From the NCBI GenBank assembly GCA_016192145.1, contig JACPUT010000009.1:186001-250000 (forward strand): DNA of 64,000 nt. The letters run 5' to 3'. Shown piece after piece: positions 1-64,000 of the stretch; position 1 is the first letter of the stretch; each line of letters begins with the position of its first letter. The DNA comes from Acidobacteriota bacterium (GTDB lineage Bacteria; Acidobacteriota; Holophagae; Holophagales; Holophagaceae). The translations under genes were made by a program, and so were the position numbers. The notes below the pieces were generated by a model. It saw only the letters and a program-made list of their open reading frames with translations. It was not told where the DNA came from and did not search any database.

Positions 1-1
1 T

Positions 2-241
2 TCTCGGGAGCTTGCCAAAGAACGCAATAATCTGTCGGAGCATCCCTATGTAACGTTCTTTTCTTACGCACTCGCAGCCTACAGGCTTTATCCATCCCAG
101 GTTTCATGGATCTCTCGCATGTGGGAAGAATGGCTACAAGCAGCGAATAGCTCTAGGCTCTTCGGTTTTGATGCAGAGGGACAAAGTCAGCTAGACAAGT
201 ACAGGCATCAATGGAGAAACCTCACCGTATTAACGGAATAA
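2..241 (+). CDS. 3' end of an unrecognised protein (partial)
   Basis: An open frame enters from the window edge and runs 79 codons to a TAA stop; the start lies outside. The visible C-terminus is rich in aromatic residues (YVTFFSYALAAYRLYPS, then MWEEWLQAA) and ends NLTVLTE. I do not recognise a family. The DNA is clearly AT-richer than the genes that follow, with many A/T third positions, so it may belong to an accessory segment that continues to the left. No function is proposed. The frame is supported only by the absence of stops and by plausible composition. Confidence 0.55.
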   Translation, partial: SRELAKERNNLSEHPYVTFFSYALAAYRLYPSQVSWISRMWEEWLQAANSSRLFGFDAEGQSQLDKYRHQWRNLTVLTE

Positions 242-459
242 TTGCCGCTTAGGCAATCCCAACGAGCATTCACCGAGTTGCCTAACCTGTCACTCATGCG
301 AACCCGACTGCGCCTGCTCGCTTGACTTCATTATATTTGCGATCCAACCCGTTCGGTGCGGTAATCCCAGACTCAAATTGCGCTCTTCACAGAGGAACCC
401 CCATAATCTGCCGTACTCTATGAATACTCCCGTGTGGGACACCCCAGAAAGGAACCCCC

Positions 460-660
460 ATGGCCCGTGTGAATTACGCCTTCGCCAAGAAGCAGCGCGA
501 ACAGGCGAAGAAGGCTGAAAAGGCGGCGAAGAAGCAGCGCAAGGCGATTTTGGCAGCCGCAGGGGAGTCGGAGCCCGACGAGACTCCCGAGGGCACGGAG
601 GAAGGGACTGAAGAGGGCACCGAGGGCGAAGGCGCCCCTGAGGCTCCCGACCCGGCTTAG
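460..660 (+). CDS. Small highly charged conserved-type protein, 66 aa
   Basis: The 66-residue protein begins MARVNYAFAKKQREQAKKAE, a start typical of a widespread small uncharacterised family in Gram-negative bacteria. Residues 10-30 are a Lys/Arg/Ala helix (coiled-coil or nucleic-acid-binding character); residues 36-62 are an acidic Glu/Gly/Thr-rich tail, so the charge is sharply split. AAGGAA lies six bases before the ATG and supports the start. The same motif AGGAACCCCCAT also occurs about 60 bp upstream (393-404). The gene stands alone and is followed by a strong hairpin terminator shared with the convergent glyA. Function is unknown. Confidence 0.75.
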   Translation: MARVNYAFAKKQREQAKKAEKAAKKQRKAILAAAGESEPDETPEGTEEGTEEGTEGEGAPEAPDPA

Positions 661-683
661 GCCTTCCTACCCAGCCCAACGAA

Positions 684-716
684 CGGGGCCCCCGAACCAT
701 TCGGACGGGGGCCCCG
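684..716. terminator. Bidirectional hairpin terminator between convergent genes
   Basis: An 11-bp perfect stem (684-694 with 706-716, core GGGGCCCCC/GGGGGCCCC) with an 11-nt loop is followed on the + strand by a T-rich stretch. It lies 23 bp after the small protein and 14 bp from the glyA stop, so it can serve both genes. Confidence 0.8.
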
Positions 717-730
717 ATGTTTCTTGTCCC

Positions 731-1969
<1,239 letters not shown>

Positions 1970-2005
1970 GGGGGGGCTCCTGCGGGGGATTTTCGCATAA
2001 GAGGG

Positions 2006-2183
2006 AAAGGGCTGAACGCGGAGTTCGCGGAGGGACGCGGAGGCCGCGGAGGAAAAGACGAGAAAGGCCTCAAAAAGGTATGGCAGGGAACGCCACGGTT
2101 GGGTCATGGCGCTATGCCTAACGGGGCTTTGGGGCAATTCTCCGCGATCTCCGCGTCCCTCCGCGAACTCCGCGTTCAGCCTT
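2006..2183. repeat. Inverted repeat 1, CGCGGAG-word arms
   Basis: In the glyA-purB gap, 2006-2050 is inversely repeated at 2141-2183. The arms match almost throughout, with a one-base bulge and a two-base mismatch. Each arm is a run of the word CGCGGAG separated by two or three bases. The loop is about 90 nt. It is one of six repeats of this design in the window. Promoters of the two divergent genes must lie in or beside it. Confidence 0.85.
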
Positions 2184-2214
2184 TCGCCCAACCTGAGACA
2201 ATGGAGCCATGCGC

Positions 2215-3666
2215 ATGGATTTCCTTCCCCCCCACGACAGCCCGGAGCTGGAGCGCTTCGAGCATCCCCTGGCCACCCGTTACGCCTCCAAGGGCATGGT
2301 GCGCCTCCTTTCGCCCCTCTACCGCCAGCGCGTGTGGCGCCGCCTCTGGATCGCCCTCGCGGAAAGCGAGATGGAGCTGGGCCTGCCCATCACCCCGGCC
2401 CAGGTGGCGGAGATGAAGGCCACGCAGGATGACGTGGATCTGGAGGACATCGCCCTGCACGAGGCGGCCCTGCGCCACGACGTGATGGCCGCCATCCACG
2501 CCTGGGGCGATCAGGCCCCCACGGCCCGCCCCATCGTGCACCTGGGCGCCACCAGCTGCTTCGTCACCGACAACGGCGACCTGCTCATCTGCCACGAGGC
2601 CCTGCGCCTCCTGCGCAGCCGCCTGCAGGACGTCATCGAGGCCCTCGCGAAGTTCGCGGACACGTGGAAGGATCAGCCCACGCTGGGCTTCACCCACTTC
2701 CAGTCCGCCCAGCCCACCACCGTGGGCAAGCGCGCCAGCCTCTGGCTGCAGGACCTCCTCCTGGATCTGGAGGACCTGGACCACCTCATCCACACCACCC
2801 CCGTGCGCGGCGTGAAGGGCACCACGGGCACCCAGGCCTCCTTCCTCGAGCTCTTCAATGGCGACGGCGCCAAGGTGGAAGCCCTCGAAGCCAAGTTCTG
2901 CGACAAGGTGGGCGTCGCCGCCATCCCCGTGAGCGGCCAGACGGCCACGCGCAAGCTGGAGGATCGCATCGGCCAGGTGCTCTGCGGCATCGCGGCCTCC
3001 GCCTCCAAGTTCGCCTGCGATCTGCGCCTCCTGCAGCACCTCAAGGAAGTGGAGGAGCCCTTCGAAAAGAACCAGATCGGATCTTCCGCCATGCCCTACA
3101 AGCGCAACCCCATGCGCTCGGAGCGCATCAACAGCCTCGCCCGCTTCGTGCTGGGGCTCATGCCCTCCACCTACCAGACGAGCGCCAACCAGTGGATGGA
3201 GCGGACGCTGGATGACAGCGCCCACCGCCGCCTCTCCATGAGCCAGGGCCTGCTGGCGGTCGACGCCATCCTCGTGCTCTTCCGCAACGTGGCCAACGGG
3301 CTCGTGGTGTACCCCAAGATGATCGAGGCGCGCCTCGGCCAGGAGCTGCCCTTCATGGCCGCCGAAGTGCTGCTCATGGAGGCGGTGAAGCGGGGCGGCG
3401 ACCGCCAGGATCTCCACGAGAAGTTCCGCGTGGCGGCCCTGGAAGCGGGGAAGGCCATCAAGCAGGAGGGCCTCGCCAATCCGCTGCTGAAGCTCCTCGC
3501 CGCCGATCCCGCTTGGAAGATGACGGAAGCGGAGCTCGCCGCCATGCTCGACGCAAGCCGTTTCACGGGCCGCGCCGGGGCGCAGACGGAGGCCTTCCTG
3601 AAGGGCCCCGTGGCCCATGCGCTGAGGGATCACAAGCCCGCGGATGAAGCGGCCGTGCGGGTTTAA
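2215..3666 (+). CDS. purB: Adenylosuccinate lyase
   Basis: It catalyses two fumarate-releasing steps of purine synthesis: SAICAR to AICAR and adenylosuccinate to AMP. The 483-residue protein belongs to the fumarase/aspartase superfamily. The superfamily signature [10 protein letters not shown] is at residues 290-299, preceded by EKNQIG, and [12 protein letters not shown] near residue 108 contributes to the active site. Two ATGs compete (2209 and 2215). GGAG at 2203-2206 is 2 nt from the first and 8 nt from the second, so 2215 was chosen; the longer form adds MR. It is divergent from glyA across an inverted repeat. Confidence 0.95.
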
Positions 3667-3676
3667 GCGTGTTTTA

Positions 3677-3746
3677 AACAGGATGTACAGGATGAACATG
3701 ATGTCCTGTGCGGGCCTTTCATCCTGTCCATCCTGTACATCCTGTT
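3677..3746. repeat. Inverted repeat 2, 9-mer ACAGGATG words
   Basis: The 27-nt arms 3677-3703 and 3720-3746 pair with two mismatches around a 16-nt loop. Each arm is three 9-mers of the type WACAGGATG. It fills most of the gap between purB and the next gene. It gives a spurious HPVHPV reading when translated. Confidence 0.85.
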
Positions 3747-3764
3747 CCTAAGACTGAGGATTCC

Positions 3765-4577
3765 ATGCTCAAGCTCGCCGTGATCGGTGCCCAGACCCTG
3801 CTGGGTCGTGAACTCGTCCAGGTGCTGGAGGCCGCCGAGGCTTCCGTGCTGCCCCTTTCCACGGGCCCCCTCACGGTGGAGCAGGAGGAGAGCGACATCG
3901 TCGTCTTCGCCCCCACGCCTGCGCTGCTGGTGGGCATGGACGTCGCCATCCTGGCGGACACGCCCGATGAGCACCTGCTGGAGCACTTCCCCGGCCGCGT
4001 CCTCGACCTCCGCGCCGAGGGCTGCGAAGGCGAGGCCATGCCCTTCGGCGCCTGGCCCGAGGGCGTGAAGCGCCTGAAACTGCGCCCCGCCCTGGAACAG
4101 GTGCTGGGCCTCGTGCCCAAGCTGCTCTCCGGTGTGGGCGGCCTCAGCGGTACCTGGCTCCGCTCCGTGGCCTACCGCGGCGACACGGGCCTGGATGCCC
4201 TGCACGCCCAAACCAAGCAGATCCTGAAGGGCGAGGATCCCGATACGGAAGTGCTGGGCTACCGCGCCGCCTTCGAGGTGATCCCCCAGGTCCCCCGCGG
4301 CGCCCTCACGGAAGTGCGCGTCCCCGCCTTCCACGGCGACCTCCTCATCCTCCAGGTGCGCGCCGCCGCCGGGGCCAAGCTCGCCCAGACCGACGCCCCC
4401 GAGGGCGTGGTGTGGGCGGGAGAGCCCCCCAGCTCCCGCGACGTGGCCACCTCTCCGGAACTCCTCGCCTACCTGACCCTGGGCGAGGACCAGACCATGG
4501 CCACGCTCATCTTGGGCTTCGATCCCATTCTTTGGGGCGCCATGCGGCCGACGTTGGCCGTGCTGGGGTTGAAGTAA
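3765..4577 (+). CDS. Aspartate-semialdehyde-dehydrogenase-like protein lacking the catalytic Cys
   Basis: The protein has 270 residues. The N-terminus MLKLAVIGAQTLLGRELVQV is a Rossmann dinucleotide-binding start as in aspartate-semialdehyde dehydrogenase (Asd), and RVPAFHGD (about 183-190) resembles the Asd segment that carries the substrate-binding Arg and His. The only cysteine, in RAEGCEGEA near residue 86, is not in an N-C-T/S context, and the chain is about 60-70 residues shorter than true Asd. It therefore looks like a non-catalytic Asd/USG-1-type homologue. The ATG at 3765 is preceded by GAGGA; upstream in-frame codons come from inverted repeat 2. Confidence 0.75.
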   Translation: MLKLAVIGAQTLLGRELVQVLEAAEASVLPLSTGPLTVEQEESDIVVFAPTPALLVGMDVAILADTPDEHLLEHFPGRVLDLRAEGCEGEAMPFGAWPEGVKRLKLRPALEQVLGLVPKLLSGVGGLSGTWLRSVAYRGDTGLDALHAQTKQILKGEDPDTEVLGYRAAFEVIPQVPRGALTEVRVPAFHGDLLILQVRAAAGAKLAQTDAPEGVVWAGEPPSSRDVATSPELLAYLTLGEDQTMATLILGFDPILWGAMRPTLAVLGLK

Positions 4578-4688
4578 GTCCTTGGTCCTTAGTCCTTGGT
4601 CCTTGGCTGGGTTCGACCCACCATTGATGGGACCCAGGCCATTGCATAGGGCCTAAGGACTAAGGACTAAGGACGAAGGACCAAGGAC
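4578..4688. repeat. Inverted repeat 3, GTCCTTR heptamers with GCTGGGT core
   Basis: Four tandem heptamers GTCCTTR (4578-4605) are inversely repeated at 4660-4688 with about three mismatches over 29 nt. Directly inside the left arm lies GCTGGGTTCGACCCA, and ACCCAG (4632-4637) on the other side forms an inner stem. The same core follows the heptamer array of inverted repeat 4. The right arm ends 11 bp before the next start codon. Confidence 0.85.
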
Positions 4689-4699
4689 CCATACCCCCC

Positions 4700-5338
4700 A
4701 TGTCCAAAAAACTCGACCAAGCCCAGGACCGCGGCGACTTCTTCAAGTCGCTGGGGACCCTCTTCGGCGGGTTGGTGGCGGAGCAGCTGGAGAACGTCGT
4801 CACGAAGGTGAGCCCGAAGATGCTGCGGCCGCCGGGGGCGCTGGATGAGTTCGCCTTCCTCACGGCCTGCACCCGCTGCGAGAAGTGCATCGAGGCCTGC
4901 CCCCAGCAGGCCCTCGTGAAGGCGGGACCCTCCGCGGGCCTGGGCCTCAACGCGCCCTTCCTGGAGCCCCGCAGCATGCCCTGCTTCCTCTGCACGGAGC
5001 TGCCCTGCATCACGGCCTGCGAGGATGGGGCCCTCGTGTGGCCCACGCTCAGGCTCAAGGACGGCACGGAGCTCTCCGGCCCCGCGGCCGTGCGCGTGGG
5101 GCTCGCCGAAGTGAATCCCGACCTCTGCCTCACCTACACCCGGGGCGAGCGCGAGGCGGAGGCCTGCCAGGTGTGCGTGGACCGCTGCCCCTACCCGGGC
5201 GTCGCCATCCGCATGGCGGACGCGGCCGAGGGCCCCGCCCATCCCGAGGTGCTGGAGGAGCGCTGCACGGGCTGCGGGCTTTGCGTGTTCGGCTGCCCCA
5301 CGCCCCAGCCCGCCATCGTCGTCAAGGTCCGGGGGTGA
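4700..5338 (+). CDS. NapG/MauM-like polyferredoxin, four 4Fe-4S sites
   Basis: This 212-residue iron-sulfur protein has four cysteine sets: C57/60/63/67, C95/98/103/107, C143/156/159/163 and C189/192/195/199. The pattern resembles the NapG/MauM electron-transfer ferredoxins that pass electrons to periplasmic reductases or quinols. I see no clear Tat RR motif at the N-terminus (MSKKLDQAQDRGDFFKSLGT), so the compartment is uncertain. No nap or mau genes are nearby. The gene overlaps the next by GTGA, implying coupling. No good Shine-Dalgarno precedes the ATG; the AAGGACC word ending inverted repeat 3 is the nearest purine run. Confidence 0.82.
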   Translation: MSKKLDQAQDRGDFFKSLGTLFGGLVAEQLENVVTKVSPKMLRPPGALDEFAFLTACTRCEKCIEACPQQALVKAGPSAGLGLNAPFLEPRSMPCFLCTELPCITACEDGALVWPTLRLKDGTELSGPAAVRVGLAEVNPDLCLTYTRGEREAEACQVCVDRCPYPGVAIRMADAAEGPAHPEVLEERCTGCGLCVFGCPTPQPAIVVKVRG

Positions 5339-6138
5339 GGCCCACCACCTGGCTCGTGCCCTTGGTCGTGGTGGCGGCGGGCGCGGCCGGGGTGGCCCAC
5401 TGGGCCCGCCAGGCCAGGGCCGCCCAGCGGGCCCAGGCCTGGGGCTTCACCCGGAGCGTGGCCCAACGGCTCCAAACGGACGAGGCCGCCCGGCAGATGT
5501 ACCTCCAGAATCCGGAACTCCAGGCGCGCACCCCTTCGGCGGAGGCCTTCCTGGTGGAGGTGCGGGCCCATCGGGCGGCCTTCTCGGCCCTCCCCGCCCG
5601 GGAGCCCGCCGACGGCTACCTCTGCCTGCCCCGCCTCACCGCCTTCACGGCGCAGCTCAAGGGGGCCGACGGCACTTGGCTGGAGCTGGAGGTGCAGGGC
5701 CCCAGCCTCCTGGATCAGGTCCGGGGCGAGGGGATCCATCGCCTCCACTTCGCCCCGGGGCGGGAGGCCCTCCACCAGCCCAGCCCCGAGGAGGCGAGCG
5801 CGTCCAGCGCGGCGCTTTGGGAGCGCTACCAGGCGGTGCTCGCGGAGCTGGAATCCCCCGGGGGGGCCAAGGCCCTCTGGGAACGGGAACCGGGACTCCA
5901 TGGGAGCTATGCCCGCCCCGAGGAGTTGGAGGCCTGGGCGCGGGCCCACCGGGCGGCCTGGGCCGGGGTGCCCCGGGGCGGGTGGGCCCTGGCCCTGAAG
6001 GTGTCCATCCAGCGGGAGCGTGGCGCGGCGGGGGAGGCCTTCAACGTGGACTACCCATTGGAAGCCGGAAGGCTGCGGATGACCTGGCGGGGAGGGAAGC
6101 TCACCTTCCTGGGCTTCGTGCCGCCCGGGGCGAACTGA
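5335..6138 (+). CDS. Membrane-anchored hypothetical protein coupled to the ferredoxin
   Basis: The protein has 267 residues from a GTG start at 5335 that overlaps the ferredoxin stop (GTGA). The N-terminus MRPTTWLVPLVVVAAGAAGVAH is one hydrophobic segment, a signal anchor, followed by an Arg/Ala/Gln-rich helix. The rest is soluble and appears to hold two related halves: 'ALWERYQAVLAELE' and 'MYLQNPELQARTPSAEAFLVEVRAHRAAFSALP' echo 'ALWEREPGLHGSYARPEELEAWARAHRAAWAGVP'. Family unrecognised. The overlap suggests it works with the ferredoxin at the inner membrane. Confidence 0.7.
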   Translation: MRPTTWLVPLVVVAAGAAGVAHWARQARAAQRAQAWGFTRSVAQRLQTDEAARQMYLQNPELQARTPSAEAFLVEVRAHRAAFSALPAREPADGYLCLPRLTAFTAQLKGADGTWLELEVQGPSLLDQVRGEGIHRLHFAPGREALHQPSPEEASASSAALWERYQAVLAELESPGGAKALWEREPGLHGSYARPEELEAWARAHRAAWAGVPRGGWALALKVSIQRERGAAGEAFNVDYPLEAGRLRMTWRGGKLTFLGFVPPGAN

Positions 6139-6139
6139 C

Positions 6140-6565
6140 TCAGCCGGGCTCGGCGGCGGAAGGCGGGGCCTCGATGCGCAGGAAGGGCGCGGGATCCTGC
6201 ACGACCTGGAGGCGCTGGAGGCGCCAGTGATCCTTGTGGCGGATCCAGTCGAAGACGAGGAAGATCCCGCCCTCGTCGAAGGTGGCGGTGATGAAGTGCC
6301 GCTCCCAGAGGTCCGTGACGAAGGGCTCGCGGAAGGGGCCCCATCCCCCCACGGAGCGGGAGCCCGGGATCAGCCCCTGGAGGCGATCCAGCAGCCGGGC
6401 CAGCTCGTCGGCGCTGAGGTAGCCCTCCCGGGCCCAGGATCGGAGGGCATCTTCCCAGCGCCCCACGTTGAGGGCCCGAAGTCCTTCCACGGTGCGCGTC
6501 TTGGCCTGCGGGACCGCCTGGGCGGCGAGGGGGAGGGTCAACAAGAGGACGGGCACGGCGCGCAT
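6140..6565 (-). CDS. Secreted small protein, unknown function
   Basis: The protein has 141 residues. It begins MRAVPVLLLTLPLAAQAVPQ, a clear Sec signal peptide with a likely AQA cleavage site. The mature part has a helical N-half (LNVGRWEDALRSWAREGYLSADELARLLDRLQG) and a beta-rich C-half (FVTDLWERHFITATFDEGGIFLVFDW). GGAGA lies before the ATG. It ends 1 bp from the convergent upstream gene. No family recognised; a periplasmic location is inferred. Confidence 0.7.
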   Translation of the reverse strand: MRAVPVLLLTLPLAAQAVPQAKTRTVEGLRALNVGRWEDALRSWAREGYLSADELARLLDRLQGLIPGSRSVGGWGPFREPFVTDLWERHFITATFDEGGIFLVFDWIRHKDHWRLQRLQVVQDPAPFLRIEAPPSAAEPG

Positions 6566-6634
6566 GGGGATCTCCACCCAACCGTTGCGTCCATCACGGG
6601 CGGAGTTCCCCGGGGGACCTAGGTTGATAAGGCC

Positions 6635-7456
6635 ATGATGCCCGCCCAGCCCGCCGCCCTGCTGCCCCCGAATGAGGCTCGGGAGCTGAGGCTGGTGGCG
6701 GATTACTACGCGGGGCGCATCGATCCCAAGGCCTTCCGGGCGCGGCACCCGGACTATCCCGCCCTCTCCGCGAATCCCCTCGTGCTGGAGCCCCAGCGCG
6801 GGTCCTGGGTCTACGTGGAGAAGTTCGGCGCCGTCGTGTACTGGAACTGCCCGGAGCCGCTCATGGCGGCCCTGGATCGGGATCTGCGGGAGCTGGAGGG
6901 CGTGGGCGAGCGGGTGGAGCGCACCCGGGACGAGCTGAAGGTCACCGTGGGGGCCGAGGCGGATCGCGTGGGCTTCAACGACGTTTCGCTGCGGGAGCTG
7001 CGCCTGGACACCCTCAAGATCGTGAGCCTCGCCCTGGCCCAGAGCGTGGCGCTGGAGCACTTCGAGCTGGCCGTGCAGGAGGCCCTGCGCAAGTTCCACC
7101 CCGTGGTGGCAAGCCTGCGGGAGGAGGGCCGCCTCACGGTGTCCCGCCGCACGGCCCTGCGCATCGTGGGCTTCGCCATGGACGTGCGCGCCGAGGTGCT
7201 GGACAACCTGACCCTCTTCGACGATCCGCCGGAGACCTGGGAAAGCGAGGCCCTCGCCCACCTGGACAGCGCCCTCTTCAAGCACTTCGATCTGGAGGAG
7301 CGCACGGGCGCCATCCAACAGAAGCTCGCCTACCTGGCCGACGCCGGCGCCCGCCTCATGGACCTGCTCGCCACGCGCCGCGCCCACCTGCTGGAGTGGA
7401 TCATCATCCTGCTCATCGCCTTCGAGATCGTCATGGCATTGGTCCGCCACCGCTGA
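6635..7456 (+). CDS. RMD1/YagE-type DUF155 protein
   Basis: This 273-residue protein fits DUF155, the family of yeast Rmd1/Sif2 and bacterial YagE. The family hallmark is a C-terminal membrane helix, here LLEWIIILLIAFEIVMALV (about 252-270), after long helices. The N-terminal half carries the usual hydrophobic strand and the EKFGAVVYWNCPE segment near residue 67. Family members are tail-anchored and of unsettled biochemical function; mitochondrial relatives support translation. It starts MMPAQP; either of the first two ATGs is possible. It is divergent from the small secreted protein. Confidence 0.82.
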   Translation: MMPAQPAALLPPNEARELRLVADYYAGRIDPKAFRARHPDYPALSANPLVLEPQRGSWVYVEKFGAVVYWNCPEPLMAALDRDLRELEGVGERVERTRDELKVTVGAEADRVGFNDVSLRELRLDTLKIVSLALAQSVALEHFELAVQEALRKFHPVVASLREEGRLTVSRRTALRIVGFAMDVRAEVLDNLTLFDDPPETWESEALAHLDSALFKHFDLEERTGAIQQKLAYLADAGARLMDLLATRRAHLLEWIIILLIAFEIVMALVRHR

Positions 7457-7531
7457 CAAGGACATGGAAGGAATCGGCAGGCGGCCCTGGTTGGCGCCCA
7501 AACGCAGACCAAACTTGGCTGCGGAGGCCCC

Positions 7532-8335
7532 ATGGCGAAGGTTGAGGCTCTTCCCGCCGAGTCCTGGGCGGGGGTGGGGGATCGCTTTTTCGGTTGGTCC
7601 CTGGACATGTTGGCCGTCTCCGATTTCGAGGGGCGCTTCCTCCACGTGAACCCCGCCTGGGAGCGGGTGCTGGGATGGACGCCCGAGGAACTCACCTCGC
7701 GCCCCTTCCTGGATTTCGTCCATCCGGAGGACCGGGCGGCCACCGTGGAGCAGGCCCGGCGCCTCATGGACGGGGAGGATTGCCTCTGCTTCGTGAACCG
7801 CTACCAGGCGAAGGATGGGAGCTACCGGTGGGTGCAGTGGACCTCCCGGCCCGTCCCCGAGGAGGCACGGATGTACGGCATCGCCCGGGATATCACCGCC
7901 CTCAAGGAGGCGGAGCTGGCCCTCCAGGAGAGCGAGGAGCGCCTCCGCCTCGCGCTGCGGGCGGCCCGCATGGGAATCTGGGAATGGGATTCCGCCCGGG
8001 GGACCGTGAAAATCACCCAAGGGGTCACCCGCCTCATGGAGCTGGAATCCAGACACCTCGAGTGGTCCCTGGAACCCTTCCTGCGGGGGGTGGATCCTTC
8101 GGATCTGAAGCGGGGGCAGGCCCTCGTGCGCAGCCTGGGCGGGGAGTTCGATTGGACTTTCCGCGTCCAAGGCCGGACGGGGGCCTGGAAGCGCCTCCGG
8201 ACCCAAGGGCGGGCCGTGACCGATCTCCACGGGGACCCCGTGAAGGTCCTGGGGACGCTGCACTGCCTGGAGGAGTCGGAACCCCAAGGGGACCTGGGGA
8301 AACCGTCCATCGCCCCCCCGAACAGCTCACCGTGA
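7532..8335 (+). CDS. PAS-domain sensory protein without output domain
   Basis: The 267-residue protein has a clear PAS domain at about 18-135 (FFGWSLDMLAVSDFEGRF, VNPAWERVLGWTPEEL, FVHPEDRA, then PAC motif YGIARDITALKEAE). A second, weaker PAS-like unit follows at about 143-250 (RLALRAARMGIWEWD, FDWTFRVQGRTGAWKRL). The two are joined by a short helical linker ALQESEERL. No histidine kinase, GGDEF, EAL or HTH region follows. GGAGG lies before the ATG. Its closest architectural relative in the window is the gene at 62489-63277. It may sense a ligand and act by protein contact. Confidence 0.85.
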   Translation: MAKVEALPAESWAGVGDRFFGWSLDMLAVSDFEGRFLHVNPAWERVLGWTPEELTSRPFLDFVHPEDRAATVEQARRLMDGEDCLCFVNRYQAKDGSYRWVQWTSRPVPEEARMYGIARDITALKEAELALQESEERLRLALRAARMGIWEWDSARGTVKITQGVTRLMELESRHLEWSLEPFLRGVDPSDLKRGQALVRSLGGEFDWTFRVQGRTGAWKRLRTQGRAVTDLHGDPVKVLGTLHCLEESEPQGDLGKPSIAPPNSSP

Positions 8336-8501
8336 CAAGGCCCCGGGCGAAGCGTTGAATTTCCCGGCCGGGTGACCGGGCGATGAGGGAGGAGCGCCTT
8401 TGTCCCGAGGAGGTAAAAAAGGCCCTGCCGCCCTTGCGGAAGGGGGGGAGGGCCCCACCTTCCCCGTGGGGCGGATGCCGCCCCTCGTCCTGGAGGCGAC
8501 C

Positions 8502-9104
8502 ATGAGCCAACCCAAGACCCCCACCCCCCAACCTCCCCCCAAACTCGCGCCATCCACCGCGATCCTCGTGGTCCTCTTCGGGCTCATCACCCTCTCGGGC
8601 GTGATGGTGGCCCTGTGGGTGGAGAACATCCCGCTCAGGCCCGGGGCCCAGGAGACCACCCAGGCCGAACTGAACCCGACCCCACCGGCCGAACCTCCAG
8701 CGCCCAAGGCCGGGGAGGAGCCTCCCCAAGCTGCGGTGGGGGATCCGAAGGCCCAGTCCGAAACGCCTTTGAACAAGAACTGGGCGGAGATGCCCCTGAA
8801 ACCGGCCCCCAAGGCCGTGCTCAAGGCCGTTCCGGCCCCGGCGAGCCAGGCCCCGGTCCCCGTGAAGACCGTGACGCCTCCCTACCCACCCCTGGCCAAG
8901 GCGGCCAAGGTCCAGGGGGCGGTCACCGTGGTCATCAAGGTGGATGCCAAGGGTGTGCCCGTGAAGGCCACGGTCCTGGAAGGCCCCACCCTGTTGAGGG
9001 CCTCCGCCCTGGAGGCGGCGAAGGACTGGCGCTTCCGGCCGGCGCGCCATGGCTCGGAGCCCGTGGCTTCGGAATTCGTCGCCACCTTCCAGTTCCGGAT
9101 CTGA
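8502..9104 (+). CDS. TonB-family energy transducer
   Basis: The protein has 200 residues: a cytoplasmic Pro-rich start, one membrane helix (about 18-38, ILVVLFGLITLSGVMVALWV), a Pro/Ala/Lys-rich periplasm-spanning region (about 45-120), and a C-terminal TonB domain. The last has the hallmark TPPYPPLAKAAKVQGAVTV followed by VLEGPTLLRASALEAAKDWRFRPAR. TonB proteins transfer proton-motive energy from ExbB/ExbD to outer-membrane receptors; no exbB or exbD is in the window. GGAGG directly before the 8502 ATG fixes the start. The two receptors at 10-14 kb are plausible clients, though the tie is only proximity. Confidence 0.88.
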   Translation: MSQPKTPTPQPPPKLAPSTAILVVLFGLITLSGVMVALWVENIPLRPGAQETTQAELNPTPPAEPPAPKAGEEPPQAAVGDPKAQSETPLNKNWAEMPLKPAPKAVLKAVPAPASQAPVPVKTVTPPYPPLAKAAKVQGAVTVVIKVDAKGVPVKATVLEGPTLLRASALEAAKDWRFRPARHGSEPVASEFVATFQFRI

Positions 9105-9131
9105 TTGGCTAGGCCTAGACGGCGGAGGGCA

Positions 9132-10121
9132 TCAGGCGATGCTGATGCCTCCATCGATCAGCCACCGCCCTGCGGTGGCTTCCCGCTCACCGAGGCTCGC
9201 GGAGATGGAGCCTCCCATCTCCGCCACCTCGTGGGCGTTGAAGGAGCTGCGCACGAGGGGCCCGGCGTAGACCGTGTGGAAGCCGAGGGCCTTGGCCTTC
9301 CGGCCGAGGTCGGCGAAGGCCTCGGGGGTCACGTACTCCTTCACGGGGAGCTGGAAGCGGGTGGGGCGCAGGTACTGGCCCAGGGTGAGGATGTCCACGC
9401 CCACGGCGGCCAGCTGCTCGAAGACCTCCATCAGCTCGGATTCCGTTTCACCGAGGCCGAGCATGAGGCCGCTCTTCGTCTTGAAGTCGCTGCCGTAGAG
9501 GCCCTCGCCCAGGCGCTTGGCTTCCTTCAGCACGCTGAGGGTGCGGGGGAATCGGCCCGCGGGCCGCACCGTCGCGTAGAGGCTGGGCACGGTCTCCGTG
9601 TTGTGGTTGAACACGGCGGGGCCCGCGGCCACCACCTGGGCCACGGCCTCCAGATCGCCCATGAAGTCGGGGGTGAGCACTTCCACGCCCGTGCCGGGAT
9701 TGAGCCGCTTGATGGCGCGGATGGTGGCGGCGAAGTGGGCCGCGCCGCCATCCGGAAGGTCGTCCCGGTTCACGCTCGTGAGCACGGCGTAGCGGAGTTT
9801 TAGCTGGGCCACGCGCTCGGCCGTCTCCTGGGGCTCGTGGGGATTCAGCTGGTTGGGCTTGCCGCTCTGGATGCTGCAGAAGCCGCAGGCCCGAGTGCAG
9901 GTGTCGCCCATGAGGAGGAAGGTGGCGGTGCCATGGGTGAAGCAGTGGGTGCGGTTGGGGCAGCGGGCCTCCTCGCACACGGTGTGGAGGTCGCTATCCC
10001 GCAGGCCGGCCTTCATCTCGTGGAGGTCGGAGAGGCGCACGCGCTCCTTCCGGATCCACTCCGGCAGGCGGGGGTGGCCATCCAGCACTTCGCGGCCGAC
10101 GCGCTTGGAATATCGGGGCAT
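9132..10121 (-). CDS. lipA: Lipoyl synthase (radical SAM)
   Basis: It inserts two sulfur atoms into protein-bound octanoyl groups to make lipoyl cofactors for 2-oxoacid dehydrogenases and the glycine cleavage system. The 329-residue chain has the auxiliary cluster CEEARCPNRTHC (C49, C54, C60), the radical SAM cluster CTRACGFC (C75, C79, C82) and the C-terminal RSSFNAHE motif whose Ser ligates the auxiliary cluster. The ATG at 10121 (MPRYSKR) has GGAGAT upstream. lipB is not adjacent. It lies convergent to the TonB gene and downstream of a receptor pair on the same strand. Confidence 0.97.
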   Translation of the reverse strand: MPRYSKRVGREVLDGHPRLPEWIRKERVRLSDLHEMKAGLRDSDLHTVCEEARCPNRTHCFTHGTATFLLMGDTCTRACGFCSIQSGKPNQLNPHEPQETAERVAQLKLRYAVLTSVNRDDLPDGGAAHFAATIRAIKRLNPGTGVEVLTPDFMGDLEAVAQVVAAGPAVFNHNTETVPSLYATVRPAGRFPRTLSVLKEAKRLGEGLYGSDFKTKSGLMLGLGETESELMEVFEQLAAVGVDILTLGQYLRPTRFQLPVKEYVTPEAFADLGRKAKALGFHTVYAGPLVRSSFNAHEVAEMGGSISASLGEREATAGRWLIDGGISIA

Positions 10122-10161
10122 GGCATCTCCAGCCCTCCATTGTCCCAGGGAGGGCCCAGGA

Positions 10162-12102
10162 TCAGAAGCCGTAGCGCAGCTTGGCGAGGAACTCCCGGCC
10201 GGTGCCGGGCAGGGGGCCATGGCCGCCATCGTAGGGCTGAACGAAGGGGACCCGGCGGTCCAGGGCGTCCTGGAGGCCCAGGCTGGCGGTGAACCCCCGG
10301 GCGGTGAAGGCGAGGTTCAGGCCCACCAGGAGATCCGGGGAGAGGCGGGTGAGGCGGTTGGCCCCGGCGCCCGCGTCCCAGGCATAGGCGTAGCGGTCCC
10401 CGAGCCCCACGAGGGTTCCCCCCAGGGTCCAGACGCTGCCCAGGTGCAGGCCCCCCGCCAGGGTGGCCTTGCGGGGCGTGAACCCGAGGAAGTGGGAATC
10501 ATGGCCGGGCGCGGACCAGAGGGCCACCTCGTTACGGGCCTGGTGGTAGCTGTAGGCGGCGTTGAGGAAGCCCCAGGTGCGCCTCAGCTTCCACTCCAGC
10601 TCGAAGCCCCGGGTGCCCGTTTCCGATTGGTTCAGGTACCCGCTGACGGGGCCCTGCACCGTATAGACGAGGGGCTTGCGGATTTTGGTGTCGAAGAGGT
10701 TCAGGGTGAGGAGGCTGGCCCCCAGCTGGACGCCGGCCTCCACTTCGGCGGTGCGGGTCTTCTCGGGCTCGATGGGTCGCGAGGGGTCCAGGGTCTGATT
10801 GATGTTCAGGATGGCGGGGCTGCGGAAGGCGTGGGCGTAGAGCAGCTTCAGGTGCCAAGGGCCTGAGGCCTTGGTGAGGGCGATTCGGGGCACGAAGGCG
10901 GAACCCGCGGCGCTGTGGTGCTCCCAGCGGGCCCCCAGGGTGAGGTTCACGGGGCCCTGGACCTGGAACTGCCCGTAGAGGGCCTTGCTCGTGTAGGACA
11001 CGGAGCTGGCATTGCCGGGGAAGTAGCTGGGGGTGGGGGGCAGTGCGTTGGAGGCGTCCCTCTGGACTTCGGCGCCGGCGGCGAGGCTCATCTCCGGCGA
11101 GAGATCCCAGGCCAGCCCCAGGCCGCCCCGGAGGCGGGTGGCCTGGTAGTGGTGGGCCCCGGCATCCACGTCGTCCACCCACCAGGGTTTCTGGTAGGTC
11201 CAAGCCAGGAAGGGCGTCAGCACCAGATCCCGGCGGACCTTCCAGGTGTAGCGCAGATCGAGGTTGGTGCCATCGAAGCGGACTCCCGTGGGGCCCGCCG
11301 TGGCGAGGCGGAGGTTGTCCCGCTGCTCCAGCCAGTACCGATCCAGGATGAGCCGCCCGGAGAACCCGCCCACGCTCACGCCGAGGTTGGCGAAGAGGGG
11401 GCGCATGGCGCTCTGGTCCTGGAGGGTGTAGGTCGTGCCGATGGGATCCGTATAGGTGCCGTCGCTGCGCGTGCCCGTGCCAGCGAAGGCGCCGATGGTC
11501 ACCTTCACGTCGGGCCCGCCCCAGGCCCCCACGCCCTCGAAGGTGCTGCGGTAGGTCGCGTCCTTCCCCCGGCCTAAGGTGACCCCGGCGCCCCCACCCT
11601 CGAGATCATCGGCGCCCAGGGTGGTGATCTGGATGACGGCCACTTCCGCGCAACCGCCATAGATGCTGGATCCCGGCCCCCGGATGATCTCGACCCGGCG
11701 GATCTGATCCACGGGGAAGTGGTTTCCGAGGGGGATGGTGCCATAGAGGGTCTCGTTCATCTCCACGCCATCCCAAAGCACGAGGATCTTGCCCTCGTAG
11801 CCCCAGAGCCCGCGCATGGCGGGGCCCGTGACGCCCTGCACGTCGTAGCCGATTTCGAAACCCGGCACGAGGCGCAGGATATCGATGAGGTCCCGGGCGC
11901 CGGTGGCCTGGATCTCCTCCCGGGTGATCAGGGTGACCACGCCGGGGCTCTCCCGGGCCGTCTCGGATTTGCGGCTGACCACCGTGACCCGGGTCTGCAG
12001 GAGATCCTGGAGGCTCGGCAACGCGCCGTCCTGCTCCTGGGCCTGAAGGGGCGCCAGGAGCAGGGCGAAAAGCAGGGCCTCCGACGGGCGCCTAGAACCC
12101 AT
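10162..12102 (-). CDS. TonB-dependent outer-membrane receptor, tandem copy 2
   Basis: This 646-residue receptor has a signal peptide (MGSRRPSEALLFALLLAPLQAQ), a plug domain at about 40-160 (ARESPGVVTLITREEIQATG, LVPGFEIGYDVQGV, VEIIRGPGSSIYGG) and a 22-strand barrel predicted to the C-terminus, which ends with the outer-membrane signature aromatic FLAKLRYGF. It imports an unidentified siderophore-, vitamin- or metal-complex-type substrate. It overlaps the upstream paralogue by 11 bp and shares motifs such as GLWGYEGKI and GHGPLPGTGRE, so the two arose by tandem duplication. The plug carries GGCAEVAV where its twin has GGYAEVAV. Confidence 0.92.
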   Translation of the reverse strand: MGSRRPSEALLFALLLAPLQAQEQDGALPSLQDLLQTRVTVVSRKSETARESPGVVTLITREEIQATGARDLIDILRLVPGFEIGYDVQGVTGPAMRGLWGYEGKILVLWDGVEMNETLYGTIPLGNHFPVDQIRRVEIIRGPGSSIYGGCAEVAVIQITTLGADDLEGGGAGVTLGRGKDATYRSTFEGVGAWGGPDVKVTIGAFAGTGTRSDGTYTDPIGTTYTLQDQSAMRPLFANLGVSVGGFSGRLILDRYWLEQRDNLRLATAGPTGVRFDGTNLDLRYTWKVRRDLVLTPFLAWTYQKPWWVDDVDAGAHHYQATRLRGGLGLAWDLSPEMSLAAGAEVQRDASNALPPTPSYFPGNASSVSYTSKALYGQFQVQGPVNLTLGARWEHHSAAGSAFVPRIALTKASGPWHLKLLYAHAFRSPAILNINQTLDPSRPIEPEKTRTAEVEAGVQLGASLLTLNLFDTKIRKPLVYTVQGPVSGYLNQSETGTRGFELEWKLRRTWGFLNAAYSYHQARNEVALWSAPGHDSHFLGFTPRKATLAGGLHLGSVWTLGGTLVGLGDRYAYAWDAGAGANRLTRLSPDLLVGLNLAFTARGFTASLGLQDALDRRVPFVQPYDGGHGPLPGTGREFLAKLRYGF

Positions 12103-14026
12103 ACCGGAGCTTGAAGGTCAGCTCCCGGCCGGTGCCGGGCAGGGGGCCATGGCCGCCCGTGTAGGGCTGCACGAAGGGCCGGCGCCGGTCGCCGAGGTCG
12201 AAGACCCCCAGATCGGCCCTCAGGGCACCCTTCGTCCAGGCGAGGTTCACGTTCACGAGGGTGTCCGCGGAGAGCTTCTGGAGGCTGTAGGCGCCCGTCC
12301 CCGGCTCGACGGTCATGCCGTAGCGATCGCTGAACCAGAGGAGGCTGGGGCCCAGGGTGAAGCCGCCCGGCAGCTTGAGGCCCGCCGAGAGGGCGAGCTT
12401 GCTGCTGGACATCCCGAGCAGTTCGCTATCGTGGCCGGGCACTTCCCAATCGGGCACCTGCACATCCACGGCCTTGAACCAGGTGGCGTTGGCGTTCAGG
12501 AAGCCCCAGGCCTTGCGGAGCTTCCATTCGAGTTCGAGGCCGCGGGTACCGACTTTCTCCCGATTGAAATAGCCGGAATCCGGGCCGACGAGGGTGTAGA
12601 CGAGGGGCTTCTTGATTTCCGTGTCGAAGAGGTTGGCGGTGAAGAGGCTGGAGCCCGCCTGCACGCCCGCTTCCACTTCGAAGGTGCGCGTCTTCTCCGG
12701 TTCGATGGGCGCCGAGCCGGGGATGGGCTGGTTGATGTTCATGATGGAGGGCGTCCGGAAGGCATTGGCGTAAAGCGCCTTGAAGTGCCACTTCCCGAAG
12801 ACCTTCGTGAGGGCGAAGCGGGGCACGAAGGAGGATCCGACCTCGCTGTGGTTCTCGTAGCGGGCGCCCACGGTGATGTTGACGGGGCCCTGGTAGGCCA
12901 GCTGGGCGTAGGCGGCGGTGCTGGTGTACTTCGCGGTGGTGGCGCCGGCGGGGAAGGTGCTGGAGTCCGGGATCGATTCGCTCTTGTCGGTTTGCGTCTC
13001 CAGGCCCGCGGCGAGGTTGAAGGCGGCGTTGATGTCCCAGCCCAGCCCCACACCGGCCCGCATGCGGGTGGTGGCGAATTTGAAGATGCCCGCATCGACG
13101 TCATCCACCCACCAGGGTTTCTGATCCCGCCACAGCACGAAGGGGGTGAGGGTCAGGTCCTTGGAGAGGGTCCAGACGTACTTGGCCTCGACGTTCGTGC
13201 TCCCGAAGCGGATCCCGGTGGCGGCGGGCGTGGCGTCCCCCAGGTTGTCCCGCTGGTCCATGGCGTACTGATCCACGATGGCCCTCAGGCTGAAGCCGCC
13301 GGCGCTGAGGCCGAGGTTGACGAAGAGGGGACGGACCTTGGAGTTGTCCTTCAGGTTGTAGGTGAGTCCCGTGGGATCGGTGTAGTCGCCATCGGAGCGC
13401 TTGCCATCCCCCGCGAAGGCGCCGAAGGAGAGCTTCAGGGCATCCCCGGCCACGCCGCCCACGAGGTGGCCGCCCTGCCGGTAGGTGGCGTCCTTGCCCT
13501 TGCCGTAGAGGAGGCCCCCGCCCACGTTCCCCGGGATGTCCTCGGGGCCGAGGCTGGTGATCTGGATGACGGCCACCTCGGCGTAGCCGCCATAGGTGGC
13601 GGAGCCGGGGCCGCGGATGATCTCCACGCGTTTGATCTGATCCACGGGGAAGTGGTTCCCCAGCTGGGTCGTTCCATAGAGGGTCTCGTTCATCTCCACG
13701 CCATCCCAGAGCAGGAGGATCTTGCCCTCGTAGCCCCAGAGGCCGCGCAGGCTCGGGCCGGTGACGCCCTGCACGTCGTAGTTCACGTCGAAGCCGGGCA
13801 CCATGCGCAGCACGTCGATGAGGTCGCGGGCGCCGCTGGCCTGGATCTCATCCCGCGTGATGAGGGAGACCACGCCGGGGCTCTCGCGGGTGGTGAGGGC
13901 CTTCTTGCTGGCCACGGTGATGGGCGTGTTCAAGAGGGCGAGCAGTTCATCCTCTTCCTTGCTGGGGGCCTGCTGGGCGACCAGCGTCAGTGAGAGGACA
14001 GGAAGGAGCAGCGCGAAGCGAGTCAC
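12092..14026 (-). CDS. TonB-dependent outer-membrane receptor, tandem copy 1
   Basis: This 644-residue receptor uses a GTG start at 14026 with GAGGAGG upstream. The signal peptide is MTRFALLLPVLSLTLVAQQ. The plug domain at about 45-165 includes TRESPGVVSLITRDEIQASG, MVPGFDVNYDVQGV and VEIIRGPGSATYGGYAEVAV, followed by a beta-barrel ending LTFKLRYGF. No STN signalling domain is present, so it is a transporter rather than a transducer. It is the first gene of a receptor pair. No B12, iron or other riboswitch signature was found in the 72-bp gap to the divergent neighbour. Substrate unknown. Confidence 0.92.
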   Translation of the reverse strand: MTRFALLLPVLSLTLVAQQAPSKEEDELLALLNTPITVASKKALTTRESPGVVSLITRDEIQASGARDLIDVLRMVPGFDVNYDVQGVTGPSLRGLWGYEGKILLLWDGVEMNETLYGTTQLGNHFPVDQIKRVEIIRGPGSATYGGYAEVAVIQITSLGPEDIPGNVGGGLLYGKGKDATYRQGGHLVGGVAGDALKLSFGAFAGDGKRSDGDYTDPTGLTYNLKDNSKVRPLFVNLGLSAGGFSLRAIVDQYAMDQRDNLGDATPAATGIRFGSTNVEAKYVWTLSKDLTLTPFVLWRDQKPWWVDDVDAGIFKFATTRMRAGVGLGWDINAAFNLAAGLETQTDKSESIPDSSTFPAGATTAKYTSTAAYAQLAYQGPVNITVGARYENHSEVGSSFVPRFALTKVFGKWHFKALYANAFRTPSIMNINQPIPGSAPIEPEKTRTFEVEAGVQAGSSLFTANLFDTEIKKPLVYTLVGPDSGYFNREKVGTRGLELEWKLRKAWGFLNANATWFKAVDVQVPDWEVPGHDSELLGMSSSKLALSAGLKLPGGFTLGPSLLWFSDRYGMTVEPGTGAYSLQKLSADTLVNVNLAWTKGALRADLGVFDLGDRRRPFVQPYTGGHGPLPGTGRELTFKLRYGF

Positions 14027-14098
14027 ATGGCCTCCTCGGGTCTTTGCCTGCTCTTCGGTCGTCGGCCCTGAACCCTGATTTTTCGGTCAAAATGGAAT

Positions 14099-15022
14099 AT
14101 GCCCTTCACGCTTCACCGCCACCTGCTCTCGGAGCAGCGGGCCTTCCTTGGCCGGGATCGCCGTGCCTGGGGGGACCACCTGCTGCGGGCCAGGGCATGG
14201 CTTGGAGAGGGGTTGGCCTCGGCTCCAAAGGACAGGCCCTGCCTGATCCTGGGCGCGGGGTGGGGGCTGGAGGTCCCCTGGTCGCTGGCGCCCCCGGAGA
14301 CCTGGGGTTGGGATGCCGATCCCCTCAGCCGCGTGGGCACCCTGCTGCGCCACCGGCGCTGGGCTCCTTGGGTGTATGAGGATTTCACGGGCCGCCTCCG
14401 GGAGCTTTCGCGCGCGGCTCGGCGCTGCGCCCGGGATGAGCGGGTGGGTCGGCGCCGCGACCCGGTGCTCGCGGCCCGCCGTTTGGCGGGGATCCTCCCC
14501 TCCTTCTCGCCCACGGGAGAGCCGCTGCGGGCCTGGGTGGAAGCTCACCGCCCGGGGGCCATCGTGGTGGCCAACGTGCTGGGGCAGCTCGGTCCTGTGG
14601 CGCAGGCCCTCATCCAGCGGGCCTTCCGCCCCATCAATCCCTTCGAGTTGCCGGATGAGGCCTCGGAGGTGCTGGCGGAGGCCCTGGATCTATGGACCGC
14701 CGCGGCGGTGCGCGCCGTGTTGAAGGTGCTTTCGGAAAGCGGGGCGGAAGTCTGCCTGCTCCATGATCGGGGCGTGGCCTGGGGCGACGCCGCCCCGCGG
14801 CCCCTGGGCCCCTGGCGGGATCCCTGGGTGGCGCAGCTGCCGCTGGGGCACTGGGAGGTCAGCGATGCCCTGGGGGACGTGGAAGTGGGGGCCTGCTTCG
14901 CGGACAGCCATGAGGTGCGGGCCCGGGAGCGCTGGTGGTGGCCCGTGGGCCCCGGTCAGCTGCATCTGGTGGAGGCCTGGCGGCTGGGGGCGTTTCCAAG
15001 CCACCCCGGGGAGCCGCGTTGA
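14099..15022 (+). CDS. Unrecognised protein with a methyltransferase-like N-terminal motif
   Basis: The protein has 307 residues, rich in Trp and Arg. After a basic helix, residues 46-75 read CLILGAGWGLEVPWSLAPP then TWGWDADPL, resembling motif I and the acidic end of beta-2 of a Rossmann SAM-dependent methyltransferase. Later strands (GAIVVANVLGQLGP near 150, AEVCLLHDRGVAW near 221) fit such a fold. No definite catalytic motif or family match is seen. The start has a weak GGA. It is divergent from the receptor pair and converges on the RiPP operon with a 7-bp gap. The methyltransferase idea is tentative. Confidence 0.6.
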   Translation: MPFTLHRHLLSEQRAFLGRDRRAWGDHLLRARAWLGEGLASAPKDRPCLILGAGWGLEVPWSLAPPETWGWDADPLSRVGTLLRHRRWAPWVYEDFTGRLRELSRAARRCARDERVGRRRDPVLAARRLAGILPSFSPTGEPLRAWVEAHRPGAIVVANVLGQLGPVAQALIQRAFRPINPFELPDEASEVLAEALDLWTAAAVRAVLKVLSESGAEVCLLHDRGVAWGDAAPRPLGPWRDPWVAQLPLGHWEVSDALGDVEVGACFADSHEVRARERWWWPVGPGQLHLVEAWRLGAFPSHPGEPR

Positions 15023-15029
15023 GGCCCGA

Positions 15030-15803
15030 TCAGGCCGATCTGAATCCCGCCAGGGCCCCCTTGGCGTAGAGATCCCGGCCGAGGCGGAGGGCCTCACCCC
15101 GATCCACGCCCAGGGCTTCCGCGGCGGGTCCGAGGGGATCTCCGGCCATCCAGCGGGCCAGGAGGGCCGAGGCCGTGGGGCTCAGCTCCAGGCTGCGGAA
15201 GGAGCCTTCCCGATCCCGCCAGGCGAGCAGGTGGGAGGGGCCATCGGGGGGGATGGGATCCTCCACCCCGGCTTCCTGCACGTGGCAGGGGTAGGTGAGG
15301 TTGCGCAGGGTGACCTCGGCCACCAGGGTGGCATCGGGGGCGGGCTCGGGAGTCAACCCCTCGGCCGGGGGGCCGTCCGGGTGGCGGAGCAGCTCCAGTT
15401 CCAGATGCTCCCAATGGGCCAGGGGCAGGAGGTAGGGCCAGCGTTCGGCCCCCCAACCGGAATCCACCAACCAGGCGAGGAAGGCGGGCGCCACGTCGCG
15501 GTAGTAGGGGCTCTGCACGGTGCGGCTGTCCAGGAAGGCGGCGAGGCAGCCCTTCCAGGCGCCCTCGGCTTCCAGCAGGGCCTGGGTGATGGGGAAGCAG
15601 TCCTCCACGGGGTCCGTGAGGGCGAACTGCACGAGATCCCGATAGACGGCGAGGCGCGTCGCGCGGGCGGCGAGGGCGCCCTGGTCCGCGGTCTCCAAGC
15701 CCCGGGCCTGGCCCCAGCCCTGGGGATCGGCGAGGAAGGGGGCGGCGTCGGGGGCCACCATGAGGTCGAACATGCTGCGCTGGAGGTTGTCGAGGCGGCT
15801 CAT
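15030..15803 (-). CDS. HvfC-type DUF2063 RiPP maturation partner
   Basis: This 257-residue protein has the DUF2063 pattern: LDNLQRSMFDLMVAP at the N-terminus and RLAVYRDLVQFALTDPVEDCFPITQALL at about 48-75, followed by a mostly helical and beta C-terminal domain. In known clusters DUF2063 proteins pair with DUF692/MNIO enzymes and help present the precursor peptide. Its ATG overlaps the maturase stop (ATGA), so the two are translationally coupled. It is the last gene of the three-gene operon. The name rests on family and context; the partner's exact role is established only for relatives. Confidence 0.87.
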   Translation of the reverse strand: MSRLDNLQRSMFDLMVAPDAAPFLADPQGWGQARGLETADQGALAARATRLAVYRDLVQFALTDPVEDCFPITQALLEAEGAWKGCLAAFLDSRTVQSPYYRDVAPAFLAWLVDSGWGAERWPYLLPLAHWEHLELELLRHPDGPPAEGLTPEPAPDATLVAEVTLRNLTYPCHVQEAGVEDPIPPDGPSHLLAWRDREGSFRSLELSPTASALLARWMAGDPLGPAAEALGVDRGEALRLGRDLYAKGALAGFRSA

Positions 15804-16657
15804 CCGGCCACCTCCGAATCCGCGAGGGCCGCGTCGTAGGCCACCTGCAGGCGGGCCCGCTCGGCCAGCAGCTCCTCCAGCTCCGGGATGGCGTTGTCGC
15901 GCTCGAGGAGGACGGGAACGGCCTTGCCCGTGGCCTCCTGGATGCGCGGCAGCACCCACTGCATGAGCTCCACCACGGGGTCGATGACGGGGGCGCCGTG
16001 GGTGTCGATGATGAGGCGATCCTCCTCGAACCAGTCATGCCCGGCGATGTGCATTTGCGCCACGCGGTGCAGGGGCATCCCGGTGAGCCAGGCCTTGGCG
16101 TCGAAGCCGTGATTCACGCTGTTCACGTAGAGGTTGTTGATGTCCAGGAGCCAACCCACGTCGGCGCCCTCGAGGACCTCGGTCAGGAAGGCGCGCTCGT
16201 CCATTTCGGGCTCGCCGAGCTCTGCGTACCAGCTGATGTTCTCCAGGAGGAAGGGCAGCTCCAGGCGGTCCTGCAATTCCCTCGACCGCGCCACGCAGCG
16301 GGCCACGCCCTCCTTCGTGAAGGGAACGGGGAGGAGCTCGTGGGTGGTGGCGCCGCCGAGGCTCGTCCAGCACAGGTGCTCGCTGTGCCAGGGGGCTTCG
16401 AGCTCGCGCAGGAAGGCCTTGAGATCCCGGATCTGCTCGGGATCCCAGTCATCGGGGCCGCCGATGGAGAGGCTGAGCCCGTGGGTGAGCACGGGATCGC
16501 GCTGGAGGATCTCCCGGGTGAGCCGGGCCTTCCGGCCGCCCTGGCCGATCACGTTCTCCGGGGCGAACTCCCAGAAGGGCACGGGGCTGGCGCTCAGGGC
16601 CGCCACGGCTTCCAGGTGGGGACGCCGCAGGCCGACGCCGACTCCGGTGAAACTCAC
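15800..16657 (-). CDS. DUF692/MNIO RiPP maturase (HvfB-like)
   Basis: It belongs to the multinuclear non-heme iron oxidases, which oxidise cysteines of a precursor peptide (in relatives, to oxazolone/thioamide or thiooxazole groups). The TIM-barrel protein of about 285 residues shows the conserved metal-ligand segments: TGVGVGLRRPH at the start, EFAPENVIG, HGLSLSIG, WHSEHLCW, LLENISWY, WLLDINNLYVN, MHIAGH and DTHGAPV. Two GTG codons compete (16663 and 16657). GAGG sits 5 nt before the second and overlaps the first, so 16657 was chosen. A strong hairpin separates it from the upstream precursor gene. Confidence 0.9.
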   Translation of the reverse strand: MSFTGVGVGLRRPHLEAVAALSASPVPFWEFAPENVIGQGGRKARLTREILQRDPVLTHGLSLSIGGPDDWDPEQIRDLKAFLRELEAPWHSEHLCWTSLGGATTHELLPVPFTKEGVARCVARSRELQDRLELPFLLENISWYAELGEPEMDERAFLTEVLEGADVGWLLDINNLYVNSVNHGFDAKAWLTGMPLHRVAQMHIAGHDWFEEDRLIIDTHGAPVIDPVVELMQWVLPRIQEATGKAVPVLLERDNAIPELEELLAERARLQVAYDAALADSEVAG

Positions 16658-16677
16658 GGGCACCTCATGAAAGGGAT

Positions 16678-16701
16678 GGGGCCTTGCGCGCGCAAGGCCC
16701 C
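16678..16701 (-). promoter_or_regulatory. Perfect palindrome between precursor and maturase genes
   Basis: A 24-nt perfect palindrome (arm GGGGCCTTGCGC) lies 19 bp after the precursor stop and about 20 bp before the maturase start. In RNA it forms a 10-bp stem with a 4-nt CGCG loop. Only a short T-run follows on the minus strand, so it looks like a leaky terminator or attenuator, or an mRNA 3'-end stabiliser, that would keep precursor levels above enzyme levels. Confidence 0.7.
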
Positions 16702-16720
16702 AGGGACTCAGAGGGCAACC

Positions 16721-17113
16721 TCAGCCCTTCTTGGAGGAGCCGCAGGAGCCGGCGCCGCAGCCGCCGTCCTTGCCCTTCTTGCCGTCCTTCTTGTCGCCGC
16801 TGCACTTGTGATCCTTACCCTTCTTGTCCGCTTTCTTCTCATCCTTCTTCTCGTCGGAGAGCAGGAGGGCACCCTTCTTCTCCTCCTTCTTCTTCTCCTC
16901 CTTCTTGTCGGCCTTCTTCTTGTCGCCGCCGCACTTGCCGTCCTTGTCCTTGCCGCACTTGTGGTCCTTGCCCTTTTCGCCGCCGCAGCCAGCTTCGGTC
17001 AGGCTCTTGTCCGCCCCGGATTTGACGGGGGAGGCGGAGAGGGGGGCGGCCGCCGTGGCGGCGAAGGCGGTGGCGGCGAAGAGACCGGCCAAGGTGTTGA
17101 TCTTACGGTTCAT
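16721..17113 (-). CDS. Cysteine-rich secreted RiPP precursor (HvfA/bufferin-like)
   Basis: The 130-residue precursor starts with a Sec-type leader (MNRKINTLAGLFAATAFAAT, likely cleaved after APLSAS) and is then low-complexity Lys/Gly/Asp. Six cysteines lie in two clusters: C43, C53 and C61 (AGCGGEK, DHKCGK, DGKCGG) and C104, C119 and C124 (DHKCSG, GGCGAG, GSCGSS). They are separated by about 40 residues of Lys/Glu/Asp with a single ALLL break. The KCG context resembles HvfA/bufferin cores modified by MNIO enzymes to bind copper. AAGGAG sits 5 nt before the ATG, the strongest ribosome site of the operon. Copper as ligand is inferred from relatives. Confidence 0.85.
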   Translation of the reverse strand: MNRKINTLAGLFAATAFAATAAAPLSASPVKSGADKSLTEAGCGGEKGKDHKCGKDKDGKCGGDKKKADKKEEKKKEEKKGALLLSDEKKDEKKADKKGKDHKCSGDKKDGKKGKDGGCGAGSCGSSKKG

Positions 17114-17222
17114 GCTGACTCCTTTGGGCTTGCGCCACGTGGGCCATCGGGCCCGGGTGAGGGGGAGCCCCTTGGGGGGCGTGCTACTGGGGTGACGAGA
17201 ACCAGGGAAATGTGACGAAGTT

Positions 17223-17240
17223 CCCTTGCCGAGGCAAGGG
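17223..17240. promoter_or_regulatory. CCCTTGCC dyad upstream of the RiPP operon
   Basis: CCCTTGCC and GGCAAGGG face each other across two bases, about 110 bp upstream of the precursor gene and 100 bp upstream of the divergent permease. The half-site CCTTGC/GCAAGG recurs in the palindrome after the precursor gene. It may be an operator or a 5'-UTR hairpin. The spacing does not match the MerR-type copper operators I know, so no regulator is assigned. Confidence 0.45.
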
Positions 17241-17338
17241 GCCGGCTTAGAAACCTCACCCCTCCTTCGGGTAGTTCACCCCACGGCAGTCCTGAAAGGG
17301 GCGATAGACTTGGAATCTTTGGAGCGTCGTCCCCCCCT

Positions 17339-19237
17339 ATGCCGAACACCATCCGCCGCTTCCTCCTGGGCCGACGCCTCGCCACCGAAGAGTCGCACCA
17401 AACCCGCATCAGCAATCCCGTCGCCCTCGCCGTCTTCAGTTCCGACGCGCTCTCCTCCGTGGCCTACGCCACGGGCGAGATCATGGCCGTGCTCGGACCG
17501 GCCATGGCGGCCTTCACGGTGGGCGTGTTGGGGTGGTCCTGGCCCGTCGCCATCGGCATCAGCGCGCTGCTGACCGTGCTGACGGTGAGCTACCGGCAGA
17601 CGATCACGGGTTACCCGACGGGCGGCGGGGCCTACATCGTGGCCCGGGAGAACTTGGGCGAGCTCCCATCCCAGGTGGCGGGCGCGAGCCTCCTGGTGGA
17701 CTACGTGCTCACGGTGGCCGTGTCCATCAGCGCCGGCATCACGGCCATCACCTCCGCCTTCCCGGCCACGGAGCCCCACCGCGTGGCGCTCGCCATCCTC
17801 GCCATCGCCTTCGTCGCCACCATGAACCTCCGGGGACTGAAGGAGAGCGGGGCCGTGTTCGCGGTGCCCACCTACGGTTTCGTGATCTGCATCCTCGGCC
17901 TCGTGGGCTGGGGCTTCATCCGCTACTTCGGGGGCAGCACCACGCCCGCCCCGCATCATGAGGTGAACGCGCCCTCCATCGCCAATTGGGCGGGGGTGTG
18001 GCTCTTCGCCCGGGCCTTCAGCGCGGGGTGCACGGCCCTGACGGGCGTGGAGGCCATCAGCAATGGCGTCTCCGCCTTCCGGGAGCCCACGCATGTCAAC
18101 GCCAACCGCACGATGCTGGGCATGGTGATCCTGCTCGGCACCATGTTCCTGGGCCTCACGTGGCTGGCGAACCACTATGGCGTCACCTACCTGGGCGCCA
18201 ATGGAGAGGAGAGCCTCCTCTCCAAGCTCACGCGGGCCATCCTGGGGGGGGACACCAACGTGGGGTTGAGGCATTTCATCCACCTCACGGTGCAGGGGTT
18301 CACCACGGCCATCCTGCTCCTCGCGGCGAACACGGCCTACGCGGACTTCCCCCGCCTGGCCGCCATGATGGCGAAGGACGGATTCCTTCCCCGACAGTTC
18401 GCGAGCCAGGGCGACCGCCTCGTCTTCAGCAACGGCATCTTCATCCTCAGCGCCCTCAGCATCCTGCTCGTGATCATCTTCAACGCCCACGAGCACCACC
18501 TGCTGCCGCTCTACGCCCTGGGCGTGTTCCTGGGTTTCACCATCAGCCAGGTGGGCATGGTGCGCCACTGGCTGAAGGAGAAGGGCAAGGGCTGGCAGGG
18601 CAAGGCCCTCATCAATGGTTTCGGCGCCCTCACCACCTTCTTCGTCATGCAGGTGATCGTGGTGACGAAGTTCACCCACGGCGCCTGGGTGGTGGTCATC
18701 GTGCTGCCCATCATGGTGCTGGCCTTCTACACCATCCACCGCCACTACATCCGCATCAAGAGCATCCTCGCGGCTAGCCGCACGGAGTTCGTTTCCCACC
18801 GCAAGAACCGCGTGGTGGTGCTCGTATCCGGCATCCACGCGGGCGTGGTGACGGCCCTCAACTACGCGAAGCTCATCGCGGCCCGGGGCGAGGTGGAGGC
18901 CCTCACCGTGGACTTCCCCGATGAATACGGCCACGACAGCGCCGCCCTCAAGAAGCTGCTCGCGGATTGGCCCGCCTACTGTGAAGGGGTGCCCCTGCGC
19001 GTGCTCCGCAACCCCTATCGGAAGACCCTGGAACCCATCGTGGAGGAGCTGGACCGCATCCGGCGCGTGGAGCCGGAGATCACCACCACGGTGATCCTGC
19101 CCGAGTTCGTGACGGGGCACTGGTGGGAGAACATCCTGCACAACCAGACGGCCCTCCGCATCAAGGCGGCCCTGCTGGCCAAGCCCAAGACCATCGTCAT
19201 CTCCATCCCCTACCACCTGAAGCCCATCGAGGAGTAG
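17339..19237 (+). CDS. APC-superfamily permease, KimA-like, with C-terminal cytosolic domain
   Basis: The 632-residue protein has about 12 membrane helices up to residue 475 and a soluble C-terminal domain (about 485-632, VVVLVSGIHAGVVTALNYAKLIA) of universal-stress-protein-like alpha/beta type. Helix 1 SSDALSSVAYATGEI closely follows the KimA/YdaO group of potassium importers, which also have this tail. Potassium/proton import is the likely role, but amino-acid transport by an APC permease cannot be excluded. GGAG lies about 14 nt before the ATG, a rather long spacing. No c-di-AMP riboswitch signature was recognised in the 225-bp upstream gap. Confidence 0.8.
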   Translation: MPNTIRRFLLGRRLATEESHQTRISNPVALAVFSSDALSSVAYATGEIMAVLGPAMAAFTVGVLGWSWPVAIGISALLTVLTVSYRQTITGYPTGGGAYIVARENLGELPSQVAGASLLVDYVLTVAVSISAGITAITSAFPATEPHRVALAILAIAFVATMNLRGLKESGAVFAVPTYGFVICILGLVGWGFIRYFGGSTTPAPHHEVNAPSIANWAGVWLFARAFSAGCTALTGVEAISNGVSAFREPTHVNANRTMLGMVILLGTMFLGLTWLANHYGVTYLGANGEESLLSKLTRAILGGDTNVGLRHFIHLTVQGFTTAILLLAANTAYADFPRLAAMMAKDGFLPRQFASQGDRLVFSNGIFILSALSILLVIIFNAHEHHLLPLYALGVFLGFTISQVGMVRHWLKEKGKGWQGKALINGFGALTTFFVMQVIVVTKFTHGAWVVVIVLPIMVLAFYTIHRHYIRIKSILAASRTEFVSHRKNRVVVLVSGIHAGVVTALNYAKLIAARGEVEALTVDFPDEYGHDSAALKKLLADWPAYCEGVPLRVLRNPYRKTLEPIVEELDRIRRVEPEITTTVILPEFVTGHWWENILHNQTALRIKAALLAKPKTIVISIPYHLKPIEE

Positions 19238-19246
19238 GGGCGGGGG

Positions 19247-19398
19247 GGCTCTAGGCTTTGGGCTCTGGGCTCTGGGCTTTGGGCTCTGGGTTTTGGGCTC
19301 TGGCTGGGTACGACATTTCCGAACTGATCGCCGATGGGGAGATCGTGGATGCGCCGTACCCAGCCAGAGCCTAGAGGCTACAGCCCATAGCCTATAGC
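19247..19398. repeat. Inverted repeat 4, GGCTCTG heptamer array with GCTGGGT core
   Basis: Eight exact-length heptamers of type GGCTNTR run from 19247 to 19302, followed at once by GCTGGGTACGAC. A 17-bp perfect inverted pair joins 19296-19312 with 19355-19371, and degenerate heptamers in reverse orientation continue to 19398. The heptamer array followed by GCTGGGTWCGAC reproduces inverted repeat 3 with a different word. Confidence 0.85.
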
Positions 19399-19406
19399 GC
19401 AGCCGA

Positions 19407-20129
19407 TCAGCGCAAGCGCGCCACGGGCTTGGAGATGATCTCCACGCCGCTGAGCAGCTCGCCGAGGCTCTGGTGGCGGGGGCTCAGCACGAGGCAGAGA
19501 AAGCTCAAGGGGAAGAGGGCCACGGAGACGAGGTGGAGCAGGCTGTAGTTGAGCCGCCGAAGCAGCTGATCCTCCGCCACCACGAGGCCCAGGAAGGGCA
19601 TCAGGGGGCTTTGGCTGGCGAGGACCAGGGGCACCATGAGCGTGGTCCAGCAGAGCACGAGGAGGAAGGGGATCACCAGGAGCCAGGCCCGGGTGACGAG
19701 GAGGCCCATGGTGGTGCCCAGCTGGGAGGCCACGATGGCCAGGGCGGCCATGACGAGGAGGGCCAGCAAGAAGGCCTCGGCGGCCTCCAAGGTCACGAGG
19801 GGCCAAAGGGTGAGGGTGGCTTCGGCGCCCCCCAGGGCGGGCCGGGTGGGGGCGGGTGCCTCGGCCTCCAGGGGCGGTTCGGGGGTGAGGCGGGCCACGT
19901 CGGCGGGATCGGCTTCCAGCTGGATCGAGGCCACCCTTCCCAGGGCCGGGGCCCGCAGCGCCGGGCGGGGCAGGGGGGCCTCCTCCAGGGGGCGCCCCTG
20001 GAGACCCGAGGCCTGGAAGAGGAAGGGCCGCTGGGGGCCCCGGGCTGACAGGGCCAAGCCGCACTCCGGGCATTCCACGGCCAGGGGGCTGAGGCGGGTC
20101 CCGCAACTGGGACAGGACCGGGGGGTCAT
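19407..20129 (-). CDS. Zinc-ribbon and RDD-type membrane protein
   Basis: The protein has 240 residues. An N-terminal zinc ribbon carries two CxxC knuckles (CPSCG near 6 and CPECG near 20), then comes a Pro/Ala/Glu linker (40-100), and from about 105 three or four membrane helices. The C-terminal segment RHQSLGELLSGVEIISKPV is typical of RDD-family domains, whose roles in membranes are poorly defined. It is the last gene of a five-gene operon with FHA, TPR, LolA-like and barrel proteins and overlaps the TPR gene by 4 bp. It likely acts at the inner membrane in an envelope process. Confidence 0.8.
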   Translation of the reverse strand: MTPRSCPSCGTRLSPLAVECPECGLALSARGPQRPFLFQASGLQGRPLEEAPLPRPALRAPALGRVASIQLEADPADVARLTPEPPLEAEAPAPTRPALGGAEATLTLWPLVTLEAAEAFLLALLVMAALAIVASQLGTTMGLLVTRAWLLVIPFLLVLCWTTLMVPLVLASQSPLMPFLGLVVAEDQLLRRLNYSLLHLVSVALFPLSFLCLVLSPRHQSLGELLSGVEIISKPVARLR

Positions 20130-21937
20130 CCGATGAAGGCCAGCCAGGCCTCCCGCTGGGGCCCCTTGGGGAGCTCCTTGAGGTGGTCCAGGAGGCGCAG
20201 TTTGGCCTGCCAGGCCTTGTCGCCGGGGGCCATGGCCCGGGCTCGGAGGAGCGCCTCGCGGGCCTCATCCCACTTCTCCTGCTGGGCATAGGCCTGCATG
20301 AGGGCGAGGTGGAGGCGGCTGCCCCGGGTCCGCAACTCGAGATTCGAGGGATCCTCGCGCAGGAGGGCGTCGAGCACCTTGGCCGCGGCGTCGAGGTTGC
20401 GGTCCTGGAGGTGCTTCTGGAACTCGGTGAGGGTGGCGCCCGTGACACCGCCGGGGAGCCCCGCGCGGGCCTTCACCAGGAGTTGGGATCCGCTGGGATC
20501 GCCGGGGGCCAGCTTCAGGAGGAACTCGGCCCGGAGGTAGGCCCGGAGGGGGTCCATGCCCAGGGCCTGGGCCGCCTCCTCCTTCACCTCGTGGATGGCC
20601 TCGGAGAGGTCCACGGCCTCGGATTCCTTGGCGACGGCGGCGATGGCCGCGGCATGGGCCGTTTGGACGGTCGCCTTGCGCGCGCTTTCCTTGCGCTGCC
20701 CCTGGATGAAGGCGCAGGAGGAGATGAAGAGGAGGAGCCCTCCCGCCACGCCGGCCCAGAGCTTCGGCTCCTTGAGGAAGGGATAGGCCTCGAGCTGGGC
20801 CTGGAGCCCATCGAGCTGGGAGGGGACCTTGATGCCCTCCCGCGGGGGAGGCAGGGTCTTCGTGAGGGAGGCGGGCACGGAGGCGGCGGCGGGGGGGGGC
20901 GTGGCGGCCTTCGGCTCGGGGGCCTGATCCAGCTCCACCTTGGTGATCGCCCCGTAGGTGCCGGGGTTGGTCTCCGTGGGGGCGGGAGCCGCGTCCCGGG
21001 CCCGGGCCCGGCGCAGGCCCTCCTGGGCGGCCCCGCTGGAGGGGTCGAGGTCCAGCGCCTGCTGGTAGGTGAAGGCCGCCTCGTCGAAGCGCTGCATGCC
21101 CATGAGGTGCTCGGCCTGACGGAGGCGCAGCTCCACCTGCGCGGCGTTGCTGGCCATGGGTTGCGTGGGGGCGGAGGGCCTGGGCGTGGGGGGCGCGGTG
21201 GGAGCGCTCGCGCGCTGCTGGAGCTCGTGGTGCTCGGCCCGGGCCTGCTCCAGGTAGCGTTGGATCTCCACCCGGTGGGGCTCGAGGGCGAGGGCCTTCT
21301 CCCACTTGCTGATGGCCTCTTCGGGAAGGCCCATGTCGTAGAGCTGCACGGCCTCTCGGAGCATGCGGTCCACGTCCTCGCCGTGATCGACGGTGGGGTC
21401 GGCCTTCGGCACGGGGCGGGCGGGGGCGGCGGCCGCGGGCACTTCGCCCTCCCCGAGGAGGGGGAGGCCCAGTTCCCGGCGGGCGCCGTTGGCGTAATCC
21501 CGCGCCATGCGGTGGTGGGGCGCGCCGGCGAGGAGGTGATCCCACTTCTTGAGGGCGTCCTCCAGCTGGCCCATGTCGAAGAGCGTGCAGCCCTCCCGCA
21601 GGAGGCGCTCGATCTCATCGTCGGAGTGGACGAGGGCGGGGGGAGCGGCGGGTTCCCGGGATTCGGCCGCGGGCGTGGGGGGCTCCGGGGCGGGCGCCGC
21701 GACGGGCTCGGGAAGGGGCTCCGGTTCCGGCGCGGGCGGGGGCGCGGGAGCAGGAGCCGGCGTGGCGGCCCCCTTCTGCAGCTCCAGGATCGCCTTCACC
21801 TTCAGGAGCCCCTCCCGGGCCTCCACATGGGCGGGCTGCTGCTTGAGGATGGCCTGCCAGATCTGGCCGGCCTTCAACGTCTCGCCCTCGCCGAAGAGCT
21901 GGGCGGCCTGCTTGAGGTAGGGAGCGTAGGGATCCAT
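20126..21937 (-). CDS. TPR-repeat protein with central membrane segment
   Basis: The 603-residue protein has tetratricopeptide-like units at about 1-50, 105-145 (LREGCTLFDMGQLEDALKKW), 190-235 (LREAVQLYDMGLPEEAISKW) and 265-310, separated by Pro/Ala-rich linkers. One hydrophobic helix (about 405-425, LWAGVAGGLLLFISSCAFIQG) follows, then C-terminal TPR-like repeats (about 490-600). The first part would be cytoplasmic and the last periplasmic. TPRs mediate protein contacts, so it probably scaffolds the neighbouring FHA and zinc-ribbon proteins. It ends with an ATGA overlap into the RDD gene. Confidence 0.83.
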   Translation of the reverse strand: MDPYAPYLKQAAQLFGEGETLKAGQIWQAILKQQPAHVEAREGLLKVKAILELQKGAATPAPAPAPPPAPEPEPLPEPVAAPAPEPPTPAAESREPAAPPALVHSDDEIERLLREGCTLFDMGQLEDALKKWDHLLAGAPHHRMARDYANGARRELGLPLLGEGEVPAAAAPARPVPKADPTVDHGEDVDRMLREAVQLYDMGLPEEAISKWEKALALEPHRVEIQRYLEQARAEHHELQQRASAPTAPPTPRPSAPTQPMASNAAQVELRLRQAEHLMGMQRFDEAAFTYQQALDLDPSSGAAQEGLRRARARDAAPAPTETNPGTYGAITKVELDQAPEPKAATPPPAAASVPASLTKTLPPPREGIKVPSQLDGLQAQLEAYPFLKEPKLWAGVAGGLLLFISSCAFIQGQRKESARKATVQTAHAAAIAAVAKESEAVDLSEAIHEVKEEAAQALGMDPLRAYLRAEFLLKLAPGDPSGSQLLVKARAGLPGGVTGATLTEFQKHLQDRNLDAAAKVLDALLREDPSNLELRTRGSRLHLALMQAYAQQEKWDEAREALLRARAMAPGDKAWQAKLRLLDHLKELPKGPQREAWLAFIG

Positions 21938-21949
21938 ACACGCTCCTCC

Positions 21950-22600
21950 CTAGTGCATCTGGAAATCGTCGAGGCTGCGGATCATCAGCATGAAGGTGCT
22001 GTTGCCGCAGGAGAACTCCTGCTGGTTATCGAGCTGGACCTTGCCCTGGATGCGCTGGCCATCGATGAAGGTGCCGTTGGTGCTATCCAGATCCATCACC
22101 CACACGGTGCCATCCTGGTGGATCTCGATGCTCGCGTGGCGGCGGCTCGTCTCGGGATCCTTGGTGACGATGTCGCCCTCTTCGCGGCCGATCATCACGA
22201 GGGGTTTTTCCAGCACCTGCACCGTGCTGGCCATGGGGCCCGAAAGCCCCGCGAGGCTGAAGCGCATGTTGGGGGGCATCCCCGGGCCCTGGATGCCGGC
22301 GGCGGTGAGCATGGCGTCCCGGTCGCGGCGGGCGGTGGTGCGGGCGTTCGGCACCGGCGGTGGCAGGGGGGCGGGGGCGCGGAACTGGCCGCTGGGCGAA
22401 GCCGGGGGCAGCGTGGGATCCGGCATGGGCACCGTGGTGAGCGGCTCCGGGAATCCGTCCATGGGGCTGGCCACGGCGGGGTTGTTCACTTCGAAGATGT
22501 GGCTGCACTTCGGGCAGCGAAAGCGCTTCGCCGCCGCGCCCTGGAAGCGGCTCTCGTCGTACTGGAATCGAGCGGCGCAGGCTGGACAGACCACGATCAT
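21950..22600 (-). CDS. Zinc-ribbon FHA-domain protein
   Basis: The protein has 216 residues. An N-terminal MJ0042-type zinc ribbon (CPACAARFQYDESRFQGAAAK, then CPKCSHIF) is followed by a Pro-rich linker (45-110). A C-terminal FHA domain covers about 120-205, with the phosphothreonine-binding signature GREEGDIVTKDPETSRRHASI and DLDSTNGTFIDGQRI. FHA domains bind phosphothreonine peptides; no Ser/Thr kinase is in the window. It sits between a LolA-like gene and a TPR gene, all on one strand, so it probably recruits partners in that envelope complex. Confidence 0.9.
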   Translation of the reverse strand: MIVVCPACAARFQYDESRFQGAAAKRFRCPKCSHIFEVNNPAVASPMDGFPEPLTTVPMPDPTLPPASPSGQFRAPAPLPPPVPNARTTARRDRDAMLTAAGIQGPGMPPNMRFSLAGLSGPMASTVQVLEKPLVMIGREEGDIVTKDPETSRRHASIEIHQDGTVWVMDLDSTNGTFIDGQRIQGKVQLDNQQEFSCGNSTFMLMIRSLDDFQMH

Positions 22601-22664
22601 GGAGGTTCCCCGATAGGTGCAGTCATATTAACCCCAGGAGGGGCCTGGGAAGGCGCGCGGTCCG

Positions 22665-23348
22665 CTATTTCTTCCGGCCCGTGAAGAAACTGAAGTCCTT
22701 CCGCACGGTGATTCCCTCGGGCAGGCGGAAAGCCTGGATGGCCGGGGGCAGGGGCTGGTTGAGCCGGAGGGGGCCCAATTCGAGGGTCCAGGTGTCCCCG
22801 CTGCGCTCGATCCACTGGACCTGCCGGGGCAGCCAAGTGTCGCGATCCACCCAGAGATTGATGGCCTGCATGCGCTTGCGGAGACTGAGGCTCCGGGGGG
22901 AGAGGGTGATGAAGAGGGTGCCGGACTGTTCCTTGGATTCCCCCAGCCCGATCTGGAAGCCCTCCTTGAGGAAGCTCAGCTTCTGGCCCAGGCCCAGGTA
23001 CTTTCGGTCGGCGTTGCGGATCACGCCGATCTTCAGGCGCTCCCCGGACTTGTCCTCGGGGCTGTAGGAGAGCAGCTCCTTGGGGGTGAGGTGGAGGATC
23101 AGATCCTCGGGCGGGGCGAAGGCGAAGTGGGCGAAGTCCGAACCCTGGAGGTAGACGGTGCCCTTGGTGGCCGTGGGCGTCCGCAGGAGGGCCCGCTTGA
23201 TCGTGAGGGTGAAGGGGGCCTGGAGGGTCTGCACCTTGGCCTGGGCGGCGTCAAAGCGTTCCACCACCTCCTGCAGCGGGGGCATGCCCTGCGCGGAGGC
23301 GGGAGGGACCAGGGCCAGCAGCAGGCCCGCGAGCAGGAACCCCTTCAT
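22665..23348 (-). CDS. LolA-family outer-membrane lipoprotein carrier-like protein
   Basis: The 227-residue protein has a signal peptide (MKGFLLAGLLLALVPPASAQ). The mature part fits the LolA/LolB fold: an N-terminal helix (PLQEVVERFDAAQAKVQTLQAPF), strand-rich body (KGTVYLQGSDFAHFAFAPPED) and late WVDRDTWLPRQVQW. LolA escorts lipoproteins through the periplasm; divergent members carry other lipids. Its start overlaps the end of the upstream barrel gene by ATGA. Whether this is the housekeeping LolA or a specialised paralogue cannot be told from sequence alone. Confidence 0.8.
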   Translation of the reverse strand: MKGFLLAGLLLALVPPASAQGMPPLQEVVERFDAAQAKVQTLQAPFTLTIKRALLRTPTATKGTVYLQGSDFAHFAFAPPEDLILHLTPKELLSYSPEDKSGERLKIGVIRNADRKYLGLGQKLSFLKEGFQIGLGESKEQSGTLFITLSPRSLSLRKRMQAINLWVDRDTWLPRQVQWIERSGDTWTLELGPLRLNQPLPPAIQAFRLPEGITVRKDFSFFTGRKK

Positions 23349-24364
23349 CCATCCACCTTCGCCGCGAAGGCCTTCTGGGCCCGGTCATCGCCGAACTGGA
23401 ACCCGACGGTCACGTGGAGGGGCGCGTTGCGGAGGGTGAGGGAGGCGCCCAGGAGGGTGGTGGCCAGCCCATCCACGGTCTTGCGCCGGGCGCCCACCTT
23501 CACGGAGAGGCCGGGACCGAAGGCCATCCGCAGGGAGGCGCCCGCGGTGCGCTGATCCACGGGCAGGGGCAGGCGCTGTGCCTTGTTGATGTCCGTTTCC
23601 ACGATGAGCGAGTAGGCCGGGCTGAGATCCAGGGCGATCCCCGCGTGGAACTGCGCCTTCTCCTCCACGCCGTTGATGGTGCGCGGGATGAGGCGATCCC
23701 CCGTGATGGCCATGCGGAGGTTCGGGGCCAATTGAAACTGGGAGCCGAGGTCGAGGGTGGCCGTGACGTTGCTGCGGGTGGTGCTCCGGTAATCGAGGGA
23801 GGCATCCGCCGAAGCGGTTCCCGTCAGGAGCTGGTCGGCGCGCCCCGAACGGATGCGTTCCACCCGGAAGGCGAAGCCGTAGGCCTGACCTTCGACGCCG
23901 CTGCCCACGCCCATGATGAGGCGGTCGATGAGGGCGTACCCCACCTGCGTGGTGCTGGCGGCCGGGGTCGCCAGATCCGCGACGACCCGGGAGGCCGTCA
24001 ACTGCTCGCGCCCAAGGGAGAAGTAGATGCCCCCCTGGGCGGTCACGGCCAGCCCGTAGGTGCGGCTCCGCTCGGCGTAGGGCGCCTTGGAGAGCTCCTG
24101 CAGCCCCGCCAGGGTGAGGGCGGAGTCGGAGGTGGCGAAACCTTTGAGGGTGCGATCGCTGGCGTCCTTGAAGCCCTTGGCCTTGTCATCCCCCATCTCC
24201 CAGCTCAGGTACCAGCCCGGCTGGGCCTGGTCGTAGCGGGCCGGATTCCCCTTGGCCGCGAGGCCATCGGAGAACGCCTTGGATCCGCCGAAGGCGGGGG
24301 CGTCGCCGAAGGTCTGCGCCGCGAGGGGCGCCACCATGGCCAGGATCGGGAGGATTCGCTTCAT
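23345..24364 (-). CDS. Predicted outer-membrane beta-barrel protein
   Basis: The protein has 339 residues. MKRILPILAMVAPLAAQ is a signal peptide. The rest alternates hydrophobic residues in strands with Gly/Thr turns (GLAVTAQGGIYFSLGREQ, SNVTATLDLGSQFQLAPNLRMAITGDR, GASLTLRNAPLHVTVGFQFGDD), as in barrels of the TraF/PorV-like group. GAGGAG lies before the ATG at 24364. It is the first gene of the operon that continues with LolA-like, FHA, TPR and RDD proteins. No substrate is suggested. Confidence 0.68.
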   Translation of the reverse strand: MKRILPILAMVAPLAAQTFGDAPAFGGSKAFSDGLAAKGNPARYDQAQPGWYLSWEMGDDKAKGFKDASDRTLKGFATSDSALTLAGLQELSKAPYAERSRTYGLAVTAQGGIYFSLGREQLTASRVVADLATPAASTTQVGYALIDRLIMGVGSGVEGQAYGFAFRVERIRSGRADQLLTGTASADASLDYRSTTRSNVTATLDLGSQFQLAPNLRMAITGDRLIPRTINGVEEKAQFHAGIALDLSPAYSLIVETDINKAQRLPLPVDQRTAGASLRMAFGPGLSVKVGARRKTVDGLATTLLGASLTLRNAPLHVTVGFQFGDDRAQKAFAAKVDG

Positions 24365-24374
24365 GAAGTTCTCC

Positions 24375-25154
24375 TCATGCACTTGCGATGGAAAGACTGA
24401 GAGGTTCCCGTTGGGTGGCCAAATGCAGGGCCGCGCCGTGGGAGCCCAGGGCGAGGCGGGCCGCTCCGGCGGCCAGCTCGGGATCGTTGTTCTGCTCGCT
24501 CAGGTGGGCGAGCACCACGGCCTGGAGGCGGGGGGAGAGCACCCGCTGGAGGAGCTCTCCCATGGATTCGTTGGAAAGGTGGCCCACGCGGCTGAGGATG
24601 CGGGCCTTCAGGAGGGGCGGATAGGCCCCTTCCCGCAGCATTTCCACATCGTGGTTGGCCTCCAGGGCCAGCAGGTCGAGCCCCTGGCAGTGGTCCGCCA
24701 CGAGGGCCGTGGGGTGGCCCAGATCGGTGACGACGGCCATGGCGAAGCCGCCCGCCTCCACGCGCCAGGCCACGGGATCCTCGGCGTCGTGGGGAAGGTT
24801 GAAGGGCCGCAGGCTCCAGCCCTCCCAATCGAGGGCGTGCCCGGCCTCGGCCCGGAGCCACCGGGCATCCGGGATCTCGATGGCGTGGATGGCCTCCACG
24901 GCCCGCTTGGTGGCGGGCGTCATGGCGAAGGCCCAGGGGGTGCGGCGCAGCATCACGCCCACCGCGCCGATGTGATCGCTGTGCTCGTGGGTGATGGCCA
25001 CCGCCCCGATGGAGTCGAAGGGCAGCCCCGTGGCCTCGCAGCGCAGCTTGAGCTGCTTCAGGTTGAGGCCCGCGTCGATGAGGAGGGTCCGCCCGCCGAC
25101 GCTGCAGGCGTGGCAGTTGCCCTTGGAGCCTGAGGCGAGGGAGAGGTAGCGCAT
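24375..25154 (-). CDS. MBL-fold metallohydrolase (YycJ/WalJ-like)
   Basis: The 259-residue protein opens MRYLSLASGSKGNCHACSVG and continues TLLIDAGLNLKQLKLR, as in the YycJ/WalJ group. The zinc motif THEHSDHIGAV is at about 55-65, with a later Asp in VVTDLGHPT and His in LAHLSEQN as further ligands. Relatives are 5'-3' exonuclease-like or unassigned cytoplasmic hydrolases. The gene lies just upstream of the envelope operon on the same strand (10 bp) and may be co-transcribed with it. It is divergent from the GNAT gene. Confidence 0.9.
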   Translation of the reverse strand: MRYLSLASGSKGNCHACSVGGRTLLIDAGLNLKQLKLRCEATGLPFDSIGAVAITHEHSDHIGAVGVMLRRTPWAFAMTPATKRAVEAIHAIEIPDARWLRAEAGHALDWEGWSLRPFNLPHDAEDPVAWRVEAGGFAMAVVTDLGHPTALVADHCQGLDLLALEANHDVEMLREGAYPPLLKARILSRVGHLSNESMGELLQRVLSPRLQAVVLAHLSEQNNDPELAAGAARLALGSHGAALHLATQREPLSLSIASA

Positions 25155-25182
25155 GGGTAAAGCTCAGTCTACCGTGGAGCCC

Positions 25183-25683
25183 ATGACTGCCTCGATCCGA
25201 ACCTCCTCCCTCGCCGATCTGGACTTGCACGTCCGCCACCGGGGCGCGATGTTCCGCGACATGGTCATGGGCGATGAGGCGGGCCTGGTCCGCATGTCCG
25301 ACCGCTTCAGGATCTGGCTCCGACCCCGCCTGCTCACGGGCGAGGTGCGCGGCCTCGTGCGGGAGGTCCACGGCGTGGCCGTGGGCAGCGGCCTCCTGTG
25401 GCTGCGGGAACAGATGCCCGTGCCCCTGACGGAGCTGGATCTCCGGGGCCAAGTGTTCAACGTCTTCGTCGAGCCCGCCCACCGCGGCCAGGGTCATGCG
25501 CGCGCGCTGATGGTGTCCCTCGAGGCCGCCGCGTCCGAGTGGGGCGTGGAGATCCTCGAACTCCACGCGAGCAAGGATGCGGAAGCGCTCTACCAGAGCC
25601 TGGGCTACGAGGCCACCAGCGAGATGCGCAAGGTGCTCAAGGCCGATCTGCCGGTGCCCCACCAGTGGAAGGATCGGCGCTGA
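25183..25683 (+). CDS. GNAT N-acetyltransferase
   Basis: The 166-residue GNAT protein has the acetyl-CoA-binding motif VFVEPAHRGQGHARALM at about 95-111 (R/Q-x-x-G-x-G/A) and the C-terminal ELHASKDAEALYQSLGYEA expected of the fold. The substrate is not predictable. GTGGAGCCC precedes the ATG at 25183; an upstream ATG at 25153 has no ribosome site and overlaps the divergent MBL gene. Its last 47 bp overlap the convergent CPBP protease gene. Confidence 0.88.
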   Translation: MTASIRTSSLADLDLHVRHRGAMFRDMVMGDEAGLVRMSDRFRIWLRPRLLTGEVRGLVREVHGVAVGSGLLWLREQMPVPLTELDLRGQVFNVFVEPAHRGQGHARALMVSLEAAASEWGVEILELHASKDAEALYQSLGYEATSEMRKVLKADLPVPHQWKDRR

Positions 25684-26524
25684 CGCCTGTCCATCGGTAC
25701 AGGAGGAAGATCCCCGCCAGGGCGGTGGCCGTGCAGAGGAGGCTGCCCTCCAATCCGAATTCGCCCCCGGTGAGCCAGGTGGGCCGGGCGTGGAGGACGG
25801 GGCGGAGGAACCCGGACATTTCGGTGGTGCCGCTCACGGGGAAGCCCAGGAGCCACCCCTGGGCCCAGTTCCACCCGAAGTGGAGGCCGATGGGCAGGGC
25901 GAGGCTGCGCGTCCGGAGGTAGGCGAGGCCCAGGAGGATGGCCGCGAGGCCGATGTTGAGGGTGGCCACCCCCTTGACGGTGGAATCCAGGAGGCCGGGA
26001 TTGCCCCAGTGTTCGAAGGCGAAATACCCCGCCATCAGGAGCTGGGTGGGCCAGGGGCCGAGGCCATCCGCGAGGCGCTGGAAGAGGTAGCCCCGGTAGA
26101 GCAGCTCTTCCACCAGGGCCACGGCGAGGCAGAGGGTGAGCACCCCGGGGAGGCCCCGCCAGGTCCCGGGCCCGCCCCCCTCCCAGTGGAATCCTCCGCA
26201 GAGGCGGAGGATCAGGGCGGTGGCCACCATGATCAGGAGCCCCCCCCCGAGGCCCAGGAAGGCCTCCCGCAGCCATCGCCCATCGGGCAGGAGGCCCAGG
26301 TCCCGCAGGGGGCGGCCCTGCAGCTTGAGGCAGAACAGGGCCGCGGCGACCAGGGCCAAGCTCTCCGTGAGCCGCACCCCGATCTCACCCATCCAGGCGG
26401 GGTCGATGAGGGTGAAGGCGAGGCCCCGCAGCACCATGAAAAGCAGGTACCAGATGGCCACCCACCAGCCGTTTCGAAGTTCCTCCGCGTCGTTGTAGAA
26501 GAGGCTGTGGATCGCCTCCCTCAC
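25637..26524 (-). CDS. CPBP-family intramembrane metalloprotease
   Basis: The 295-residue membrane protein has about eight helices. Motif 1 of the CPBP/CAAX protease family is VEELLYRGYLFQRL (about 138-151), with the glutamate pair and Arg. Later motifs are FAFEHWG (about 168) and PIGLHFGWNWAQGW (about 215), whose His residues bind metal. Relatives cleave prenylated or other membrane substrates or act in bacteriocin immunity. The GTG start overlaps the upstream TPR stop (GTGA). The C-terminus is extended and overlaps the GNAT gene. Confidence 0.88.
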   Translation of the reverse strand: MREAIHSLFYNDAEELRNGWWVAIWYLLFMVLRGLAFTLIDPAWMGEIGVRLTESLALVAAALFCLKLQGRPLRDLGLLPDGRWLREAFLGLGGGLLIMVATALILRLCGGFHWEGGGPGTWRGLPGVLTLCLAVALVEELLYRGYLFQRLADGLGPWPTQLLMAGYFAFEHWGNPGLLDSTVKGVATLNIGLAAILLGLAYLRTRSLALPIGLHFGWNWAQGWLLGFPVSGTTEMSGFLRPVLHARPTWLTGGEFGLEGSLLCTATALAGIFLLYRWTGVSADPSTGGAPADRP

Positions 26525-27150
26525 AGCACCGCCTGGCTATCGGCGAAGGCCCGCGAGATCTCGAGGTAGACCTCCTCCTCCTTGGGTTTGGAGGCCACGG
26601 CGCGGGAGAACCACTTGGCCGCCGGGTCGCGGTTGCCGCTCTGCAGGAAGGCGCGGCCGAACTGGATGAAGGTCTTCCAATCGTCCTTCTCCTGGGCGGC
26701 GAAGGCGTTGATGAACTTCTCCGCGTCGACCACGAGCCCGACTTCCGCAAGATCCAATCCCGCCGAGACGAGGGCGTCCTTGTTCTTGGCATCCACCATC
26801 AAGATGCGGTTGTAGGCCTCCAGCGCCTCCTGCTTGAACCCGTGCTTGAGCCAGGCATTGCCGATGAGCCGGTACACCTCTCCATCCTTCGGTTCCTTGA
26901 TGAGGGCCTCCTTGAAGGCCGCCTCCGCCTTGGGCCGATCCAGGGCGGCCAGGTAGGCGCGGCCGTACTCCGCCAGCCATTTGGCGTCCTTGGGCTTGAT
27001 GGCGCGCGCCTCGTCGGCGCAGGCCTGGAGGATGGCCTTGCGGTCGCCCTTGAAGAAGCTTTCCGTGAACTTGGCGCCGGGCACCTGAGCCAAGAGCCCC
27101 AGCGGCGCCGCGAGGGTGAGGACAAGGAAGGCGGGGGTCATGGGGCGCAT
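26521..27150 (-). CDS. Secreted TPR protein, paralogue A
   Basis: The 209-residue protein has a signal peptide (MRPMTPAFLVLTLAAPLGLLAQ) and TPR-like helices: WLAEYGRAYLAALDRPKAEAAFKEALIKEPKDGE, then VYRLIGNAWLKHGFKQEALEAYNRIL. GGAG 5 nt before the ATG at 27150 sets the start. It overlaps the CPBP gene by GTGA. It is one of three consecutive paralogues; the shared signature is A(R)AIxxKDxxxLAEYGxAYLAA. It is probably periplasmic. Function unknown. Confidence 0.82.
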   Translation of the reverse strand: MRPMTPAFLVLTLAAPLGLLAQVPGAKFTESFFKGDRKAILQACADEARAIKPKDAKWLAEYGRAYLAALDRPKAEAAFKEALIKEPKDGEVYRLIGNAWLKHGFKQEALEAYNRILMVDAKNKDALVSAGLDLAEVGLVVDAEKFINAFAAQEKDDWKTFIQFGRAFLQSGNRDPAAKWFSRAVASKPKEEEVYLEISRAFADSQAVL

Positions 27151-27199
27151 CGGTACTCCGGAGGATGAATGCAGGATAGCGGTATGGAACCACCTGGGC

Positions 27200-27820
27200 T
27201 CAGCGGGCCTCCGCGCCACCCTCGGCGAAGGCCTGGGCCAGTTCCTTCCACAGCTTTTCCTCCTGGGGGTTGGCGATGGCGGCCCGGCTGCACCACCGGG
27301 CCGCGAGGTCGTTCCGCTTGCGGCGCAGCGCGGCCCGGGCGAAGGCGACGCAGGGCTCCCACGCCTTGGGTTCCAGCATCCAAGCCCGCTCCATCAGATC
27401 TTCGGCCTGGCGGTCCATCCCGCCCTCCAGCAGGTCGATGGCGCCCCTGGCGAAGGCGCGGTGGGCCTTGGGATCCATGAACTGCAGCTCTTCCAAGGCC
27501 TTCAGCGCCTCGGCGCGCTGCCCGGCCCTGATCCAGGCGGACATGATCATCCGATGGACGTCGCCCTCCTTCGGGTCCCGGGCCCGGGCCATGGCGAAGA
27601 GCTCCTCCGCCTTCTTCCGCTGGCCCGCGAGCAGGTAGGAGCGCCCCACCGAGGCCAGGTGGCGCGCGTCATCGGGCTTGAGCAGGTAGGCCCGTTCCGC
27701 GAAGGCGGCCGCGAGCTTGCGGGGGTCCCCCTTGAAGCTGCCCTCGTCCACCCCGGGGCCGTAAATGGAGGATTGGGCGGCGAGCGGAAGGGCAAGCAAC
27801 AGGGCGAGCGGGGATCGCAT
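27200..27820 (-). CDS. Secreted TPR protein, paralogue B
   Basis: The 206-residue protein has a signal peptide (MRSPLALLLALPLAAQS). TPR-like pairs follow: HLASVGRSYLLAGQRKKAEELFAMARARDPKEGDVHR and ALRRKRNDLAARWCSRAAIANPQEEKLWKELAQAFAE. The C-terminal AARWCSRAAxxNPQEEKLWKELAxAFAE matches the ends of its neighbours A and C, so all three derive from one ancestor. It is separated by about 50 bp from paralogue A and 66 bp from paralogue C on the same strand. Role unknown; a periplasmic scaffold is likely. Confidence 0.8.
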   Translation of the reverse strand: MRSPLALLLALPLAAQSSIYGPGVDEGSFKGDPRKLAAAFAERAYLLKPDDARHLASVGRSYLLAGQRKKAEELFAMARARDPKEGDVHRMIMSAWIRAGQRAEALKALEELQFMDPKAHRAFARGAIDLLEGGMDRQAEDLMERAWMLEPKAWEPCVAFARAALRRKRNDLAARWCSRAAIANPQEEKLWKELAQAFAEGGAEAR

Positions 27821-27886
27821 GGGGCCTCCGGGGGTGGCCCCATGCTACGCCGATGGGCAGGTTAGGGGGGGGAGGTGTGTGTGGGA

Positions 27887-29356
27887 TTAATCAATGAGAA
27901 AAGTGTTGCGGATTCCCTTGCCGTTCTCGGCGAAGGCAAGGGCGACTTCGTTCCACATGCGCTCAGAGAGCGGATTGAGATTGATGGCTCGATAGAAGTA
28001 TTTTGCTGCGAGTTCTCGATTTCCGTTTCTCACACAGGCCCGTCCAAACTCACAGGAATTGGGCCAGTCCCGTGGATCCAGTCCATAGGCTACTTCCATA
28101 ACATTGGCAGCCGCTTCGGGGTGGCCGGAATCCATCAGCCTGATGGCGGCGACCCCCAAGTTCTCTTTGGCCTTTCTTTCGGCGCCTGGTTTAGTCAGCC
28201 ATTTCACTGCAAGATCGGTGAACCCAGCATCTAACGCGGCCTCACCGAACGCAATGCGATCCTCCCATTCCCGGGGTTCAAGGCTGTGGAAATGACTCAT
28301 GAACCGATCCGCTTCCTGGATCATCCCTTCGGACAAGTAAGCGAATGCTGCGTCATAGAACGCGCCTGAGTTTTTGATGGCCGGAGAATTCAAAGGCTCA
28401 AGGGCTTTTATCCCTTCCGCTTTGAAGCCGGCCGCAAACCATCCGCGGGCGATCGCCGCATAAAGATCGGGGTCCTTTGGTACTTTTGGGAGGGCAAGGA
28501 CGAAGGCTGCCTCTGCGCCTTCTCGATCGCCTTGTAATAGCCTCAGTGCGCCGATATCGACAAGGTCATTGGCACTCTTAGAGATCTTGGCCCTGGTCCA
28601 GGCTGATTCAGTCGGTAGGATTCGAGCCTTGGCGAGGGCGCAGAATTTGGCCACCAAGGCACCTTCTTTGTGGGCCAAGGCGAGTTTCGCGAACTCCATG
28701 CAATCTTCGGGAGAATCTGGCTCGGCTTTGAGGTATCGGTCCATTACTGTTTCCGCAGCGGCCCCGTGTCCGGCCTTCATCAACCGAAGGGCCGCTTTGA
28801 GAAGTACCTTCACCTCTTCCTTGTGGAAGCCGCGCAGTAGCCATTTGGCAGCGAGTTGGGGGTGATCTGGAACGCAAAAATTGCCGAAGGTGCGGAAGAC
28901 GAAGTCATCTTTTGGGTCCTTAAGGTAGGCCGTTTCCATCATGGCGTCAGCCTCGGCAGATCCCAAGTGGACAAGAAGGTCCATGGCACCCCGTCGATAC
29001 CCGACCATGTATTTCATGTTGGGTTTGGTCAGGGGCGCGAGCGCTGAGATTGCAGCTTCACGCTTCCCGAGCATGAACCAGGCATGCGAGATCAGCCGAT
29101 GAGTTTCGCCATCCCGTGAGTCATTTGCCAAGGCCGAATTAAAACAACCAATCCCTTTCTCCTGCTGCCCTGCAGCAAGGTAGGCGTGACCATACTCTGC
29201 AAGTAAGCGACTGTCCTTCGCGTTGATTGCACGCGCCTTTTCAACACAGGCAACCATGATTTCAGTTGGGGCTGAGATCCGGAGGAAGACTTCGTCCACG
29301 GATTGGGAAATCAAGGGCACAGCTGTAGTCAACGCAGTGATGAAGGCCACGCGCAT
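27887..29356 (-). CDS. Long secreted TPR protein, paralogue C, lower GC
   Basis: This 489-residue protein begins MRVAFITALTTAVPLISQ (signal peptide) with GAGG 7 nt before the ATG. It holds about ten TPR-like helix pairs, and its first unit (AINAKDSRLLAEYGHAYLAAGQ) and last (ELAAKYFYRAINLNPLSERMWNEVALAFAE) match those of paralogues A and B, so it looks like an internally expanded version. Its third positions are much richer in A/T than all neighbours, and the deviation stops at the gene ends. Recent acquisition or a different expression history could explain this. Role unknown. Confidence 0.82.
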   Translation of the reverse strand: MRVAFITALTTAVPLISQSVDEVFLRISAPTEIMVACVEKARAINAKDSRLLAEYGHAYLAAGQQEKGIGCFNSALANDSRDGETHRLISHAWFMLGKREAAISALAPLTKPNMKYMVGYRRGAMDLLVHLGSAEADAMMETAYLKDPKDDFVFRTFGNFCVPDHPQLAAKWLLRGFHKEEVKVLLKAALRLMKAGHGAAAETVMDRYLKAEPDSPEDCMEFAKLALAHKEGALVAKFCALAKARILPTESAWTRAKISKSANDLVDIGALRLLQGDREGAEAAFVLALPKVPKDPDLYAAIARGWFAAGFKAEGIKALEPLNSPAIKNSGAFYDAAFAYLSEGMIQEADRFMSHFHSLEPREWEDRIAFGEAALDAGFTDLAVKWLTKPGAERKAKENLGVAAIRLMDSGHPEAAANVMEVAYGLDPRDWPNSCEFGRACVRNGNRELAAKYFYRAINLNPLSERMWNEVALAFAENGKGIRNTFLID

Positions 29357-29408
29357 TCCGACACCTCGGGGAAAGAGTGTCAGTTTATCCTCAGCGGTGA
29401 GGGAGTGC

Positions 29409-30947
<1,539 letters not shown>

Positions 30948-31099
30948 GGGGACTCCGGGGATTCGCAAACCCCCTAGTTTACCCCGGCCCCTCCGCCCAG
31001 GAAGGCCGGGGGCATCGCCGACGCCCTCGATGGGTTTGCACCCGCTGCGCCACGGGCATTCCCATTAAGTCCTCCCACGCGGCCTCGCCGGCAGAAGAG

Positions 31100-31208
31100 C
31101 TTTTCTCTGTGCCCTCTGTGACCTCTGTGGTTAAGGGTTTTTGAGACCGACCCACGCGAATCGAAATGAGTCGTTAACCACAGAGGTCACAGAGGGCACA
31201 GAGAAAAG
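31100..31208. repeat. Inverted repeat 5, perfect 35-bp arms of CTCTGTG words
   Basis: Positions 31100-31134 and 31174-31208 are perfect reverse complements over 35 bp, with a 39-nt loop. Each arm holds three CTCTGTG words spaced as 9-mers. It lies in the 542-bp gap between the carboxyltransferase gene and the next gene; a spurious TEVTEGTEKR reading crosses it. Confidence 0.92.
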
Positions 31209-31318
31209 GAAGACCAAACTGCGGAAGACGCCGAGGCCGCAGAGGGAAAGGAGGTGGACCTATTCTTTTCGTGCCTTGTCGGGAATGCCCTCAGGGATGC
31301 CCTTTCGAATTGCAATCC

Positions 31319-31391
31319 CATCCCCTCCATCCCCTTCATCCTGGCTAAGAGAAAGAGGGACTTTGCCGGGATGAAGGGGATGGAGGGGATG
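31319..31391. repeat. Inverted repeat 6, CATCCCCTY 9-mers
   Basis: The 27-nt arms 31319-31345 and 31365-31391 pair with one G-T mismatch around a 19-nt loop. Each arm is three 9-mers of type CATCCCCTY. It is the second such element in the same gap. Beyond the two repeats, nothing coding is seen between 30948 and 31489. Confidence 0.88.
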
Positions 31392-31489
31392 AACCGACTT
31401 CCCCAATGGCTCGTTGGAATCCCGGCCTTCATGCCTCGTAGCTGCCAGGCGGAGAATGGGACATGCATCCTCCGGGCGTCATGGCCGGC

Positions 31490-32089
31490 TCAGGGCAGCC
31501 AGTTCGCCTTCACGTAGGCTGCGAACTTTCCGGACCAATCGAGGAAGCGGCGCCGGCTACCGTTTCCGTGGGCGCCGAGGCCTCCCAGCAGGCGGTGGTG
31601 GAAGGCCGCCAGGGTCTCGCCGGTGGCGGGATCCACGAGCTTGAGGTCGTAGGTGATGCCTTCGATGGCATAACTCAGGAACCCGCCCTTGGTGTTGCAT
31701 TCCACGAGGCGGCCCACAAGCAGGAGCTCGCCTGCATCCGTCGTGGCCTTCACGCCTTCGAGGCCGCCCAGGGCCTCCCTGAGGTAATTCGGGAAGTTGC
31801 CCCGGTGCGCCTCGGCGGCCTTCAGGTCGTCCTCGTCGGTGTTGGGCTCCGTCCAGCGGGGCGCCTCCCACGCCACCTGGATGGAGCGGCCGCCCAGCTT
31901 GAAGTCGGGCTTCACCCATCCGAAGTCGGCCAGGTCATGGGGCCCAAAGGCCGAGGGGGGCAGCTTGAACCAGGTGGGGTCCAGGTGGCCCTGATCCAGC
32001 GTCAGGGCCGTCGGGGCCGGAGCCGCAGCGGGCGCTTGAGCGGAAAGGGGCAGGCCAGCGAGGCATGCGCAGATGAGAAAGATTCGCAT
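31490..32089 (-). CDS. Secreted DUF-type hypothetical protein
   Basis: The 199-residue protein has a signal peptide (MRIFLICACLAGLPLSAQA) and a Pro/Ala stretch, then a mixed alpha/beta domain (FGWVKPDFKLGGRSIQVAWEAP, FPNYLREALGGLEGVKATTDAGELLLVGRLVEC, LKLVDPATGETLAAFHHRLLGG). The pattern of an outer-membrane or periplasmic component with a strand-rich core resembles the protein at 40212-40814, which brackets the polyketide-like operon at its other end. It sits directly after the last ketosynthase on the same strand (53 bp), so it may be part of that operon. Family not named. Confidence 0.7.
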   Translation of the reverse strand: MRIFLICACLAGLPLSAQAPAAAPAPTALTLDQGHLDPTWFKLPPSAFGPHDLADFGWVKPDFKLGGRSIQVAWEAPRWTEPNTDEDDLKAAEAHRGNFPNYLREALGGLEGVKATTDAGELLLVGRLVECNTKGGFLSYAIEGITYDLKLVDPATGETLAAFHHRLLGGLGAHGNGSRRRFLDWSGKFAAYVKANWLP

Positions 32090-32142
32090 CGGACCTCCTC
32101 CGTCGGGGGTCCCAACCTAAGTTCGCGACCCGGGCACCCGCG

Positions 32143-33369
32143 TCACATCTCGCAGCGGATGACGAGCGCCGTGTTGATGCCGCCGAAGGCGAAGTTGTTG
32201 CTGAGGAAGGTCTGGGCCTGCATTTTCCGGGGGGCGCCCTGGAGGTAGTCCAGGTCGGCGCAGCGGGGGTCGGGGTTGCGCAGGTTCAGGGTGGGGGCGG
32301 CCCAACCGGCCCGGCTCATTTTGATGCCCACCCAGGCCTCGATGGAGCCGCAGGCGCCGAGGGTGTGGCCGAAGTAGCTCTTGAGGGAGGTGATGGGCAC
32401 GGCCCGCTGGAAGACCTCGCGGGTGGCGTGGGTCTCGGCGATATCGCCGTGCTCCGTGGCGGTGCCGTGGGCGTTCACCCAGTCGATGGCGTCGGCCCCG
32501 AGGCCCGCGTCCGCCAGGGCCAGGCGGATGGTGTCGGCCATGGTCTCCTTCTGGGGCTGGGTGATGTGCGCCCCATCGGAGTTGGTGCCGAAGCCGAGCA
32601 CTTCGGCGTAGATGCGGGCGCCCCGCGCGAGGGCGTGCTCGCGATCTTCGAGAATCAGGGTGCAGCCGCCCTCGCCCACCACGAGGCCATCGCGATCCCG
32701 ATCGAAGGGCTGGGGCGTGCCGGTGGGATCCTCGTTGCGGGTGCTGGTGGCGTAGAGGGTGTCGAAGACGGCGGCGGTGCAGATGTTCAGCTCGTCGCTC
32801 CCTCCGGCGATCATCACCGCCTGCTTGCCGGCCTGGATGGTCTCGTAGGCGTAGCCGATGGCCTGGCTGCTGGACGTGCAGGCGGTGCTGGTGGCGATCA
32901 TGCGGCCCGTGAGGCCGAAGTAGACGCCGATGTTCACGGCCGCCGTGTGGCTCATGGCCTGGATGTAGCCCGTGGCGCTGATGCCCGTGAGGCGGCCCTG
33001 GGCGAGGTTCTTGCCGAGGGCGAGCATGGGCTCCACGCTGCCAAACGAGCTGCCGTAGGCCACGCCCACGCGGCCCAGCTTGAGCATGGGGTCGTCCAAC
33101 AGGCCGGCGTCTTGAAGGGCCAGCTCCGTGGCCCGCACGCCCAACAGGGCCACGCGGCCCATGGAGCGCACCATCTTCCGGGGGTAGTGGGCGGGCACGG
33201 TGAAGTGGTCCGCGGGCACCCCGAGGCGGGTCTGGATCTCCGCGTGCTGATCCCACTCCGTCATGACACGCACGCCGCTGCGGCCCGCCTTCAGGGCCGT
33301 GGAGATGGACTGCCAGGAGTCCCCCAGGGGCGTCACGCCGCCCATGCCGGTGACGACGACGCGGCGCAT
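32143..33369 (-). CDS. Beta-ketoacyl-ACP synthase, ApeR/FabF-like
   Basis: This 408-residue condensing enzyme has the catalytic Cys in STACTSSSQAIG (about 165), His in NAHGTATEHGD (about 302) and His in SYFGHTLGACGSIEA (about 340), all intact, and a late NNFAFGGINTALV. In aryl polyene loci a stand-alone ketosynthase of this kind (ApeR) extends the chain. Its ATG shares one base with the ketoreductase stop. It is the last biosynthetic gene of the operon. FabF from primary metabolism is an alternative, but the surrounding gene set argues against it. Confidence 0.88.
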   Translation of the reverse strand: MRRVVVTGMGGVTPLGDSWQSISTALKAGRSGVRVMTEWDQHAEIQTRLGVPADHFTVPAHYPRKMVRSMGRVALLGVRATELALQDAGLLDDPMLKLGRVGVAYGSSFGSVEPMLALGKNLAQGRLTGISATGYIQAMSHTAAVNIGVYFGLTGRMIATSTACTSSSQAIGYAYETIQAGKQAVMIAGGSDELNICTAAVFDTLYATSTRNEDPTGTPQPFDRDRDGLVVGEGGCTLILEDREHALARGARIYAEVLGFGTNSDGAHITQPQKETMADTIRLALADAGLGADAIDWVNAHGTATEHGDIAETHATREVFQRAVPITSLKSYFGHTLGACGSIEAWVGIKMSRAGWAAPTLNLRNPDPRCADLDYLQGAPRKMQAQTFLSNNFAFGGINTALVIRCEM

Positions 33370-34115
33370 CAGACCATCCCCCCGTTCACGCCGATCACCT
33401 GGCGGGTGATGTAGCCGGCGGCATCGGAAAAGAGGAAGCCCACGGTGGCGGCCACGTCCTCGGGCTGGCCCACGCGGCCCATGGGGATGGCCTGCAGGGC
33501 GCGCTCGAGCACCAGCTCGTCCACCAGTTCGGATTCGATGAGGCCCGGGGCCACGCAGTTCACGGTGATGGCGCGGGTGGCCAGCTCCACGGCCAGGGCC
33601 TTGGTGGCGCCGATGAGCCCGGCCTTGGCGGCGCTGTAGTTCACCTGCCCGCGGTTGCCCACCACCCCGGAGACGCTGGAGATGGTGACGATGCGGCCGC
33701 CCTTGCGGGTCTTCACCATGGGGATGACGAGGGGCTGCACCACGTTGAAGAAGCCATCGAGGCCCACGGCCATCACCTGGTCCCAGTCCTCGGGGCTCAG
33801 CGCGGGGAAGGCGCCATCCCTCGTGATGCCGGCGTTGCACACGACGCCGTAGTAGGGGCCGTCCGCGGCCACCTTCGCTTCGAGGGCCGCGACAGTCTGG
33901 GCCCGGTCGGCGATATCGAAGGCGATCCAGTCGGCCGGGTGGCCGTCGGCTTGCAGGGCGGCCACGAGGGCCTGGGCTTCTTCCACCCGGTTGCGGCAGT
34001 GCACGGTGACCTTGAAGCCGTCCGCCGCCAGGCGCAGGGCGATGGCCCGGCCGAGGCGGCCGGTGGCGCCCGTCACGAGGACTGGGCGGGGATTCGAATG
34101 GGCGGTGTGGCTCAT
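33369..34115 (-). CDS. 3-ketoacyl-ACP reductase, ApeQ/FabG-like
   Basis: This 248-residue short-chain dehydrogenase reduces 3-ketoacyl-ACP with NADPH. It shows TGATGRLGRAIALRLA (TGxxxGxG, about 16-31), NAGITRD (about 93), the catalytic Ser in ISSVSG (about 143), YSAAK (Tyr about 157, Lys about 161) and NCVAPGLIESEL. It lies between the dehydratase (ATGA overlap) and the last ketosynthase. In aryl polyene clusters this position is ApeQ. Confidence 0.9.
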   Translation of the reverse strand: MSHTAHSNPRPVLVTGATGRLGRAIALRLAADGFKVTVHCRNRVEEAQALVAALQADGHPADWIAFDIADRAQTVAALEAKVAADGPYYGVVCNAGITRDGAFPALSPEDWDQVMAVGLDGFFNVVQPLVIPMVKTRKGGRIVTISSVSGVVGNRGQVNYSAAKAGLIGATKALAVELATRAITVNCVAPGLIESELVDELVLERALQAIPMGRVGQPEDVAATVGFLFSDAAGYITRQVIGVNGGMV

Positions 34116-34540
34116 GGAACTTCGATGGCTTTCAGGGTGGCATGGGCCACACGGAGTCCGGCGCGACGCAGCTCACAACGGAAGGCGCTGGGGCCGGATT
34201 CGTCGAGGAAGATCACCCTCACCTCGACCTCCAGTTCCGTCCCCACGGGGAAGGCGGGCTCGGTGGCGTCAAAGCTGCGGGTACCCAACAAGTATCCCAC
34301 CCGGATGGGCCGGCCGGAAAGGGTGTTGCGCCAGCCGCTGAAGGCCGAGGCGGCCTGGGCCATGAGCTCCAACCCCACCCAGGCGGGCATCTCCCCCTGG
34401 GCATCCAGGTACCAGGCCCCGGCCTCCACCACGGCGGCCACGCGGCAACCTTCGGCGTCGATGGCCAGGAGCCGGTCCACCACGATGGCCGGAGCCCGGT
34501 GGGGTAGAAGCTGCTCGATGGGCGGGAAGGGGGCGGTCAT
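34112..34540 (-). CDS. Hot-dog 3-hydroxyacyl-ACP dehydratase, ApeP-like
   Basis: This 142-residue protein begins with IEQLLPHRAPAIVVDRLLA, as in the hot-dog dehydratases (LLPHR.P...D). The central helix LDAQGEMPAWVGLELMAQAAS carries the likely acidic residue. ApeP and ApeI form a heterodimeric dehydratase in characterised aryl polyene systems; the other half may be the protein at 37825-38172. ATGA overlaps with its neighbours on both sides imply matched synthesis. Function is assigned by family and context. Confidence 0.83.
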   Translation of the reverse strand: MTAPFPPIEQLLPHRAPAIVVDRLLAIDAEGCRVAAVVEAGAWYLDAQGEMPAWVGLELMAQAASAFSGWRNTLSGRPIRVGYLLGTRSFDATEPAFPVGTELEVEVRVIFLDESGPSAFRCELRRAGLRVAHATLKAIEVP

Positions 34541-35730
34541 GGGGTGGGGCCCAGGGCGAGGCTGAGGTTGTTACCCCCGAAAGCGAAGGAGTTGGAGAGA
34601 AGGATCAGCCCCGGCTGGAGCCGATGGGCCTCTCCTGCCAGATCCAGCCGGGGCAGCTCGGGATCCGCCGCGCCATCCCAGCGGTGGGGGGGCAAGCGGC
34701 GTTCGGGGTTCCAGGCTGGGTGCAGGCACAGCCAACCGAAGGCCAGCTCCAGGGCGGCCGAGGCCCCGAGGGCATGGCCCGTGAGGGGCTTGGTGCCGCT
34801 GCAGGGGACTCCATCCGGGAAGACGGCGGCGCTGGCCCGGCTCTCCATCTCGTCGTTCTTGGGGGTGGCCGTGGCGTGGAGGTTCAGGTAGCCCACGTCC
34901 TCCGGGCGGAAGCCCGCCTCCTTGAGGGCCCCGCGCATGGCGGCTTCGGCGCCCCGGCCGGAGGGATCCGGGGAGGACACGTGGTGGGCGTCGCTGCTGG
35001 CCCCCGCCCCCAGGAGCGCCAGCTCCGACGCCTCCCGGGTGAGGAGGAAGAGGGCCGCGCCCTCACCCACGTTGATGCCCGAGCGATGCCGGCTCATGGG
35101 ATTGCACAGGGTCGGCGTGGCCGACTCCAGGGCGGAGAAACCGTTGAGCGTGAGTTTGCAGAGGGAATCCGAACCCCCGGTGATCACCGCATCGCAGAGG
35201 CCCAGATCGAGCAGCTGCCGCGCGCTGACCACGGCCTTCCCGCTGGAGGTGCAGGCCGTGGACACCGTGAGGGCCGGGCCCCTGAGGCCCAGGAATTCCG
35301 CCAGGAAGGGGGCGAGGCGGCCGATCTCCTGCTGCTGGTAGTGAAACTCAGGCGGAAAGGTGCCCTGCGCCAGGTGGTGGGCCATGGCCCGCTCCGTGGC
35401 CTCGATGCCCGAGGTGCTCGTGCCCAGCACCACCCCCACCCGATCCCGGCCGTAGCGGGTGATGGTTTCGTCCACCTGATCGCGGATCTCGGCGAGGGCC
35501 GTGAGTAGCAGGCGCGTATTGCGGGAGTCGTCCCTCCAGAAGGCCGGGGGCACCTCCGCGAGCGCGCCGGGCACCCGGCCCACCCGGGCGGGGCGGTTCG
35601 GCAGCCATCCATCTTCAATGACGAGGCCGGACGTGTCGCCGCTGAAGAGGCCCTTCGCAACCGCGGCCTTGCCCTGGCCCAGGGCGCAGAAGATCCCCAG
35701 GGCGGCGAGGTGCGCTGGCCGCGGGCTCAT
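34537..35730 (-). CDS. Beta-ketoacyl-ACP synthase, ApeO-like
   Basis: The 397-residue ketosynthase has Cys in VSTACTSSGKAV (about 156), His in LHATATPKND (about 282) and His in KPLTGHALGASAA (about 317), so the catalytic triad is complete. The late segment LSNSFAFGGNNLSLALG confirms the family. In aryl polyene systems ApeO pairs with the chain-length-factor-like ApeC; a candidate partner is encoded at the start of the operon (39459-40175). The ATG at 35730 overlaps the thioesterase stop. Confidence 0.87.
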   Translation of the reverse strand: MSPRPAHLAALGIFCALGQGKAAVAKGLFSGDTSGLVIEDGWLPNRPARVGRVPGALAEVPPAFWRDDSRNTRLLLTALAEIRDQVDETITRYGRDRVGVVLGTSTSGIEATERAMAHHLAQGTFPPEFHYQQQEIGRLAPFLAEFLGLRGPALTVSTACTSSGKAVVSARQLLDLGLCDAVITGGSDSLCKLTLNGFSALESATPTLCNPMSRHRSGINVGEGAALFLLTREASELALLGAGASSDAHHVSSPDPSGRGAEAAMRGALKEAGFRPEDVGYLNLHATATPKNDEMESRASAAVFPDGVPCSGTKPLTGHALGASAALELAFGWLCLHPAWNPERRLPPHRWDGAADPELPRLDLAGEAHRLQPGLILLSNSFAFGGNNLSLALGPTP

Positions 35731-36146
35731 TCCCGAGCCCTCTCGATGGCGGTGACCATGCTGGCCGGCGTCTCGAAGCACACTTCACCCGTGGCCATGT
35801 CCACGGCAATTTGCGCGGTGGTGGCCTTGGTTGTCTTCTGACCCGTATCGGCATCCCGTAGCACGTACGCGATCTTCAACCGCTGCTCGTACTCTTCCAA
35901 CACGGCTTCAATCCTGACCCGCTGCGCGTAGCGCAGTGGGGAGATGTACTTCAGCTCGCAGGTGACGATGGGCCAGCCACAGCCGGTGGCGGTCATCTCG
36001 GGAATGTCGAGCCCGGCCTTGCGCATGAGCGCCGTCCGCGCGATCTCCAGGTACTTCACGTAGTGGCCGTGCCAGACGATGCCCATCACGTCCACGTCGT
36101 GGAAGGGGATCTCCAGGGTCACTTCGGCTCGGAGGGGGGCGGTCAC
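35727..36146 (-). CDS. 4HBT-type thioesterase
   Basis: The 139-residue hot-dog thioesterase has the active-site pattern FHDVDVMGIVWHGHYVKYLEIAR (about 15-37), with the Asp and the G-x-V-x-H typical of 4-hydroxybenzoyl-CoA/YbgC enzymes. It would release acyl chains from ACP or CoA or edit the operon's products. A GTG start at 36146 follows the acyltransferase gene by 3 bp, and its end overlaps the ketosynthase start by ATGA. Confidence 0.86.
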   Translation of the reverse strand: MTAPLRAEVTLEIPFHDVDVMGIVWHGHYVKYLEIARTALMRKAGLDIPEMTATGCGWPIVTCELKYISPLRYAQRVRIEAVLEEYEQRLKIAYVLRDADTGQKTTKATTAQIAVDMATGEVCFETPASMVTAIERARE

Positions 36147-36149
36147 GGG

Positions 36150-37091
36150 CTACTCGGGTTTCAAGGGGGCGTCGTCGCCCCAGAAGTCATAGAAATTAAA
36201 CCACTGCAGGGGTGTGGCCAGGCAGCGGGCCTCCACGGCGGCGGCGTAGCGGACGAGACCCTCGCGCAGGGCCTCGTCGCGGTTCCCCCGGGGCAGGGCG
36301 AAGCGGTCGGCAAAGGGCTCCAGGTGGATGCGGTAGCGCTTCCCCTCCCTCACGCAGAAGAACAGGTACACGGGGCACTGCAGCAGGTGCGCGAGGAAGA
36401 GGGGGCCGATGGGGAATTCCGCCTCGCTGCCCAGGAAGGGGACGCGCAGCGTCCGGCCGTTGGCAGAAGCGGGGCTGCGATCCCCCACGATGAAGAGGGC
36501 CTCCCCCTGGGCGATGCGCTCTTCGAGGGCCATGGCCGTGTCAGGGCCCACGTCCACGATGTGGATGAGGTCCAGGTTGTAGGCGGGGTTGATCTCCTTG
36601 AGCAGGTCCTGGAAGCGGACCACGTGCTCGGAGTACATGACGGCGTTGAGCCCCTTCAGGCCCCGGGCCGCGCCGAGCCCCCGGAGCATGTCGAGGTTGC
36701 CCACGTGGGCGCTGATGAAGAGGGCGCCGGTCCCCGATCGCAAGCGATCGAGGAAGGCCGCTTCCGCGGGGAATTCCACAGGCTGGCCCGAAGCGTCCAT
36801 CCATGCGAGGAAGCGATCCACGTAGCTCATGGCGAAGGTCCGCACGTGCCGGTAGGAGTCCCAGGGCCCCGGCCGCCGGGGCCACCCGCCCCTTTCATGC
36901 AGCCTTTGCAAATACCTCCGGGAGGCGCGGCGCGCCTCGCGGCCCGTGAGAAAGAAGTAGGCGGCGATGAACTCGGTGATGAAGCGCAGGGCCCAGGCGC
37001 CGAGCAGCCGGTAGGTCCACAGGGCGCAACGAAGGCCGAAGGCGGTGCCCCGCTCCTGGATCTTCGTCCAGTGGGCTTCTTCGCCGTTCAT
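36150..37091 (-). CDS. LpxL/HtrB-type lysophospholipid acyltransferase
   Basis: This 313-residue protein of the lipid A late-acyltransferase family has the HxxxD-like catalytic motif in ISAHVGNLDMLRG (about 121-133, where N-x-D replaces the usual spacing) and GDRSPASANGRTLRVPFLG, the Gly-Arg-containing motif. Length and a single N-terminal hydrophobic region (about 30-50) fit. Such enzymes in aryl polyene loci are thought to attach the polyene to a lipid anchor. The ATG at 37091 overlaps the glycosyltransferase stop (ATGA). Confidence 0.86.
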   Translation of the reverse strand: MNGEEAHWTKIQERGTAFGLRCALWTYRLLGAWALRFITEFIAAYFFLTGREARRASRRYLQRLHERGGWPRRPGPWDSYRHVRTFAMSYVDRFLAWMDASGQPVEFPAEAAFLDRLRSGTGALFISAHVGNLDMLRGLGAARGLKGLNAVMYSEHVVRFQDLLKEINPAYNLDLIHIVDVGPDTAMALEERIAQGEALFIVGDRSPASANGRTLRVPFLGSEAEFPIGPLFLAHLLQCPVYLFFCVREGKRYRIHLEPFADRFALPRGNRDEALREGLVRYAAAVEARCLATPLQWFNFYDFWGDDAPLKPE

Positions 37092-37828
37092 CGGGCCACC
37101 TTGCACCAGAGCAGCAGGGGCAGGCGCAGCAGCATCCCGCACACGAGCCGCGTGTGCATGCGCGTGAGGCGCAGGTTGTCGCGCAGGAGGTCGAAGTGAG
37201 AGACGCCATCCTCGGGATACACGACCCGCACCGGGGCATTGATCACGGGCAGGCCCTCCCAGTGGAGGCGCACGATGGCGGCGGTGTCGAAGTCCATGCG
37301 GGCGGGCAGGGGCACGCGGGTCATGAGCCGCACCATGGGCGCCAAGGGATAGAGGCGGAATCCGCAGAGGCTGTCGCCGATGTCGAAGCCGAGGGTCTCC
37401 AGCCACACCCAGGCGTGGGTGAACCAGCGGCCGTAGCGGCGCGCGGGGGGGACGGGGCCCGCGTAGGCGGGCACCCCGGCGATGACGGCCGTGGGATTCA
37501 TGGCGCCCAGAGCGAGGAAGGGGGCCACGGCGCCTGCATCGTGCTGGCCATCGCTGTCCACTTGGAGGGCGTGGGTGAAGCCCGCGGCGTGGGCGCGGCG
37601 AAAGGCCTCGCAGACGGCGGCGCCCTTGCCCTGGTTCACCTCCCAGCGGGAGAGGTGGAGGGCGGGATGGGCCGTCGCGAAGCGGGCCAGTTCCTGCCCC
37701 GTGGCCTCGTCGCTGGCGTCGTCATGCACGAACATGTCCACGCCACAGGCGAGGAGCCCCTCGAGGGTGCGGGTGAGGGCGGGGCCCGGGTTGTAGACGG
37801 GCACCACGAGGCAGGGGCGGAAGGTCAT
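37088..37828 (-). CDS. Family 2 glycosyltransferase
   Basis: The 246-residue GT-A glycosyltransferase opens with CLVVPVYNPGPALTRTLEGLL, has HDDASDEATG (first Asp pair, about 35-44), the metal-binding VDSDGQHDAG (about 90-99) and a late GDSLCGFRLYP. No membrane helices are clear beyond a short C-terminal hydrophobic stretch (LVCGMLLRLPLLLW). It would add a sugar to the polyene-like lipid or its anchor. ATGA overlaps link it to the dehydratase before it and the acyltransferase after it. Confidence 0.9.
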   Translation of the reverse strand: MTFRPCLVVPVYNPGPALTRTLEGLLACGVDMFVHDDASDEATGQELARFATAHPALHLSRWEVNQGKGAAVCEAFRRAHAAGFTHALQVDSDGQHDAGAVAPFLALGAMNPTAVIAGVPAYAGPVPPARRYGRWFTHAWVWLETLGFDIGDSLCGFRLYPLAPMVRLMTRVPLPARMDFDTAAIVRLHWEGLPVINAPVRVVYPEDGVSHFDLLRDNLRLTRMHTRLVCGMLLRLPLLLWCKVAR

Positions 37829-38172
37829 GACCGCGCAGCAAAGCGGGCGAAGCCCTTGGACTTGAGCCCGCGCTCGTCGGCGTATTCGAAGGCCAGCTCA
37901 TTTCGGGCGGCATCCCAGGCGAGGCTTAAGGTGATGGTTTCGCCGGGGGTGATGGTGGATTGGAATTTCAAATGTTCCAGGCCTTGAAACGCGGCGAAGG
38001 GGCCGAAGGCCGCTTCGCCGAGCCGCAGGGCCCACTCCACCTGCACCACGCCTGGGAGGATGGGATCCCCGGGAAAGTGGCCCCGGTAGGCGGGGTGCTC
38101 CGCCTCCATGCGGAAAGTGAAGGTCCCGGCCCGCTCAGGGTGCGCCTGGAGGGAGCTGGGATAGGGCGTCAT
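37825..38172 (-). CDS. Hot-dog dehydratase, ApeI/FabZ-like
   Basis: The 115-residue hot-dog protein has the FabZ/FabA-type central motif AYRGHFPGDPILPGVVQVEW (about 28-47), with the catalytic His in HFPGDP and the helix entry LPGVVQVE. It is shorter than free-standing FabZ (about 150), as in ApeI. It would dehydrate 3-hydroxyacyl-ACP. It lies just after two ACP genes and overlaps the glycosyltransferase start by ATGA. Confidence 0.85.
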   Translation of the reverse strand: MTPYPSSLQAHPERAGTFTFRMEAEHPAYRGHFPGDPILPGVVQVEWALRLGEAAFGPFAAFQGLEHLKFQSTITPGETITLSLAWDAARNELAFEYADERGLKSKGFARFAARS

Positions 38173-38178
38173 GGGGCC

Positions 38179-38430
38179 TCAGGCCTGCAGCATGGCGTGG
38201 ACGGTCTTCACCACGTCGCCCACGGTGCGCACGTCCTTGAAGTCCTGGGCCTTCACCCGCTTGCCGGTGATCTCCTGCAGCTGGATGGCGAGCTCCACGG
38301 CGTCGATGCTATCGAGGTCGAGGTCCGTGAAGAGGTGGGCCTCCAGGGTCACGCGGGCCGGATCCAGGCGGAAGGAATCGGCCAGCACTTCGCGGAGCTT
38401 CTGGTGGATTTCCTCGGGGGTCAGGGACAT
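38179..38430 (-). CDS. Acyl carrier protein 2
   Basis: The 83-residue acyl carrier protein has the phosphopantetheine site DLDLDSIDAVELAIQLQE (about 40-57) with Ser in DSI, and flanking helices of normal length. It is the more canonical of the two carriers (closest to ApeF/ApeE types). It starts 8 bp after the end of carrier 1 and ends 6 bp before the dehydratase, so the three are co-translated. Confidence 0.92.
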   Translation of the reverse strand: MSLTPEEIHQKLREVLADSFRLDPARVTLEAHLFTDLDLDSIDAVELAIQLQEITGKRVKAQDFKDVRTVGDVVKTVHAMLQA

Positions 38431-38438
38431 GGCGGGCT

Positions 38439-38714
38439 CTAGGATACGGCCGGGCGACGGCTGGAGACGAAGGCGGCCAGGGTGGCCGGGGTGCGGAAGT
38501 GGTGGGCGAAGCCGGAGGTCTCCGACTCCTCCAGCCGCAGCTTGTAGGTCTTCTTCAGGGCGATGCCCAGCTCGAAGGCATCGATGGAATCCAGGCCCAG
38601 CCCCTCGGCGAAGAGGGCCTCGTCATCCCCGATGTCCTCGGGGCGCGTGTCCTCCAGATCCAGCGTCTTCACGATGAAGCGCTTCATCTCGAGGGGGGTG
38701 ATGATTGGATCCAT
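38439..38714 (-). CDS. Acyl carrier protein 1
   Basis: The 91-residue carrier has the site EGLGLDSIDAFELGIALKK (about 42-60), with the modified Ser in DSI. A long basic-acidic C-terminal tail (ESETSGFAHHFRTPATLAAF) distinguishes it from carrier 2. AGGAAG before the ATG at 38714 supports this start; a TTG at 38741 is an alternative. The first 92 bp overlap the end of the acyltransferase gene in another frame. Confidence 0.9.
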   Translation of the reverse strand: MDPIITPLEMKRFIVKTLDLEDTRPEDIGDDEALFAEGLGLDSIDAFELGIALKKTYKLRLEESETSGFAHHFRTPATLAAFVSSRRPAVS

Positions 38715-39462
38715 AGACTTCCTGGTTGAACAGATCTTCAAGCCACTCCGTGAGGGCCCGGGCGGCCTGGGGAGCGGGGAGGGCCGGATCCGCCGGGGGC
38801 GGGGCGACGGAATGCAGGGCCCGGATTCGATATTCGCATGGATGCTCGGGCATGTGATACCAGCGGTGGCCCTTGGCCAGCAGGGGCGGGTCGCAGGTGA
38901 CGACGAGGGGCAGGATGGGGGCCCCGGAGCGCAGGAGCAGGTGGGCGGCGCCCCGTTGAAAGCGGTAAGGACTGCCGGGGAGCGTGCGGGTGCCCTCCGG
39001 GAAGAGGACGAGGGTCTCGCCCCGGGCCTGGGCCTTGGCGCCCCGATTCAGCACCCAATCGGGATCCAGGGCCGGGATGTAGCCCGCGGCCCGCACGGCC
39101 CAGCCGAAGAGGGGGTTGTTCCAGATGGCCGGTTTCACGACGCAGGTGAGCTGCTCGATGGAACCAAGCATCATCACCACGTCCAGGTAGCCGGGGTGGG
39201 TGGCCAGGATCACGTGGCCATCCATCTCAGCCCGGGGGGGCATGGATTCCAGGGTTAGGGTGTAGATCCCCGCCCATTGGAGGAAGCGCACCAGCCTCTG
39301 GAAGTAGAAGAAGAAGCAGGCCCGGGCCCGGCGCTGGAGGGCCGACTTGCCACCGGGCAGGAGGCGCATGACGGGGATCGCGAGCAGGGAGAAGGTGGCG
39401 CCCAGGACCCCGAGGGATCCGAAGCCGATGCCGCTGGCGATGATCTTCAGGAAGCGTTTCAA
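38623..39462 (-). CDS. PlsC-type 1-acylglycerol-3-phosphate acyltransferase
   Basis: The protein has about 279 residues with one N-terminal hydrophobic region and the acyltransferase motifs ATHPGYLDVVMM (H-x4-D, about 86-97) and LFPEGTRTLPGSP (about 155-167). A TTG at 39462 that overlaps the previous stop (TTGA), with GGAG 8 nt upstream, gives the best start: MKRFLKIIASG. Its C-terminal 30 residues run through the start of the ACP gene in another frame. In aryl polyene loci such an enzyme probably builds the lipid anchor. Confidence 0.83.
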   Translation of the reverse strand: MKRFLKIIASGIGFGSLGVLGATFSLLAIPVMRLLPGGKSALQRRARACFFFYFQRLVRFLQWAGIYTLTLESMPPRAEMDGHVILATHPGYLDVVMMLGSIEQLTCVVKPAIWNNPLFGWAVRAAGYIPALDPDWVLNRGAKAQARGETLVLFPEGTRTLPGSPYRFQRGAAHLLLRSGAPILPLVVTCDPPLLAKGHRWYHMPEHPCEYRIRALHSVAPPPADPALPAPQAARALTEWLEDLFNQEVYGSNHHPPRDEALHREDAGSGGHAPRGHRG

Positions 39463-40175
39463 AGGGCCTGCTCCCAGGCCCAGTGCCAGGTAGCGGCGGG
39501 TCCGCCCCAATCCCCCATGCCTCCGGCGAGGGCGCCCAGGGCGTGGAGGGATTGAGGCTCGGGGGAGGTGGGCGCCCCGCCACCGGGGCTGCGCCGGAGC
39601 TGGAGCCTGTTCGAAGCCGGAGCGCCGATGAGGAAGGCCACCGCGTGGAGGGGCGCGGGGTCCGCTTCAAATGGAGCCATGAGTTCGGGCAACCGATCGT
39701 CGCCATAGACGAAGAGAACGGGTTCGCCGGTGGCCCGATGCTGGGCGAGGGTTTCCAGCAGGGCCATGCCGAAGGTTTCGGGCCCGGCCGCCAATGCGGT
39801 GATGGGGCTCCGGTCCTGGGTGGCGATGGACCAGATGCCCGCGGCGGCGTTGTGCACGTTCATGGAGAACTGGGCGGGCGAAGCGTCCTGGCCCTGGGCG
39901 ATGTCCGCCAGGATGGGCAGGGCCCGGCCGGGGTCCCCATGGCGGGAGGCGAAGACGGCGCGGAGTGGCCCGGCGTCGAGGGTCACGCGGCCGGCCACGT
40001 GCAGCAGGCCCTTGCCCAGGGGGCTCAGCCGGCGCCGGAGGAGCGGCTCCACCCGGCTCAGCTCGGGGGGACCCACCGCCAAGTCCACCCATGCGGGCAG
40101 GGGGCTCAACGGCAGCGGCTCGGGAGACCAGAGGGCCGCCCGTTGGATGGGAAGGGTGAAGGTGGGCTGGGCCAT
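39459..40175 (-). CDS. Beta-ketoacyl-synthase-like protein, ApeC/chain-length-factor type
   Basis: The 238-residue protein matches the short ketoacyl-synthase N-terminal-domain family (ketoacyl-synt_2): FSMNVHNAAAGIWSIATQD (about 97-115) occupies the place of the active-site strand and has Ala where catalytic ketosynthases have Cys. It cannot condense by itself. In characterised aryl polyene systems ApeC pairs with ApeO and controls chain length. It heads the operon: an ATG at 40175 lies 36 bp after the preceding gene. Confidence 0.82.
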   Translation of the reverse strand: MAQPTFTLPIQRAALWSPEPLPLSPLPAWVDLAVGPPELSRVEPLLRRRLSPLGKGLLHVAGRVTLDAGPLRAVFASRHGDPGRALPILADIAQGQDASPAQFSMNVHNAAAGIWSIATQDRSPITALAAGPETFGMALLETLAQHRATGEPVLFVYGDDRLPELMAPFEADPAPLHAVAFLIGAPASNRLQLRRSPGGGAPTSPEPQSLHALGALAGGMGDWGGPAATWHWAWEQAL

Positions 40176-40211
40176 GGAGGGGTCGGGCGGGGTGCGGTGG
40201 CCCCGGCGGAA

Positions 40212-40814
40212 TTAGGGGGCGGGGGGTTTGCCCGACAGGGCCTTCAGGAACGACTCGCTCTTCAGCCCGTTGGCGACCGCCTGGATGAGGCTGTCGCACA
40301 GGGCCTCGTGGTAGTTCTCCAGCTTGTAGGAGCGGCCCCAACGGGTGGCCGACCCCAGGAGGGTGCCCCGCCACAGTTCCTGACCCCTGGCGTGGATCGC
40401 CACTCGGAGGCTCACCTCCCCGAGGTAGGTGTTCCGCTCGGTCACCTTGAAATTGAGCACTTCGGCCGTGACGGTGACCGTGGCTCCTTCCACGGTGTCG
40501 GTGAGGGGGAGGCCAGCGCTCCTCAAAAGCATCCGGGTGCGTTCGGTTAGGAAGGCCGCGGCGTCGTCCCGGGTGGTGACCAGCTTCCCTGTGGTTCCCT
40601 CGAGATTCTCCCCCACGAGGGACTTGTCCTTGCGCAGGTCCGTGAAGGGCAGGACGGCGATTCGCACACCGTCGAAGGGCAGGAGGTTGATCGCGCCTAC
40701 GGACTCGGCGAGCTGTTGGGTCGGCTTCCAGGCGAGGGGGGCGTTGACCATGGGACTGTCCACGGCGTCGAGGCCCGGGAGGAGGAGCACGGCAAGGCAG
40801 GCGGCACGTAGCAT
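40212..40814 (-). CDS. Secreted GNA1162/LptE-like hypothetical protein
   Basis: The 200-residue protein has a signal peptide (MLRAACLAVLLLPGLDA) with no lipobox. The mature domain (INLLPFDGVRIAVLPFTDLRKDKS, then DTVEGATVTVTAEVLNFKVTERNTYLGEVSLRVAIHARGQELW) follows the pattern of periplasmic or outer-membrane assembly proteins that form beta-sandwich rings. GGAG precedes the ATG at 40814. Only 36 bp separate it from the operon's first ketosynthase-like gene. It may help export or organise the product. The family link is a loose resemblance. Confidence 0.66.
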   Translation of the reverse strand: MLRAACLAVLLLPGLDAVDSPMVNAPLAWKPTQQLAESVGAINLLPFDGVRIAVLPFTDLRKDKSLVGENLEGTTGKLVTTRDDAAAFLTERTRMLLRSAGLPLTDTVEGATVTVTAEVLNFKVTERNTYLGEVSLRVAIHARGQELWRGTLLGSATRWGRSYKLENYHEALCDSLIQAVANGLKSESFLKALSGKPPAP

Positions 40815-40892
40815 GGAAGGCTCCAGTGGCAGGGCGAACACCGAGATCCCCAAGATACTCCAGGTGGGTGAAAGGTCTGGTTAATCCGGGAC

Positions 40893-41363
40893 TCAGGATT
40901 TCGAATCGGTGCCCGATTTCATCCGCACGGCGTCCTCGGGCAGCTTCTCCCCGCCCACCACGTGGAAGTGCAGGTGGAAGACGCTTTGGTGCGCATCCTG
41001 GCCGGAGTTGGCGATGACCCGGAAGCCCTTGTCGAGGATGCCGTTGTCCTTGGCGACCCGGACGCAGGTGGTGAGCAGGGCGGCCCGGGTGGCCTCGGGG
41101 AGCTGCTCCAGCTCCTGGAGGCTGTTCACGTGCTGCTTGGGGATCACGAGGAGGTGCACCTTGGCCCTCGGCCGGATATCCCAGAAGGCGAGCACGTGGT
41201 CATCTTCGAAGACCTTTTTCCCCGGGGCCACGCCCGCCACGATCTTGCAGAAGATGCAGCTGTGGTTGGCCTGGGGGTGCCAGTGGGCTTCGGGAACCGG
41301 GGCGGGGGTAGGCGCCGGAGCGGGAGCGGCCTGGAGCAGGAAGGCGAGGGCAAGGGTGAGCAT
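40893..41363 (-). CDS. Secreted HIT-family nucleotide-binding protein
   Basis: The 156-residue protein has a signal peptide (MLTLALAFLLQAAPAPA) and a Pro/Ala stretch, then a complete HIT domain: CIFCKIVAGVAPGKKVFEDD, FWDIRPRAKVHLLVIPKQHV and the histidine triad SVFHLHFHVVGG. HIT enzymes hydrolyse nucleotidyl bonds and are normally cytoplasmic, so the exported form is unusual. A Shine-Dalgarno is weak. It follows the transaldolase gene on the same strand after a hairpin. Confidence 0.86.
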   Translation of the reverse strand: MLTLALAFLLQAAPAPAPTPAPVPEAHWHPQANHSCIFCKIVAGVAPGKKVFEDDHVLAFWDIRPRAKVHLLVIPKQHVNSLQELEQLPEATRAALLTTCVRVAKDNGILDKGFRVIANSGQDAHQSVFHLHFHVVGGEKLPEDAVRMKSGTDSKS

Positions 41364-41380
41364 GGACCCACCCTACCGCC

Positions 41381-41415
41381 GAACCGCCCCGGCCTTGAAG
41401 GGGTCGGGGCGGTTC
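41381..41415 (-). terminator. GC-rich hairpin after transaldolase gene
   Basis: An 11-bp perfect stem GAACCGCCCCG/CGGGGCGGTTC (41381-41391 with 41405-41415) with a 13-nt loop lies 35 bp beyond the transaldolase stop. No T-run follows on the minus strand, so it may be a weak terminator. Confidence 0.55.
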
Positions 41416-41449
41416 AGGGCAACTTACTTGAGGTCTACGCGGTGAGTGC

Positions 41450-42097
41450 TCAGCGGCCGCTCTTTTTCCAATCGGAGAGGAAGCCCTCGATGCCCTTGTC
41501 CGTGAGGGGGTGCTTGAGCATCTGGTCGAAGACCTTGGTGGGGATGGTGGCCACGTGGGCGCCGGCGAGGGCGGCGTCGGTGACGTGGCGGGGGCCGCGG
41601 ATGGAGGCGGCGAGGACGAAGGTCTCCAGGCCGTAGTTCTCGAAGATCGAGACCAGTTCGCGGATGAGGAGCATGCCGTCGAGGTTGATATCGTCCAGGC
41701 GGCCCACGAAGGGGCTCACGTAGGTGGCGCCCGCCTTGGCGGCCATCAGCCCCTGGGTGGCGGAGAAGCACAGCGTCACGTTGGTCTTGATGCCCTCGGC
41801 CTTGAAGGCCTTGGTGGCCTTGAGGCCCTCGGCCGTGAGGGGCACCTTCACGACGACGTTCTTGTGGATCTTGGCGAGTTTGCGGCCCTCCTCGATCATG
41901 CCGGGGGCCTCCAGGCTGATGACCTCGGCGCTGATGGGGCCGTCCACGATGCCGCAGATCTCCTCGATGATCGCCTCGAAAGGCTTGCCCGTCTCCTTGG
42001 CCACGAGGCTGGGGTTGGTGGTCACACCATCCAGCACGCCGTAGGCGTTGATCTTCTTGATCTCGTCAATGTTGGCGGTATCGATGAAAAATCGCAT
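41450..42097 (-). CDS. Transaldolase / fructose-6-phosphate aldolase family
   Basis: The 215-residue protein belongs to the short transaldolase (TalC/MipB/Fsa) group of class I aldolases. It carries [16 protein letters not shown] at the start, GVTTNPSL, the Schiff-base Lys in VVVKVPLT (about 84) and FVGRLDDI. Sedoheptulose-7-phosphate and glyceraldehyde-3-phosphate are the usual substrates for transaldolase activity; members of the Fsa branch cleave fructose-6-phosphate. GAGGAG before the ATG supports the start at 42097. It is divergent from thyX across 67 bp. Confidence 0.93.
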
Positions 42098-42164
42098 GCG
42101 AGGCTCCTCATTCCAGCCCTTCCATTCTCCCAGGGGGAGGGGGAAGCTGGAAGCAGGAGTTCCC

Positions 42165-42863
42165 ATGGCCCCCCTTTCCGAGCTTTCCATCACCGAGATC
42201 CCCGTGCTCGACAAGGGCTTCGTCAAGCTCGTGGACCACATGGGTTCCGACCTCTCGGTCGTGAATGCCGCCCGCGTCTCCTTCGGGAAGCGCAAGGAGG
42301 CCTTCGACGAAGGTGACGCCAAACTCATCCGATACCTGGCGAAGCACGAGCACACGTCGCCGTTCCGGCACACGGCGCTCACGCTGCACGTGAAGGCCCC
42401 CATCTTCGTGTTCCGGCAGTGGATGAAGCACCGCATCGGCTCGGAGTTCAACGAGATCAGCGGCCGTTACGTGGTGTTCCCCGACGATGAGTTCTACGTG
42501 CCCGAGGTGTTCCGCCAGCAGTCCAAGGACAACAAGCAGGGCAGCTTCGGCGAGATCGCGGAGGAACACAAGGGCCCCGCCGCGGCCGCCTTCCTGCAGG
42601 CCTGCAAGGACAGCGTGAGGCAGTACAAGGCCCTGCTGGACATGGGTGTCTGCAAGGAACAAGCGCGCTGCGTGCTGCCCGTGGGGCTCTACTCCGAGGT
42701 GTACTGGACCGTGAGCCTCCAGGCCGCCGCCCACTTCATTCGCCTACGCACGGAGGGCCATGCCCAATGGGAGATCCAGCAGTACGCCCACGCCGTGGCC
42801 AAGGTGGTGGAGCAGGTGTACCCCGTGAGTCTGAAGGCGCTGCTGGAATCGGAAATCGGGTAG
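42165..42863 (+). CDS. thyX: FAD-dependent thymidylate synthase
   Basis: It converts dUMP to dTMP with methylene-THF, FAD and NAD(P)H. The 232-residue protein has the ThyX FAD/dUMP motif as [17 protein letters not shown] (about 82-98), where Lys replaces the first Arg of RHR, plus [10 protein letters not shown] and a late [20 protein letters not shown] lies before the ATG at 42165; longer upstream reading is not needed. Its stop lies at the edge of a 7-bp hairpin (42860-42876). ThyA is not in the window. It needs the folate pool fed by glyA. Confidence 0.96.
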
Positions 42864-42940
42864 GGCTCAGCCCTACGGGGGATCCGGGCGCTGCCGATGC
42901 AGTGACTGGGGCTCCTCAGGGCCCTCCGAGCCATCCCACC

Positions 42941-44143
42941 ATGCCCCACCAACCCCTCAATCCCGCCCTCTTCAGCCTGGATCCCGAGCATCTGTGGCTG
43001 ATGCACTGCTCGGAAGGGCCCATGCCCCGTTCCGCGCTGAGGGCTTGCCGCGCCTTCCTCTACAAGGAACTGCAGCCCTGGGATCTGAAGTGGAAGGAGG
43101 ATTTCGTCGGCCTTCCGGAGCGTTGCAAGGCGAAGGCGGCGGGCACCCTGGGCGCCTCCCCCGGGGACATCAGCCTCACGGCCACCACCAGCTCGGGCCT
43201 GCAGGTGGTGGCCCAGGGCTTTCCCTGGAGGCATGGGGACGAGGTGCTGGCGCCCCTGGGCGAATTCCCCTCGAATGCCTGGCCCTGGCTCGCGCTGCGG
43301 GATCGCGGCGTGACCTTTCGCGAGGTGCCGCTTTGGGAGGGGCACCTCGCGGGCTCCCGGGCCCTGGAGAGCGCCCCCCCGCCGGCGGATGCCGATCCCG
43401 AGGCCCGCATTCTGGCGGCCCTGCGGCCGGAGACGCGACTGCTCACGGTGTCCTGGGTGCGCTTCCAGGATGGGCTTCGCCTGGACCTGCGCCGGTTGGC
43501 GGAGGGTTGCCGCGCCCGGGGCGTGCCCCTCGTGGTGGATGGCATCCAGGGCTGCGGCACCCACCTGCCGGAACTGGAGGGTGTGGCGGCCTTCGCCACC
43601 GGGGGCCACAAGGGCCTGCTCTCCCCCCAGGGCCTGGGCTTCCTCTGGACGGATCCGGCCTTCCGGGCGCGCCTCCTGCCCTCGGGCACCTGGCTCTCCG
43701 TGGAGCAGGGCACGGACTTCAGCCGCCCCAGCACCGACTTCGACCGACCCTTCCTGGAGGATGGCCGTCGCCTGGAGCCGGGCAGCCCCTCCCTCCTCCT
43801 GGCCGCCACCCTTGAGGCCTCCCTGGGCGAGCTGCTCGCGGCGGGGATCCCCCGCATCCAGGCCCACGTGGAGCACTTGCAGCGGGCCCTGCTGCGCCTG
43901 CTCTCCCACGGCCCCTGGGCCTCGGAGGCGGCCCGCCTTCAGGCCCTGCTTGAGGCCGGCCGCCTGGGACCCTTCCTGGCCTTCCACCAGGGGGAGCGGG
44001 ATCTCACGGCGCTGCTCCAGCGGGGGATGCGGCAGGGGATCTATAGCTCGGCCCGGGAGGGCTACCTGCGCATCGCCTTCCACGGGTGGCACGCGGAGGG
44101 TGACCTCAAGCGCATCGCGGGCTGGATGAACGCCCTCACCTGA
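42941..44143 (+). CDS. Class V aminotransferase-like PLP enzyme
   Basis: This 400-residue fold-type I PLP enzyme has SLTATTSSGLQVVAQGFPW, a cofactor-binding segment VPLVVDGIQGCGTH (Asp about 200) and the Schiff-base Lys in FATGGHKGLLSPQGLGF (about 223). It resembles cysteine desulfurase/kynureninase-type class V enzymes, but the substrate is not clear. No obvious Shine-Dalgarno stands before the ATG at 42941. It ends with an 8-bp overlap of the convergent DUF5916 gene. Confidence 0.82.
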   Translation: MPHQPLNPALFSLDPEHLWLMHCSEGPMPRSALRACRAFLYKELQPWDLKWKEDFVGLPERCKAKAAGTLGASPGDISLTATTSSGLQVVAQGFPWRHGDEVLAPLGEFPSNAWPWLALRDRGVTFREVPLWEGHLAGSRALESAPPPADADPEARILAALRPETRLLTVSWVRFQDGLRLDLRRLAEGCRARGVPLVVDGIQGCGTHLPELEGVAAFATGGHKGLLSPQGLGFLWTDPAFRARLLPSGTWLSVEQGTDFSRPSTDFDRPFLEDGRRLEPGSPSLLLAATLEASLGELLAAGIPRIQAHVEHLQRALLRLLSHGPWASEAARLQALLEAGRLGPFLAFHQGERDLTALLQRGMRQGIYSSAREGYLRIAFHGWHAEGDLKRIAGWMNALT

Positions 44144-46592
44144 ACAACCAGCTCACCTTCACCTGCACCACGTCATCGCTGGGCAGGTGCCGGAGCACGG
44201 TGAGGTCGCGCCGGGGGCTGATGCCGGCGCGGTCGTTGGCCAGCTGATCCGTGCTCACGCCGTGGGTGTAGACGAGGAAGGCGGTGGAGCCGGGGCGGTA
44301 TTCCCAGCGGCCGATGAGGTTCACGTTCCAGGTGCGGTAGCTGAAGGCGGTGGGCGGGGCCGGCGTGCCAGGGGGCAGGCCGGGGGCGAGGCGGCCGTCC
44401 TCCAGGTAGGACCGGAGGTCGCGGAAGGCCCAGTTGGCCGCCAGCCACTGGCAGAAGAGCTGCAGGCTGAGGGCGGGCGTGAAGGCGTAGCCCACGCGGA
44501 TGGTCTGGTTGAAGGCCCCCAGCCGGCGATGGCCCACGGCCGGCGTACCGGCGGATTGGCCGGCCCGGGGGCCCGGGGCGGCGCCGAAGGTGTCGAGCCA
44601 GCGGAGCTCGCCCTCCTCGCGGGTGAGGTCGGTCTGCAGTTGGATGTCCAGCTGGGGCGTGAGCTTGATCTGCTGATAGACGGAGGTCTCGGTGGAGGGG
44701 CCGCCCTCGAACCAGCGGCGTGCCACGCCCACCCGCACGTACCAGGGTTTGTTGCCGGCGGTGTCGAAGCCGAGGTTGGCGAAGGGTCGGCGTTCGATGC
44801 GCAGGTACTTCTTCACGGGATCCGAGAAGGTGCGCAGCTCGCGATCATCCTCGGCGGGCAGGGCCAGGCCCCCGCCGCCCCACACGGACCAGTAGTTGCT
44901 GAAGTCCGTGCGGGCCTGGGCGCTGAACTCGGTATTGGTGGTGTGGCCCGCCTGGTCCTTGTCCACGGCACCGTAGAGGTTGATGTTCCAGTTGCGGGTG
45001 GGGCCCACGGCGCCATCCCAGCGCTTTTGGAGGAAGAACTCCCCGTGGCGGTTGTCCGGGGTCTGCAGGAAGCCCAGGTCATTGGGGTTGAACCAGCGCC
45101 CGGCGTTGATGAGGCGGGTGTCGAAGGTCCACCCTCCGGCCCAGGTGTGCATGTTGCGGATGCGGCCGTACCAGCCTTCGGGGCGGTCGCCTGGGGTGCC
45201 CGCGCGGCTGTGCTCGAGGGCGAATTCGACGAGGTTGGCGCGATCCGCGGATTTCACGGCGCCATCCATCGCGGCCACCACGGCTTCGCGCCCCGTGGGG
45301 CCGGCCTGGCGCATGTGGGAGATGAAGCCCCCCAGGAAGGTGCCCGCGTCGCCCAGCATCTGCTGCACGCGGAGCACACCGTAGCTGGTGGTGGGGGAGA
45401 GCTCCCGATGGACGGTCTCTCCGGAGGGCAGCCGCACCTCGGCCTCGGCCTGCTCCACGCCCGCGGCGAGCAGGCCCACGTTGAGGCCGCGATCGTACTT
45501 GGCGGTGTACTTGGCCGCGGCGGCGATCTCCTGGGCCAGGGGCCGATCCTTCAGGGTCTCGCCCGGGGCGAGGCCCGGATCGGATAGGGCGGTGCCGATG
45601 CGGCGGCTGTAGAAGAGCTGGGGGCCGATGGTCTGGAAGATCTCGGCGCCCTCGAGGAAGAAGGGGCGCTTTTCCGGGAAGAAGGTCTCCTGGGTGCTGA
45701 GGTTCAGCACGGCCTGATCCACCTCCACCTGCCCGAAATCCGGCCGCAGGGTGAGGTCTACCTGGGAGCGGGTGCTGAGGGCGAGGCGGGCGTCGAGGCC
45801 GGCGCGGCCCTCCCAGCGGCGGTCGTCGTAGGGCTGCGCCGTCTCGAACTTCCGCTTGGCGCTGAGGTAGGGCGTCCACTCGCGGCGGGGCGGCGGGTCC
45901 AGATCCACGAGGCCGTCGAGGTCGGGGAAGGCGCCGATGAAGCTCGTCTCGCTGCGGGGCGGCACGTGCAGGAAGGCCTGCTCGCGAAGGCTGCCCTGGC
46001 TGCTGCGCTGCACGTTGATGCCCCAGGTCTGCGGTCCGCCGCCCTTGCGGATGCGCAGGAGGGAGAGGGGGATCTTCAGCTCCGCGTGCCAACCGGTGTC
46101 ATCCAGGGATACGGCGCTCTCCCACACGCCATCCCAGCTGGTGTCGGCCTGCACGCCGTAGCCGCCGATGCTGTCGTTGGTGCAGGTGCCATCCCGCTGC
46201 ACGCCGCCCGCGTTCACCATGAACACCATGGCGTTGCGGCGATCGTGGAGGGTGTCCAAGTAGACGGCCAGCCAGTCGCTGTTGCTGTCCTGATCCCGGC
46301 GGTGGACGCGCCGCACCACGCCCTTGGCGCCCTCGGGGACCCGCAGATGCGCCCCGACGTAGAGGAAGGCTCCGTCGTAGAGCACGCGCACTTCGGTTTG
46401 GAGCTTGGAGGCTGCGCCATAGGCGGGCCACAGCTGGGTGAAGCCATGGGTGGCGGCGGGGGCCTGGGCCCAGGCGGGATCCCCCAGGCGGCCATCCAGC
46501 TTCACGGGGCCCTGCACGCGCACGGCCCGCAGGCCCGGGCCCTGGGCCGAGAGGATCAAGGAGGGGGCGAGGAGGGAGGAAAGCAGGCGCAC
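44136..46592 (-). CDS. DUF5916 outer-membrane protein with N-terminal CBM9-like domain
   Basis: The 818-residue secreted protein has a signal peptide (MRLLSSLLAPSLILSAQ). A CBM9-like domain (VQGPVKLDGRLGDPAWAQA, then TEVRVLYDGAFLYVGAHLR, DWLAVYLDTLHD) is followed by a long DUF5916 beta-barrel (from about 235, YLSAKRKFE; DFGQVEVDQAVLNLSTQETFFPEKRPFFLEG) ending VQVKVSWLFR. Such proteins are predicted outer-membrane glycan- or peptide-interacting barrels with no proven activity. A GTG start at 46592 with AGGG upstream is used. It is convergent with the aminotransferase. Confidence 0.88.
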   Translation of the reverse strand: MRLLSSLLAPSLILSAQGPGLRAVRVQGPVKLDGRLGDPAWAQAPAATHGFTQLWPAYGAASKLQTEVRVLYDGAFLYVGAHLRVPEGAKGVVRRVHRRDQDSNSDWLAVYLDTLHDRRNAMVFMVNAGGVQRDGTCTNDSIGGYGVQADTSWDGVWESAVSLDDTGWHAELKIPLSLLRIRKGGGPQTWGINVQRSSQGSLREQAFLHVPPRSETSFIGAFPDLDGLVDLDPPPRREWTPYLSAKRKFETAQPYDDRRWEGRAGLDARLALSTRSQVDLTLRPDFGQVEVDQAVLNLSTQETFFPEKRPFFLEGAEIFQTIGPQLFYSRRIGTALSDPGLAPGETLKDRPLAQEIAAAAKYTAKYDRGLNVGLLAAGVEQAEAEVRLPSGETVHRELSPTTSYGVLRVQQMLGDAGTFLGGFISHMRQAGPTGREAVVAAMDGAVKSADRANLVEFALEHSRAGTPGDRPEGWYGRIRNMHTWAGGWTFDTRLINAGRWFNPNDLGFLQTPDNRHGEFFLQKRWDGAVGPTRNWNINLYGAVDKDQAGHTTNTEFSAQARTDFSNYWSVWGGGGLALPAEDDRELRTFSDPVKKYLRIERRPFANLGFDTAGNKPWYVRVGVARRWFEGGPSTETSVYQQIKLTPQLDIQLQTDLTREEGELRWLDTFGAAPGPRAGQSAGTPAVGHRRLGAFNQTIRVGYAFTPALSLQLFCQWLAANWAFRDLRSYLEDGRLAPGLPPGTPAPPTAFSYRTWNVNLIGRWEYRPGSTAFLVYTHGVSTDQLANDRAGISPRRDLTVLRHLPSDDVVQVKVSWLFR

Positions 46593-46749
46593 GTTTTGAC
46601 CCTATCGGATCGCGCGGGTTCCCATGGGACTTTGGCCCCGGGTTTCGAGCGTCCTGCCGCTGGAGGTGGCTCACCTCGTCGCCGGGCACCTCGCACCCAT
46701 GGCCCGGATGCTGGAACCGGGCCGGGGGATTCGCGCATAGACTCTTCTG

Positions 46750-47247
46750 ATGCGCCTCCTTCTCGCCCCCTTTCTGCTCGCCTTGCCCCTCCTGGCCGGA
46801 GGGAAGGGCACCCTCACCACGAAGGGCCAGAGGTTCACCGCCGAGGTGGCGGCCACCCCGGCCGAGAAGGCCAAGGGCCTCATGGCCCGGGCCCACCTCC
46901 CGCAGGATCAGTGCATGGTCTTCCTCTACGAGGAGGACGGCTACCACGCCATCTGGATGAAGAACTGCCTCATCGCCCTGGACGTGGCCTGGCTGGACGC
47001 CCAGGGGAAGGTGGTGGAGCTCCTCGAGAAGGTGCCCCCCTGCAGCCCCATGCTCGGGAATGACTGCCCGAACTACGGGGGAACGGTGCCGGGCCGCTTC
47101 TTCGTCGAGTTCGCCGCGGGCACCCTCAAGCGGATCGGCCTGAAGAAGGGCGACCTGATCGCCTGGGATCTGAAGCTAGATGATGGGCGCGTGGTGAAGC
47201 TGGGCACCATGCCGGCTCCGCCCGCCAAGCCTGCGAAGCGGAAGTAG
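46750..47247 (+). CDS. Secreted DUF192 protein
   Basis: The 165-residue protein has a signal peptide (MRLLLAPFLLALPLLAGG) and the DUF192 core: EVAATPAEKAKGLMARAHLP, MVFLYEEDGYHAIWMKNCLIALDVAWLD and VPGRFFVEFAAGTLKRIGLKKGD. DUF192 proteins are small periplasmic beta-proteins of unknown activity, widespread in bacteria and archaea. CPNYGGTV replaces a typical loop and adds two cysteines (with PPCSP) that could form a disulfide. It lies convergent to rodA with a 6-bp gap. Confidence 0.85.
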   Translation: MRLLLAPFLLALPLLAGGKGTLTTKGQRFTAEVAATPAEKAKGLMARAHLPQDQCMVFLYEEDGYHAIWMKNCLIALDVAWLDAQGKVVELLEKVPPCSPMLGNDCPNYGGTVPGRFFVEFAAGTLKRIGLKKGDLIAWDLKLDDGRVVKLGTMPAPPAKPAKRK

Positions 47248-47253
47248 GCACGC

Positions 47254-48345
47254 TCAGCGCACCCGGGCCCGGTTGCGGATGGCCATCACCATGCCCAGGG
47301 CCAGCATGAAGCTGAGGGTGCTGCTGCGTCCGTAGCTGAAGAAGGGCAGGGCCATGCCCTTGTTGGGCAGGGCGCCCGCCACCATGCCGACGTTCACGAG
47401 GATGTGGAGGGCGAAGATGGCCGCGGCCCCGGCGCAAAAGTAGAGCTCCTCGGTGCTCCTCGCCTTGCGGGCCGTATCGAGGATCCGGAGCAGCAGGGCG
47501 CCGAAGAGGGAGAGCGCGATCAGCACGCCCACGAAGCCCCGCTCCTCGGCCCACACGGCGAAGACGAAGTCGGTGGTCTTCACGGGGAGGAAGTTGAGCT
47601 GGGTCTGGCTGCCCGCCGTGAAGCCCCGGCCCAGCACGCCGCCCGCGCCGATGGCGATCTTGCTCTGGTGGATCTGGTAGCCCTTCCCCTGCAGATCGCT
47701 TTCGGGGTCGAGGAAGGTCATCACGCGCTGCTTCTGATAGGGCTTGAGCACCTTCTTCCAGGCCAGCACGCTGCCGAGGGAGAAGAGCAGGAGCCCGATC
47801 ACCACCCACCGGGCCTTCAGACCCCGGATGAGGGGCACGAGGGCGAGGATGGGGGTGAAGCTCAGGGCCATGCCGAGGTCCGGCTGCTTGAGCACGAGCA
47901 CCATGGGCAGGAACACCAGGGCGGCGGCGGTGATCAGGTCGAAGATCCCGACCTGATCGGCGGGGCGGTTCCCCAACCGATGGGCCACGAACAGCAGGGT
48001 CAGCCACTTCATGAGCTCGGAGGGTTGGAATTGGATGCCTTTGAATTCGAACCATCGCGTGGCGCCGCCCATCTTCTTGCCGGCCACCAGCACCAACAGC
48101 AACAGCAGGAGCCCGCCGAGGTAGAGCCCGAGGCTCACCTTGAAGATCCGGGTGGGATCCATGGACGCGAGGAGGGCCACCATGGCGGTGCAGGCCAGGG
48201 TGAAGACGCCCTGCTTCACCCAGAGATCGGCCTGGGAGGTTCCGTGGCTGGCGCTGAACAGGGTGAGCAGGCCCAGCCCGGCGAGGGCCGCCATGAGGGC
48301 GAGCAGGCCGCGATCCAGGCCCTTGAGGTACTCGCGCCAGTTCAC
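47254..48345 (-). CDS. rodA: Rod-shape-determining peptidoglycan polymerase RodA
   Basis: The SEDS glycosyltransferase polymerises lipid II during cell elongation with PBP2. The 363-residue protein has ten hydrophobic helices and the SEDS signatures: GATRWFEFKGIQFQPSELMK (about 85-104), QPDLGMALSF, DFVFAVWAEERGFVG and the final LPNKGMALPFFSYGRSS. It uses a GTG start overlapping the mrdA stop (GTGA). It is the last gene of mreB-mreC-mreD-mrdA-rodA. Confidence 0.95.
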   Translation of the reverse strand: MNWREYLKGLDRGLLALMAALAGLGLLTLFSASHGTSQADLWVKQGVFTLACTAMVALLASMDPTRIFKVSLGLYLGGLLLLLLVLVAGKKMGGATRWFEFKGIQFQPSELMKWLTLLFVAHRLGNRPADQVGIFDLITAAALVFLPMVLVLKQPDLGMALSFTPILALVPLIRGLKARWVVIGLLLFSLGSVLAWKKVLKPYQKQRVMTFLDPESDLQGKGYQIHQSKIAIGAGGVLGRGFTAGSQTQLNFLPVKTTDFVFAVWAEERGFVGVLIALSLFGALLLRILDTARKARSTEELYFCAGAAAIFALHILVNVGMVAGALPNKGMALPFFSYGRSSTLSFMLALGMVMAIRNRARVR

Positions 48346-50228
48346 AGGCCCTCCTCCGGTTTCTCGGCGGGCTTGAACCGATCGGGGATCTTGCCGCCCG
48401 GCGGGGGCAGGGGGTCCTGCAGGCGGTCGACGCACCAGTACTTCACGGCCTTGGCGGCCATGGGGGCGGCGCTGGTGGAACCGAAGCCCGCGTTTTCCGC
48501 GATGAACACGAAGGCGATCTGAGGGTTGTCGCGGGGAGCATAGCCCGCGAACCAGGCATGGTCCTTGAGCTCCTTGGCCTGGCGGGCGTAGTGGGATTTG
48601 TCCACGAAGGTGGCCACCTGGGCCGTGCCCGTCTTCCCCGAGAAGGGGATCTCCTTGGCAATCTGCCTGACGAAGGGGTTGGTGGCCGCCGTGCCGTTCT
48701 CAACCACCTGGGCCAGCCCTTGGTCGAGGTAGCTCCAGATCCTGGGATCCAACCCCGTGTCCTTCATGGGGGGAGTGGGCGCCGGTTCCACGAGGTTGGT
48801 GGCCTCGTTGCGAAATCCCCAGAAGAGGTGGGGGGTGAGCAGTTTCCCCTTGGTGCCGAGCAGGGCGTAGAAACGCGCGAGGCCCAGGGGCGTGAGGCCC
48901 ACGGCGCCCTGGCCGATGCCCACGCTGATGGTTTCGCCGGCGTACCACTTCTCCTTGCGGGCCTTCCACTTCCAATCGCGGCTGGGTACCCGGCTCGTCT
49001 TCTCGAAGGGGAGGTCGATGCCCGTGGGCACGGTGAGCCCGTACTTTTCCGCCGTGGCGTAGATGTCGTCGATGTCCATGCGGGAGGCCACTTCGTAGAA
49101 GTAGACGTCGCAGCTCTGGGCGATGGCCCCCACGAGGCTGAGCCCCCCGTGTCCTTCGGGCTTGTCGCAGCGAAAGTCGCGGCCGTAGTAGTTCTTCCTC
49201 CCCGCGCAGTAGATCACCGTCTCGGGCCGGATGACGCCTTTCTCGAGGCCCGCGATGGCCATGAGCAGCTTCCAAGTGGAGCCGGGGGCGTAGATGCCCT
49301 GGGTGACGCGGTTCACCATGGGCTTCGAGGGGTGGCGGATGTAGCGGTCCACCATCTCCTGGCTGAGGCGGTTGAGGAAGATGTTGGAGTCGTAGCTGGG
49401 GCTGCTGTAGAGGGCGAGCACGCCGCCATCGCGGAGGTCGAGCACCACGGCCGCGCCCTTCTCTTCGCCGAAGGCTTCCTGGATGGTGCGCTGGAGGCCC
49501 GCGTCGAGGGTGAGGTAAAGGCTGCGGCCCGCCTTGGCAGGGGCCTGGCCGCTCACGGCCACCTCGCGGCCCAGCTGATCCACGAGAACCTTCTTGGCGC
49601 CGTCCTGGCCCTTGAGCCGTTCGTTGGAGGCCCGCTCGAATCCATCCTTGCCGACGATTTCGCCCAGTTGGTAGAGCCCGGGCTCCTTCTTCATGAGCAC
49701 GTCGTCGACTTCCCCCACGTAGCCCAGCAGGTGGCCGGCCAGCTCATCGCCGAGGTAGACGCGGCGGGGGGCCATGTCCACGCCCAGGAAGGGGAAGCGG
49801 CTCCGCACGCGCTCGGCGAGGGCGATGCCCGCCTCGTCGAGGTTCTCCATGAGCACGAGGGACCGGCCCTTGCTGCCCTGGCGCCAGGTGTGGATCTTCC
49901 GCTTCAGGGGCTCGGCATCGAGGCCCAGGGCCGCGGCCAGGGCTTCGACCACGGCGGGATCCCGGGGCAGATCCTCTTCGGCGATGACGAGGTGGAGGGC
50001 CTTCCGGTTGTCCACGAGGCGGTGGCCGTTGCGGTCGTACACGATGCCCCGGGGCGCGGGGACGTTGCGTTCCTTCACGGCCTGGCTCAGGGCCAGCTGC
50101 TGGAAATCGCCATGGCGCACCAGCTGCAGCCAGGCGTAGACGGCGAGCAGCACGCAGACCATCCCCACGGCGGCGGCCTGGAAGGCGCCAAGGCGCCCGG
50201 TGAGGAGGCGGCGGTCCCGGGGATCCAT
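48342..50228 (-). CDS. mrdA: Penicillin-binding protein 2 (peptidoglycan transpeptidase)
   Basis: The 628-residue class B PBP cross-links peptidoglycan in the lateral wall. A single N-terminal membrane anchor (about 14-34, AAAVGMVCVLLAVYAWLQLV) precedes the PBP dimer domain and the transpeptidase domain. Active-site motifs are APGSTWKLL (SxxK, about 326), SCD in IAQSCDVYFY (the SxN position, here Asp) and KTG in FSGKTGTAQVA. The ATG at 50228 shares one base with the mreD stop. The SxD variant is a known PBP2 form. Confidence 0.96.
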   Translation of the reverse strand: MDPRDRRLLTGRLGAFQAAAVGMVCVLLAVYAWLQLVRHGDFQQLALSQAVKERNVPAPRGIVYDRNGHRLVDNRKALHLVIAEEDLPRDPAVVEALAAALGLDAEPLKRKIHTWRQGSKGRSLVLMENLDEAGIALAERVRSRFPFLGVDMAPRRVYLGDELAGHLLGYVGEVDDVLMKKEPGLYQLGEIVGKDGFERASNERLKGQDGAKKVLVDQLGREVAVSGQAPAKAGRSLYLTLDAGLQRTIQEAFGEEKGAAVVLDLRDGGVLALYSSPSYDSNIFLNRLSQEMVDRYIRHPSKPMVNRVTQGIYAPGSTWKLLMAIAGLEKGVIRPETVIYCAGRKNYYGRDFRCDKPEGHGGLSLVGAIAQSCDVYFYEVASRMDIDDIYATAEKYGLTVPTGIDLPFEKTSRVPSRDWKWKARKEKWYAGETISVGIGQGAVGLTPLGLARFYALLGTKGKLLTPHLFWGFRNEATNLVEPAPTPPMKDTGLDPRIWSYLDQGLAQVVENGTAATNPFVRQIAKEIPFSGKTGTAQVATFVDKSHYARQAKELKDHAWFAGYAPRDNPQIAFVFIAENAGFGSTSAAPMAAKAVKYWCVDRLQDPLPPPGGKIPDRFKPAEKPEEGL

Positions 50229-50707
50229 CAGGACCGCGCGGGCTGGTCCCGCCAGGTGAGGTAGGCCCACAGGGGCCAGCCGAGGACCACCCAGAGCCAG
50301 GGGCGGGCCGAGGGCAGGCTGCCCGCGGCGAGGAAGACCATGCCTTCCGTGAGCAGGAAGAGACCCAGCGCGAGGCCCAGCTGGCGGATCATCCATCGAA
50401 AGCGGGAGTCCGGCGGCCAGTGTTCCGCGAGGAAGGCGGCGATGAGGGCGAGGGTGAGGGCCGCCCAGGGGGAGCCGCCGAGGCGGGGGTAGAGCTTGAG
50501 GCTGCCTTCAAGGGCCCAGCCGGAGGCGGAGGCCAGGAGGCCGGTGGTGAGGTAGTTCCGGGGATCCGGGGCGAGGGCCACCACGGTGAGGACGTGGAGG
50601 ATCAACTGCAGGCGGGGCCAGGGCGCCGTGACGAGCACCGCCAGCACGCCCAGGAGCGCCACGAACACCCGGGCCTGCAGGGAGAGGGGGGGCTTGCGCA
50701 GGGCCAT
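50228..50707 (-). CDS. mreD: Rod-shape-determining protein MreD
   Basis: The 159-residue membrane protein with about five helices (SLQARVFVALLGVLAVLVTAPW, LILHVLTVVALAP, LALGLFLLTEGMVFL) bridges MreC and RodA/PBP2. Its sequence is little conserved, so the call relies on length, topology and position between mreC and mrdA. ATG at 50707 overlaps the mreC stop by one base, and its own stop overlaps the mrdA start. Confidence 0.87.
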   Translation of the reverse strand: MALRKPPLSLQARVFVALLGVLAVLVTAPWPRLQLILHVLTVVALAPDPRNYLTTGLLASASGWALEGSLKLYPRLGGSPWAALTLALIAAFLAEHWPPDSRFRWMIRQLGLALGLFLLTEGMVFLAAGSLPSARPWLWVVLGWPLWAYLTWRDQPARS

Positions 50708-51606
50708 CAGCGCACCGCCTTCGGCTTGGGGGCCGGGTGGGGCAGGGGTTTGGCGGGAGGCCGGAGCGAGGGCTGGACTTCCAGGGGCGGCTCCAGGGGG
50801 AGCAGCAGGACGAGCCGCAGGCGATCCAGGGGGGCCGCCAGCTGCACGCGGACCTTGAGCTCGAGATCCGTGGGCCTCACATCCGTCACGTAGCCCACGA
50901 GGAGCCCTCGCGGGAAGACGCGATCCAGGCCGGAGGTGTGCACGGCCTCGCCGGGTTGCACCACCTCCTGGGGGTTCACGTACCGGATCTCCGCGCGGCC
51001 GTCGCCCAGGCCCTGCAGCACGCCGGTGGCCCGGCTCCGGGTGAGCATGACGCCGATGGCCGCGTTGGGGGCGTCCGCCGGGAGGATGAGGGATTGGGTG
51101 GGCGCCACGGACCAGAGGCGGCCCACCACCCCCTCGGGGGCGATCACGCCCTGATCGGGCCGCCAGCCGCGGTCGATGCCTCCTTCGATGACGAGCCCGC
51201 CGAAGGCGCCGGGACGCGTGCTGCTGAGGATGCGGGCCCCCTGGAGTTCGAGGGGCACCTGCACCTTCAGGCCGAGCAACCGCTTGGCCTCCTCCGCTTC
51301 GGCGTGGAGGGGGGCGAGGCGGGCCGCCTCCATTTGCCGATCGGCCAATTCCTGGCGCAGCAAGTGGAGTTCCGTGCGGGCGTGTTCGAGATCCGCAGCG
51401 CGCTGGGAGCGGGTCACCCGCCAATCATGGAAGCCCGTGGCCAGGCGCTGGAAGGGGTGGGAGAAGGTCGTGGCGACCTGGCTCCAGGCCCGGCCGGGCA
51501 CCCGGCCCACCAGCACCCAGGCGCCGTGGCCGAGCCACAGGGCCATGAGGGCGTAGCGGCGGCGCCCCGTGGGGGTCCAGCCCCAGTTGGACGGGCGCGC
51601 GGCCAT
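50707..51606 (-). CDS. mreC: Rod-shape-determining protein MreC
   Basis: The 299-residue bitopic protein has an N-terminal anchor (about 18-36), a coiled coil (about 65-112, SQRAADLEHARTELHLLRQE) and the double beta-barrel periplasmic domain with RILSSTRPGAFGGLVIEGG, GVVGRLWSVAPTQSLILPA and DRVFPRGLLVGYV, the usual MreC motifs. It organises PBP2 with the MreB filaments. The C-terminal tail is Pro/Lys-rich. Confidence 0.94.
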   Translation of the reverse strand: MAARPSNWGWTPTGRRRYALMALWLGHGAWVLVGRVPGRAWSQVATTFSHPFQRLATGFHDWRVTRSQRAADLEHARTELHLLRQELADRQMEAARLAPLHAEAEEAKRLLGLKVQVPLELQGARILSSTRPGAFGGLVIEGGIDRGWRPDQGVIAPEGVVGRLWSVAPTQSLILPADAPNAAIGVMLTRSRATGVLQGLGDGRAEIRYVNPQEVVQPGEAVHTSGLDRVFPRGLLVGYVTDVRPTDLELKVRVQLAAPLDRLRLVLLLPLEPPLEVQPSLRPPAKPLPHPAPKPKAVR

Positions 51607-51633
51607 GTCCCAGCTGACTCCTTAGGTGGTGGT

Positions 51634-52677
51634 TCAGTCCATGATCTGGATGCGGCGCAGGAGGGGGATGTTCTCCAGCAGCAGGGCGGTGCCCCGCACC
51701 ACGGCCGTCTGGGGATCCTCGGCGCGGAACACGGGAAGGTGGGTCTCCTTGCGGAGCCGTTCGTCCAGTCCCTGGATGAGGGAACCGCCGCCCGTGAGGC
51801 AGATGCCGCGATCGATGAGGTCGGCGGCCAGCTGGGGGGGCGTCTCGTTGAGGGCCTTGCGGACGAGGTCGATGATGGCGTTGATGGGCTCGGCCAGGGC
51901 CTCGCGGATCTCGGCGTCGTTGAGCGTCAGCGTCTTGGGCAGGCCCTCGAACTGGTCGCGGCCGCTCACTTCCATGGTGCGCACGGCCTCGGCGGGGTAG
52001 GCGCTGCCGAGCGTCCACTTCACCTCTTCGGCGGAGCTCTCCGAGATGAGCACGTTGTACTTCTCGCGGATGTACTTCACGACGGCTTCGTCCATCTCGT
52101 CGCCGGCGATGAGGATGGAATCGGAGAACACCTTGCCGTTGTACGAGATCACGGCCACATCCGTGGTGCCGCCGCCGATATCGACGATCATGCAGCCGCG
52201 CTTCTCGTAGATGGGCAGGCCGGCGCCGATGGCGGCCACCATGGTCTGGTCCACGATGAACACGTCATGGGCCTTGGCGTCGTAGCAGCACTGGCGCACG
52301 GCGCGGCGGGCCACCTGGTGGGCCTTGGGGGGCACGCTCACGACGATGCGGGTGCGGGCCCAGCCGCGGTTGGGGCGGGCCTTCTCGATGAATGCGGCCA
52401 GCATTTTCTCGGCGGCATCCACTTCGAAGATCATGCCGTCCTTCATGGGGCGCACGGTCTTCACGCCCTGGGGGGCGCGGCCCAGCAGCTGCTTGGCCTC
52501 GTCGCCCACGGCCTCGACCTCGTGGGTGACCGTGTTGAGGGCCACGATGGAGGGTTCGTAGATGACGATGCGGCCGGCCTGCTTCGTGTGGACGAGGGTC
52601 GAGGCCGTGCCGAGATCGATGGCGAGGTCCGAATTGAAGAGGTTGGACCAGAACTGGGCGGAGAAAATGCTGGCCAC
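51634..52677 (-). CDS. mreB: Rod-shape-determining actin homologue MreB
   Basis: The 347-residue cytoskeletal ATPase guides lateral wall synthesis. ATP-binding motifs are DLGTASTLVHTK (phosphate 1, about 20-31), MIVDIGGGTTDVAVIS (phosphate 2, about 161-176) and LTGGGSLIQGLDERL (adenosine motif). A GTG start at 52677 with GGAG 5 nt upstream gives MASIFSAQ. The glutaredoxin gene upstream is on the same strand with a 106-bp gap, which holds small GC hairpins and probably the operon promoter. Confidence 0.97.
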   Translation of the reverse strand: MASIFSAQFWSNLFNSDLAIDLGTASTLVHTKQAGRIVIYEPSIVALNTVTHEVEAVGDEAKQLLGRAPQGVKTVRPMKDGMIFEVDAAEKMLAAFIEKARPNRGWARTRIVVSVPPKAHQVARRAVRQCCYDAKAHDVFIVDQTMVAAIGAGLPIYEKRGCMIVDIGGGTTDVAVISYNGKVFSDSILIAGDEMDEAVVKYIREKYNVLISESSAEEVKWTLGSAYPAEAVRTMEVSGRDQFEGLPKTLTLNDAEIREALAEPINAIIDLVRKALNETPPQLAADLIDRGICLTGGGSLIQGLDERLRKETHLPVFRAEDPQTAVVRGTALLLENIPLLRRIQIMD

Positions 52678-52783
52678 AGGGGCTCCGAAAGGCTGGCGCG
52701 GGGGCGCAAACCTCTAGGATGCCACGGGGGAACTCCCTTGGGAGGGAAGTCTGGGCGGGGGGCCCGGAGGGGAGTCCGGGGGG

Positions 52784-53077
52784 TCAGGCTCCGGCTTCCA
52801 GGAGTTCTCGGACGAGGAGGATCGGATCCAGCTTCTGGGGGAGTTCCCGGTGGTAGCCCCGGACCCAGCGCTTCCCGTTCACCAGGATGAAGGGGATGGC
52901 CCGCTTGCCTGTTTCGGCCTCGAGCTTCTCCGAGGCGCCTTCTTCCAGCTCGATGTCCACCTTGGTGTGGGGCACGGCCTGATCCTTGAGCCAGGCGTCC
53001 AGGCGGCGGCAGTCCGGGCACCAGGCCGCGGTGTAAACCTGGAGATCGAGCCCTGCGAGTTCCTGAACCGATGCCAT
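52784..53077 (-). CDS. Glutaredoxin-family thiol-disulfide protein
   Basis: The 97-residue protein has the thioredoxin/glutaredoxin fold: LQVYTAAWCPDCRRLDAWL with the redox pair Cys-Pro-Asp-Cys (about 20-23), TKVDIELEEG, the cis-Pro segment KRAIPFILVNGKRWVRGY. CPDC is atypical of classical CPYC glutaredoxins but common in mycoredoxin/YruB-like proteins. It is divergent from the lipoprotein gene and upstream of mreB on the same strand. Confidence 0.88.
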   Translation of the reverse strand: MASVQELAGLDLQVYTAAWCPDCRRLDAWLKDQAVPHTKVDIELEEGASEKLEAETGKRAIPFILVNGKRWVRGYHRELPQKLDPILLVRELLEAGA

Positions 53078-53133
53078 GGAAGGCCTCCCTGATCTGTCAT
53101 TCTGGGGCCTTCCATCCCGATCGAGGAGAACCC

Positions 53134-53724
53134 ATGCGTACCCCCCTGCTCGCCGCTGCCGTGCTGCTTCTGCTCGGATGCAACCAGGCCCCCCAGGATG
53201 CCAATCCCGTGTTGTTCAATGTCGGCGGGCAGAAGTTCACGGAGCGAGAGTTCACCGAGATGGTGCGCGCGATCGAGCCCGCGAAGGCCGAGGACATCCT
53301 GAAGAACCCCAAGCCGGAAGCGCAGGCCGCCCGGGCGGGCTTCCTGGGCAGCCTGGCCCAGGATCGGGCCATCTTGGCCTACGCCAAGAAGACTGGAATC
53401 GATCAGGGGACCATTTATCGGATGCTCATGGTCCAGGCCCAGGCCCAGGCGGCCATGAAGGCCATGATCTCCCAGCGGGTGGGCGAGCCGAGCGAGACTC
53501 AGCTCCAGGAAGCCTACGGGACCATCAAGGCCAAGAACACCCAGGGCGGCAACGCGGCGGGCTTCCCCTCCCTGGAGGAGGTGATGGCCAACCCGGCCAT
53601 CAAGAGCCAGCTGGTCAACGCGTGGAAGCAGGAGCGCAGCCAGGCCGCCGTCCAAGAGCTGATGAAGGAGGTCAAGGCCCAGGTACCGGTGACGTTTGCC
53701 GAGGGGTATCAGCCGGTGGAGTAG
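53134..53724 (+). CDS. Lipoprotein with SurA/PrsA-like N-terminal domain
   Basis: The 196-residue lipoprotein has a lipobox (LLLLGC, Cys17) and NQAPQDANP after it. The mature part starts VLFNVGGQKFTEREFTEMV, as in SurA/PrsA-type peptidyl-prolyl isomerase N-domains, then helices with NPKPEAQAARAGFLGSLAQD. A C-terminal rotamase domain is not evident. It is probably a periplasmic chaperone anchored in a membrane. GAGGAG before the ATG at 53134 sets the start. A terminator follows. Confidence 0.74.
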   Translation: MRTPLLAAAVLLLLGCNQAPQDANPVLFNVGGQKFTEREFTEMVRAIEPAKAEDILKNPKPEAQAARAGFLGSLAQDRAILAYAKKTGIDQGTIYRMLMVQAQAQAAMKAMISQRVGEPSETQLQEAYGTIKAKNTQGGNAAGFPSLEEVMANPAIKSQLVNAWKQERSQAAVQELMKEVKAQVPVTFAEGYQPVE

Positions 53725-53750
53725 GGCGGCTGGTCGATCCATTTAATTAA

Positions 53751-53774
53751 CGAAGCCCCCGGTCGGGGGCTTCG
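53751..53774 (+). terminator. Terminator after the lipoprotein gene
   Basis: A 10-bp perfect stem CGAAGCCCCC/GGGGGCTTCG with a GGTC loop begins 26 bp after the stop. The downstream side reads CCTTGTTG, with few Ts. ATTTAATTAA just before the stem provides the U-run for the opposite orientation. Confidence 0.7.
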
Positions 53775-53822
53775 CCTTGTTGGGGGATCGGGGCCGACCC
53801 AGCCCTGGAGAGGGAGTCCTCC

Positions 53823-53846
53823 GGGGCCACGCTCGCGCGTGGCCCC
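53823..53846. repeat. GC-rich 10-bp hairpin of unknown role
   Basis: GGGGCCACGC and GCGTGGCCCC form a perfect 10-bp stem with a TCGC loop between the lipoprotein terminator and the tRNA-associated palindrome. It carries no T-run, no reading frame and no recognised function. Confidence 0.6.
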
Positions 53847-53931
53847 TCCGCCGGCCGGGGACTAAGGCCCCCTCGCCCTGCGGAACGCTTGCGCGTCCCT
53901 CGGGCTCGAGACGGGGCCCAAGTTCCCTGCA

Positions 53932-54006
53932 TTCGACTCCCTCTCCAGGCACCAAAAAAAGGCCCCCTTGCGGGGGCTTTTTTTGGTGCCTGGAGAGGGA
54001 GTCGAA
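53932..54006. repeat. Palindrome joining tRNA-Phe 3' end to its inverted copy
   Basis: Arms 53932-53967 and 53972-54006 pair over 35 bp with one single-base bulge. The right arm is the 3' end of tRNA-Phe (T-loop, acceptor strand and encoded CCA) plus the left half of its terminator. The left arm repeats it inverted, including a 23-nt copy of the tRNA end (53932-53954). The central part (A7-GGCCCCC-TTG-CGGGGGC-T7) is the tRNA gene's terminator and works in both directions. Confidence 0.85.
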
Positions 54007-54059
54007 CCCCCGACACATGGATTTTCAATCCATTGCTCTACCAACTGAGCTATCCAGGC
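53984..54059 (-). tRNA. tRNA-Phe (GAA), CCA encoded
   Basis: The minus strand gives a complete cloverleaf: acceptor GCCTGGA/TCCAGGC, D-arm with AGCTCAGTTGGTAGAGC, anticodon stem ATGGA/TCCAT with loop TTGAAAA (anticodon GAA), T-arm with TTCGACT loop, discriminator A and encoded CCA. The gene is 76 nt with CCA. It is followed directly by an A7/GC/T7 terminator. Confidence 0.97.
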
Positions 54060-54075
54060 GCTGGCAGGAAGGTTC

Positions 54076-54103
54076 AGGTTAGCAGGAAGGCGGGGGTTTT
54101 CAA
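54076..54103 (-). promoter_or_regulatory. Candidate sigma-70 promoter of tRNA-Phe
   Basis: On the minus strand TTGAAA (54103-54098) and TAACCT (54081-54076) are 16 bp apart, and transcription would start about 10 bp before the tRNA 5' end. Close to the -35/-10 consensus and in the right place. Confidence 0.5.
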
Positions 54104-54205
54104 GGGCTGGGAAGGGGGGACCCGGCTGGGCCCTTGGGTTTCCGGGCGGTTCCTTGCGGTTACGTGGGGCGGCTCCTGGGCTATCCTTGGGGTTTCGGTG
54201 ATCGC

Positions 54206-54871
54206 ATGAGCAAGGAACGCCTCATCCAGGTGCAGAAGCCCGCCCAATCGCTGGAGCGCTTCCAGCAGGACTATGCGAGGACCCAGGTGGGCGATGGCAG
54301 CCTGCTGCGCCCCATCCTCATGGGGGTGGGGGCCGTGGCCGTGCTCGGCCTCGGGTACCTGATCTTCGACCAGTGGCGCCAGTCCTCCGTCGAGCGGTTC
54401 GAATCCTCCCTGGCGGCCCTGGTGGAAGAGGTCGAAGGCGGCGTGCAGCCGGCCACGGGGGAAGCCCTTCAAAAGAAGATGCGGGACGCGCTGCCCAAGC
54501 TCGAGACGCTCTCCCGCGAGGCGCCCTCGGCCCGCAGGGACATGGCCCAGGGCCTCGTGGCCGCCTGGAAGCTGAGCCTGGATGGCAAGGGCGCGGCTCC
54601 CGGCGGTTCCGACGCCTGGGGGCGCCTGGCCCTCGTCCACCGCCACCTGGTGCTGGGGCAGCCCGCCGAAGCGGCGAAGGTGCTGGATGCCCTCCGTTCC
54701 AAGGCCGATCCCGGACAGGCCTGGGCCCCCGAATTCTGGCGTGTGCAGCTGGAGGCCGACCGGCTCGCCGGCGCCGCCGATCAGGCCCGCGCCCACCTGG
54801 CGGACTACAAGGACCGCTTCAAGGGCCGTACGTTGGACGCCTCGCTGGACAAGATCGTCGAAGGCATCTGA
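54206..54871 (+). CDS. Membrane-anchored TPR-like protein (YfgM-like architecture)
   Basis: The 221-residue protein has a cytoplasmic N-terminus, one membrane helix (about 37-55, ILMGVGAVAVLGLGYLIFDQW) and a periplasmic helical region with TPR-like pairs (AWGRLALVHRHLVLGQPAEAAKVLDAL, EFWRVQLEADRLAGAADQARAHLADY). The layout resembles YfgM-type chaperone partners of the Sec machinery, but the resemblance is only architectural. The ATG at 54206 has no clear ribosome site. It lies 35 bp before a ribosome-site hairpin and is co-directional with the phosphorylase. Confidence 0.72.
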   Translation: MSKERLIQVQKPAQSLERFQQDYARTQVGDGSLLRPILMGVGAVAVLGLGYLIFDQWRQSSVERFESSLAALVEEVEGGVQPATGEALQKKMRDALPKLETLSREAPSARRDMAQGLVAAWKLSLDGKGAAPGGSDAWGRLALVHRHLVLGQPAEAAKVLDALRSKADPGQAWAPEFWRVQLEADRLAGAADQARAHLADYKDRFKGRTLDASLDKIVEGI

Positions 54872-54900
54872 CCGTCGTCCGCCCGTTCCTCGCTTAGCAT

Positions 54901-54922
54901 GGAGCCCTCTTTGGAGGGCTCC
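54901..54922 (+). promoter_or_regulatory. Hairpin enclosing the phosphorylase ribosome-binding site
   Basis: GGAGCCCTC (54901-54909) pairs perfectly with GAGGGCTCC (54914-54922) around a TTTG loop. The second arm includes the GGAGG Shine-Dalgarno (54913-54917) and ends directly before the ATG at 54923, so ribosome access requires the stem to open. Confidence 0.65.
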
Positions 54923-56230
54923 ATGCGCATGTATGACCTGATCCACGCCAAGAAACGGGGCGGTGCCCTCACCGAGGCCGAGATCCGGTTCTGGGTGGAT
55001 GGGGTCGTGGATGGATCCATCCCGGATGAGCAGAGCGCCTCCATGCTCATGGCCATCTGCTGGCGCGGCATGACCACGGAGGAGACCCTCGCCCTCACCC
55101 TGGCCATGCGGGATTCGGGCAAGGTCATGGACCTTTCCTCCATTCCCGGCGTGAAGGTGGACAAGCACAGCACCGGGGGGGTGGGGGACAAGACGACGCT
55201 GATCCTGGGCCCCCTGGTGGCCGCCTGCGGGGTGCCCTGCGCCATGTTCAGCGGTCGGGGCCTGGGCCACACCGGCGGCACCGTGGACAAGTTCGCGGCC
55301 GTACCGGGGCTCAGGGTGGAGTTGAGCGACGCGGACTTCCTGAAGTCCCTCCGGGAGACCGGCTTCGCCAACAGCGCCCAGACCCCCGACCTCGTTCCCG
55401 CCGACCGACGCCTGTACGCCCTGCGGGATGTCACGGCCACCGTGGAGAGCATCCCCCTCATCACGGCCAGCATCATGTCCAAGAAGCTCGCCGGGGGCTG
55501 CGGGGCCCTCGTGCTGGATGTGAAGTGCGGGTCCGCCGCCTTCATGTCCAACTTGGAGGAAGCTCGGGGGCTCGCCCAAAGCCTCGTCAGCGTGGGCAAG
55601 GCCTACGGCATGCGCGTGAAGGCCCTGATCACGCGGATGGAGGAGCCCCTGGGCCGCACCATCGGCAACGCCCTCGAGGTGCGGGAGTGCATCGAGATCC
55701 TGCAGGGGCGCCACGTCGATAGTGATCTGGCCCGGATGAGCTTGCGCCTCGCGGCCGAGATGGTGCTCATGGGGGGCGGGGCCCAGTCCTTGCCCGAGGC
55801 TGAGGCCAAGGTCCAGGAGGCGCTGGCTTCCGGCGCGGCCTTGGGCGTGCTGCGGGCCTTCATCGCCCTTCATGGAGGGGATGCCCGCGTCGTGGACGAA
55901 CCCGGGCGCCTCCCCCAGGCCCCCTGCCGTCGCGTGGTGCGGGCCGCCGCCGCAGGATGGGTTGCACGGATGGATGGGCGCGAGCTGGGCTTGGCGGCCA
56001 TGGAGCTGGGCGCTGGCCGTCGCAGCCAGCAGGACATCATCGATCCCGCCGTGGGACTGGAGCTTGAAGTGGCCGTGGGTCAGGCCGTGGCGGCCGGCCA
56101 AGCCCTTGCCACCTTGTATGGGGCTTCCGAGGGGGCGCTGGATCAGGTCCAGGACAGGGTCCAGTTGGCCATCCAGGTGGGGGGTGTGACACAAATTTCA
56201 ATGCCCTGGCTATTGGAGACCCTTGAGTAG
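54923..56230 (+). CDS. Pyrimidine-nucleoside (thymidine) phosphorylase
   Basis: The enzyme cleaves thymidine, deoxyuridine or uridine with phosphate in nucleoside salvage. The 435-residue protein has KVDKHSTGGVGDKTTLILGP, SGRGLGHTGGTVDK (about 105-118), DVTATVESIPLITASIMSKKLAGG and the DVKCGSAAFM lobe, with the usual alpha domain and alpha/beta phosphate-binding domain. Residues (NLTPAD-like QTPDLVPADRRLY) resemble the Pdp branch (broad pyrimidine specificity) more than DeoA. GGAGG 5 nt before the 54923 ATG chooses it over 54929. thyX elsewhere in the window makes dTMP, so this serves recycling. Confidence 0.94.
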   Translation: MRMYDLIHAKKRGGALTEAEIRFWVDGVVDGSIPDEQSASMLMAICWRGMTTEETLALTLAMRDSGKVMDLSSIPGVKVDKHSTGGVGDKTTLILGPLVAACGVPCAMFSGRGLGHTGGTVDKFAAVPGLRVELSDADFLKSLRETGFANSAQTPDLVPADRRLYALRDVTATVESIPLITASIMSKKLAGGCGALVLDVKCGSAAFMSNLEEARGLAQSLVSVGKAYGMRVKALITRMEEPLGRTIGNALEVRECIEILQGRHVDSDLARMSLRLAAEMVLMGGGAQSLPEAEAKVQEALASGAALGVLRAFIALHGGDARVVDEPGRLPQAPCRRVVRAAAAGWVARMDGRELGLAAMELGAGRRSQQDIIDPAVGLELEVAVGQAVAAGQALATLYGASEGALDQVQDRVQLAIQVGGVTQISMPWLLETLE

Positions 56231-56605
56231 ACGGGCGGGAAATTTACTGCCAAGATCTATGAATTCACACACATTGCGGCTCCCCTGTGGCGAACCGGAA
56301 TTCAGGCGAAAAGTTTAAGTGCCTCGATTCCTGGCCAAGTTCCCGGATTTCCCGTCCGAGCGAGCAATTTGTTGTTGCGAACCCGTGGCAGAGTGGGGTC
56401 TCATCAATCCACCCTTTTGGTTCTTTCGAGTGTTGTTTCGTGTCTCCCTGGTGCTGGCCAAACGCTTCGGCGGGCAAACACCCCCCTCCTGCCATTGGGG
56501 CGGGGACACACACCCTTCTTCGGCCGTTTTGTTCTGGGCCTTAGCGGGATCTCCACCAGGCTTCAACCCTGCGGCCCCTGCCGCACTTTCCAAGGAGCAG
56601 TTCCT
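56231..56605 (+). other. 375-bp leader region of the Oar-like receptor gene
   Basis: No credible gene occupies this gap. It is more AT-rich than its surroundings at the 5' side (56231-56440), where the promoter probably lies, and GC-rich near 56460-56530, where CGGGCAAACACCCCC, a GGGG/CCCC stem and GGGGACACACACCC follow one another. This sector resembles GEMM-type (c-di-GMP) riboswitch elements only partly; the GNRA loop is missing. AAGGAG at 56592-56597 is the receptor's ribosome site. A 5'-UTR with regulation is likely but unproven. Confidence 0.35.
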
Positions 56606-59566
56606 ATGAATCGAGTCGTATCCCGCTTGGGCTTCACGACCTTCGCCCTCGTCGCCGGCACCCTGCCGATGATGGCCCAGGGTACCCAGACCGCGAACAT
56701 CACCGGCACGGTGGTCGACGCCTCCGGCGCCCCCGTCGCGGGCGCCACCGTGCGCCTGTCCTCCCCCTCCATGCAGGGCGTCCGCGCCTTCTCCACGGAT
56801 GGCAGCGGCAAGTTCATCTCCCGCCTGCTTCCTCCCGGCACCTACACCATCGAGGTGGTGAAGGAGGGCATGGACACCCGCAAGATCACCCAGGCCCTGG
56901 GCATCGACCAGACCTTCACCCCCAAGATCACGATGACCAAGTCCGGCGGCGCGATCGTGGAAGTGATCGCCGCCACCCCCGCCGTCGATAAGACGGATGT
57001 GAAGACCGCCACTAACTTCCGCATGGATGCCGTCGATAAGCTCCCCAACGGCCGCACCATGGAAGCCGTCGCCCTCCTCACCCCTGGTGTCACCAGTGGC
57101 GTGGGTGGTCGCGTGCAGATCCACGGCGCCATGACCTCCGGCAACTTGTACTTGGTGGACGGTCAGAACGTTGCGGATAACGCCTACAACAACCGTGGCA
57201 TCCAGATGATCGATGACTCCGTCGAGGAGACCCAGATCATCACCGGTGCCATGTCCGCCGAGTACGGCGACGTGGACGGTGGCGTGCTGAACTCCATCAC
57301 CCGCTCCGGCAGCAACGAGTTCTCCGGCTCGCTTCGCTGGGAACTGAACAACCCCACCTGGAACGCTGTCAGGCCTCTCCAGAACCGTGCCACCACCCTC
57401 GACAACGTCTTGGGCGAGGAGAAGACCCTCTTCCTGAGCGGCCCCATCCTCAAGGACACCCTCTGGTTCGCCGCTTCGTTCTTCAAGACGGAAACCAACG
57501 TCGCCAACAGCATCAGCGCGAACCTGACTGATGCCTTCGGCCTCTGGGTCAACCCCGCCCCCCCCGCGGTTGAGAACCTGAACGGCCCCAATGGCTTGAA
57601 CGCTGGCTACGTCGCCGGCACCAAGATCATCCGTCGCCAGTTCAAGCTGACCTACTCCATCAACCAGGATCACACCCTCATCGCGACCTTCAACAACGCG
57701 AAGACGGATCAGACCAACCGCAACTACTCCGCGGGTGAGATCAAGTCCCTGGTGCCCCAAATCAGCACCTCCGAGTTCTTCAACGTCGGCTGGCGCGCCG
57801 TGTGGGGCAGCAACTTCACCACGGATGCCCGCTACGGCGGCAAGAAACAGAACCTCTCCGCCGGCGGTGCCGCCAACGGCCAGAGCCCCTTCTACAACAT
57901 TGATAACGGCTTCTTCTACAACAACGGCATCTTCAACAACACCGACGGTGGCGATCAGCGCGACAACAAGACCTTCAATTTCAAGGCGAGCCTCTTCTGG
58001 AACGCCGCCGGCAGCCACCAGACCGATATGGGTCTGGATTACTACGAAGGCACCCGCAAGGCCAAGAACGAACAGACCCCCACGGGTTACATCATTGAAG
58101 TCGCCGGTCTGAACATGAACGGCGTCAACGCCGCCAACGCTGCCGCCTATGGCATCCCCGTCGACACCACCCAGCCCTACGCATTCGGCAGCGCCATCTG
58201 GGTCTACCAGAGTGGATCGGGTTCCGCTAAGAACAAATCCTACGGCCTCTATGTAAACGACAAGTGGAGCCTCGACCAGCACTGGAACTTCCAGATCGGC
58301 ATCCGCTACGACAAGTACGAAGCCAAGAACGAGGGTGGCAAGAAGACGGCCGGTGCTAGCGGCATCTCCCCCCGCCTCGGCGTGAAGTACGACCTCTTTG
58401 GCGATAGCAAGCACATCTTCGGCGCCAGCTATGCCAAGTACAACGGCAAGGTGCTGGAAGGCATCACCAACTCCGTCACCAGCCAGGGCAACCCCACGGA
58501 AGTGGACTTCCCCTGGGTCGGAGCCGGCACTCCTCAGACCTTCGCGGCCCTTCAGAACCTCGCGAACTATGATCTGACGGGCGCCTCGGGCATCCTGTAC
58601 TACAACGATCCCACCCTGAACGTGAAGCTGAGCGACAAGCTCAAAGCTCCCACCACCAACGAATTCCAGCTCAGCTACGCCTACTCCTACAACTTCGGTT
58701 CCATGGGTGATGGCTATGTCAAGCTCACGGGGATCTCCAAGAAGTGGGATAACCTCATCGACTACAGTGTCGGCAACAACGGCACCGTGCAGGATCCCAC
58801 TGGCGCTGATATCTACATGCGCGTTTGGGAGAACAACTCTGAGGCCACCCGTAAGTACAAGGGCCTCGAGCTGGAAGCCAGCCACAACATCAACCAGTGG
58901 ACCATTGGCGGTGCCATCACCTGGAGCGAGCTGAAGGGCAATTACGAGGGTGAGGGCACCAGCTCCCCCGCTCGCGGAGAAGGCATCCACAACTTCGATA
59001 TCCAGGACGGCGTGACTCTCTACAACAACAAGGACACCACCCCCGAGGGTTACCTCCAGGGCCACCAGCCCATTCGCATGCGCTGGATGGCCAGCAAGGC
59101 CTTCGAGAACGCCTTCGGCAAGACTTCGGTCGGTTTCGTCTATCGCTTCGATAGCGGCTCCCACTTCAGCAACTCCCGTTCCATCTCCCGCGCCCGCCTT
59201 GGTGGCCCGACCCTCTCTTCCCAGTACGGCACCACCGGCGTCCAGTACATGGATCAGAAGCGCGGTGCGGGTGTGTTCGCTGGCGCTTCCTACTTGGACC
59301 TGGCCATCACTCACGACTTCACCCTTTTCAAGGTGGCCGGTCGCAGCGTGAACGCCTTCGCCAAGGTGCGTCTCGATAACGTGCTCAACCACCAGCAGCA
59401 GATTACCTTCAGCACCAGCTACGGTGCTGCCACGGGCACCTATGGTGTGGCTGGCGGCGGTGTGAATTCTCCCTGGGTCCGCTCTGCAACCTACGGCAAG
59501 CCCACGAGCCTCAACAACTACGGAACTCCCCGTGAGATCCGGATCTCCGCCGGCTTCCGCTTCTAA
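56606..59566 (+). CDS. Oar-like TonB-dependent receptor with carboxypeptidase-regulatory-like domain
   Basis: The 986-residue protein has a signal peptide (MNRVVSRLGFTTFALVAGTLPMMAQ). Residues 29-110 are a carboxypeptidase-regulatory-like beta-sandwich (NITGTVVDASGAPVAGATVRL); 115-230 a plug (ATNFRMDAVDKLPNGRTME, QIITGAMSAEYGDVDGGVLNSITRSGSNEF); the rest is a large barrel ending EIRISAGFRF. Such Oar/SusC-like proteins import large oligomers or act in adhesion. Third-position usage favours C-ending Asn/Lys codons, different from its neighbours and typical of a highly expressed envelope gene. AAGGAG 8 nt before the ATG fixes the start. A hairpin terminator follows. Confidence 0.93.
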   Translation: MNRVVSRLGFTTFALVAGTLPMMAQGTQTANITGTVVDASGAPVAGATVRLSSPSMQGVRAFSTDGSGKFISRLLPPGTYTIEVVKEGMDTRKITQALGIDQTFTPKITMTKSGGAIVEVIAATPAVDKTDVKTATNFRMDAVDKLPNGRTMEAVALLTPGVTSGVGGRVQIHGAMTSGNLYLVDGQNVADNAYNNRGIQMIDDSVEETQIITGAMSAEYGDVDGGVLNSITRSGSNEFSGSLRWELNNPTWNAVRPLQNRATTLDNVLGEEKTLFLSGPILKDTLWFAASFFKTETNVANSISANLTDAFGLWVNPAPPAVENLNGPNGLNAGYVAGTKIIRRQFKLTYSINQDHTLIATFNNAKTDQTNRNYSAGEIKSLVPQISTSEFFNVGWRAVWGSNFTTDARYGGKKQNLSAGGAANGQSPFYNIDNGFFYNNGIFNNTDGGDQRDNKTFNFKASLFWNAAGSHQTDMGLDYYEGTRKAKNEQTPTGYIIEVAGLNMNGVNAANAAAYGIPVDTTQPYAFGSAIWVYQSGSGSAKNKSYGLYVNDKWSLDQHWNFQIGIRYDKYEAKNEGGKKTAGASGISPRLGVKYDLFGDSKHIFGASYAKYNGKVLEGITNSVTSQGNPTEVDFPWVGAGTPQTFAALQNLANYDLTGASGILYYNDPTLNVKLSDKLKAPTTNEFQLSYAYSYNFGSMGDGYVKLTGISKKWDNLIDYSVGNNGTVQDPTGADIYMRVWENNSEATRKYKGLELEASHNINQWTIGGAITWSELKGNYEGEGTSSPARGEGIHNFDIQDGVTLYNNKDTTPEGYLQGHQPIRMRWMASKAFENAFGKTSVGFVYRFDSGSHFSNSRSISRARLGGPTLSSQYGTTGVQYMDQKRGAGVFAGASYLDLAITHDFTLFKVAGRSVNAFAKVRLDNVLNHQQQITFSTSYGAATGTYGVAGGGVNSPWVRSATYGKPTSLNNYGTPREIRISAGFRF

Positions 59567-59592
59567 GAAGCCTCCACGAGACGCACAAGAAG

Positions 59593-59617
59593 GGCCCCCG
59601 AAAGGGGGCCTTTTCTT
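59593..59617 (+). terminator. Rho-independent terminator after the Oar-like receptor
   Basis: The stem GGCCCCC/GGGGGCC with a GAAA loop (59593-59599 with 59604-59610) is followed by TTTTCTT. It lies 27 bp after the stop codon and has a canonical layout. Confidence 0.9.
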
Positions 59618-59660
59618 ATGTGCGGACTGCTGGTCGGGTGAAGCGAGAGCACCCCCTCGT

Positions 59661-60395
59661 TCAAAGCCCCAGCAACTCCTTCAACCTCGGCGTCGCCGTA
59701 CGGCTGACCTCCAACTCCACGCCATCAGCCACTCGCACGGCAGCCCGACCGCCCTCGATGGGGCGCAGGCCGAGCACGCACTCGGGCCGCAGGAGGAGGT
59801 GCCGCTGCACCCGCAGGAGGCCGGATTTCGGGAAGGTCTGCTCCACTTCGGCGAGGGTGGTCCAGGAGGTGCGGTGGCGCTGGCCGCCGCACCAGGACCA
59901 CACCACCTCCTCTTCCACTTCGAAGTGGGTGGTGCGCTTGAGGTCGAGGAAGACGTGGCCGTCGCCGGCCTTCACGGGGTAGCGGGTGGCGGCGCCGGGG
60001 AGGTGGGGATGGAGGTCCGCGCCGCTTCGGGCGGGCACCTGGCGTTCGCGCAGGCGCTGGAGGGTCTGGCCCAGGCGGTCGGCGCCGATGGGCTTGAGGA
60101 TGTAGTCGAGGGCGGCGGTCTCGAAGGCGCGCACCGCATGCTCGGCGAAGGCGGTGACGAAGATGACGGGCACGGCCCGGGGGAGCTCGGCGGCCACCTC
60201 GAGGCCACTGGGGCCGGGCATCTGGATATCGAGGAAGAGGGCGTCCAGCTCGATGGGGCCCTGCATGAAATCCAGGAGGGCCTGGCCGTCGGGAAGCTCG
60301 CCCGCCACGTCGCAGCCGGCCTCCCGCAGAAGGCGCCCCAAGCGGCTCCGCGCGAGGGGCTCATCATCGGCAAGGGCGACCTTGAGGGGCTTCAT
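59661..60395 (-). CDS. LytTR-family response regulator
   Basis: The 244-residue regulator has a receiver domain at about 5-120: KVALADDEPLARSRL (acidic pair DD), FLDIQMPGPSGLE (phospho-Asp about 55), VIFVTAFAEHAVRAFETAALDYILKPIGADR (Lys). A LytTR DNA-binding domain covers about 145-240 (HFEVEEEVVWSWCGG, FPKSGLLRVQRHLLL). Its ATG overlaps the histidine-kinase stop by ATGA, so they form a pair. GGGAGAT precedes the start. LytTR regulators often control cell-envelope and secretion genes; the divergent Oar-like gene is a plausible but unproven target. Confidence 0.93.
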   Translation of the reverse strand: MKPLKVALADDEPLARSRLGRLLREAGCDVAGELPDGQALLDFMQGPIELDALFLDIQMPGPSGLEVAAELPRAVPVIFVTAFAEHAVRAFETAALDYILKPIGADRLGQTLQRLRERQVPARSGADLHPHLPGAATRYPVKAGDGHVFLDLKRTTHFEVEEEVVWSWCGGQRHRTSWTTLAEVEQTFPKSGLLRVQRHLLLRPECVLGLRPIEGGRAAVRVADGVELEVSRTATPRLKELLGL

Positions 60396-61477
60396 CGGGC
60401 ATCTCCCTGGGCATCCACGTCGGCGAGGGTCCACCCGTATTCGGTGTGGAGCTGGAATCGGGCCCGGTCTCCGTAGGCGAGCTTCAGGCGGGCCTCGAGG
60501 TTGCGGAGGCCGATGCCCTCGCCCAGCACGAGGGAAGCGGGTCGGCCCGTGTTGGCCACCTGCAGGTGGATGGCCTCCCGGATGCGCTGGCCCTTGATGC
60601 GAACCTCGCCGCCTTCGGTGTGGCCGGCGATGCCGTGCTTGAGGGCGTTCTCCACCAGGGGCTGCAACAGGAAAGGCGGAGCGAGCACCTTGTCCAATTC
60701 TTCATCCCACTCCCAATGCACCCTCAGGCGCGTGCCGAGCCGGAGCTTCTCCACGGCCAGGTAATGGCGGACGAGATCCCGCTCATCGGCCAGGGGCGCG
60801 AGCGGTCGGTCGCCGTGGCGCAGGAGGGCGCGATAGAGCTCCGCCAGGTCGAGGATGGCCTGCTCGGCGCGATCCACGTCCTGGCGCACTAGCTCCGCCA
60901 GGCCGTTGAGACTGTTGAAGAGCACATGGGGGCTCAGTTGGCCGCGGAGCAGCACCCACTGGGCCTCCCGAAGCTGGGTCTCGGCGGTGGCCTTCTCCTC
61001 TTCGGTGCGCTCCCCCAGGGCGATGGTGCCTCCGATGAACATCATCATCGGGGTGCCGATGACCAGCTGGAGGGTCATGATCTGCCCCAGCTTCATGGGA
61101 TGGTCCTGGCCGTCGACCGGGACGGAACCGCCCCAGCCCGCCAGGTGGAGCAGGCCGTAGTCCACCATCACGAGGGTGGTGATGATCAGGGCGCAGCAGG
61201 GGGCGGCTTGGAGGGCCCCCCGCAGGAGGGGTGCGTGGGATCTGTCATCCCCGGTGTAGCGCCAGGGCAGGGGCGTGAGGAAGCCATAGGCGAAGGACAT
61301 GGCGAAGGGCGTGAACAGCACGCTGACCCAGACCGCCGAGGGGGTCGTGAGGTGGAGCTTCGCGAGGCTCGTGGCCTTGAAGATGCCGAACAGGAGCGTG
61401 AACCCGAGCACGATGCCCCAGCTGAACCGCTTGCGCAGGCGCCGACGGAAGTGTTGGGTGAGGGGCTGGAACCGCAT
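60392..61477 (-). CDS. LytS-type sensor histidine kinase
   Basis: The 361-residue kinase has about four to five membrane helices (residues 15-130), then the His_kinase domain with phospho-accepting His in LRGQLSPHVLFNSLNGLAELV (about 172, replacing the more common NPHFLFN), a PPFLLQPLVENALKHGIAGH N-box (about 260-279) and EGIGLRNLEARLKLAYGD. This is the LytS/YehU family. ATG at 61477 is chosen; a long upstream open frame is repeat-poor noise. It is encoded upstream of the LytTR regulator, with which it overlaps. Confidence 0.92.
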   Translation of the reverse strand: MRFQPLTQHFRRRLRKRFSWGIVLGFTLLFGIFKATSLAKLHLTTPSAVWVSVLFTPFAMSFAYGFLTPLPWRYTGDDRSHAPLLRGALQAAPCCALIITTLVMVDYGLLHLAGWGGSVPVDGQDHPMKLGQIMTLQLVIGTPMMMFIGGTIALGERTEEEKATAETQLREAQWVLLRGQLSPHVLFNSLNGLAELVRQDVDRAEQAILDLAELYRALLRHGDRPLAPLADERDLVRHYLAVEKLRLGTRLRVHWEWDEELDKVLAPPFLLQPLVENALKHGIAGHTEGGEVRIKGQRIREAIHLQVANTGRPASLVLGEGIGLRNLEARLKLAYGDRARFQLHTEYGWTLADVDAQGDAR

Positions 61478-61574
61478 GCTTCCAGAGTGACGGGGCGGCA
61501 GCCCGGCACCAAGCCCTGCCGGTGGGTGGGGGCTGGTGGCCGCCCAGCCGTGGCATCCTGAGGGTGGAGGCCGC

Positions 61575-61934
61575 ATGTTCCTCAAGTCCCTGTTCCGTCG
61601 CGCCCAGCCTGGGTCCCCCGTGATCCCGGAGCTGGATGGGGCCGTGGCCCGGAAACTGGAGGCCGAGGGCAAGGATCCCGGAGCCGTGGCGAGCCGCGCC
61701 GCGGAGCCTCGGGAGGTGCCCCCGCGCCCGGAACTGGGCGGCTTCAAGGGATCGATCCGCCTCGTGCTGACGTTGGATGGGCTGGGGGATGTGAAGGCCG
61801 TGGCGATGGATGGGGCCCCCTACGAGCATGTGCAGGTGTTGGAGGCTTGGGCTTACGCCTGGAAATTCCACCCCGCCATCCTGGACGGCAAGCCCCACGC
61901 CTGCCGGATGGTGTATGAGGTGAGCTGGAATTGA
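61575..61934 (+). CDS. Short TonB C-terminal-domain-like protein
   Basis: The 119-residue protein lacks a membrane helix. Residues 50-119 (GGFKGSIRLVLTLDGLGDVKAVAMDGAPYEHVQVLEAWAYAWKFHPAILDGKPHACRMVYEVSW) follow the TonB C-terminal domain pattern of strands and AWxFxP-like motif. It may interact with receptor boxes or be a partner domain rather than a full energy transducer. GGTGGAGG lies near the ATG at 61575. Its stop is 6 bp before an alternative start of the peroxidase gene. The DNA-binding or transport partner is unknown. Confidence 0.7.
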   Translation: MFLKSLFRRAQPGSPVIPELDGAVARKLEAEGKDPGAVASRAAEPREVPPRPELGGFKGSIRLVLTLDGLGDVKAVAMDGAPYEHVQVLEAWAYAWKFHPAILDGKPHACRMVYEVSWN

Positions 61935-62017
61935 GCATCATGTTGCCTGCCGCCTGCCTCGCCCTTATGCTTCCTGCCGCCCTCACCTCGGGCGACTACA
62001 CCCCCCGGAGGCCCCCG

Positions 62018-62485
62018 ATGTCCCTGTACGAACTCTCCGCCAACCGCCTCGATGGCAAGGCCCAGGCCCTTTCCGCCTATCAGGGCAAGGTCGTGCTCGT
62101 GGTCAACGTGGCCAGCGAGTGCGGCTTCACGCCCCAGTACGCGGGGCTGGAGAAGCTGTATGAGGCCAACAAGGCCAAGGGTTTCGAGATCCTGGGCTTC
62201 CCCTGCAACCAGTTCGGCGGCCAGGAACCCGGCTCCGCGGCAGCGATCCAGACCTTCTGCCAAAGGAACTTTGGCGTGACCTTCCCCCTCTTTGAAAAGG
62301 TGGAGGTGAAGGGGGCGGGCAAGAGCCCGGTCTACACCTTCCTCACGGCCCAGCATGGCGAGCCCAAGTGGAACTTCCACAAGTACCTCGTGGGCAAGGA
62401 TGGCAAGGTGATCGCCGCGTATCCGAGCAATGTGGAGCCTGAGGGCCCCGAGCTGAAGGCCGCCCTCGAGGCCGCCCTCAGGTAG
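62018..62485 (+). CDS. Glutathione peroxidase-family thiol peroxidase
   Basis: The 155-residue protein reduces hydroperoxides. It has VVLVVNVASECGFTPQYAGLE with peroxidatic Cys (about 35, Cys in place of selenocysteine), FPCNQFGGQEPG (resolving-type Cys nearby) and WNFHKYLVGKDGKV with the catalytic Trp/Asn. GGAGG 6 nt before the ATG at 62018 gives the standard family length. A longer form from an ATG at 61940 would add a hydrophobic, signal-like N-terminus (MLPAACLALMLPAALTSG) but has no ribosome site, so export remains an open possibility. Confidence 0.9.
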   Translation: MSLYELSANRLDGKAQALSAYQGKVVLVVNVASECGFTPQYAGLEKLYEANKAKGFEILGFPCNQFGGQEPGSAAAIQTFCQRNFGVTFPLFEKVEVKGAGKSPVYTFLTAQHGEPKWNFHKYLVGKDGKVIAAYPSNVEPEGPELKAALEAALR

Positions 62486-62488
62486 GCA

Positions 62489-63277
62489 TCACTCCCCTTC
62501 CCGGACGGCCCGGAGGGTGCCCATGGCCACGTGGACGATCCCCTGGTCGTCCTTCAGGAGCCGCGTGAAGATGTGGGCCCGTCGCGGGGCCAACCCCTCC
62601 GGCCGGATGGTGAGCTCCACCTCCAGAGAACTGGTCTCCGCCGTGAGGGCGTTGATCCGGGCCAGGTCCGCGGGGTCCACTCGATCGAGGAAATCCCGGA
62701 GGCGCAGGCCCTTGGCCCCCACGGGGAAGCCGAAGAGCTGGTCCACCTTGTCGGTGCGCAGGAAGGCGTGACCGCCCCGCTCCCACCGCCAGACCCCCAT
62801 CTGCGAGGCGCGGAGGGCCATCCGCAGGTTCTCCTCGGTGGCCCGCAGGGCCCGTTCCGCCTCGATCTGCTCCGTGTAATCCAGCACCACCCCATCGAGC
62901 CACCGGAGGGTGCCCTGGTCGTTGAAGTCGCCGCGCCCATCCTCCCGCACCCAGCGATAGGAGCCATCGCTGCGCTGGAGGCGGTAGGACAGGCGGAAGG
63001 GGAGCCGGGCCGCAAGGCTCCCCTGGATCGTGCCCCAAACGCGCTCTCGGTCCTCGGGGTGGATGAGGGATCCGAAGGAGACCCTGCCATCGAGGAAGGC
63101 CTCGGGCGGATGGCCCGTCAGCGCCTCCACGTAGGGACTGATGAACATCATGGACCAGGTCTCATCGTTGCGGCACCGGTAGACGACCCCGGGGAGGTTC
63201 TCCAGGAGCACGCGGAAGGCACCCGCTTCGAAGCCCTCGGGGAGGTCCGGCGGCAAAGGCCCGGCTGGAGGCACCAT
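62489..63277 (-). CDS. Output-less PAS-domain protein
   Basis: The 262-residue protein has a full PAS/PAC at about 22-142 ([80 protein letters not shown]) and a second PAS-like segment at about 145-255 ([19 protein letters not shown]). It has the same two-domain order and linker type ([21 protein letters not shown]) as the gene at 7532-8335 (QESEERLRLALRAARMGIWEW). No kinase or GGDEF follows. The stop lies 3 bp from the convergent peroxidase stop. Confidence 0.85.
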
Positions 63278-63307
63278 GGCCTATGCTACGGCAGGGGTTT
63301 TCCGAAC

Positions 63308-63943
63308 ATGAGTGATGCCACGCTGCGCTATCGCGCCCAGCACCAGAAGCGCCTTTCCTGGATGCCGTGGCTGTACTTCAACCTGAAGGATCGGCACCGC
63401 CCCTGGGCCGAGGCGTGGCAGGCGGAAGTGCAGGAGCACCTCAGGGATCAGGAGACGGTGCAGATCGGCACGGACGGCTTCATCGCCCCCGAGGCGGCCA
63501 TCTTCGGCGAGCCCGGGCGCCCGGTCCTGATCGGCAATCGCTGCGCCATCGCGGCCCAGGCCTTTCTGCACGGGCCCATCACCCTGGGGGACGAGGTGAG
63601 CGTGAACGCCCGGGCCGCCTTGGATGGCGGAGCCAAGGGCATTACCATCGGTCGCGGCACCCGCATCGCCGCCGGGGCGGCCATCTACGCCTTCGACCAT
63701 GGCATGGCCCCGGAGCACCCGATCCGAAAGCAGCCCGTCACCTCCCTGGGCATCCGCATCGGCGAGGATGTCTGGATCGGCGCCAACGCAGGCATCACGG
63801 ACGGCGTCACCATCGGCGATCACGCGGTGGTGGCCATGGGTGCGGTGGTCACCCGCGACGTGCCCCCTTGGGCCATCGTGGGCGGCGTGCCAGCCAGGGT
63901 CCTCGGAGATCGACGGAGGACGGCGCCCGTCACGGGAGCGTAA
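63308..63943 (+). CDS. Hexapeptide-repeat acyltransferase
   Basis: The 211-residue protein of the left-handed parallel beta-helix transferase group has hexapeptide repeats from about residue 75 ([31 protein letters not shown]) to 190 ([33 protein letters not shown]), with the final [13 protein letters not shown]. The typical His in the acyl-acceptor site is YAFDHGMAP (about 136). It would O-acetylate a sugar or other acceptor. The N-terminal 70 residues are helical. No ribosome site is clear before the ATG at 63308. Confidence 0.88.
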
Positions 63944-63953
63944 ACTCTCGCTA

Positions 63954-64000
63954 TGACCACCGCGGCCCCCGGCTTCTGTCCCAGCACCCTCGGCTTCTCC
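63954..64000 (+). CDS. Start of a further gene (partial)
   Basis: ATG at 63954 opens a frame MTTAAPGFCPSTLGFS that runs off the window. GGGAG lies 16-20 nt upstream, too far to be convincing. No function can be inferred from 15 codons. Confidence 0.35.

Follow-up and report, generated by a model that had tools for sequence, protein, structure and literature searches.

HvfABC (oxazolin) of Haemophilus influenzae, fontiphorin (FonABC) and gonophorin are captophorins of the Lys-Cys/EGKCG kind (PMC13097082, PMC13419390). The products of HvfA, FonA and NgoA carry 5-thiooxazole and the class has been linked to copper detoxification (PMC13097082); a captophorin is defined by 5-thiooxazole on cysteine (−4 Da, ~305 nm) together with copper binding or a role in copper stress. 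The FonBC pair fully modifies DGKCG, tolerates Ala, Arg or Thr before the cysteine and requires Gly or Ala after it (PMC13097082). A pocket site of the enzyme, position 250 of FonB, is Phe in Lys-Cys enzymes and Asp in Cys-Lys enzymes. The main text of two published MNIO surveys is centred on Pseudomonadota, and that of the landscape paper does not name Acidobacteriota (PMC12452194). Here we describe an operon from the Holophagaceae, found in a window that is the whole 64,000-nucleotide stretch of DNA analysed, which on its sequence is a lineage-specific version of this known type of copper-handling peptide system.

Gene organisation and distribution

Three consecutive genes, all on the minus strand and each with the codon-position GC signature of a real gene, encode in this order a precursor (A), an MNIO (B) and a DUF2063 protein (C). 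The start codon of C and the stop codon of B share an ATGA overlap (15800..15803); the single-strand gene order and the coupling of B and C described in the first-pass annotation were both in place. Gene A (16721..17113) encodes a putative secreted Lys/Cys-rich precursor of 130 aa with six cysteines, recognised from its open reading frame, its cysteine contexts and its homologues, which lie upstream of the MNIO gene throughout Holophagaceae. It is preceded by the ribosome-binding site AAAGGAG (17119..17125, minus strand) and begins with a Sec signal-like N-terminus of ~28 aa (17030..17113), a candidate leader in which AGLFAA is the local form of an ATLFAA h-region motif. One third of the mature part is lysine.

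The product of B (15800..16663, 287 aa) matched PF05114 (DUF692) with 290 bits against a cut-off of 25. The best PDB match of its AF2 model was 3BWW (E 7.8e-22), a protein with 72% identity to HvfB (PMC13419390), followed by TglH and MbnB. Across 20 relatives neither the motifs that hold the MNIO metal ligands nor the catalytic Asp (D256 in B, equivalent to FonB D249) vary, and together with the profile match and the predicted TIM-barrel fold they mark B as an MNIO and putative cysteine-modifying enzyme. The product of C (15030..15803) has 257 aa when read from its ATG; a longer open reading frame with a GTG start reaches 15959, and the ATG start suffices. It matched PF09836 with 42.5 bits (cut-off 27.2) and PF22106 (NGO1945_C) with 40.8 bits (cut-off 27), so that the DUF692 and DUF2063 assignments made before any profile search are both borne out above the Pfam cut-offs. 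By sequence, C found no match in the PDB; its AF2 model (pLDDT 95) matched best the DUF2063-RRE protein NGO1945 (3DEE, E 2.2e-6) and second TglI (8HCI_A). A DUF2063 domain followed by an RRE-type domain, within a length close to the expected ~250-260 aa, is the layout of a PME type 1 partner.

As had been remarked from the sequence, no DoxX-like partner adjoins the operon. In tblastn searches with three DoxX queries none was found in the window or at any Holophagaceae locus, and one marginal match lies on a different contig of the source genome; linked DoxX genes are frequent, not universal, in Buf/Hvf gene clusters. The divergent neighbour of the operon is an APC-type permease gene (from 17339, plus strand), and an unassigned convergent open reading frame occupies 14099-15022 (plus strand). 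Two TonB-dependent receptor paralogues, 60.5% identical, stand in tandem on the minus strand (10162-12102 and 12092-14026) with an 11-base overlap; in 38 named relatives the regions flanking the MNIO operon contained no match to this pair. The named relatives of the source genome are Holophagaceae, with many Geothrix among them; Geothrix fermentans DSM 14018 is one carrier of the operon.

MNIO genes were found in 46 of 77 Holophagaceae genomes and in 5 of 11 genera. The precursor accompanies the MNIO in 45 of these 46 genomes and occurs in none of the other 31 (both genes 45, MNIO only 1, precursor only 0, neither 31), a co-occurrence whose Fisher p of 1e-20 is nominal, because the genomes are related. 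The source genome, of 3.8 Mb, has a single MNIO. At two loci, L078 (G007:C1, Geothrix fermentans, 2787-5833) and L080 (G070:C1, 2172-5049), a precursor with an LFAA signal and SCG sites is followed by a radical SAM/SPASM protein, an MNIO and a DUF2063 protein, and in L080 an ECF sigma factor lies upstream of this cluster. The gene order suggests that the radical SAM enzyme and the MNIO may share one precursor.

Signal peptide, upstream element and candidate regulators

Across 44 precursors with differing cores, positions 9-12 and 14, five of the six positions of the ATLFAA motif, are at least 93% conserved. Similarity among these precursors is 0.58 in the signal and 0.44 in the mature part, whereas two control proteins showed the opposite trend (0.50 versus 0.83 and 0.77 versus 0.82, respectively). 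Between precursors with DGSCG cores and those with RRC cores, likeness amounts to 55% for the signal but to 20% for the mature part. HvfA deprived of its signal peptide is modified poorly by HvfBC (PMC13419390). The conservation suggests that the signal peptide of A may also be its leader and falls short of proof; we rejected it as proof because one control signal peptide equals that of the precursors in absolute conservation.

A candidate promoter/operator, GTCACATTTCCCTGGTTCTCGTCACCCCA, lies upstream of A at 17188..17216 (minus strand) and conforms to the pattern GTCACA-N15-[GT]CACCnnA conserved upstream of precursors. Of 43 regions upstream of Holophagaceae precursor genes, 40 contain the loose form of this pattern at a distance of 88-150 bases from the start codon. 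It also occurs at a further Holophagaceae locus (L143), counted apart from these 43, and was not found upstream of precursors in other lineages. The GTCACA box was present in 35 of the 43 regions, compared with 0 of 60 for two control genes. The site at 17188..17216 is the single one of the GTCACA-N15-CACC type in the 64 kb of the window, and among 13 genomes searched whole the element stands at the operon in 10. Elsewhere in these 13 genomes, matches were no commoner than those of a reversed control pattern, which does not support a multi-gene regulon. This putative operon-specific upstream element of Holophagaceae is new here.

In their boxes and spacing the candidate elements resemble an ECF promoter, such as that of ECF41 (TGTCACA-n16-CGTC; PMC3426412). 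ECF41 itself was rejected as the regulator, since the source genome has only generic low-scoring matches and no full-length ECF41-like protein, and the ECF41-like proteins present in a few Geothrix are distributed independently of it. In many relatives, ECF sigma and zf-HC2 anti-sigma-like genes follow the operon, mostly with a YceI gene in between; in a Pseudomonas aeruginosa operon a sigma factor and zf-HC2 pair precedes A. YceI, ECF sigma and zf-HC2 genes are absent from the window. The nearest homologues of the relatives' ECF sigma and zf-HC2 proteins in the source genome are 51% and 48% identical, respectively, and unlinked, and similar paralogues also occur in genomes without the operon.

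A GC-rich hairpin (GCGGC-loop-GCCGC) abuts the precursor RBS in many relatives, with a weak version at ~17117-17180 (minus strand) in the window. The precursor 5' UTR had no match in Rfam, and a conserved RNA structure was set aside because the alignment is too poor for a consensus fold.

Proposed product and its metal

Taking the gene identities, predicted folds, conserved metal-ligand positions, co-occurrence, signal motif and upstream element together, we consider it probable that A is modified by B and C to a 5-thiooxazole peptide, is exported by the Sec pathway and binds metal, most likely copper, outside. The ribosomally made precursor A would be bound in the cytoplasm by the RRE domain of C and by the MNIO, probably via its Sec signal peptide. 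Using an O2-dependent multi-iron site, B would then perform a four-electron oxidation at each Xaa-Cys-Gly site, converting five of the six cysteines to 5-thiooxazole with a loss of 4 Da each. Sec export and removal of the signal would follow, and in the periplasm or beyond the cell the Lys-rich thiooxazole peptide would bind soft metal ions, of which surplus copper is the most likely. The GTCACA-N15-CACC element probably serves as the promoter of the operon. Cultured Geothrix relatives are described as anaerobes, a habit that sits oddly with an O2-dependent enzyme. The source genome contains three haem-copper oxidase matches and none to cytochrome bd, which makes exposure to O2 plausible. Almost all genomes of the family have haem-copper oxidases, and the apparent conflict is thereby softened.

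A Lys-rich peptide of this kind could have another role. The same cysteine chemistry may serve a different metal, or oxidant or sulfur stress (e.g., zinc, gold, mercury or redox protection), a reading encouraged by the ECF sigma, zinc-finger anti-sigma-like and YceI genes that flank the operon in relatives and by the lack of any copper gene adjacent to the operon in the window (Pfam). The characterized 5-thiooxazole peptides of MNIO-PME1 systems are, however, linked to copper (PMC13097082), and growth in medium amended with copper has been described for an enrichment in which a relative of Geothrix fermentans and two other members dominate (PMC10946571), which is only circumstantial. We regard a role other than copper as rather unlikely, and copper as the most likely ligand of the product.

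The six cysteines of A stand in the contexts AGCGG (C43), DHKCG (C53), DGKCG (C61), DHKCS (C104), DGGCG (C119) and AGSCG (C124). Five of them should be good sites, because the FonBC rule asks for Gly or Ala after the cysteine and C104 precedes Ser. Across Holophagaceae the core cysteine is followed by Gly at 227 of 249 sites (91%) and preceded by Ser, Lys, Gly or other residues. In a relative of the same genus (G054), whose contig breaks off near the precursor gene, the precursor has KGCG, ASCS and DASCGKGSCG sites. At three loci of genus g9 (L015, L016 and L081), the same signal peptide is followed by Arg-rich repeats of the RRCAGVPRCG type in place of a Lys-rich core. The literature search on the SCG motif gave no relevant result.

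On the enzyme side, B keeps Arg-Arg at positions 13-14 (FonB R15/R16) and carries Asn257 at the equivalent of FonB F250, thus departing from the Arg-Arg-Phe of Lys-Cys enzymes as well as from the Asp of Bufferin 2 enzymes. Arg-Arg is found in 43 of 50 Holophagaceae MNIOs, including that of the window, and at the counterpart of FonB 250, 38 of the 50 have Asn and the others His, Ser, Thr or Gln, with Phe and Asp in none. The other Acidobacteriota sampled have mostly Cys-Lys precursors and Asp at this position, in keeping with the published pairing, and this agreement provides an internal control on how the site was mapped. A strict link between Ser-Cys cores and Asn is weakened by the P. aeruginosa operon, which combines EGSCG with Phe. 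The altered pocket, together with a divergent core that has Ser, Gly or His-Lys before the cysteine, may indicate that B installs a modification other than 5-thiooxazole, and the MNIO superfamily as a whole makes many modifications (PMC12452194). Yet every MNIO-PME1 product examined in PMC13097082 has 5-thiooxazole, and FonB F250A and F250D still yield it, which makes a different product distinctly unlikely and leaves 5-thiooxazole as our preferred assignment. A might instead be a secreted metal-binding or cationic protein that stays unmodified, with B and C acting on a substrate elsewhere. This would fit its low-complexity Lys-rich sequence and is highly improbable, given that the genome has a single MNIO, that A-like genes strictly accompany the MNIO gene and sit next to it, and that the core Cys-Gly motifs are conserved while the remaining sequence diverges.

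Phylogenetic placement and comparison with known systems

In a midpoint-rooted maximum-likelihood tree of 91 MNIOs with few references, the Holophagaceae enzymes form one clade (100/99). A split supported at 100/100 separates Holophagaceae, Myxococcota, 3BWW and two plasmid enzymes (L145 from P. aeruginosa and L148 from Klebsiella pneumoniae) from the Buf1/Buf2-type plasmid enzymes and all other Acidobacteriota sampled; it is firmer than the branching order within it, because the tree is effectively unrooted and long branches lead to the three references from proteobacteria. By its gene content and tree placement the operon is HvfABC-like and not a bufferin operon in the strict sense. The initial label of HvfABC/bufferin type therefore holds in its first half, with B on the HvfB side of the tree, and fails in its second. 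In the profile searches A matched no Pfam or NCBIfam model, and B (265.8 bits for HvfB, cut-off 360; 254 bits for BufB) and C (98.6 bits for HvfC, cut-off 142) scored below the NCBIfam cut-offs. The identical three-gene order and the closeness of the BufB and HvfB scores speak for a bufferin proper of the Buf1/DUF2282 or Buf2/Cys-Lys type; this assignment is largely refuted, and we rejected it, since A has neither a DUF2282 match in Pfam nor any Cys-Lys site, B carries Asn257 rather than Asp, and the enzyme branches apart from Buf1/Buf2.

Starting from the HvfABC-like assignment, it is tempting to speculate that Holophagaceae possess an MNIO-PME1 subclass of their own, with a looser Xaa-Cys-Gly selectivity tied to an Asn/His pocket and a promoter read by an ECF/zinc-finger module (A-B-C-YceI-ECF-zf-HC2), of which the window would hold a stripped three-gene form that keeps the element and relies on an unlinked regulator. 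We offer this as a tentative proposal, one with somewhat less than an even chance of being right. The bounded set of HvfB-like Holophagaceae enzymes, with natural changes at the selectivity site and natural core swaps behind one signal peptide (Lys-Cys, Ser-Cys and Arg-rich RRC...PRCG), is a ready test of cysteine choice and of the leader role. A direct handle on the inducing stress comes from the upstream element together with the ECF and zf-HC2 genes that relatives carry.

Among known systems, bufferins 1 (Buf1, DUF2282) and 2 (Buf2, Cys-Lys) resemble the window in the order of their genes and in having a Sec signal, an MNIO and a DUF2063 protein (PMC12452194), and differ in the DUF2282 or Cys-Lys character of the precursor and in an enzyme on the opposite side of the tree. 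The MNIO operons of Myxococcota (L121-L142, L144) form the neighbouring clade (97/79), with Asn, Gln or Ser at the selectivity site and SCG cores, but their precursors are short, acidic, of EGSCG type and not Lys-rich, unlike A. In these metagenome-assembled genomes the precursors end in EASCGEGSCG repeats and many have lipobox-like N-termini (TAAC/TAGC); the Myxococcota product may therefore be membrane-anchored. The Klebsiella enzyme, which groups with B in the tree, goes with a precursor containing SGKCA, SGKCG and DGKCG sites. Its locus (K. pneumoniae plasmid p1_090351, 211-3631) encodes in a row an MBL-fold hydrolase, the SGKCASGKCG peptide, an MNIO whose selectivity site is Asn, a partner protein and DoxX.

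The operon of P. aeruginosa plasmid pPALO11 (L145) comprises a sigma factor, zf-HC2, an EGSCG/AKCG peptide, MNIO, DUF2063 and DoxX. Like the window it combines a mixed SCG/KCG peptide with Lys-rich linkers, an MNIO and a DUF2063 protein, and its ECF and zf-HC2 module is also seen in many Holophagaceae relatives; unlike the window it has Phe at the selectivity site and linked DoxX and ECF genes. From HvfABC, FonABC and gonophorin the window differs in its cores (DHKCG, DGKCG, GCG, SCG and one KCS, with DHKCG, DGKCG and DHKCS occurring once each and the EGKCG repeat of HvfA/oxazolin absent), in the Asn at the FonB 250 position, in scores below the NCBIfam HvfB and HvfC cut-offs, and in having no DoxX. 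With the same three systems it has in common the A-B-C gene order, a precursor with a Sec signal and several Xaa-Cys-Gly sites, an MNIO with Arg-Arg and the catalytic Asp, a DUF2063-RRE partner and a place on the same side of the tree.
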